Source: Deltaproteobacteria bacterium
Lineage (GTDB): Bacteria > Desulfobacterota > Desulfomonilia > Desulfomonilales > Desulfomonilaceae
Direction: 5' to 3'
DNA: 33,974 bases
Assembly (NCBI GenBank): GCA_021777225.1
Contig: JAJYDQ010000043.1
Location: 1-33,974 of the forward strand
This document shows, in pieces, positions 1-33,974 of the stretch (within the stretch, counting starts at the first letter, position 1; every line of letters begins with the position of its first letter). The notes beneath the pieces are model-generated. The model worked only from the letters and a program-made list of their open reading frames with translations. It was not told the origin of the DNA and did no database searches. A program made the position numbers and the translations under genes.

Positions 1-2324
<2,324 letters not shown>

Positions 2325-2345
2325 ATCAAATTGACTAGGAAAATG

Positions 2346-2383
2346 AAAAGCAGGTAAACCGACTTCAGGTTTCCTGCTTTTTT
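2346..2383. terminator. Hairpin terminator between convergent gyrB and metF
   Basis: A stem of AAAAGCAGG(T)AAACC and GGTTTCCTGCTTTT with a 7-base loop and one bulged base is followed by a run of T on the plus strand. It sits 21 bases after the gyrB stop and 24 bases beyond the end of the oppositely oriented metF gene. The plus-strand T run fits gyrB best. The minus strand has a shorter T run, so it may also stop metF transcription. Confidence 0.8.
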
Positions 2384-2407
2384 ATCAAGGTCGTAAGGTG
2401 TTAATTT

Positions 2408-3343
2408 TTAGACATTGGGACGTGGAAGCAATCCAGCTTTTTCAGCTATTTCGCCAACTTTTTCTTCCCATTCGATGGCCATTATATGAACTCCTGAAAT
2501 TCCCTTCGTGGCCTGTAGCTGTTTAATAGTTTCTACTGCTATGGTTATACCTTCTTCAGCCTGTTTTTCCTTAGGTGTATTTTTCATTCTTTGAAGAAGT
2601 TCGTCGGGGACATCCATACCTGGAACGTTATTTGCCATATAACGAGCCATACCGAAACTTTTGAACGGGGTCACGCCGCCAAGAATATAAACTTTTTCAT
2701 GCAAGCCCATATCCACAACTTGTTTCATCCACTCTTCAAATTTCTTAATATTGAAAATACACTGCGTTTGCACAAAATCAACGCCGGCGGCTACTTTCTT
2801 TGCAAGCCTGGGCGCCCTGATTTCAAATGGATCTGCGAAGGGATTGGCTGCAGCGCCTATAAATAGCTTTGGAGCGCCTTTAATTTCTTCACCACTGAGA
2901 AATTTACCTTCGTCACGCATCATTTTTACAGTGTTAATTAGTTGAATTGAGTCCAAATCGAAAACGTTCTTTGCTTGAGGATGATCTCCAAACTTTTGAT
3001 GGTCTCCTGAAAGACACAACATATTTTTAATGCCTAATGCGGCTCCACCTAAGATATCACTCTGAATGGCTATTCGGTTACGATCGCGACAAACCATCTG
3101 CATTACTGGTTCCATTCCCTGCTGCATCATTATCACAGCCGAGGATATTGAAGACATACGAACAACAGCGGTTTGATTATCAGTTATATTAAAAGCGTCA
3201 GCTTTATCCTTTAGAAGACTGCATTTTTTGCGAATTACTTCGGCGTCGGCCCCTCTCGGTGGCCCACATTCTCCAGTTACGGCGAACTGCCCTGATTTCA
3301 AAACTTTCTCAAGTTTGCTGCCTGATTTAAATTCATCACTCAT
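2408..3343 (-). CDS. metF: Methylenetetrahydrofolate reductase, MetF
   Basis: A flavin-dependent TIM-barrel enzyme that interconverts 5,10-methylene-THF and 5-methyl-THF, in the methyl branch of the Wood-Ljungdahl pathway. The 311-residue length is normal. Family signatures visible are the N-terminal FAVTGECGPPRGAD strand, the NITDNQTAVVRMS segment, QMVCRDRNRIAIQSDILG, the LCLSGDHQKFGDHPQAK loop and the late VDFVQTQCIFN strand. The start ATG overlaps the metV stop in an ATGA arrangement and has an AGGGAGGA ribosome-binding site, so it is translationally coupled to metV. With metV and an mvhD-type gene just upstream this is the MetFV type known from acetogens and sulfate reducers, not the E. 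coli MetF used only for methionine. The physiological direction (acetate formation or oxidation) cannot be told from sequence. Confidence 0.92.
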   Translation of the reverse strand: MSDEFKSGSKLEKVLKSGQFAVTGECGPPRGADAEVIRKKCSLLKDKADAFNITDNQTAVVRMSSISSAVIMMQQGMEPVMQMVCRDRNRIAIQSDILGGAALGIKNMLCLSGDHQKFGDHPQAKNVFDLDSIQLINTVKMMRDEGKFLSGEEIKGAPKLFIGAAANPFADPFEIRAPRLAKKVAAGVDFVQTQCIFNIKKFEEWMKQVVDMGLHEKVYILGGVTPFKSFGMARYMANNVPGMDVPDELLQRMKNTPKEKQAEEGITIAVETIKQLQATKGISGVHIMAIEWEEKVGEIAEKAGLLPRPNV

Positions 3344-4008
3344 CGCTGAAAATCCTCCCTAATCATCTTTCGAGGACCTCCATCTCTGTTGGTCCGCCAA
3401 TCATTAATTGGCATCATACTTGAGTAACGATCCATTTGGTTGAGAGATTTAAGTCGATCAAGAATAAGCTGCCATGCGCAATCTATATCTGGATCAATCT
3501 CACATTTTCCATTGGTTGAACCACCACAAGGACCATTTAACAAACTTTTGGAACATCGCGCTATCGGACAGATTCCTCCGGTGAAATACAATTTACATTC
3601 ACCGCAGGTTTGACATCTTTCAACATAATAGCCTTCCTTTTTTGAACCGCCGACAAACGTAGTGTTTAGAGCGGGATAAATCGGAAGGTCTTTATATCTC
3701 TCGGCCATGAATTGGACGCCTGCGCCGCAAGCCATTGAAAGAATCGCCTCAACTTCAGACGCTGTACCTTCAGCTTGTTCGACATATTCCGGATCACACT
3801 GCCGCTCAAGCGTCTTTTCTATGATTTCAATAGGGTTACCTTCCTTGTCACGAGCCATTCTTAGCTGACTCGACAGTACCCGCACCTCATCATGCCCCCC
3901 GGTGAGACATACGGTTACGCAGCCGCCGCAACCCATGACGGCAATTTTTTTTACACCCTCCAACATTTTCATGATTTCATCGAAGGGTTTTCTTTCACCT
4001 ATAACCAT
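3340..4008 (-). CDS. metV: MetV-type Cys-rich partner of methylene-THF reductase
   Basis: A Cys-rich partner subunit of MetF, matching the MetV family ('methylenetetrahydrofolate reductase C-terminal domain', zinc-finger type). Near the N-terminus it has CGGCVTVC (Cys27, Cys30, Cys34 by hand count). The C-terminal part carries the dense set CQTCGEC, GGICPIARCSK, NGPCGGSTNGKCE and DIDC, which is the family's hallmark and suits binding of zinc and Fe-S. In Moorella-type systems MetV connects the MetF flavin to an electron-transfer complex. Length is 222 residues. The start ATG has a GGAGG site 7 bases upstream. It lies 45 bases after the mvhD-like gene and overlaps metF by 4 bases, so the three form one operon. 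Metal content and partners are inferred from the family. Confidence 0.88.
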   Translation of the reverse strand: MVIGERKPFDEIMKMLEGVKKIAVMGCGGCVTVCLTGGHDEVRVLSSQLRMARDKEGNPIEIIEKTLERQCDPEYVEQAEGTASEVEAILSMACGAGVQFMAERYKDLPIYPALNTTFVGGSKKEGYYVERCQTCGECKLYFTGGICPIARCSKSLLNGPCGGSTNGKCEIDPDIDCAWQLILDRLKSLNQMDRYSSMMPINDWRTNRDGGPRKMIREDFQR

Positions 4009-4053
4009 CTCGTGCCTCCAATTGGACGTTCAGAAACTAAAATAGGCGCTGTG

Positions 4054-4491
4054 TTAAGCGGCGTCGCTTTGAATATGATAATTTTTGTTCAACGGACTTG
4101 GTCCCAGTTCTTTTATCCTCTGCACAAATTCACGAGCAACTTCAGCAAAACGAGGCCCCATAGCTGCGCTCATGTTGAACATCTCCAGCCTTTCGGGCTC
4201 GAGTCCAACTTCCTGAATCAGTTTTTTCGTGTAATTGACCCTGGGTTTTGCAACAAGGTTTCCCTGGATAAAATGACAATCCCCTTCCAAGCAGCCAGCT
4301 ACATAAACACCATCGGCGCCTTTTTCAAATGCCCGTAAGAGAAAAACAGGGGTAATTTTTCCAGTGCATGGAAGCCGAATGATGCGTAAGTTTGTAGGGT
4401 ATTCCAATCGCATGCTTCCTGCTAAATCCGCTGCGCCGTAAGCGCAATAGTGACAGCAGAAGGCCACTACTATAGGCTCAAAGTCTGACAT
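4054..4491 (-). CDS. mvhD: MvhD-type iron-sulfur subunit
   Basis: A 145-residue protein of the MvhD/'hydrogenase iron-sulfur subunit' family, which carries electrons into heterodisulfide-reductase-type flavoprotein complexes through a [2Fe-2S] cluster. Visible cysteines are FCCHYC (12, 13, 16), PCTGKI (42), and GCLEGDCHF (67 and 72), the normal pattern. It is first in the operon; its start ATG follows CGGGAG with suitable spacing. In acetogens a MetF-MetV-HdrABC-MvhD complex is known, and this operon has the MetFV and MvhD parts but no HdrA, B or C in the window. It probably serves as the electron link for methylene-THF reductase, with an HdrA encoded elsewhere. The residues after about 125 are a non-conserved tail. 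Confidence 0.88.
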   Translation of the reverse strand: MSDFEPIVVAFCCHYCAYGAADLAGSMRLEYPTNLRIIRLPCTGKITPVFLLRAFEKGADGVYVAGCLEGDCHFIQGNLVAKPRVNYTKKLIQEVGLEPERLEMFNMSAAMGPRFAEVAREFVQRIKELGPSPLNKNYHIQSDAA

Positions 4492-4844
4492 AGCTTTTGA
4501 CTCCCGATTTTTTCAAAAATGAAAAATAGATGGGCTCAATCCGTAATTTAGACCAACAAAACAAATTTTTCAAGTTTTAGGGTATAAACAAAATGCATGG
4601 TCTTTAAATTAGCCGCGAATGAAAATTGTTTTTAGGGAAAGAAGGCCTATATCCTTAATAATTATTAGATAATTTTGAGCCACGTCACAATTTTTCATGA
4701 CAAGAAAATATCTTTTTCGTAATGTTAAATCAATCAACTATATTAATAGTGGCTTAAAAGTCGTCGATTAAACCGGCGCATTTAACTTCAGATCCAGAAT
4801 ATCGCCAATATCATAGAATAAACAATGAATGGAGGAAAATTAGA
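4492..4844. other. Divergent intergenic region between mvhD and pfp
   Basis: A 353-base AT-rich gap between oppositely transcribed operons. No credible coding frame or RNA gene was seen. It must hold promoters for both sides; the best minus-strand candidate is listed separately. No convincing -35/-10 pair was found for the plus-strand gene, although an AT-rich stretch about 4710-4752 is the likeliest place. Confidence 0.6.
4662..4690 (-). promoter_or_regulatory. Candidate sigma-70-type promoter for mvhD-metV-metF
   Basis: On the minus strand TTGTGA (-35, 4690-4685) and TAATAA (-10, 4667-4662) are separated by exactly 17 bases. This would start a transcript near 4655 with a leader of about 160 bases before mvhD. 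The match is partial, so it is only a candidate. Confidence 0.38.
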
Positions 4845-6059
4845 ATGGAAAAACTTACAGGAAAAGCAATAATTGCTATGGGAGGTGGCCCAACGGCCGT
4901 AATTAATCAGTCGCTGGTAGGGGCAGTCCTCCAAGCCAGGCAATACCCCAATATAACACAATTTTACGGCGCGTTTCGTGGAGTGGAAGGTTTGGTAAAT
5001 GAAGAATTCGTGAATTTGACAGAAGCTACGAAACACAATCTTGAAATGGTCGCTTTAACTCCAGGCGCAGGTATAAGAAGCACCAGAGTAAAACCGGATG
5101 AAGAATTCTGTAAAAGAATTTTCGACGTTTGTAAGGCGCACACAATTCATTACTTTTTTTATATTGGTGGAAATGATTCAGCAGAAACGTGCCGCATCGT
5201 TAACAAGTTTGCTCAGGAAGCTGGTTACGAATTAAGGGTTACACATATTCCCAAAACTATTGATAACGACTTGCGGGTTACAGATCATTGTCCAGGATAT
5301 GGGTCAGCCGCAAAATTTGTCGCTCAGGCTTTTATGGGAGTCAATCTGGATAATCGCTCGCTTCCAGGCGTTTATATCGGCGTGGTCATGGGGCGTCACG
5401 CAGGTTTTCTCACCGCTGCTTCTGTTTTTGCAAGGAAATATCATGATGACGGTCCCCATTTGATTTATTTGCCGGAACGACCTTTTGATTCGGATGAATT
5501 TCTAGGGAGCGTAGACGCGGCGTACAAAGAATTCGGACGCGTAGTGATAGCTGTGTCAGAAGGTATTATAGACGCTTCTGGTGTACCAGTGGTGGCGAAT
5601 CTTCTTGATAACGTTGAAAAAGACGCGCACGGAAATGTTCAACTTTCTGGAAATACATCATTGGGGGACGCCTTAGCTGAAATCGTCAAAAAGCGGCTAA
5701 ATATAAAAAGGGTTAGATCCGATACTTTTGGTTATTTGCAAAGGTCTTTCCTTGGATGCGTTAGTCAAATCGACGCAAATGAAGCTCGAGAGGTAGGAGA
5801 GCGCGCTGTTCAAATAGCCGCGTGGCATAGAGTTGACGGTTCAATCACCATAGAAAGAGTTGGTGACTACGGCGTGCGTTACAACCTTACACCCCTTAAA
5901 GATGTAGCGAAAGAAACCAAAAGCATGCCTGACAATTTTATTCATGGCGCCAATAATGTAACAGACGAGTTTAAAATGTACGCGCGGCCATTGATGGGAG
6001 AGTTACCTGTATATGATAGGATACAAGCCCCAAAAGTGGAAAAGATCTTCAAAAAGTGA
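4845..6059 (+). CDS. pfp: Pyrophosphate-type 6-phosphofructokinase
   Basis: Phosphofructokinase-family enzyme interconverting fructose 6-phosphate and fructose 1,6-bisphosphate. Sequence features point to PPi rather than ATP as phosphoryl donor: GGNDS (residues 108-112) has Asp where ATP enzymes have Gly in GGDGS, and PKTIDND (136-142) has Lys where ATP enzymes have Gly in PGTIDND. Both are the diagnostic residues of PPi-dependent enzymes. The phosphate-binding GGGPTAVIN (13-21) and MGRHAG (182-187) are also present. It is 404 residues long, longer than the bacterial ATP type (about 320). The start ATG has a strong GGAGGA site. PPi enzymes are near-reversible, which suits an anaerobe that may run gluconeogenesis from acetyl-CoA. 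A 79-base gap separates it from ilvD. Donor specificity is inferred from sequence. Confidence 0.9.
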   Translation: MEKLTGKAIIAMGGGPTAVINQSLVGAVLQARQYPNITQFYGAFRGVEGLVNEEFVNLTEATKHNLEMVALTPGAGIRSTRVKPDEEFCKRIFDVCKAHTIHYFFYIGGNDSAETCRIVNKFAQEAGYELRVTHIPKTIDNDLRVTDHCPGYGSAAKFVAQAFMGVNLDNRSLPGVYIGVVMGRHAGFLTAASVFARKYHDDGPHLIYLPERPFDSDEFLGSVDAAYKEFGRVVIAVSEGIIDASGVPVVANLLDNVEKDAHGNVQLSGNTSLGDALAEIVKKRLNIKRVRSDTFGYLQRSFLGCVSQIDANEAREVGERAVQIAAWHRVDGSITIERVGDYGVRYNLTPLKDVAKETKSMPDNFIHGANNVTDEFKMYARPLMGELPVYDRIQAPKVEKIFKK

Positions 6060-6138
6060 GAGACTAAACGAGTGCTGGCAAAATTGGTATTTTTTAAAAA
6101 GTTAATTTTACCTATGGTTTTAGTACTTGGAGGCCTAA

Positions 6139-7797
6139 GTGCGTAGCGATTTAATGAAAAAAGGTCTCGTTAGGGCGCCTTCCCGGGCTTTGCTTAAAGC
6201 GATGGGACTCACCGACGAGGAAATTAAAAGACCACTAATTGGCGTAGTTAATTCTGCAAATGAAGTTGTACCAGGTCACATTCATCTTGACCGGATAGCG
6301 GAAGCGGTAAAGACAGGAGTAAGAATCGCCGGGGGCACCCCTCTGGAATTCCCGACTATCGGTGTTTGCGATGGTTTGGCCATGGGCCATGAGGGAATGA
6401 AATATTCTCTCGCTTCACGGGAACTGATAGCGGATTCTATTGAAATCATGGCGAAAGCTCATCCTTTTGATGGGCTGGTATTAATTCCTAATTGCGACAA
6501 AGTTGTCCCAGGGATGTTAATGGCCGCGCTTAGACTCAACCTGCCGGCTATTGTTATAAGCGGCGGGCCTATGCTGGCAGGGAAGTTTCAAGGCAAAAAG
6601 GCCGATGTAATCACCGTATTTGAAGCAGTGGGCATGGTAACAGCTCAAAAGATGTCCAATCAAGAGTTAGCTGAACTTGAAGAAGAAGCATGCCCGGGTT
6701 GTGGGTCCTGCGCTGGAATGTTTACTGCAAATTCCATGAATTGTCTTACTGAAGCTCTCGGTCTAGGCCTGCCTGGAAATGGAACTATCCCTGCCACTCA
6801 CGCGGCCAGAATCAGATTGGCTAAATCGGCTGGCATGAAAGTCATGGAACTGGTCACCAAGGAAATCAGGCCCAGAGATATCGCTACGGAAGAAGCTTTC
6901 AGAAACGCTATAGCTGTAGATATGGCGCTTGGCTGTTCTACAAACACTGTCTTACATGTTCCGGCGATTGGTAACGAAGCGAAACTCAATATCAGTTTAA
7001 AACTATTTGATGAAATAAGTTCAAAAACACCGCACATTTGCTCTCTTTCGCCAGCCGGTCCGCACCATCTCGAAGATCTTCATTTAGCAGGTGGCATTCA
7101 GGCTGTTTTAAAAGAACTTATCGACGGTGGGCTGGTAAATCCTAATGTGCTGACAGTAACAGGTTTTCTTTTGAAGGATAGTACAAAAGGGGTGATGGTT
7201 AGAGATCCTGAAGTCATAAGGTCTCTTGAACGTCCATACCATGTGAAAGGTGGAATCGCTATACTTTATGGTAACTTGGCTCCAGAAGGAAGTGTAGTGA
7301 AACAGTCGGCGGTTTCTGAGGAAATGTTGCAAAACACCGGCAGAGCCAGGGTTTTTGATTCTGAAGAAACGGCGGTTGATCAGATCCTCGCGGGAAACAT
7401 TAAGCCCGGAGACATTGTTGTTATTAGATATGAAGGACCTAAAGGTGGACCTGGTATGCGGGAAATGCTAAATCCTACCTCAGCGTTGGCAGGGATGGGA
7501 CTTGACAAATCGGTTTCTTTGATAACCGATGGGAGATTCAGCGGAGGCACCAGAGGCGCAGCGATTGGTCACGTTTCTCCGGAAGCTGCCCATGGAGGAC
7601 CAATTGCGTTGATACAGGGTGGCGATGAGATTGAAATCGACATCCCAAACAAAAGAGTTGACTTGAAAATCTCGGATGAAGAGTTTGGAAAACGGCGCAA
7701 ACAGTGGCAGCCACCGGAACAAAAAATTAGAGAAGGTTATCTGGCGCGTTACGCTGATCGTGTTACATCTGCGGCCCGAGGAGCAATATTAACATAA
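6139..7797 (+). CDS. ilvD: Dihydroxy-acid dehydratase
   Basis: Fe-S dehydratase of branched-chain amino acid synthesis; it converts 2,3-dihydroxy-isovalerate and 2,3-dihydroxy-3-methylvalerate to the 2-keto acids. Landmarks are [17 protein letters not shown] (Cys119), [19 protein letters not shown] (185-203), GCSTNTVLH, and [14 protein letters not shown] near the C-terminus. The first cluster region reads [10 protein letters not shown]; the Cys present in plant and mycobacterial [2Fe-2S] enzymes (NEVTPC) is Gly here, as it is in the E. coli-like and archaeal forms, so this is family variation, not a defect. The 552-residue length is normal for this group. GTG is chosen as start because TTGGAGG lies 5 bases before it; the in-frame ATG at 6154 has no ribosome-binding site. 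No other ilv or leu gene is present, so the pathway is dispersed. Confidence 0.95.
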
Positions 7798-8278
7798 AAT
7801 AGTAATCGAGGAATTGTATTGCTTGGATATGTAGGTCGGGACGAGACTTTTTTCATGGGAATGGCCCTGGATTTAGCCGTTAAAGCTTTGAGTCTGGGCG
7901 AGACCCCGGTAGGGGCCGTCATCGTTAAACAGGCGACAATAATAGGCGCTGGTTTTAATAAAGTGGAAATGGAACATGATCCTACTGCGCACGCCGAGAT
8001 TGTCGCCCTTCGAAAAGCGGCGAGAGCCCAGGGTGATTGGAGATTGAAAGATTCTACCGTTTATGTTACTTTAGAACCTTGTGTAATGTGCGCAGGGGCC
8101 CTCTTGAACGCGCGGGTAGAACGAGTGGTTTTTGGCGCTTGGGATATTAGATACGGCGCATTTGGCAGCTTGTTCGATCTCGCCCATGACCCCAGATATA
8201 ATCACGAAATTGAGATTAAATCAGGGGTTATGCAGAAAGAATCGGCCGAATTACTGCGGGATTTTTTCAGACAACAGC

Positions 8279-8370
<92 letters not shown>

Positions 8371-8446
8371 TAAATCATAGATAATTAATCATTTGTCCTT
8401 TCTTGAGAAATCATAAATTGGGGGCGCTATTCCAGTTCATACTATA

Positions 8447-8477
8447 TTGTTTATATTTAAGAAATATTTGATATAAT
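8447..8477 (+). promoter_or_regulatory. Candidate promoter for the signalling cluster
   Basis: TTGTTA (8447-8452) and a perfect TATAAT (8472-8477) are 19 bases apart. The -10 is preceded by TGA, making an extended -10 (TGNTATAAT) that tolerates the long spacing. It lies about 50 bases before the kinase start and downstream of the tRNA gene. Confidence 0.5.
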
Positions 8478-8526
8478 AGAATATTACATTTTCTTACCTT
8501 CTGAACATCGCAGAAGGGAACACTTT

Positions 8527-10653
8527 GTGCAAGACAAGACAAGACAAGACAAGACAAGACAAGACAAGACCCAGGAACCACCAGTCGATGAATTGACCGG
8601 CCTGCGATCGCGAGCGGAAGCCACCTTACCAGAAACGTCCATAACTCATCCTGGCGTATCTGGGCTATCCGCTGCAGAAACCCAAGAACTGGTTCACGAA
8701 CTCCAAGTCCATCAGATAGAATTGAAAATGCAGAACGAGGAACTTCTCAGGACCCAGCGAGAACTTGGAGACTCGCTAAATCGTTACCATGACCTATATG
8801 ACTTTGCGCCTGTGGCCTACATTACATTGGACAACCAAGGGTTTATCCTGGAAGCCAATCTAACAACAAGCGGTCTGTTGGATGTTGCTAAAGCATCTCT
8901 CTACGGGCAGCCCTTCTCCCGTTATGTCCTGAAAGATGACGCCGACCTCCTTTATCTGAAGATCAGAGAGGTTTTCGAGACACCACTCAAACATACTTGG
9001 GAAATGAGACTAGTTAAACACTCAGGCGGCGCCCAAATGTATGTTCAAGTAGAAGGCATGGCGGCACAGGATCGACAGGGTAATTTTACTGGAGCGCGAA
9101 TTGCAATATTGGATATCACCGAGCGCAAGCGACGAGAAGAGGCTCAGCGCCGACTATCGACAGCAGTAGAGCAAGCGGCGGAAGGAATTCTAATCACTGA
9201 CACTCAGGGAATAATTCAATATGTTAATCCTTCTCTTGAACGTATTTCCGGATATAGCAAAACTGAACTCCTTGGAACAAAGAGCAATATTTTCAATAGT
9301 GACGAACACGATCAGGCATTTTTTAAAGATCTATGGGATACAATTAATGCCGGAAATGTATGGACTGGTAGATTTACCAATAAAAGGAAGGATGGGGTTT
9401 TATATTACGTAGACGCCACTATCTCGCCTGTTAAAGATTCTACAGGTAAAATTATTAATTTTGTCGCAATTAAACGGGACGTCACCGAACACCTTGAACT
9501 TTCCAGACAACTTCTCCAGGCCCAAAAAATGGAAGCTATTGGGACCCTAGCCGGTGGGATGGCTCACGATTTCAACAACATTCTCCAGGTAGTTTTGGGA
9601 TACTCGGAAGTCATTCTCCAGGGCAAAAAGGCGCCTGAATTCGACCATGACAACATAAAGAAGATATACCAGGCCGGAAAAAGTGGAGCCGAGCTTGTTA
9701 AGGGCCTAATGATTTTCAGCAGAAAAGCTGAGATCCAACCGAAGCCGATCAACCTCAATGAGCAAGTTGAACAGCTCACCGGGATGTTAGCCAGAATAAT
9801 CCCCAAAATGATCGAGATTGAGCGGATACTCGCTCCTGACCTGGCCGGAATCAATGCTGACACGACCCAGATGGATCAGGTTCTTATGAACCTTGCCGTC
9901 AATGCGAAAGACGCCATGCATGATGAGGGTAAACTCACAATTGAAACTGCAAACGTAGTTCTGGATGACGAATATTGCAGAGCGCATATTGGGGTCAGTC
10001 CCGGTCCATATGTCCTCCTTATGGTCTCGGACACTGGTCATGGCATCGAAAAGGAGACACTTACTCGGATCTTCGAGCCTTTCTTCACAACTAAGGCAGA
10101 AAGTAAAGGAACCGGTCTAGGGCTGTCTACAGTGTACGGCATCGTCAAGCAGCACAACGGCTCTATTGACTGCGAAAGTGAGCCGGGGCATGGGACCACA
10201 TTCAAGATCTATCTCCCTGCGATCTCAAAAAACGAAGCGGTCTCGGAATCCACAACTAAGGCAACCAGACCCAAAGGTAGAACCGAGACCATTTTGGTCG
10301 TAGATGATGAAGAGTCTGTAAGAGGCATGATCGAGCAGATTCTCAGTCGGGCGGGTTACAAACTTATGACCGCCTGTGATGGCAAAGAAGCCCTGGATTT
10401 GTACAAACAGGAAGGCGCACGGATATCATTGGTCATTCTGGATCTCATGATGCCTAAGATGGGCGGACAGAAGTGTCTTGAGGAACTTTTAAAGATTGAT
10501 CCACAAGCAAAAGTTCTAATAGCTACGGGCGTGTCTTCTAACAATCAACAAACTAGCCTGACAATTGACTCTGGAGCAAAGGCGGTCATACATAAGCCGT
10601 ATGATATTGATCTACTGCTAACGACGGTTCGAGATATCCTGGACAGGGATTGA
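8527..10653 (+). CDS. Hybrid sensor histidine kinase (PAS-PAS-HisKA-HATPase-REC)
   Basis: A soluble two-component hybrid kinase of 708 residues. Order by hand count: QDKTR repeat (2-15), Gln/Glu-rich helix HELQVHQIELKMQNEEL (about 55-80), PAS (about 88-201), PAS (about 208-325), HisKA with AGGMAHDFNN and phospho-acceptor His347, HATPase with NLAVNAKDAM, DTGHGI and TGLGLS boxes (about 440-568), and a receiver with Asp593/Asp594, phospho-acceptor Asp639 and Lys690. No transmembrane segment or signal peptide is seen, so it should sense cytoplasmic cues. The start is GTG at 8527 with GAAGGG 8 bases upstream; TTG at 8525 is in another frame. The N-terminal helix and first PAS closely resemble those of the third gene of the cluster. 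A 22-base gap leads to the CheB-CheR gene. The ligand is unknown. Base composition by eye is more GC-rich than gyrB. Confidence 0.93.
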   Translation: MQDKTRQDKTRQDKTQEPPVDELTGLRSRAEATLPETSITHPGVSGLSAAETQELVHELQVHQIELKMQNEELLRTQRELGDSLNRYHDLYDFAPVAYITLDNQGFILEANLTTSGLLDVAKASLYGQPFSRYVLKDDADLLYLKIREVFETPLKHTWEMRLVKHSGGAQMYVQVEGMAAQDRQGNFTGARIAILDITERKRREEAQRRLSTAVEQAAEGILITDTQGIIQYVNPSLERISGYSKTELLGTKSNIFNSDEHDQAFFKDLWDTINAGNVWTGRFTNKRKDGVLYYVDATISPVKDSTGKIINFVAIKRDVTEHLELSRQLLQAQKMEAIGTLAGGMAHDFNNILQVVLGYSEVILQGKKAPEFDHDNIKKIYQAGKSGAELVKGLMIFSRKAEIQPKPINLNEQVEQLTGMLARIIPKMIEIERILAPDLAGINADTTQMDQVLMNLAVNAKDAMHDEGKLTIETANVVLDDEYCRAHIGVSPGPYVLLMVSDTGHGIEKETLTRIFEPFFTTKAESKGTGLGLSTVYGIVKQHNGSIDCESEPGHGTTFKIYLPAISKNEAVSESTTKATRPKGRTETILVVDDEESVRGMIEQILSRAGYKLMTACDGKEALDLYKQEGARISLVILDLMMPKMGGQKCLEELLKIDPQAKVLIATGVSSNNQQTSLTIDSGAKAVIHKPYDIDLLLTTVRDILDRD
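8531..8570 (+). repeat. (AAGAC)8 pentanucleotide tandem repeat inside the kinase start
   Basis: Eight perfect head-to-tail copies of AAGAC begin one base after the GTG start codon of the histidine kinase and encode a QDKTR repeat. Five is not a multiple of three, so gain or loss of one unit shifts the reading frame. No comparable tract was noticed elsewhere in the window. Confidence 0.98.
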
Positions 10654-10675
10654 TTTTCGTTTAGGAGAACGAGCC

Positions 10676-13600
10676 ATGGCAAAAAGGAAGGAAGCCTCAA
10701 TCAAAGAAGCCGTGAAAACTCTTCCTACGGCATCTAAACCTAAGGTTGTCCGCTCAGACGGCGCCATTGAGGAAAAAGATCCTATAGACGAGATCCAGGA
10801 GATCAACGCTTCCAATAGCAATGGTCAAGAAAATATTCCGATAGTTGGCATAGGGGCCTCAGCCGGTGGGCTGGAAGCCTTTAACAAGTTTTTCACTGCA
10901 ATGCCCGTGGACAGCGGTTGCGCCATTGTTCTGGTTCAGCACCTGGACCCGACCCACAAGAGCATGCTCACCGAACTTGTTCAGCGTTACACCACCATGA
11001 ATGTTGTTGAAATTCAGGATGGTATGGATATTAAACCTAACACTGTGTTTGTAATCCCCCCAAACAAGTACGTGGCGATCCTACATGACAAACTTCACTT
11101 GATTGAAACTCCAGCTCCTCCCATTATGAAAACACCGATTGATTTCTTTTTCAGGTCATTGGCTCAAGACCGAAAAGACAAAGCTATTTGCATAGTCCTT
11201 TCCGGAAGCGGGAGCGAAGGCGCTATGGGGTTACGCGCGATAAAGGGCGAGGGCGGCATGGGTATGGTTCAGACTCCTGAATCCTCAAAGTACGACGGAA
11301 TGCCCAAAAGCGCCATAGCGACAAATCTGGCGGATTATGTCCTTGCGCCGGAGGATATGCCCAAAGAGCTTATTTCCTATCTCCAATTTTCATCAAGGAA
11401 AGTACCTCTAATTTCCGCAAAACATTCTGCTGCGGAAATTGATAAGCTTCAAAAAGTGGTTCTTTTGGTTCGTTCTCAAACTGGACAAGATTTTTCCGTA
11501 TTCAAGCCCAACATGGTAATGCGCCGTGTTGAGAGACGCATGGCGATAAATAAAATTGGCGACGCGTCAGACTATGTCCGCTACATGCAACAATATCCAA
11601 CTGAGGCGAAACACCTCCAGAAAGACTTGTTGATAGGTGTCACGAGTTTCTTCCGCAACCCAGAAGCTTTCGACACAGTGAGAGATAAGGCTATTGTGGA
11701 GTTATGCAAAAAAAAGGACCCAAGCAATCCTCTAAGAATTTGGGTCCCTGGTTGCTCCACAGGCGAAGAAGCGTTTTCTCTGGCCATGATTTGCCAGGAG
11801 TGTCTGGCCAAACTCAAGATCAGCATCCAGGTGCAGATTTTCGGCACCGACCTGGATGAAACGGCTATCGGCATAGCTCGTCTCGGTTTGTATCCAAAAA
11901 GTATCGCGGAGGATGTGCCGGTTCAAATACTTAATCGTTATTTCATCCAGGAGGACGGATCATACCGGGTCAGACAAGACACAAGAGACATTATCGTTTT
12001 CGCTGTTCACAATGTGGTAAGTGACCCGCCATTCTCCAGGATTGATCTCATCAGTTGCCGGAATCTTCTCATATACCTGAATCCTGATACCCAGAAAAAA
12101 GTCATTGCTCTGTTCCATTACTCCCTGGCTCGCCAAGGTCTCCTTTTTCTTGGGACTGCGGAAACTGTCGGAGACCAGTCCGCGGATTTTTCAACTGTGG
12201 ACAGAAAATGGAAACTTTACAAGCGCCTGGAATCGGCTAGCCCAGCCAAGACTTTGTTACTGTCTGCTTCAGATCAGCTAGCGGCGGACAATCTTATAAC
12301 CTCACGAGGACAGGAGCCTATGAAGATGAGCAAGAAACCCGGTTTCCGGGAACTAACGGAAAGAATCCTGTTGGAGAGCTTCAGCCCCTGCGCCGTCATA
12401 ATTAGTGAAAAAGGCGAAATCCTTTATGTTCACGGCCGCTCCGGCAAGTACCTCGAAATTGCGCCTGGTGAGGCGAACCTGAACCTGCTGGCGATGGCAA
12501 GAGAGGGTCTGCGGTTCGAGCTTGCGAGCGCAATAAGAAAAGCGGTTACCGAAGACAAGGAAGTCCGCCAGGAAAGACTGAATGTAAAGACAAATGGGGA
12601 CGAGCAAGTAATCAATTTGATAGTGAGACCAGTGTTGGAAGAACCTGCCATCAAAGGATTGCTCATGGTGGTTTTTGAAGACGTTCCAGTTGACAAAACC
12701 ACGAGAAGAAGGAAAAGAAAATCAGCCTCAATTCAGGACGAAGAGTCTCCACACATCCTGAAATTGGAGCAGGAACTTCAAACAGCGAAGGAATATCTCC
12801 AGAACGTCCTCTCAGAAAAAGAGGCATACAATGAGGAACTCAGGTCTCTCACCGAAGAATTCCAGTCGTCCAATGAGGAACTGCAATCCACCAACGAGGA
12901 GCTGTTGACCTCTAAAGAAGAACTGCAATCCGTAAACGAAGAGCTGATCACTGTTAATGCAGAACTTGAGCAAAAGATAGATGAGTCTACCCGAGAGGTC
13001 AACGACATGCAGAATCTGCTGGCCTCCACCGGAATTGGGACGCTATACCTGGATAGCGATCTGAATATTCGTCGTTTTACGCCGGCCATGGTTGAATTCA
13101 TGAATCTCATAAAGACAGATGTAGGCCGCCCTGTCAGCCATGTCGTGTCAAAAACCCATTATGACAGACTGTTTGAAGACGCGACAGAAGTTCTACGGAC
13201 CCTTGCGCCCAGACAAATGGAAATTCAAACAAAGGATAATAAATGGTACACAATTCGTATAGGGCCGTACAGGACCTCTGATAATGTAATAGACGGCGTA
13301 GTGGTGACTTTCAATGATGTCACGAAACTCAAGGTTATCGAAGGCCGGGCCCTAGCGGCTCAGAAATTTGCTGAAAGCGTTGTAGACACAGTACGTACTC
13401 CCTTGATGGTGTTGGACACTAATTTGAAGATATTGTCAGCGAATTTTGCTTTTTACCATAAATTCATGACTGCAAAGGAAGCGATAGTGGGCAGGTCGCT
13501 GTTTGAGCTTGATAGTAAGGCATGGGACATTCCGGAACTTAGGAATTTGTTGGAAAAGATTGTGCCAGAAAAGAAAGCCATTGATGACTTTATTGTCGAG

Positions 13601-13726
13601 CATGACTTCGGAAAAACAGGCACACGAAAACTTGTGCTAAATGCTCGACAAGTATCGGATGTCAACGAGGAAAAGGAGATGATTCTCGTCTCGTTTGAGG
13701 ATCTTTCCAAAGATGAGAACAAATGA
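10676..13726 (+). CDS. CheB-CheR fusion with PAS domains
   Basis: A 1016-residue fusion of a chemotaxis-type methylesterase, a methyltransferase and PAS modules. The CheB part (about 53-235) has GASAGGLEA (Ser62) and VQHLDP (His89); the third catalytic position reads SGSGSEG with Glu181 where the usual motif is SGTGSDG. The CheR part (about 260-520) shows VMRRVERRM, GVTSFFRN, the SAM motif GCSTGEEAFSLA (from Cys360), FGTDLD and ISCRNLLIYL. A PAS-like domain (about 561-671), a coiled coil of repeated S/T-NEEL units (about 700-778), and two more PAS domains (about 781-891 and 895-1014) follow. There is no kinase domain at the C-terminus. It lies 22 bases after the kinase and has an AGGAG site. 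No receptor, CheA or CheW is nearby, so its substrate is unknown and a non-chemotaxis role is likely. Confidence 0.93.
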   Translation: MAKRKEASIKEAVKTLPTASKPKVVRSDGAIEEKDPIDEIQEINASNSNGQENIPIVGIGASAGGLEAFNKFFTAMPVDSGCAIVLVQHLDPTHKSMLTELVQRYTTMNVVEIQDGMDIKPNTVFVIPPNKYVAILHDKLHLIETPAPPIMKTPIDFFFRSLAQDRKDKAICIVLSGSGSEGAMGLRAIKGEGGMGMVQTPESSKYDGMPKSAIATNLADYVLAPEDMPKELISYLQFSSRKVPLISAKHSAAEIDKLQKVVLLVRSQTGQDFSVFKPNMVMRRVERRMAINKIGDASDYVRYMQQYPTEAKHLQKDLLIGVTSFFRNPEAFDTVRDKAIVELCKKKDPSNPLRIWVPGCSTGEEAFSLAMICQECLAKLKISIQVQIFGTDLDETAIGIARLGLYPKSIAEDVPVQILNRYFIQEDGSYRVRQDTRDIIVFAVHNVVSDPPFSRIDLISCRNLLIYLNPDTQKKVIALFHYSLARQGLLFLGTAETVGDQSADFSTVDRKWKLYKRLESASPAKTLLLSASDQLAADNLITSRGQEPMKMSKKPGFRELTERILLESFSPCAVIISEKGEILYVHGRSGKYLEIAPGEANLNLLAMAREGLRFELASAIRKAVTEDKEVRQERLNVKTNGDEQVINLIVRPVLEEPAIKGLLMVVFEDVPVDKTTRRRKRKSASIQDEESPHILKLEQELQTAKEYLQNVLSEKEAYNEELRSLTEEFQSSNEELQSTNEELLTSKEELQSVNEELITVNAELEQKIDESTREVNDMQNLLASTGIGTLYLDSDLNIRRFTPAMVEFMNLIKTDVGRPVSHVVSKTHYDRLFEDATEVLRTLAPRQMEIQTKDNKWYTIRIGPYRTSDNVIDGVVVTFNDVTKLKVIEGRALAAQKFAESVVDTVRTPLMVLDTNLKILSANFAFYHKFMTAKEAIVGRSLFELDSKAWDIPELRNLLEKIVPEKKAIDDFIVEHDFGKTGTRKLVLNARQVSDVNEEKEMILVSFEDLSKDENK

Positions 13727-13765
13727 CGGAGGCCCCGGACAAGGGATCACTGTTGGGAGGACGTC

Positions 13766-14575
13766 GTGGATAATAAGGATAATTCTGTAGATGATATGAG
13801 AAGGGGGGCCGAAGCCATAGTAAACGAGAAGCTTGCGGCTCTTTCTGATACTCCTAGATTATCCTCCGAAGAATTGACAAGCCTTGTTCACGAGCTGCAG
13901 GTTCACCAGGTTCAACTGGAAATGCAGAACGAGGCGCTACGTGAAGCTCAACTTGCTTTACAAATGGCGCACGACAAGTACATTGAACTTTATGACTATG
14001 CTCCCGTAGGCTACCTTACGGTCGACAACCGAGGGATTATTCACAAAGCGAATCTCGCATCTACCCATTTGTTGGGAGTGGACAGGATGTTACTCATTGG
14101 AAACCCCATCTCTCGTTTTGTCTTCAAAGACGATTCGGATAGTTTTTATTCCAAGTTCCAACAAATTTTCGCGACGCACGAAAAACTAATATGCGAACTC
14201 AGATTCATCAGGCATAACGGCGGTGAGTTTTATGCTCAAGTGGACGGCATGGCGGTAGAGGACAAAGAAGGGCGTTCTACCTTTGCGCGATTAATAGTAT
14301 CGGACATCACGGAGCGTAAGCGTATAGAAGAGGAAAAAGAGCGCCTGATACTCGAGCTTCAGAACGCTCTTGCTCAAGTGAAGAAGCTCAGTGGATTTAT
14401 TCCCATTTGCGCTTCCTGTAAGAAGATACGCGATGACAAGGGCTATTGGCGCCAGGTCGAAGAATACATAAGGGATCACTCGGAGGCCCTATTCAGCCAT
14501 AGTATGTGTCCTGACTGTATGAAAAAATTGTATCCAGAGATTGCTAATAATGTTCTTGGCAAGCTGGAAAAATGA
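13766..14575 (+). CDS. PAS protein with Cys-rich C-terminal module
   Basis: A 269-residue soluble protein. Residues about 40-80 form the helix VHELQVHQVQLEMQNEAL, followed by a PAS domain to about 190 ending in the usual DITERKR. A short coiled coil leads to a C-terminal module that begins SGFIPICASCKKIRDDKGYW and ends HSMCPDCMKKLYPE, with two CxxC pairs that could bind a metal. This tail is common at the end of PAS proteins in Desulfobacterota and related bacteria; no function is established as far as I know. There is no kinase, cyclase or DNA-binding domain. Its N-terminal half is a paralogue of that of the kinase at 8527. GTG is chosen as start because GGGAGGAC lies just upstream. It follows the CheB-CheR gene by 39 bases and probably completes that operon. 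Confidence 0.85.
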   Translation: MDNKDNSVDDMRRGAEAIVNEKLAALSDTPRLSSEELTSLVHELQVHQVQLEMQNEALREAQLALQMAHDKYIELYDYAPVGYLTVDNRGIIHKANLASTHLLGVDRMLLIGNPISRFVFKDDSDSFYSKFQQIFATHEKLICELRFIRHNGGEFYAQVDGMAVEDKEGRSTFARLIVSDITERKRIEEEKERLILELQNALAQVKKLSGFIPICASCKKIRDDKGYWRQVEEYIRDHSEALFSHSMCPDCMKKLYPEIANNVLGKLEK

Positions 14576-14608
14576 GAGAAGAAAAAGACTGAACCTATAA
14601 ATAAGCTT

Positions 14609-15592
14609 TTACAACCATCCTTCCTTTTTGTACCAATCAAAAGTTTTCTTTAAATTGTCTCTTAATGAATTTTGCGGGGCCCAGCCAAAATCGTTGCGGG
14701 CTCGTTCAGACGAACAAACCCAGAACCACTGATCCATTTCGTCTATTTTTTCCGTACGAAACAAAAAAGGTTTGCCTAAGAACTTACCAAGAATATCAGC
14801 CCCAAGACCCCACGACCTGAGAATGAACGCTGGTATAGGTAAGATGAATACACGAACCCCCATTACATTAGCGATCTCCCATATGAAATCGCGCCATACC
14901 ACTGGTTCCGGGTCTGTAATAAAATAGGTCCCTCGAATGCTACGCTCTGAAAAAGCCGCTGTCTTAATGCCTCTTACAAGGTCTTCCACGAAGATGACGC
15001 TGACTTTACGATCTTTACCAATCAAACAAGGGGCTATTCGATACTTACATGATTTGAATACTCCCAGCACGTCAATGTCGCGAGGGCCAAAAACAGTTGA
15101 AGGTCTTATTATAACGTAGGGAATATGACTACCATACTCTCTTACAAGGGTTTCCGCTTCTATTTTGGAACGTCCATAGAGGGAAACAGGATTTGGTGGG
15201 TCATGTTCGGTAATACACGAATCAGGACCCGACGCGGGACCACTAACTGCTTGGGAACTTACAAACACGAATCGTTTGAAGAATTTTAAGTCAACTTTGT
15301 TTAGAACGAGATCTAAAAAATGTTTTGTCAGGTCTACATTGGAGACTCGATATCCATTGTAATCCAGGGCTCTGGTCACTCCAGCCAGATGGAACACATA
15401 ATCGAGTTTATTGTTTTCAGCTAATTCATATTCAAGATTTTCGAAGGTTATGACTCGTGCTTCAATAGGTTTTAAATAACGCAGTCGATTAGTGTCTCTA
15501 ACCGGACAGAGTACTTCAAAACCATTGTCCAAAAGGGATTCAGTCAAGTGGCTCCCTATAAAGCCGGTAGCGCCTGTAACTACACACCGCAT
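14609..15592 (-). CDS. NAD(P)-dependent sugar epimerase/dehydratase family protein
   Basis: An extended short-chain dehydrogenase of 327 residues. The Rossmann motif GATGFIG starts at residue 7, the HLAGVT strand follows, and the catalytic YGRSK (Tyr-x-x-x-Lys) comes after the serine segment FVSSQAVSG. A later IRPSTVFGPRD and the C-terminal GWAPQNSLRDNLKKTFDWY are typical of nucleotide-sugar epimerases. Substrate cannot be assigned; UDP-glucose 4-epimerase-like, dTDP-sugar or sterol-dehydrogenase-like branches remain possible. It converges on the signalling cluster with only 33 bases between stops, and no glycan-synthesis genes are adjacent. The ribosome-binding site is weak (TTGGAAATACA before ATG). 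Confidence 0.87.
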   Translation of the reverse strand: MRCVVTGATGFIGSHLTESLLDNGFEVLCPVRDTNRLRYLKPIEARVITFENLEYELAENNKLDYVFHLAGVTRALDYNGYRVSNVDLTKHFLDLVLNKVDLKFFKRFVFVSSQAVSGPASGPDSCITEHDPPNPVSLYGRSKIEAETLVREYGSHIPYVIIRPSTVFGPRDIDVLGVFKSCKYRIAPCLIGKDRKVSVIFVEDLVRGIKTAAFSERSIRGTYFITDPEPVVWRDFIWEIANVMGVRVFILPIPAFILRSWGLGADILGKFLGKPFLFRTEKIDEMDQWFWVCSSERARNDFGWAPQNSLRDNLKKTFDWYKKEGWL

Positions 15593-16053
15593 TGTGTATT
15601 TCCAATCAATGATATAGTTATGATTTTATATGCAACTATCATAGAATTTGTTAAATTTACTTGAGAAAGAACTGAACATGATCTGAATTATTTTCCAACA
15701 AAACACTGGCGCTGACTGTAACTTGAGTCAGAATTTTACTAGTCTAGAGACGCGTCTGTTCCACATCAAAAACATTGAGCTAATTTTTATACCCTAAAAC
15801 GCACGCGACACGGCGAACAATATGCATTTGTCAGGAGCCATAAACAAATATCCGCAAAATAAACGAGCTAGTTTTTGAAAGACGCAACAAACTGAAAATG
15901 GTCCTATTTGCATTAGGCAGTGACCATCATATGGTACGTTTTCCGGATAATGTGTCAAACTGACTCAAAATTGCTTGACTGCGTACGAACACTGAAATAA
16001 AATTGTACGATTATGGATCAATCATCCCTCGATTATTGGAGGCTCTAAAATAA
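15593..16053. other. Divergent intergenic region before the rpsP operon
   Basis: A 461-base AT-rich gap with no credible frame. It holds the rpsP promoter (listed separately). An imperfect dyad, CTGACT and AGTCAG separated by 8 bases, lies near 15713-15732; its role is unknown. No promoter for the epimerase gene stood out, and no RNA gene was recognised. Confidence 0.55.
15975..16003 (+). promoter_or_regulatory. Promoter of the rpsP translation operon
   Basis: TTGACT (15975-15980) and TAAAAT (15998-16003) are separated by 17 bases, a near-consensus sigma-70 promoter. Transcription would begin near 16010, about 45 bases before rpsP, whose ribosome-binding site is TTGGAGG. Confidence 0.7.
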
Positions 16054-16308
16054 ATGGCTGTTAAAATCAGACTGTCACGACATGGCTCAAAAAAAAGACC
16101 ATTTTACAGGATTGTAGTCACCGACTCAATTTATCCCAGAGATGGCCGTTTCCTTGAAACTCTCGGAACATACGACCCAAGCAACAAGATTAGTGGTATC
16201 AACCTGAAGAAAGATGCCATAGAAGAGTGGATTAGCAAAGGCGCGCAAGTTACGGACACCGTAAAGAGGCTAATTAAAAACGTCAACCGGCCAACTCCGG
16301 CAGTGTAA
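16054..16308 (+). CDS. rpsP: Small-subunit ribosomal protein bS16
   Basis: A component of the 30S subunit needed for its assembly. The 84-residue sequence begins [22 protein letters not shown] and contains [14 protein letters not shown], both standard bS16 features. It opens the classic rpsP-khpA-rimM-trmD-rplS-rnhB order. The start ATG is preceded by TTGGAGG with a slightly long spacing. The promoter lies about 50 bases upstream. Confidence 0.98.
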
Positions 16309-16375
16309 CCCGTTCAGCCAGCCCATTTTATAGTTTTACCTAGAGGAAAAATTATTTTGTTCCATGAGGTTTAGC

Positions 16376-16606
16376 ATGAGAGAACTAGTTGAATTCATGG
16401 TGAAAACTATGGTTGAGCATCCAGATGAGGTAAAAGTGTCTGAGAAAGACGAAGAAATGGGTTTAATCCTGGAATTGAAAGTTGCGCCTACTGACCTGGG
16501 ACGAATAATCGGTAAGCATGGCCGTACAGCCAAAGCCATTAGAACTGTGCTAAATTCGGCGTCTACCAAGAGAAAACAGAAAGTTTCATTGGAAATTTTG
16601 GAATAA
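16376..16606 (+). CDS. khpA: KH-domain RNA-binding protein KhpA
   Basis: A small single-KH RNA-binding protein of the KhpA/YlqC family. The KH signature GRIIGKHGRTAKAIRTVL is complete, and MRELVEFMVKTMVEHPDEV is the normal N-terminus. I chose ATG 16376 (76 residues, the family's length) because GAGG lies 6 bases before it. An in-frame ATG at 16364 would add MRFS, but its nearest Shine-Dalgarno (AGAGGA near 16341) is too far away. In Gram-positives KhpA pairs with KhpB; no khpB is in the window. It sits between rpsP and rimM as in most bacteria with this operon. Confidence 0.94.
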   Translation: MRELVEFMVKTMVEHPDEVKVSEKDEEMGLILELKVAPTDLGRIIGKHGRTAKAIRTVLNSASTKRKQKVSLEILE

Positions 16607-16647
16607 TCAAAAAGCTACTGGAGAATCCTGGAAATTTCTATCGATGA

Positions 16648-17154
16648 ATGAGCGCTGATCAATTAATTGTTGTAGGTAAGGCCTTAAAGCCGGTTGGATT
16701 AAAAGGTGAACTGAAAATATACCCATACACGGAATCGCCCGAAATTTTCAAAAACTTTCCTTTTCTTTTTTTCGAAAATGATTGTTTTGAAGTAGACAAA
16801 GTTCGCGATAATAAAAATTTGGTAGCTGTATTTCTTAAAGGTATAGACAGTTTTGAAAGCGCTAAAAAATTATGTGGTAGGTTGGTTAGAGTTTCAGCGG
16901 ATTTCTTTCCAGATAAAGCTGATGATGAATATTACTGGTTTGAACTGACAGGATTGACAGTTTACGATATGCAGGGAAGACAACTCGGCATTGTTAAATC
17001 TTTGCTGAGAACATCTGCGCATGATATCCTTCAGGTTCAGACCGAAACTAAAGAGATACTTGTTCCTTTGATTGACGAAATCGTCAAGACAATTGACGTG
17101 AAGGGAAATCAGATAATTGTGGATCTCTTGACCGGCATGGGTCCAGATGATTGA
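16648..17154 (+). CDS. rimM: Ribosome maturation factor RimM
   Basis: Factor for late maturation of the 30S head, acting through uS19. The N-terminal RimM domain shows [18 protein letters not shown] and the C-terminal PRC-barrel shows [27 protein letters not shown] and [11 protein letters not shown]. The 168-residue length is typical. The start ATG at 16648 has a weak ribosome-binding site. Its last 8 bases overlap the start of trmD, so the two are translationally coupled. Confidence 0.95.
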
Positions 17155-17884
17155 CATCCAGATATTAACGATTTTCCCATATATTTTTGATTCTTTTTTA
17201 GCGTACGGAAATCCGGCTAGGGCCATTCAAATGGGTCTGGCAAGAATTCAGGCAATTGATCTTAGACAATTTGCGGATGACGCCAGAAGGACCACTGACG
17301 ATTACCCCTATGGTGGTGGTACCGGTATGATAATGAAACCGGAACCTATCGTACGAGGTATACGCTACGTCCAAAATTCAACAAAAGAAGCTCACGTAAT
17401 CCTGTTAACACCACAGGGCAGACAACTGAGTCAGGAGATCGTAGAAGAATTATCCAGCAAAAACTCTTTGCTTTTAATTTGCGGTCGTTACGAAGGTATT
17501 GACGAGAGAGTAAGATATTTCGTAAGTGATGAAATTTCAGTAGGTGATTATGTGTTGTCGGGTGGTGAAACGGCTGCGACAGTTTTAGTGGACGCAATTA
17601 TCCGATTGATCCCTGGAGTGCTGGGTTCTGATAGTCGAATCGGCGGAGAGTCATTTTATGACGGTCTCCTGGAGTACCCTCAATATACGAGGCCCCGGGA
17701 ATTTGAAGGATTTGAAGTGCCTAATGTCCTGTTAGAGGGACATCATGAAAAAATTCGTCTCTGGAGACGAAAAATGTCTCTAATGAGAACCATGGAGCAT
17801 CGGCCGGACTTGGTAGCATCCATAAAGGCCGACGCCGAAATGAAACGGATAATAGAGGAAATTGAATTAGAATCAACGGCTTAA
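17147..17884 (+). CDS. trmD: tRNA (guanine(37)-N1)-methyltransferase
   Basis: SPOUT-class methyltransferase that makes m1G37 in tRNAs reading CNN codons and prevents +1 frameshifting. The trefoil-knot SAM site is visible: [31 protein letters not shown] and [11 protein letters not shown], followed by the family's [16 protein letters not shown]. The 245-residue length is normal. The start overlaps the end of rimM by 8 bases (ATGATTGA). Confidence 0.98.
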
Positions 17885-17896
17885 GTGGAGTGAGTT

Positions 17897-18247
17897 ATGA
17901 ATATTTTGGAACAGTTGCAAAAGGAACAAATTCGCATGGACGTTCCAGACTTCAGGTCTGGTGACACCGTAAAAGTTCATGTTCGAATTGTAGAAGGTAA
18001 CCGGGAAAGAATTCAGGTCTTTGAGGGTGTAATTATAGGAATAAACAGAAAAGGCGCCGGTTCAAGCTTTACTGTGCGAAAAGTCTCGTATGGAATTGGT
18101 GTTGAACGAGTTTTCCCTCATGATTCCCCTTTAATTGACAAAGTCGAATTGGTAAGCCGAGGGAAAGTCCGACGATCAAAAATTTATTATATTAGAAAAC
18201 TTAGAGGTAAGGCAGCGAGGATTAAAGAAAAAATTGCAAGTCTTTAA
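17897..18247 (+). CDS. rplS: Large-subunit ribosomal protein bL19
   Basis: 50S protein at the subunit interface. The 116 residues contain the family pattern [41 protein letters not shown] and [13 protein letters not shown], ending [18 protein letters not shown]. The start ATG follows GTGGAGTG and lies 12 bases after trmD. Confidence 0.98.
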
Positions 18248-18256
18248 TTTGTAGGA

Positions 18257-18883
18257 ATGCCGCCTGATAATAAATACGAATGTGAAGGTTACGCGTCAGG
18301 CGTTAAAAAAATTGCCGGTATAGATGAAGCGGGCCGTGGACCACTGGCAGGACCAGTGGTAGCGGCCGCTGTAATTTTAAAAGCTGATTCAAACATACCA
18401 GGCCTCAATGATTCAAAGCTTCTTACCCCAAGGCAACGAGAAAAACTTTTTTATGAAATCAAACAACAAGCCCGATGTGTGAACGTAAGTATAGTCTCTT
18501 CTGAAACAATTGATTCGATAAATATTCTTCAAGCGACACGATTGGCAATGACAAATGCGGTTCAGGGACTGGAGTTTGAGCCTGAGTTGCTGTTAATTGA
18601 TGGTCCTATATCCCTTGATTTGAATATCACCCAAATCCCGATTATTAAAGGTGATAGATTATGTGTTTCAATAGCTGCGGCTAGTGTGATGGCGAAAGTA
18701 ACACGTGACTTGATAATGCTGAAATTACACGAAAAGTTTCCTGAATATCGATTCGACAAAAATAAAGGTTATGGAACTAAAGAACATAGACTTGCCATTT
18801 TAAAACATGGACCTTGTATGGCTCATAGAAAAAGTTTCGGACAGGCGAAAAGATTCTTTCAGGAAAATTTGTTCGGATATTAA
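18257..18883 (+). CDS. rnhB: Ribonuclease HII
   Basis: Removes RNA from RNA-DNA hybrids, including single ribonucleotides in DNA. Active-site acids are visible: Asp23 and Glu24 in GIDEAGRGPLAGPVVAA, Asp115 in LLLIDG and Asp151 in ASVMAKVTRD. NKGYGTKEH is the usual late motif. The 208-residue length is normal. The start ATG is only 9 bases after the rplS stop and its GTAGG is too close for a good ribosome-binding site, so it may depend on coupling to rplS. The stop overlaps the stop of the opposite-strand AsmA-like gene by 3-4 bases, leaving no space for a terminator between them. Confidence 0.96.
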   Translation: MPPDNKYECEGYASGVKKIAGIDEAGRGPLAGPVVAAAVILKADSNIPGLNDSKLLTPRQREKLFYEIKQQARCVNVSIVSSETIDSINILQATRLAMTNAVQGLEFEPELLLIDGPISLDLNITQIPIIKGDRLCVSIAAASVMAKVTRDLIMLKLHEKFPEYRFDKNKGYGTKEHRLAILKHGPCMAHRKSFGQAKRFFQENLFGY

Positions 18884-21800
18884 TTTTCCATTTTTAAATT
18901 CTCAAATGGCTCAAGTCTTATGTCAGGTGAACTGTAAAGACCTCGAATTCTAAAAGTCGTAGTCAATATCTTTCCATCTTTAGTGATCAAATTACCAAAA
19001 ATACCCGAAACAATGGCGTCCAATCCTACCAGAGGCGATACCTGCACCTTAAAATCTATTCGGTTCTGATCACTGAAATACATTCCTGAACCATCAATTC
19101 TGGCCGCGTCCGACAATAATTTTAAATTTCTGAACTGCCATTTGTTATCAAAAACTACCATTTTCCACGTAATTGTTTGATATGGTAAACCTTGGCCTAT
19201 GAAGTCAGGGAGACGCCCTCTAATCAATGAACCCAAATTAATTAGGGAAAAAAGTTTGGACAGGATTTCAAATCTATAAATAATTCCATTTGTTAATACA
19301 ACATCAAAAATACCTGTTTTGTAAATCCCATGATTTTCAACACTTTTTCGAAGCTTCCATTGCATTTTTCCATGGACGCTCATGTTCCCATCGACCTTTA
19401 CTCTTTGAGGATCAGAGACAAAAATTCTATCAAATTTAAGATTCTCACCTTGAAAATCAAGTTTTAAGGGAATGATCGTTTGCGCCTTGATGTCAAAGTC
19501 GGCGCTTCCCCTCAAAATACCGTCCGCAAAGTTCATTTGCCATTTTTGCACTTTTACCAAACCAGAAACTCCATTAAGTTCAGAGCGGAAATCATCAAAA
19601 GATCTGAGTTCAGTTTTACCTTTGAGGACGTGAACGTTTCCGGAGAGTTTACACTTTGCAAGAAATCGAATTAGCGGATTGGTCTGTATCCATTCTTGCC
19701 ATGTTACAGAACCTGTTTCACCTGGTGGAGCGGTGAAGTCCGTGGTGTCCATAAATTCCGATTCTATGACAAATTTGAGCCGGGGACTTTCCCCGTCCAT
19801 TATTGAGAAATTTCCTGCGATCAATGAGCTTCCAGTTCGGGACCTTTCGATGGTAACATTTATGAACTTAGACTTGCTTTGAAAAACGCCAGTTAATCCT
19901 TCAGTGGCTTTCCTAAATCTTGGTAACCTCATAGAAACATGGCTAAAAATTATATTAGCTTCAAAATTTGGTCCCTGATTTTTTTCCTTTCTTATCGAAA
20001 AATCCCCTTCCAATCTTCCGCCGCTTTGCAACTCCAATACAGGATCTGCAAATGGGATAAGAGAAGATGTTGGGATTCCTTTAGGTGGTAAATTAACAAG
20101 GACAAGAAATTTCCCATCGTCTTTGAAAAAGGCCTTTGCTGATATTCTGCCGGCTTCTGATATCAAGTAGGCTTCCTCTACAGATAACCCTTCACGATTC
20201 CTAATCCCTGAGAATTCAACTTTAGCGCTTGTTCCATTCATTTTTCTTAGAAAAGGCTCGTAGACTATTGTAGAAGGAGAAAGATCGATGCTCCCAGAGA
20301 AAACAAGATTTGTTGGTTTACCTTTAACATTGATAGAGAAAGGAGCATTGCCAGCCAGATTCCAGCCATTTGGAACCACGCCAAATTTATGTATATCCAC
20401 ACCCCCAAGCTTAAAATCCAGACTGAGATTCCAATCGGATTGAGACGCGTCCCCTTTAAATTCGAAAGGACTATCCCCAACTAAACCTCTGATTCCGGAA
20501 ATACTGACTCTAGCGCCTCTAAACCGAATATCACCAACCAGTTTTCTTATAGGTAACGACAATCCGTCAAGTCTAAACTGAATTTCCTCGAGTCTCACAC
20601 GACCAGTAAGAGATGGGTCGGATAGAGCGCCTTTTACATCCATAGTTATGGCGGCAGTCCCCTGAGCCTCAAGAATATTTTTGAAGATGGGCTCAAATCT
20701 TTGAGAAAAAGGCTTATGCGCTAGCACATCACGAACGTCGGAAGCATGAGCATTCGCGGACACAAATAAATCGACAGTTGGCTTTGTTTTCAAATTGGAA
20801 ATCCAACCGTTTATTACCACAGGAGAATTTCCCAGAGATAAGTTTATTCCCTTAAAAAGGACTTCTGTCGTATTTAAGCGAACAAACCCGGTTGCTTCAC
20901 TGATAGGGGATGAACATCCTGGGACAAAACCTGACACATTGCCAAGAACAATGTCAAATCCCATGTTAGCATTTTGGAAGTTTCCCTTTCGAAACGAATC
21001 CAGGTCGTTACTCCAGAATGAATTGACAATTTGAACGTGTCCTTTTAACTCAGCCTTTTTTATGTGATCCCGCTCGGAAACCGGGAACAAACTCAATGGC
21101 AGAAAATCTGATATTCTTTTAAGATCAATCTCTGCTCTGGAAATCGTTACTGCTAATGTTGAATTGGCTTTCTGTCTATCTTTGACCTGGATTTTCAGTG
21201 AAGCCACCACTCCGGGTAAACTTATTTCCTGCAAATCCAGACTAATTAATTTGTCCGTCAGGTCACCTGCAAATCGAGTTCCGATTTTATCTATCGGGAC
21301 CCTGGATTTGATAAGTTGATTCGATTGTATAAAACCACCGGAAACAATTGAGACTCCACTGAATGCCCATTTACCGGAATCAAATTTTGCATCTGCGGCG
21401 AAACTGAAATTGGCTCCTGAAATGGGTATATTCACACCAAAAAACTTTACAAAGACGAGAAAGGGTTTCACTGGACAATCGGAAAATTTTGCGCTGAAAA
21501 TTCTGGGGGTTTGATTTCTGTCCAATGGATTCTCAGATGAAAAACTACCCTTCATTTCAAAAGAACCATAAAGAGTAGATTCGCAGGCGCGTCCACTGAT
21601 TTCAAAAGAATCAACTCCTGAAAGATTCAAATTTTGAAACTTGATATTCAATTGGGTAAAGACAAGTTGATCTTTGGCAGGGGAACGAACTGAATTTGAT
21701 TTATTTCGATTTATAATGTTGCCTTGATTCAGCTCAAATTGACTAATTTCAGGTTTCAGCCAAAATGTTTCAGCTAAAGTTTTTTCAAAGTTGGAAAAGC

Positions 21801-22296
21801 TCTCATCATTCTTTTGCTCGGTTTCTAAAAACAAAGTAGGCGATGCGATAGAAAGCTTCTTGAGTTTTAGTGAGTGAAAAAAAAGAGAGCCTATATCAAG
21901 ATCAAAGGCAATTTCCTTAGCCTGAAAAACAGATCTGTTGTCGGGTTTGATAATATTGAGTTCCAACAGGGAAATCTGGACATTTCTGTAAGTTGACCAA
22001 TGTATCGAAAGGTCTCGATACTTGATTTTTTTACCAATTCTGGTTTCAGTCAAGGCAGTCAAATATTTCCCTGCTGTTTCCGCTGTTATAAAAAAGTAGG
22101 CTAGGGAAAAAGCTACAACAATGCTAAAAAGACCAAAAAGAACAAGAACAATCAAAATTCTGAAGCCATAAGATTTTTTTTTGATTGATGTCCTCAAAGG
22201 TTGTCCGTGAATCTCGTTCATGAAAATGTTTGGAAGACAACGAGGCGGGGTAATCCTTAATATTAAATTTACGATGCTCTGTAAGGTCTGGATCAA
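18880..22296 (-). CDS. Large AsmA-like membrane-anchored protein
   Basis: A 1138-residue protein with one N-terminal membrane helix (about 44-70) and a long beta-rich periplasmic region of repeated AsmA/YhdP-like strands. The N-terminal segment ITAETAGKYLTALTETRIGKKIKYRDL and the C-terminal RFEILSKLFSLINLGSLIRGRLPDF with a LLSDAARIDGSGMYF strand match AsmA-like proteins. Related proteins (AsmA, TamB, YhdP) bridge the periplasm and are implicated in phospholipid transport to the outer membrane; that role here is an inference. The start is uncertain: TTG at 22296 gives the longest frame with only a weak ribosome-binding site, while ATG at 22221 would still keep the membrane helix. A small Rho-N gene lies just upstream. 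Confidence 0.8.
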   Translation of the reverse strand: MIQTLQSIVNLILRITPPRCLPNIFMNEIHGQPLRTSIKKKSYGFRILIVLVLFGLFSIVVAFSLAYFFITAETAGKYLTALTETRIGKKIKYRDLSIHWSTYRNVQISLLELNIIKPDNRSVFQAKEIAFDLDIGSLFFHSLKLKKLSIASPTLFLETEQKNDESFSNFEKTLAETFWLKPEISQFELNQGNIINRNKSNSVRSPAKDQLVFTQLNIKFQNLNLSGVDSFEISGRACESTLYGSFEMKGSFSSENPLDRNQTPRIFSAKFSDCPVKPFLVFVKFFGVNIPISGANFSFAADAKFDSGKWAFSGVSIVSGGFIQSNQLIKSRVPIDKIGTRFAGDLTDKLISLDLQEISLPGVVASLKIQVKDRQKANSTLAVTISRAEIDLKRISDFLPLSLFPVSERDHIKKAELKGHVQIVNSFWSNDLDSFRKGNFQNANMGFDIVLGNVSGFVPGCSSPISEATGFVRLNTTEVLFKGINLSLGNSPVVINGWISNLKTKPTVDLFVSANAHASDVRDVLAHKPFSQRFEPIFKNILEAQGTAAITMDVKGALSDPSLTGRVRLEEIQFRLDGLSLPIRKLVGDIRFRGARVSISGIRGLVGDSPFEFKGDASQSDWNLSLDFKLGGVDIHKFGVVPNGWNLAGNAPFSINVKGKPTNLVFSGSIDLSPSTIVYEPFLRKMNGTSAKVEFSGIRNREGLSVEEAYLISEAGRISAKAFFKDDGKFLVLVNLPPKGIPTSSLIPFADPVLELQSGGRLEGDFSIRKEKNQGPNFEANIIFSHVSMRLPRFRKATEGLTGVFQSKSKFINVTIERSRTGSSLIAGNFSIMDGESPRLKFVIESEFMDTTDFTAPPGETGSVTWQEWIQTNPLIRFLAKCKLSGNVHVLKGKTELRSFDDFRSELNGVSGLVKVQKWQMNFADGILRGSADFDIKAQTIIPLKLDFQGENLKFDRIFVSDPQRVKVDGNMSVHGKMQWKLRKSVENHGIYKTGIFDVVLTNGIIYRFEILSKLFSLINLGSLIRGRLPDFIGQGLPYQTITWKMVVFDNKWQFRNLKLLSDAARIDGSGMYFSDQNRIDFKVQVSPLVGLDAIVSGIFGNLITKDGKILTTTFRIRGLYSSPDIRLEPFENLKMEN

Positions 22297-22329
22297 TACA
22301 TAAACGAACTCTATTTGATTTCTCGGTTA

Positions 22330-22353
22330 CAAGGAGGATATGAATCCCCCTTG
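22330..22353. other. Hairpin between the Rho-N gene and the AsmA-like gene
   Basis: CAAGGAGGAT and ATCCCCCTTG form a 10-base stem with one mismatch and a 4-base loop. It is 22 bases beyond the end of the Rho-N gene on the minus strand, without a T run, so it is more likely an RNA-processing or stability hairpin than a terminator. Its plus strand happens to read as a strong Shine-Dalgarno followed by a six-codon frame. Confidence 0.45.
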
Positions 22354-22374
22354 TCGATAATAGCTTTCATGTAT

Positions 22375-22707
22375 TTATGCTTGACGAGTTCTCTTTTTCA
22401 TCCTTGAAACCTTGCGTCGAAGAATATCGAGTCTATTTCTATCCGCGCCATCACTACGTTCCTGAACAAGTTTTGCTCTTAACTGTTTAACCTTGTCTTT
22501 AAAAACTCGCACACCTTCCGAATTTTTCTTGGACACGGAAGGCGGAAGACCCTTCTCCGCCCGTAGAAAGTCAATGATTTCGCGCTTATTCATGCCATGA
22601 ATACCTTGAATGTTAGGCACCTTTAAAGCTTCTACACGCAATTCTTTTATGGTCCAATCTTCTAAAGGTTTTTCCTTTTTTGCCTTGCGTTCCTTTTTGT
22701 CGCCCAT
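22375..22707 (-). CDS. Small Rho-N (SAP-like) domain protein
   Basis: A 110-residue, strongly basic protein. Residues about 15-55 (LEDWTIKELRVEALKVPNIQGIHGMNKREIIDFL) match the Rho termination factor N-terminal helical domain, which in Rho binds nucleic acid alongside the OB fold. The rest is a basic helical tail (KVKQLRAKLVQERSDGADRNRLDILRRKVSRMKKRTR) with no ATPase part. It may bind RNA or DNA; function is not established. It has an excellent AAGGAGG site before ATG and its own promoter with an extended -10. The AsmA-like gene follows on the same strand. Confidence 0.82.
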   Translation of the reverse strand: MGDKKERKAKKEKPLEDWTIKELRVEALKVPNIQGIHGMNKREIIDFLRAEKGLPPSVSKKNSEGVRVFKDKVKQLRAKLVQERSDGADRNRLDILRRKVSRMKKRTRQA

Positions 22708-23201
22708 TGATCCTCCTTGAATTTTTGCGTTTCTCGGTGTTTCAAAAAGATTATATCAAAATCTCGAACTGTTAAAAATGCTCTCCAATGTGTCAAATCA
22801 TAAGGCAAATCAATTTTACAAATTATTGGTCCCTGTTGTCTATAACTCGTACTGTTTTACGCTTGCTGTGTGGAAGAAAACCATATTGAATCCCATGGAC
22901 GTGAAGTTTAACCGGAAAGTTTCTTATAATCAAATCCCCAACTTTTTTCCCACAAAATGGAGAAAAGATCCACCCGCGTCCTGAGCAAGTTCAATCTTTT
23001 AAAATAATCGATCATTAGATTCTGGTCTGTCAAGCTTTACCTGATATTCACAATTCACATTGGTCAGGCTGCTGAAAACACTATGTCCTAAAAGGAGGCA
23101 AAAAAAGGTTTCATCACATATCTCCAGACACGATATAAAAGGCGGTTGATCGAAAATCAGGCCAAAACGCAAGCCAACAAAGCAAGGCCAATTTTTTAAA
23201 T
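22708..23201. other. Intergenic region between holA and the Rho-N gene
   Basis: A 494-base gap, AT-rich at its ends. Apart from the Rho-N promoter I see no convincing signal. A plus-strand frame at 22778-22984 (68 codons) lacks a ribosome-binding site and family resemblance, so it is not called. An isolated AAAAGGAGGC at 23090-23099 has no start codon at a usable distance. No clear terminator for holA was found. Confidence 0.55.
22750..22758 (-). promoter_or_regulatory. Extended -10 promoter for the Rho-N gene
   Basis: On the minus strand TGA directly precedes TATAAT, an extended -10 element. The -35 position 17 bases upstream reads TTTTTA, a weak match. It would start a transcript about 35 bases before the Rho-N start codon. 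Confidence 0.48.
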
Positions 23202-24575
23202 CTAACCAGGAATATGTGGGCCGTGATTGTCTGAGTCACAAATTGCCAAAACCAGATTTTCGAGAATAATTTCAGGAGCAAAAGAGCCTAACTTTGAAGA
23301 CTTAATTTGCATATCCGCGGCCAGAATCATTTCCATTACTCGCCTTAATTTGTCAAGAGGAAAGGCCTGAGCCGTTTTTAATAGTTGAAAAAGAGGAAAA
23401 TCTTTTTGATTCAATAGATTGAACTTGCTCTTGTTTAATTTTTCCGAAGAAGTTTCCTGCCTGACTCTTGCGACTATGGAGACAAACCTGTCATAAGACA
23501 GATTCGATTTCCAGGTTGACTTGAAACTCGTAAACAGCAACTCACGGGCCGCTATGAGTTTACGGAATTCAGATGCGATAACCGCAAGTGTCTGCAATGG
23601 ATGATCTACTGCTTTGAGATTTTCATGAAGCGCTATCAACAATTTTTCAGGGTTTGATTCCCGAATTGCTCTTGATAAGTCAAAAAAAGCCGCCTCGTGA
23701 AAATCCAGAAAAAGGTCTTTAACATCATAAACCGTTATCTCCGAACGTTCGCCCAGATAAGACACGATTTTCTGTAATTCACTTCTGATACGTCTAAGGT
23801 CTTTACCTGATTTTGAAAAAGCAAGTTCCATAGCCTCAGACGTAATAGTTTTCCCATGAGTTCGCAGAAAGTCTTTAACTAAACTTTGGAAATAATTTCT
23901 ATCAAGTTTTGCAAACGATCTATCAACTCTTGGCTTTAGTTCTTCAACTTGTCCTTTTTCCTGAAAAATTTTTAAAAGAGAGTTTCTTTTATCGACAGAA
24001 TTTGCGGTCATAATTAAACAGGTGTCCTGAGGTAAGCCATTTTGCAGTAGATCCACGAGGATATTTTCATCACCTGATGACATTGACCCTGAAAATTCAT
24101 TAGCAAAGGTTGCCGCTGCTTGCATGAGCAATTCACGGTCTGAGGGATCCAGACTCGACGCCTCATCTACTTCTTTTAACCAATCATTGGGCAAATTCCC
24201 GATTGCGGGAACGAGATCAAGGGAAACCGCCAATTGTTTCAGAAACCGAAAAGCCGCCTTGGAATCTCCGGTTTTCCATAAGTCAACAATACGACCTAAG
24301 GTTTTTGTGATGTTAGCCCTATTCGTGAATAAGGGAGTCTGTTCCACAAGCGCAGCGCGTATTCCCCCGAACAAGGGTCTGTTCATTAAATAAGAAATTA
24401 GATCGCCCATGTCTAAACTGGAGCCATCAAAAGTCTTTAGATTAGTCGTCTTTGAGGCTGGGTCCAGAATCGAATCAATCAGGTATGAGACTCTTTCTTT
24501 GATCAAAAAGTCATCACCATGAAATAAAAAAAGACCTGTCGATATCTGTGGTTTTTTAACGGGTTTGTCTTTCAT
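23202..24575 (-). CDS. holA: DNA polymerase III subunit delta
   Basis: The clamp-loader subunit that opens the beta sliding clamp. The N-terminal LFLFHGDDFLIKERVSYLID and mid-protein SKSGKDLRRIRSELQKIVSYLG with the later LLIALHENLKAVDHPLQTLAVIASEFRKL are the standard HolA features (AAA-like domains I-II, then the collar domain). At 457 residues it is longer than the usual 320-350; the extra stretch (about residues 85-165, including TGDSKAAFRFLKQLAVSLDL) interrupts the first domain. It appears to be transcribed alone. The start ATG follows TCAAGGAAT. It is not a delta-prime (HolB) because the P-loop is absent. Confidence 0.87.
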   Translation of the reverse strand: MKDKPVKKPQISTGLFLFHGDDFLIKERVSYLIDSILDPASKTTNLKTFDGSSLDMGDLISYLMNRPLFGGIRAALVEQTPLFTNRANITKTLGRIVDLWKTGDSKAAFRFLKQLAVSLDLVPAIGNLPNDWLKEVDEASSLDPSDRELLMQAAATFANEFSGSMSSGDENILVDLLQNGLPQDTCLIMTANSVDKRNSLLKIFQEKGQVEELKPRVDRSFAKLDRNYFQSLVKDFLRTHGKTITSEAMELAFSKSGKDLRRIRSELQKIVSYLGERSEITVYDVKDLFLDFHEAAFFDLSRAIRESNPEKLLIALHENLKAVDHPLQTLAVIASEFRKLIAARELLFTSFKSTWKSNLSYDRFVSIVARVRQETSSEKLNKSKFNLLNQKDFPLFQLLKTAQAFPLDKLRRVMEMILAADMQIKSSKLGSFAPEIILENLVLAICDSDNHGPHIPG

Positions 24576-24962
24576 ATTCCTTGAAAGTATGCCCTAAGGG
24601 CCTCTATGTCATTTATATGTCTTGATTTTATGAAGAAAAAAAGTTTCTTGTGAACTTTCATTATTCTATATGGTCAATATAATTATATAGGGTTAGTCCG
24701 TCAAACAAACTGAAGAGCTGGAGTGTCGCGCGAGAATCGGCAGGCATGTCCGATTTTGTACATAACTGTTATGATATTGAAAACACTGTATAACGTTAAG
24801 ATGATCAATATCAAAGTGTCGGAAGTTGTACAATGAATGAAAGCAAAACAATCGAAAATCTAACTATAACCTGCTGAACTTATGACTTGTTTTCATAAAT
24901 CTATAGGTTTGGCGCCATAGTTGCTTTCTAAACTGGCATGAAAATCTTAAAGGAATTTAAAC
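24576..24962. other. Divergent intergenic region between holA and a small gene
   Basis: A 387-base, AT-rich gap. It contains a short perfect palindrome GCCCTAAGGGC (24592-24602) close to the holA start and several TATA-like stretches, but no promoter pair strong enough to name. No coding frame or RNA gene was recognised. Confidence 0.5.
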
Positions 24963-25235
24963 ATGAGCCAGAAAAGTAATAAAGAGAATAAAAAAGAAGA
25001 ACGTCAGGAAGAAGTTATTGCCACACTTATAAACCCTATTCATGTTTTTTCAGGGGCCGTGCAAGTTAAGGACTACATAACGGCGCAAAAGCAGCTTCTC
25101 AGAGATTTTGGTGAAGACATTTACTTTAACTGGCAACTTGAAGTGCTTCACGCTGAAATAGCGACGATCATAGAGGAACTTAAAACAGAAACTACAGGAC
25201 CACGTCCTAATACCAGCATAGTTGGCCAAGCATGA
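24963..25235 (+). CDS. Small protein of unknown function
   Basis: A 90-residue frame that I do not recognise. It has a highly charged N-terminus (SQKSNKENKKEERQEE) followed by a segment predicted to be largely helical (VFSGAVQVKDYITAQKQLLRDFGEDIYFNWQLEVLHAEIATIIEEL) and a short polar tail. There is no signal peptide, Cys pair or membrane segment. AAAGGA lies 8 bases before the ATG, which supports it as a real gene. It stands alone, with divergent holA on the left and a possible RNA gene on the right. Confidence 0.6.
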   Translation: MSQKSNKENKKEERQEEVIATLINPIHVFSGAVQVKDYITAQKQLLRDFGEDIYFNWQLEVLHAEIATIIEELKTETTGPRPNTSIVGQA

Positions 25236-25327
25236 TTGATTTCATAATTCCTTGGTTTCGGAAAATATGAAAAGATTGTCATTTGTCGTTAAGCGGTAAA
25301 ACAAGAGATAATAAATATTGATCAGAA

Positions 25328-25464
25328 TTGTTGGCGTTGTCAATGCTAACATATAACGCGCTTCGGAGGAAAAGGCATAACCAAACACCACCTGTTACAT
25401 GGATTTGACTTTTGAATGTCTCACGCCGGAAAACGGGAACTTGAAAGTTCCCGTTTTCCTTTTT
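25328..25464 (+). ncRNA. Candidate small RNA or transcription attenuator
   Basis: A promoter-like pair, TTGTTG (25328-25333) and TATAAC (25352-25357) with 18 bases between, is followed about 105 bases later by a strong intrinsic terminator. No reading frame lies between them. The RNA would run from about 25364 to 25464. AGGAAAA (25367-25373) could pair with TTTTCCT (25454-25460) in the terminator stem, allowing an antiterminator form. It is not a class I recognise. The alternative is simply a long 3' untranslated region of the preceding gene. Confidence 0.35.
25428..25464 (+). terminator. Strong intrinsic terminator
   Basis: A perfect inverted repeat, GGAAAACGGGAACTT and its complement (25428-25442 and 25445-25459), is followed by five T. 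It lies 193 bases after the small unknown gene and 104 bases before the outer-membrane barrel gene. Confidence 0.92.
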
Positions 25465-25496
25465 GGGTAATATTGAAGAATAATGGAATTTATCAG

Positions 25497-25525
25497 TTGA
25501 AGCCGAAGTGCGAAAATTATATAAA
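25497..25525 (+). promoter_or_regulatory. Candidate promoter for the outer-membrane barrel gene
   Basis: TTGAAG (25497-25502) and TATAAA (25520-25525) are 17 bases apart, directly after the terminator. Transcription would start near 25532, about 35 bases before the ATG at 25568. Confidence 0.5.
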
Positions 25526-25567
25526 CCGGGGCAACTGACCGCCATTGCATGAAAGGTGGTTTCAAAT

Positions 25568-26392
25568 ATGGGCGTAAAGAAAATCTCCCTCGTTTTAATG
25601 TCAATACTAATTTGGGGTATGAGTGGTTCACTTTGTGACGCGTTGGCTCAAGAACCTTTTACTTTAACTTCATGGGGAAGATTCTTCTCAGGTATTGAGT
25701 GGGGCTACCAATGGGTAGCGGGTGATTTTGTCATACCAGCCGGGGGTCGGCCAGGGTCAGGGGCACGTATTTTTTTGGGACCTGATCTCGGAGCGGACCA
25801 GACCGAATCTGTAAAAATTTTTACAGATGCGGAAATCCTTAATAGCCATTATTTGGACTTGGATTACTTCATGTGCCTAGCTACAGGGCTGAAAAGAGTT
25901 CAGCGTGACCTACTCTTTCATAACAGGTTGTATCCGGAAAATTCTCTTGTGGATACCCGAGCTGACATTAACTGGTTAAGATTTACATACGCATACAAAT
26001 TCTTTGATGTTGATTCATGGAATATTTGCCCATCAATAGGTATTCATTATATACTTTGCGGAGTGACTCTAAATGGTGAAAACGAAGAAGGACCAAATAC
26101 ATCTAACAATAGACGACTTGACGCGACGTTTCCTACCATCGGTGTTCAAGCGCGCTTCCTGGCGCCCTATGGGCTAGACTTCAAAGCTGAGTGGGAAGGA
26201 ATGCATCTCATTACAATTGGCTTGATTTCCAGCTTTCAACTTTACGCAAATTGGGAAATTTACCCTGATATAAGATTGAGTCTTGGATTCACAAATCGTC
26301 TTGTGAGTTCAATTGAGGACAATCAGGAATTAAACAATGAATGGTTTTACAATATGACTGGCTTTACAGGCGGAATAGCTTTTGGCTTTTAG
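25568..26392 (+). CDS. Predicted outer-membrane beta-barrel protein
   Basis: A 274-residue exported protein of no family I can name. MGVKKISLVLMSILIWGMSG begins a signal peptide, with likely cleavage after ALA before QEPF. The mature part alternates polar and hydrophobic residues with many aromatics (WGRFFSGIEWGYQWVAGDF, LRFTYAYKFF, FQLYANWEIYPDIRLSLGFTNR) and ends FTGGIAFGF, a terminal Phe typical of Bam-assembled barrels. ATG 25568 is chosen because AAAGGTGG lies 8 bases upstream; GTG at 25556 sits inside that site. It appears to be a single-gene transcript with its own promoter and converges on the peptidase-like gene. Confidence 0.75.
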   Translation: MGVKKISLVLMSILIWGMSGSLCDALAQEPFTLTSWGRFFSGIEWGYQWVAGDFVIPAGGRPGSGARIFLGPDLGADQTESVKIFTDAEILNSHYLDLDYFMCLATGLKRVQRDLLFHNRLYPENSLVDTRADINWLRFTYAYKFFDVDSWNICPSIGIHYILCGVTLNGENEEGPNTSNNRRLDATFPTIGVQARFLAPYGLDFKAEWEGMHLITIGLISSFQLYANWEIYPDIRLSLGFTNRLVSSIEDNQELNNEWFYNMTGFTGGIAFGF

Positions 26393-26405
26393 ATGAACAG
26401 GGTCC

Positions 26406-27140
26406 CTAACGAGCCGGGGCCAAACGAACATTGCTTCCAGGCGCCGACGCCTTGAGAAATCGAGGTTTAGCTATTGGGCCAATGCCAATACGCGAGGGTT
26501 TGGATGACGCGAAAGCTGAATACAGGTATTTAATTTTCCTCATTAAACCATCATGGTATTCAAGGGCTTCAGGAAAGCAGATCGCGTGATACGTGATATC
26601 CAATGATGTGTATCCATTGTTACCAAGATCTATATATCGGGCTTCGCTCGTGTAATTCGGATCATAAACCTTGAGAAGATTTTTCTCCGGAAGCCAGGCG
26701 AAGGCTAGAACTGCATGCAAAACAGCGCCGGATGATCCTCTGTTCATGAGCAGCACTAAACGAGGTTCACCTGCGGTTAGACCACTAACAAGCCTGCGAA
26801 AAGGTTCAGAATTGTTTCCGTTATACCTGTTGCAAAAATCCGCCTGAATTCTGACCAGATTCTTGCTATAAAATTCCTGCAATTGTTTTGCGATTTTCGT
26901 TTGGATTTTGTTATCCAGCATCTTACGCAACGGAAGACCGTCCGGTTTATTCAAGTAGTACCAGCGAGCGAAAGCCGCTATAGCAAAACAGTAACCGGGC
27001 GCATTTGATATTGTGAAAGCATCTTGAGAAATATCAAAAGAAGCTTCAGCCAAGGTGCACATAATAGCTTGAGGCAAATATAGAAGAGCTGTTAAAAGCG
27101 CGTACAAAAATACACGCTTAAGACTAAAAAAGCCCTTCAT
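26406..27140 (-). CDS. Putative secreted papain-like cysteine peptidase
   Basis: A 244-residue exported protein. The N-terminus (KRVFLYALLTALLYLPQAIM) is a signal peptide or membrane anchor. NAPGYCFAIAAFARWYY (Cys51) resembles the nucleophile helix of C39/papain-like peptidases, AVLHAVLAFAW (His142) resembles the histidine strand, and KVYDPNY (Asp160, Asn162) resembles the third-residue segment. Spacing and order fit a Cys-His-Asp/Asn triad, so a peptidase or transglutaminase-like fold is plausible, but I do not recognise the family. The C-terminal tail after about 215 is basic and low in structure. The start ATG has CTGGAG upstream and a near-consensus promoter. It converges on the barrel gene. 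Confidence 0.6.
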   Translation of the reverse strand: MKGFFSLKRVFLYALLTALLYLPQAIMCTLAEASFDISQDAFTISNAPGYCFAIAAFARWYYLNKPDGLPLRKMLDNKIQTKIAKQLQEFYSKNLVRIQADFCNRYNGNNSEPFRRLVSGLTAGEPRLVLLMNRGSSGAVLHAVLAFAWLPEKNLLKVYDPNYTSEARYIDLGNNGYTSLDITYHAICFPEALEYHDGLMRKIKYLYSAFASSKPSRIGIGPIAKPRFLKASAPGSNVRLAPAR

Positions 27141-27175
27141 AAGAAAAACTCCAGTTAGGTAAGGATATTTGTGAT

Positions 27176-27204
27176 ATTATATAAAATATCGGTTGATATA
27201 TCAA
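27176..27204 (-). promoter_or_regulatory. Near-consensus promoter for the peptidase-like gene
   Basis: On the minus strand TTGATA (-35, 27204-27199) and a perfect TATAAT (-10, 27181-27176) are separated by 17 bases. Transcription would start near 27168, about 28 bases before the start codon. The -35 lies in a TTGATATATCAA palindrome (27193-27204) that could be an operator. Confidence 0.65.
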
Positions 27205-27408
27205 GCAAGAATGCAAAGGGAACGCAGCTTGGGATTTGCCTCAAGTTTATGATCAAAAACTCTTTTCTCACATGTCTGGTAAATGTTAAGTTGGTGAGTG
27301 CGCAAGAGGTTTTGCTGAATGAAATGACGGCTTAGTCTCTGATGAATTGATTTATATGGGTTCTATCAACGGATCAGGCGTATATAAATATTTTGGGAAA
27401 AATTTGAA

Positions 27409-28317
27409 ATGAGTATTCTGAATTTAATCGGGAACACACCGTTAGTTAAAATTGAGGATCCCAACAGGGGCAATCGGGTTCGAATTTTGGGAAAACTCGA
27501 AGGCAATAACCCGGGCGGGTCCATAAAGGACAGAATAGCTGTTTACATGATCCAAAAGGCTGAGGAACAAGGTCTAATAACCAAAGAAAAAATAATACTT
27601 GAGCCCACGTCTGGAAACACTGGTATCGGATTATCAATGGTCGCCGCCTGTAAAGGCTACAGGTGTCTTCTTACCTTGCCGGGGTGTGTCAGTTTGGAGA
27701 GAAGGAACACACTGAGAGCGTTCGGGGCGGAACTGGAAATTACGGAATCATGTGAAAGCACGGATGGAGCGATAAGACGCGCCCAACAAATCTATGAATC
27801 TGAGCCGGAAAAATATTTCATGCCCAACCAATTCGAAAACCCTTACAACTGGGAGGCGCACTATATGACCACGGGCGTTGAAATACTCGAACAGACACAA
27901 AATGATGTTGATGTCTTTGTTGCCGGCATGGGTACCACGGGAACCTTGATGGGTATATCTAGACGCCTCAAAGAAACAAATTCGGCCATAAAGGTTATTG
28001 GTGTCGAGCCGGTTAAGGGACATACGATACAAGGCTTAAAGAATATGACTGAAGCCATAGTGCCTAAAATTTATGAACCATCTAGAATCGATGAAATCAT
28101 TAAAGTCAATGATGAACAGGCATATGATACAACTCGATGGTTGGCGTTGACTCAGGGGATTTTTGTTGGAATGAGCGCCGGTGCTGCAGTGTACGGGGCA
28201 GTCCAGATTTCCAAGAGCATGAATTGTGGAACAGTTGTTTGCATTTTGCCCGATCGGGGAGATCGTTACTTGAGCACTACTCTGTTTAAGTCAATTTGTG
28301 CAAAGTGCCCACCGTAG
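27409..28317 (+). CDS. cysK: Cysteine synthase family PLP enzyme
   Basis: A fold-type II PLP enzyme of 302 residues that most likely joins O-acetylserine and sulfide to cysteine. GGSIKDRIA carries the Schiff-base Lys40, EPTSGNTGIGL (65-75) binds the substrate carboxylate, GMGTTGTLMGI is the PLP phosphate loop, and ILPDRGDRYLST is the late conserved segment. CysM or a cystathionine beta-synthase catalytic domain are close alternatives that sequence alone does not exclude. The C-terminus ends CAKCPP, with two cysteines that are not part of the usual fold. It appears to be a single gene; no cysE is nearby. A clear Shine-Dalgarno is lacking (TTGGGAAAAA is nearest). Confidence 0.88.
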   Translation: MSILNLIGNTPLVKIEDPNRGNRVRILGKLEGNNPGGSIKDRIAVYMIQKAEEQGLITKEKIILEPTSGNTGIGLSMVAACKGYRCLLTLPGCVSLERRNTLRAFGAELEITESCESTDGAIRRAQQIYESEPEKYFMPNQFENPYNWEAHYMTTGVEILEQTQNDVDVFVAGMGTTGTLMGISRRLKETNSAIKVIGVEPVKGHTIQGLKNMTEAIVPKIYEPSRIDEIIKVNDEQAYDTTRWLALTQGIFVGMSAGAAVYGAVQISKSMNCGTVVCILPDRGDRYLSTTLFKSICAKCPP

Positions 28318-28346
28318 GCACACGGCTGGAGGGAGAGTTTTCAGAA

Positions 28347-28775
28347 CTAGAAAAATTCGTAACACTCTCCTGGTTTGAGCTTAGTGGAGTCAAAGAAGAA
28401 AACTCGAACCCCATTATGATCGGGTAAAGCAAACTTGACAGTATTTTTGGCTCCGGAATTCAGATGAGAACTGGAATTCAGAAGATCGAACGCTACAAGG
28501 CGACCATGTTCGTATACGGGCACAGCTTCAACCACAGCCCCATTTACAGTCCAAACTGGTCTGGGAATAAAGAAGGTATAAACGGGGTATGCGCCTATCG
28601 CTTCTATTGTGGAATTTAGAGGACCCGAAGATGTCTTGCAGACCCTAACGCTTGTTATTTTCCAAGGATTTGAAGGCGCCGCGCCGGTCTGAGCCCGGCC
28701 AAATTCGAAAGAGCAGACGCTAGTTAGCGTAAACAACAATAAGGTCGCAAAACAAGTGCGCAACAACTTATTCAT
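28347..28775 (-). CDS. Secreted protein of unknown function
   Basis: A 142-residue protein with a clear N-terminal signal peptide (NKLLRTCFATLLLFTLTSVCSF, likely cleavage near GRAQ). The mature part looks like a single beta-sandwich-like domain (WKITSVRVCKTSSGPLNSTIEAIGAYPVYTFFIP) and has two cysteines (in RVCK and GECYEFF) that could form a disulfide. I do not recognise the family. No good ribosome-binding site was seen before the ATG. It converges on the cysteine synthase gene with 29 bases between stops. Confidence 0.65.
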   Translation of the reverse strand: MNKLLRTCFATLLLFTLTSVCSFEFGRAQTGAAPSNPWKITSVRVCKTSSGPLNSTIEAIGAYPVYTFFIPRPVWTVNGAVVEAVPVYEHGRLVAFDLLNSSSHLNSGAKNTVKFALPDHNGVRVFFFDSTKLKPGECYEFF

Positions 28776-28943
28776 ACTCGTTTACGCTCACGCCGCTAAT
28801 AGGCGGTTAATACCTGAAATGGCCACTTTGACCTAAGTTCAATAAGACCAAAAGAAGAATCAGGTTCGATGTCGCTGATCTCTCTTTTAGATGAACATAT
28901 AGCTGAATTTGCTTGAAAACACAAGGAAATAAATCATTCGGCG

Positions 28944-28972
28944 TTGACTGTTGGGCAAGAGTCAACTAATAT
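28944..28972 (+). promoter_or_regulatory. gapA operon promoter with overlapping dyad
   Basis: TTGACT (28944-28949) and TAATAT (28967-28972) are 17 bases apart, a near-consensus sigma-70 promoter about 36 bases before gapA. GTTGACT (28943-28949) and AGTCAAC (28960-28966) form a perfect dyad with a 10-base centre that covers the -35 and most of the spacer, where a repressor would block polymerase. Confidence 0.68.
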
Positions 28973-29007
28973 CAAATGGTTTTTTATCACCGCTGGGGAG
29001 GTTTAGT

Positions 29008-30018
29008 ATGTCAGTGAGAATTGCAATAAATGGTTTTGGACGCATCGGCAGGACGGTAATGCGGAGCGCTCTGGCAAACCCGAAAATTGAGGTAGTGGCC
29101 GTAAATGACAAAATGGATCCTAAGCTCATGGCTTTTCTGTTCAAACATGACTCAGTGCATGGACCATATCATGGAAATGTATCCTTCACCGATAGTTCCA
29201 TTGTCGTTGATAACAAAGAAATTAAAGCCTTAAAGATTACAGATGATCTGTTGAATCTTCCTTGGGCGGACCTAAAGATTGACGTAATTCTCGAATGTAC
29301 AGGTATCTTCAGAGACAAAGAAAAGGCTGGAAAACATATTCGAGCAGGCGCAAAAAAAGTCATTGTTTCCGCCCCTGGTAAAAATATTGATGGGACATTC
29401 GTAATAGGAGTCAATGACTCTGCCTATGACACCTCTAAGCACAATGTAATTTCAAACGCCTCGTGCACCACAAACTGTCTGGCTCCATTAGTAAAGGTTT
29501 TACACGACGAGTTTGGTGTTGAAAGAGGGATGATGAATACGATTCATTCCTATACAATGGATCAGAGCCTGCTTGACACTGTCCATAAAGATTTTCGCCG
29601 GGCCAGGGCAGCGGCTATAAACATGATCCCCAGCACTACGGGGGCCGCTGTGGCAATTGGATTGGTCATACCCGAACTGGCCGGAAAACTGGATGGTCTT
29701 TCAATTCGAGTTCCAACCCCTAACGTGTCAATTGTCGACCTAACCGCTATACTTAAGAAAAAGACCAGCGTTAGTGAAATCAATGCAGCCATGAAAAAGG
29801 CTTCGGAAAGTTCTTTAAAAGGAATATTGGCATATATCGAAGATCCATTGGTAAGTTCAGATTTTATTAATAGCACGTATTCATCACTTTTTGATTCTCT
29901 TTCCACTATGGTAGTAGGGGACAATATGGTGAAAGTGCTCTCGTGGTATGATAATGAATCCGGATATTCAACCAGAATGACGGACTTGGCGGCCTTTATC
30001 GGCGCAAAGTTAAAATAG
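29008..30018 (+). CDS. gapA: Glyceraldehyde-3-phosphate dehydrogenase
   Basis: Interconverts glyceraldehyde 3-phosphate and 1,3-bisphosphoglycerate. ATG 29008 is the start because GGGGAGG lies 6 bases upstream and MSVRIAINGFGRIGR is the family's N-terminus; a GTG/ATG further upstream would add residues foreign to it. The 336-residue length is normal. Asp34 in VAVND suits NAD rather than NADP. The catalytic Cys153 is in SNASCTTNC and His180 in MMNTIHSYT. A minor departure is SYTMDQSLLDTVHKDFRRARAAA where SYTNDQ...HKDLRRARAAA is usual. It is followed by pgk, tpiA and secG. Confidence 0.98.
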   Translation: MSVRIAINGFGRIGRTVMRSALANPKIEVVAVNDKMDPKLMAFLFKHDSVHGPYHGNVSFTDSSIVVDNKEIKALKITDDLLNLPWADLKIDVILECTGIFRDKEKAGKHIRAGAKKVIVSAPGKNIDGTFVIGVNDSAYDTSKHNVISNASCTTNCLAPLVKVLHDEFGVERGMMNTIHSYTMDQSLLDTVHKDFRRARAAAINMIPSTTGAAVAIGLVIPELAGKLDGLSIRVPTPNVSIVDLTAILKKKTSVSEINAAMKKASESSLKGILAYIEDPLVSSDFINSTYSSLFDSLSTMVVGDNMVKVLSWYDNESGYSTRMTDLAAFIGAKLK

Positions 30019-30036
30019 GGAAAATGTAAAAACTGT

Positions 30037-30073
30037 CAAACCGGCCCTGTGTTTTTAACAAAGGGCCGGTTTG
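30037..30073 (+). other. Strong hairpin between gapA and pgk
   Basis: CAAACCGGCCCT (30037-30048) and AGGGCCGGTTTG (30062-30073) form a perfect 12-base GC-rich stem with a 13-base loop. No T run follows on this strand, so it is more likely an mRNA-stability or processing element, or a weak terminator, than a full stop of transcription. Confidence 0.75.
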
Positions 30074-30110
30074 TCGTCTTGGCGCCAGGGATGTTATAAG
30101 GAGCTTAAAT

Positions 30111-31295
30111 ATGGCCATAAAAGGCATTGCTGACCTCGATTTATTCAATAAGCGGGTTTTTTGCCGGTTTGATTTTAACGTGCCTCTAGATGGTAACGGC
30201 GCAATTAAGGATGATACAAGAATTGTCAGGGCTTTGCCGACCATCAGATATGCGATTGAGAAAGGGGCCAGGGTAATTTTGTGTTCCCATCTTGGTAGAC
30301 CCAAAGGAACGGTAAAACCTGAACTCAGTTTAAAACCTGTGGCTACAAGATTATCAGAGCTATTGGGCCAAGATGTGGGCTTTATCAATGATTGTGTTGG
30401 GCCCAAAGTTTTGTTGGTGGTGAATAATTTACACAGCGGTGAAATGGTCCTATTGGAAAATGTGCGATTCCATAGCGAGGAGACAAAAAACGATCCCAAA
30501 TTCTCTGCTCAATTGGCCGAGCTTGCGGATGTCTACATAAATGACGCGTTCGGAACAGCGCACCGGGCCCATTGCTCAACTGTCGGAATAGCTGAACTCG
30601 TCAAGACAAAAGGGGCTGGCTTGCTGATGAAAGAGGAACTCGAAAATCTTGAAAAGGCTTTTGACAATCCCCGACACCCTGTAGTCGGAATTATTGGCGG
30701 CGCGAAAGTGTCCGATAAAATCAGTGTCCTGAAGAATATTTTGACGAAGATGAACACGGTTTTAATTGGTGGCGGAATGGCAAATACTTTTCTAAAGGCT
30801 CGAGGTCTTGAAGTGGGGAACTCATTAGTTGAAAATGACATGATCGGTATTGCAAAAGAGATTGTGGAAATCGCTTCAGCTCAAAAATGTGAACTTTGTT
30901 TACCGAAAGACGTTATAGTCGCTTCAGGTATGGATAATGACGCAAAGACAAAAGTCACTTCGGTCGACAAAATTGGTCTTGATGAAATGGCATTGGATAT
31001 CGGCCCTGACACTACACATGAATTCACGCAACATATCCAGAAAGCTGCGACGATTGTTTGGAACGGGCCAATGGGAGTTTTTGAACAAACGCATTTTAAA
31101 AAGGGGACGATGGACATAGCTAGAGCAGTTGCGGCTTCAAATGCTTTTTCAGTAGTTGGTGGAGGTGATTCTGTGCGGGCTGTGATCCAAGCCGGGGTTT
31201 CAGAAAAAATTTCCTATATATCCACCGGGGGGGGCGCATTCATGGAATTTCTTGAAGGAAAAGAGCTTCCTGGAGTTGTGGCCCTTGAATCATAA
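30111..31295 (+). CDS. pgk: Phosphoglycerate kinase
   Basis: Transfers phosphate between 1,3-bisphosphoglycerate and ADP. Family signatures are CRFDFNVPLD, CSHLGRPKG, LLENVRFHSEE, FGTAHRAHCST, GGAKVSDKI, GGGMANTF, VWNGPMGVFE, GGGDSVRAV and STGGGAFMEFLEGK. The 394-residue length is normal. The start has an AAGGAG site. It lies 92 bases after gapA, across the hairpin, and 46 bases before tpiA. Confidence 0.98.
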   Translation: MAIKGIADLDLFNKRVFCRFDFNVPLDGNGAIKDDTRIVRALPTIRYAIEKGARVILCSHLGRPKGTVKPELSLKPVATRLSELLGQDVGFINDCVGPKVLLVVNNLHSGEMVLLENVRFHSEETKNDPKFSAQLAELADVYINDAFGTAHRAHCSTVGIAELVKTKGAGLLMKEELENLEKAFDNPRHPVVGIIGGAKVSDKISVLKNILTKMNTVLIGGGMANTFLKARGLEVGNSLVENDMIGIAKEIVEIASAQKCELCLPKDVIVASGMDNDAKTKVTSVDKIGLDEMALDIGPDTTHEFTQHIQKAATIVWNGPMGVFEQTHFKKGTMDIARAVAASNAFSVVGGGDSVRAVIQAGVSEKISYISTGGGAFMEFLEGKELPGVVALES

Positions 31296-31341
31296 TTAGA
31301 TTTTAGTGTCTCCACACCGGAGATCGGAAAGGAATTGTGAA

Positions 31342-32112
31342 ATGAGTGAGCGAAAACCAATTGTTGCGGGCAATTGGAAGATGCACAATGATAGGAATGA
31401 AACTAGAACCTTAATTCGGCAAATCATTCAAAATGGTAAAAACCTCGGCCAAAATTGTGAAGTAATAATTGCGCCTCCGTTTACATCTATTGCTTGCGCG
31501 GCAAAGGAAATAGAGAACAGCGCAATTAAACTGGGCGGCCAAAACATATTCTGGGAGGATAAGGGGGCATTTACCGGAGAGATATCTGGACCAATGTTAA
31601 AAGAAATTGGATGTACTCATGTTATAATTGGGCACTCGGAGAGAAGACAGTATTTTGGGGAAACTGACGAAACGGTTAACAAAAAAATTGGAAGCGCTAT
31701 CAAACACGGCCTAATACCCATATTTTGTATGGGCGAAACTTTAATTGAAAGAGAAACTGGCCAAACTTTTGAAGTTTTAAAAAGTCAATTGGTTAAAGGA
31801 TTGAAATCTTTAAAGGTCCAAAATCCCGTCGATTTTGTAATGGCTTATGAACCCGTGTGGGCCATTGGCACAGGGAAAACCGCAAGCCCCGAACAGGCTC
31901 AGGAAGCGCATGCGTTTTTGCGACGGGAACTAGCCCTATTATGGGGAGATAAATTTGCGGCAGAAACTCGCATTCTTTACGGCGGTAGCGTAAAACCAGG
32001 TAACGCAAAGGATTTGATTGGACAAACTGATATTGATGGAGGTCTAATTGGCGGAGCGTCATTGAATGCTGAGGATTTTCTAGGTATAATTGAACAAGGC
32101 ACAGGTTTTTAG
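31342..32112 (+). CDS. tpiA: Triose-phosphate isomerase
   Basis: Interconverts dihydroxyacetone phosphate and glyceraldehyde 3-phosphate. GNWKMH carries the catalytic Lys, IIGHSERRQYF the His, and AYEPVWAIGTGKTAS the Glu; GGSVKPGNAKDL and GGLIGGASL close the phosphate site. ATG 31342 (256 residues) is preferred over a frame opening at 31306, because AAAGGAA lies upstream and the shorter protein starts like the family. It lies 15 bases before secG. Confidence 0.97.
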   Translation: MSERKPIVAGNWKMHNDRNETRTLIRQIIQNGKNLGQNCEVIIAPPFTSIACAAKEIENSAIKLGGQNIFWEDKGAFTGEISGPMLKEIGCTHVIIGHSERRQYFGETDETVNKKIGSAIKHGLIPIFCMGETLIERETGQTFEVLKSQLVKGLKSLKVQNPVDFVMAYEPVWAIGTGKTASPEQAQEAHAFLRRELALLWGDKFAAETRILYGGSVKPGNAKDLIGQTDIDGGLIGGASLNAEDFLGIIEQGTGF

Positions 32113-32127
32113 AAGGGAACGAATGAA

Positions 32128-32556
32128 ATGCTTACCGGTATTATTCTTGTAGTGCATGTAATTGTTTGTATAGCGTTGATTCTGATCATATTGCTTCAAA
32201 CAGGCAAAGGGGCGGACATTGGCGCGGTATTCGGTGGTGGTTCCAGCCAAACTGTATTTGGAAGCACAGGCGCGGCGACTTTTTTGAGTAAGTTCACCAT
32301 TGGCGCGGCAGTAATTTTTATGATTACTTCAATCGTTTTGACTTATCTTTCCAGTAAAGGCATGGCGGTTGAGGAACACTCCTTGATGAATCAACAAACA
32401 GCTCCTATCAGCGGGCCTGCAGTTCCACAATCTCAAGGACAGGACCTTGGTAAGGAGCAAAAAGCGCCTGGCGCATTACACGAAAAAAGTGGAGACGCTG
32501 GGCAAAAGTCCGGTGAGGCGACTTCAGAGGATCAAGCTGCGCCAAGCGCCAAGTAA
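32128..32556 (+). CDS. secG: Preprotein translocase subunit SecG
   Basis: Auxiliary subunit of the SecYEG translocon in the inner membrane. Two membrane helices are visible (about 3-22 and 52-72) with the conserved loop LLQTGKGADIGAVFGGGSSQTVFGS between them. The polar C-terminal tail (about 75-142, rich in Gln, Ala, Gly and Ser) is poorly conserved in the family. It is the last gene of the gapA-pgk-tpiA cluster, an order seen in many bacteria. The parS-like palindrome lies 20 bases after the stop. Confidence 0.94.
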   Translation: MLTGIILVVHVIVCIALILIILLQTGKGADIGAVFGGGSSQTVFGSTGAATFLSKFTIGAAVIFMITSIVLTYLSSKGMAVEEHSLMNQQTAPISGPAVPQSQGQDLGKEQKAPGALHEKSGDAGQKSGEATSEDQAAPSAK

Positions 32557-32576
32557 ATTGGTAAACAGCTAATTCC

Positions 32577-32622
32577 AAAAACAAAACCCTATGTTTCACG
32601 TGAAACATAGGGTTTTGTTTTT
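32577..32622. terminator. Bidirectional terminator, perfect 46-bp palindrome
   Basis: Two 23-base arms (32577-32599 and 32600-32622) are exactly complementary with no spacer, each ending in a run of five T (or A) that would serve as the U tract in either direction. It lies between convergent secG and the cdhD-like gene. Its centre is the parS consensus, listed separately. Confidence 0.85.
32592..32607. promoter_or_regulatory. parS-type ParB-binding site
   Basis: TGTTTCACGTGAAACA is a 16-base perfect palindrome identical to the well-known chromosomal parS consensus TGTTNCACGTGAAACA. No other full match was noticed in the window. parS sites usually lie near oriC, which is compatible with gyrB being 30 kb away. 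ParB binding is an inference from the sequence match. Confidence 0.82.
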
Positions 32623-32652
32623 GCCTTGAATACAGAAATTCTGGATCGACGA

Positions 32653-33963
32653 TTAACCTAAAAGCTTACTCCCTATGTCCGATATGAAAGATTTGATAGC
32701 GCGAAACGCTGCTACCATTTCTCTCAAATCCTGAACATCCTCATCGGACAAATCATCGGAAACTGAAACAGCCGAAATGCTCGCAACAGGGGCAGAAACG
32801 GCCTTCGGAGCCACCACTGGAGCCGGAGCCACCGGAACAGCGACGGTCGGCTTTTTGGCCACAACCGATGGTTTAACGACTTCTGCGGGTTTTTCGACAG
32901 GTTTGGGGGCTGGTTTAGGTTCAGCTTTGGGGGGAGCGGGTTTAGCTGGAGCGGCGCTCGGCTTGGCGGCCTCTTTCGGAGGCTCGGCCGATAGACTCAA
33001 ATCAACTCCCATGGACGCTAAGTCCGTCTTCTCAATTATCGCTCCTAAATAATTCCTTACATGCGACAATGTCTTCGGACTACGCAATATCAGTAAATCA
33101 GACCCCGCTTGTAAGGCGCTCAGAGCTGTAATGCACTCCAGGTTCACCCCTCGTAACGAAGCTTCTCCCAATTTCGCGTCCGACGGTAACTTAGCTTCTT
33201 TTGTCTTCCATACTTCCTCGGCTATATTATTTATTATCGGATACTGTAACTTGTCGTCATTCTGCGTTAACGCAGCCTGTCTCAAACGTTCCATTATCGA
33301 ATAACAATATTCCATGCCATAACCGACCGATCCAGTTGTAGGATCTATCAATACCTTGTCGGACGGCACCCCAAGGTTTTCAAGCAGGATGTTCAATTGC
33401 TTGGCCAAATTTATGTCTATAGGCGAATTGGCGGCTACCAAATGCTTATAAGCTATCGCAGCGGCGCCTATCTGCTTGTAATTGCCTTCCGTTACAGGAC
33501 CCAAAACAACATTGTGCCCTGCGCACGCCTCTGCTACCGCCTTGAGAACTTCAGTGTTCTTAGCCTCGTTAGACACACCCCATACTATTAACGGAACGTC
33601 TATCGCTTCGGCTACCTTGCGCGCTACCTCCGCCGCATGCTCCGCAGATAAGTTCTTACCATTGGGGTCCGTGCCCGCCAACCACAAACAAACCAGGTCA
33701 GCCTTATACTCATCCACACACTTCCTGGCCCATGCCACGGGATCAGAGGTAACCCCCTCATACGGCGCTAACGCCTCAGCCGCCCACTCCTCAGGTTCTA
33801 TGTCCAGAACCTGAAGAGCTAGCTTGGGAACATTCGGCCCTTCACCCTCAAAACTATAAAAACTGTAGCCGGTCTCCCCGCCAACCACTACTTCCTTGCC
33901 CGGCTTGCCTATCCTCACCTCGCGTATCTTACCCGAATACTTCACTTTTGGCAGTTCAGCCAT
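32653..33963 (-). CDS. cdhD: Acetyl-CoA decarbonylase/synthase delta (corrinoid protein small subunit)
   Basis: Small subunit of the corrinoid/iron-sulfur protein, which passes the methyl group between methyl-THF and the acetyl-CoA synthase active site. A TIM-barrel core (about 1-320) shows KYSGKIREVRIG, GGETGYSFYSFEGEGPN, DLVCLWLAGTDPNG, VLIDPTTGSVGYGMEYCYSIMERLRQAAL and GVNLECITALSALQAGSDLLILR. A long Ala/Pro/Lys-rich segment (about 325-405) then leads to a short acidic-helical end (SDEDVQDLREMVAAFRAIKSFI). The start ATG has GAAGGTG upstream, 11 bases from the window edge, so the gene is complete. The codons look more regular and GC-rich than in the neighbours, consistent with high expression. 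Further acs/cdh genes, if clustered, would lie beyond the window end. Confidence 0.92.
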   Translation of the reverse strand: MAELPKVKYSGKIREVRIGKPGKEVVVGGETGYSFYSFEGEGPNVPKLALQVLDIEPEEWAAEALAPYEGVTSDPVAWARKCVDEYKADLVCLWLAGTDPNGKNLSAEHAAEVARKVAEAIDVPLIVWGVSNEAKNTEVLKAVAEACAGHNVVLGPVTEGNYKQIGAAAIAYKHLVAANSPIDINLAKQLNILLENLGVPSDKVLIDPTTGSVGYGMEYCYSIMERLRQAALTQNDDKLQYPIINNIAEEVWKTKEAKLPSDAKLGEASLRGVNLECITALSALQAGSDLLILRSPKTLSHVRNYLGAIIEKTDLASMGVDLSLSAEPPKEAAKPSAAPAKPAPPKAEPKPAPKPVEKPAEVVKPSVVAKKPTVAVPVAPAPVVAPKAVSAPVASISAVSVSDDLSDEDVQDLREMVAAFRAIKSFISDIGSKLLG

Positions 33964-33974
33964 CTGACACCTTC

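Follow-up and report, generated by a model that had tools for sequence, protein, structure and literature searches.

The hybrid kinase locus and its CAAGA tract

The window analysed here, 33,974 nucleotides in length, is the whole of contig C40 of genome G000 (4.04 Mb, 153 contigs, 97.6% complete). Its plus strand, on which all features of this section lie, encodes a hybrid histidine kinase of 708 amino acids (8527–10653), recognized from its open reading frame and domain matches. A PAS domain (about 9181–9489) is followed by HisKA (about 9541–9726), HATPase_c (about 9859–10221) and receiver (about 10291–10629) domains; the last three, expected together in a hybrid histidine kinase, occur in one chain and all score above the Pfam cut-offs. 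We take AHDFNN to be the H box and LVILDLMMP to be the receiver aspartate motif. A gene 22 nt 3′ of the kinase encodes a CheB-CheR-PAS fusion protein (10676–13726) and, judging by the spacing, probably belongs to the kinase operon. It contains a 42-nt tandem repeat in about two copies (12878–12966) and is followed after 39 nt by a gene for a PAS protein (13766–14575), whose N-terminus is like that of the tract-bearing kinases described below.

On the 5′ side, a tRNA-Ser(CGA) gene (8279–8368) overlaps with its first 32 nt the 3′ end of a tadA-like deaminase ORF (7819–8310) on the same strand. This tRNA is the sole Rfam match in the window, and the idea of an RNA element acting at the locus was rejected. 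Between the tRNA and the kinase lies a promoter-like site, TTTATA-16-TATAAT with TG preceding the second hexamer (8450–8477); it is only suggestive, since shuffled sequences average 0.7 such sites against the one found.

The putative GTG start codon of the kinase (8527–8529) is preceded by a Shine-Dalgarno (SD) sequence, GAAGGG (8513–8518; −5.6 kcal/mol with the anti-SD; GAAGGGAA, 6 nt spacing), and followed directly by a 100% perfect (CAAGA)8 tract (8530–8569), which codes for QDKTR repeats and can be read equally as (AAGAC)8 at 8531–8570. Among the nine rows of a tandem-repeat scan of the window, the tract ranks second by score, and no other row exceeds four copies. Exact searches of the 4.04-Mb genome for the 20-mer made of four AAGAC units returned this tract and one other, on contig C144, and nowhere else; the reversed control pattern gave no occurrences.

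An earlier note on this DNA, made from the sequence alone, had described eight perfect five-base units behind the kinase GTG and predicted that their gain or loss switches the gene. The repeat itself is as described, and its frame arithmetic holds in silico. Eight units keep 708 codons open, as do five (703 codons) and eleven (713 codons), whereas tracts of six, seven, nine and ten units yield only 19, 19, 24 and 24 codons. As the note had worked out by hand for seven and nine units, seven bring a TGA (8589–8591) into frame after CCA GGA ACC ACC AGT CGA, and nine bring in another slightly further on (8594–8596); in silico, ten units meet the first of these stops and six the second. An in-frame TTG at 8593–8595 is a possible internal or reinitiation start, whose best SD (−4.3 kcal/mol) is poorly spaced at 15 nt. 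Contingency loci are recognized by a repeat unit indivisible by three at the 5′ end of a coding sequence, and by an early stop on unit gain or loss with other counts restoring the frame; the window gene shows both. The third mark of such loci, variation of unit number among related copies, is seen here between species and between paralogues.

Tracts at kinase genes of related genomes

Tracts of at least four perfect units are present in three of the seven genomes of the genus (G000, G003 and G004) and in none of the 11 other genomes of the family; in a phylum-wide sample of 395 genomes, tract matches were found in two, G000 and G004, both of this genus. The window tract is one member of a multi-locus family of eight long tracts (5, 6, 7, 8, 8, 8, 11 and 11 units), two of them in G000 and six in G003 and G004. 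G003 carries a single long tract of seven units (contig C171), while G004 carries five, of 8, 6, 11, 5 and 11 units. All eight directly follow an xTG codon, which is GTG in seven cases and CTG, a poor start codon, at G004 C13. An SD sequence of −5.6 to −12.4 kcal/mol is situated 5–6 nt upstream of the xTG in every copy. All three genomes with long tracts are draft assemblies, each of between 120 and 260 contigs.

The second tract of G000, also of eight units (C144:44171–44210), sits at the corresponding position of the gene for a paralogous histidine kinase, which shares 61% identity with the window kinase across residues 293–707, and is preceded by GAGGGAACACTTT-GTG, as in the window gene. 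As assembled it is out of frame and stops after 24 codons; in silico, seven or ten units would open 583 or 588 codons. Just after the tract (L009 8211–8216) the C144 gene is one base shorter than both of its orthologues, and this difference shifts which unit numbers open the frame. The missing base may be a true loss or a sequencing error.

Most members of the family are out of frame. Only the window copy is in frame as assembled, and the other seven of the eight are not; the chance of at most one in-frame copy among eight, at one in three each, is 0.195. Two of the G004 tracts, C2b and C51, head frames of only about 95–107 codons and probably belong to pseudogenes. The remaining bodies are diverse. 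The frame behind the C2a tract has 1602 residues and contains six PAS stretches together with GAF, HATPase_c and receiver domains, HisKA being absent among the matches listed; C31a encodes PAS-HisKA-HATPase_c-receiver, with HisKA just below its cut-off; C13 is a PAS-HisKA frame that runs off the contig end; the C144 kinase and its G003 orthologue, which carries the C171 tract, have HisKA-HATPase_c-receiver bodies. What several kinases share is a 5′ module consisting of the SD, the xTG, the CAAGA tract and a 'DLRSRAEA'-like leader, while the bodies behind it differ. G004 is very rich in related kinases: a first-look search with the kinase as query listed 395 candidates there, more than in any other of the 41 genomes searched.

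Outside the genus, the pattern TG(CAAGA)3CAAG matched 10 stretches in GTDB-wide contigs, six of which are the kinases described here. The other four, in Dyella, Gemmobacter, Akkermansiaceae and Microbulbifer (3, 4, 3 and 14 full units), follow CTG; the longest frame from this CTG at the three lengths tried is 213 codons, and inspection of the frames at these four tracts revealed no kinase-like translation. Viral contigs contained no exact match to the 21-base tract pattern.

A predicted leader hairpin, CCTTCTG-aacatcg-CAGAAGG (8497–8517, plus strand), would bury the SD of the window gene. Its SD core is paired as strongly in 0.6% of composition shuffles, and the wider region 8480–8640 folds no better than shuffled sequence (z −0.46). 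The fraction of shuffles at least as paired is 0.006, 0.058 and 0.022 for leaders of the window group, 0.076, 0.228 and 0.210 for those of the C144 group, and 0.344–0.940 for eight G004 leaders, which form a stem of different bases, not beyond chance. Only the window group exceeds shuffled leaders, and a conserved SD-burying hairpin as an extra regulatory layer was dropped.

Short-tract relatives, length change and selection

A composite of the shared N-terminus gave 45 matches in six of the seven genus genomes. The surroundings were inspected for 26 of them (one, G004 C2:15331, is cut by a contig end) and for seven further long-tract rows; a motif scan of the other 12 found no further tract, although such a scan can miss interrupted tracts, as it missed the one at G004 C31b. 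Eight genes with short tracts were tallied (G003 C7; G002 C210 and C113; G004 C31b, C85, C6, C116 and C5). Left out of the tally were the degenerate G004 C111, which has an internal stop, and the tract-less G001 C141. Two of the tallied tracts, G004 C31b and C85, are interrupted and about four units long; that the long tracts are pure is in part a matter of construction, because exact patterns were used to find them, and is not counted here as evidence.

Six of the eight short-tract members are in frame from GTG or TTG, and the two others, G004 C116 and C5, are short broken frames. Among the in-frame members, G003 C7 is broken further along and both G002 genes run off their contigs. The contrast with the long tracts, of which one in eight is in frame, gives a Fisher p of 0.04, which is only indicative because the compared rows are related. 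Tracts of about two units (CAAGACAAGAC; CAAAACAAAAC in a single case) are found in the orthologues of the window gene in G003 and G002 and in the G002 orthologue of the C144 gene, all of them in frame from the same GTG. The orthologous series thus read 2, about 2 and 8 units for the window gene and 2, 7 and 8 units for the C144 gene. The tract-less relative begins ATG-ACG-CAA-GAC-AAG, encoding MTQDK. Since the short-tract orthologues are in frame at the GTG and the tract-less relative starts MTQDK, the GTG would most simply be the ancestral start, and the tracts would have grown from a two-unit seed coding for QDKT.

Comparison of flanks points to fast change in unit number. Between G002 C113 (two units) and G003 C171 (seven units), the 45 nt preceding the start are identical and 6 of 180 positions beyond the tract differ, whereas further upstream 72 of 289 aligned positions do. 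In G004, C31a (five units) and C51 (eleven units) differ at 10 of 302 aligned positions of the 5′ flank; on the 3′ side of the tract 38 of 163 aligned positions differ, with 34 gap columns. Because the 3′ flanks differ far more than the 5′ flanks, the history of this latter pair appears to be mosaic. With flanks nearly constant and unit counts varying, unit number changes faster than the adjoining bases. The earlier note had proposed comparing repeat numbers in related genomes, and had named a uniform number across deep reads and strains as speaking against switching; the count proved non-uniform in the comparison made, which is between species.

The C144 kinase and its G003 orthologue are both out of frame from the GTG as assembled, yet 570 codons behind the tract are still open in both. 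Their 181 differences fall at codon positions 1, 2 and 3 in the numbers 35, 32 and 114, giving dS 0.358, dN 0.058 and a ratio of 0.163. Against the in-frame G002 orthologue (466 codons) dN/dS is 0.109 for G000 and 0.144 for G003. Pairwise values of this kind also average over any periods that the genes may have spent in frame. Private synonymous and nonsynonymous changes in the C144 gene number 44.5 and 17.5 in G000, 20 and 15 in G003, and 24 and 9 in G002; constraint on the G003 copy may be somewhat relaxed, its private changes being richer in nonsynonymous ones. The frame of the C144 gene appears to have been maintained overall, as a reversible switch predicts, and internal starts could explain this too. 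As to whether tract-bearing genes are kept functional, the ratio of 0.163 for this pair stands beside truncated frames at two of the eight long tracts. Decay is also seen at a short tract: the greater part of the kinase body is gone from G003 C7 (L140, about 3684 down to 3250, minus strand), the orthologue of the window gene, and the CheB-CheR-like frame beside it stays open.

Low dN/dS in copies whose GTG is out of frame is also predicted if ribosomes reinitiate, or start directly, at an in-frame ATG, GTG or TTG beside the out-of-frame stop, so that unit number would set the amount of kinase or its N-terminus rather than its presence. Seven of the eight long-tract copies, all but G004 C2b, have both out-of-frame stops no more than 14 nt away from the first in-frame start that follows the tract, and in the window both TGA codons, at 8589 and 8594, adjoin the TTG at 8593. 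Because stops and in-frame starts adjoin in this way, genes in the OFF state could stay partly on. Against this explanation, the first internal starts have weak or badly spaced SD sequences (−1.7 to −4.3 kcal/mol versus −5.6 to −12.4 kcal/mol at the xTG), and the xTG itself is in frame in six of the eight short-tract members; we regard such a rheostat or leaky switch, the chief rival reading, as unlikely. Translation beginning solely downstream of the tract, raised in the earlier note, is retained as a rival and was lowered in rank, with the short-tract members mostly in frame at the GTG and the strongest SD there.

The scarcity of in-frame long tracts (one in eight) and the two truncated frames would also be expected of a neutral microsatellite, in which a slip-prone CAAGACAAGAC seed expands in redundant kinase paralogues and long tracts mark genes heading for loss, with no benefit from switching. 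The lost body of the G003 orthologue of the window gene, the more numerous nonsynonymous private changes in the G003 copy of the C144 gene and the abundance of kinase candidates in G004 fit this view as well. It accounts poorly, however, for a dN/dS of 0.163 at the observed dS over 570 open codons between two out-of-frame orthologues, and for a tract that stands at the same codon each time, in eight genes from three genomes. No tandem array above threshold other than CAAGA was found in 54 loci, which were selected for these kinases and total 312,996 bases, and no other short tandem repeat with units of 4–9 bases at four or more copies in loci L011–L039 and L042. Neutral expansion is, in our judgement, rather improbable. 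It is very improbable that the unit numbers are assembly or sequencing artefacts, even though the tract-bearing genomes are drafts and G003 and G004 match MAG records, given that the same tract stands in the same place in three genomes, that the two-unit and seven-unit species share their 45 nt before the start, and that tracts of 25–55 bp are shorter than ordinary reads.

A predicted sensor-kinase switch and its known counterparts

A translational phase-variation switch at the 5′ end of the kinase gene is the explanation that we consider best and, on balance, likely. The earlier note's reading of a phase-variable kinase gains support from the variation in unit number across orthologues and paralogues, from short-tract orthologues in frame at the GTG and from the low dN/dS of two orthologues that are both assembled out of frame. 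These features, like the tract and its reading frames, are read from the sequence; we infer that slippage is the mechanism, that populations switch, that the GTG is used and that signalling is affected. Slipped-strand mispairing would add or remove CAAGA units directly after the GTG; eight units, and also five or eleven, would yield the full kinase, and other numbers would lead to truncation at about 20 codons. As the length of CAAGA is not a multiple of three, one in three unit numbers would yield the kinase. Because the same 5′ module sits on several kinases, each cell lineage would then express a random combination of active sensor kinases, and a population would hold many combinations. The sequences are thus probably best read as a multi-locus, opa-like set of phase-variable hybrid kinases in a Desulfomonile-type lineage.

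Desulfomonile are free-living anaerobes, and repeat-driven phase variation is treated mostly as a host-adapted habit that concerns surface structures, restriction systems and a few regulators. More tentatively, at a confidence somewhat short of even, we speculate that a lineage of probably free-living anaerobes uses independent random pentamer switches on hybrid kinases to hedge its bets with a combinatorial repertoire of sensors, which arose as one 5′ module repeatedly spread and expanded over different bodies (one, two and five long-tract loci in the three genomes). If this is true, Desulfomonile-type cells would diversify what is sensed and not only what is shown, and switching of kinases at multiple loci could be tested with existing metagenome reads. 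In the open-licence literature we found nothing on phase variation in Desulfomonile, or with tandem repeats in Desulfobacterota, and the accessible portions of that literature on phase variation of sensor kinases and on short repeats contained no multi-locus family of pentamer-switched kinases.

Several described systems share parts of this arrangement, as far as the available portions of the sources indicate. Among them are two sensor kinases known to be switched at homopolymers, BvgS and FlgS. Beggiatoaceae carry TAACTGA heptamer arrays, mostly intergenic and upstream of the starts of many unrelated genes, which are proposed to be regulator binding sites (PMC4679880). Like the present tracts, they are short direct repeats found close beside start codons in bacteria that are not pathogens; the CAAGA tracts, in contrast, are coding, lie after the start, belong to one kinase family and have a frame-shifting unit. 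In Campylobacter phasomes, MCP-domain signal proteins are listed among the repeat-bearing, putatively phase-variable genes, but their repeats are G or C homopolymers of about 8–11 and the products are chemoreceptors, not hybrid kinases (PMC6321876). The flgS/flgR pair of Campylobacter jejuni offers a closer case of two-component signalling genes under phase variation, with A/T homopolymer tracts described for flgR; these homopolymers are situated in the coding sequence of single flagellar regulators (PMC3930126).

A repeat frameshift that switches a sensor kinase is described for bvgS of Bordetella pertussis, which is controlled by a C6/C7 tract (PMC1891110). There the repeat is a homopolymer inside the coding region of one gene, whereas here a pentamer begins at codon 2 in up to five genes per genome; the switch of the window kinase may work like the BvgS type without being a member of it. 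The multi-locus aspect finds its likeness in the gonococcal opa genes, of which each lineage has a random set active, as proposed here for the kinases (PMC13183285). The Opa products are outer-membrane surface proteins of a human pathogen, while the window gene encodes a PAS/kinase/receiver protein, and the genes compared are hybrid kinases of uncultured bacteria whose switching is predicted from sequence. What is new is probably that opa-like switching would act on sensor kinases, and in bacteria other than the host-adapted ones in which it is usually seen.
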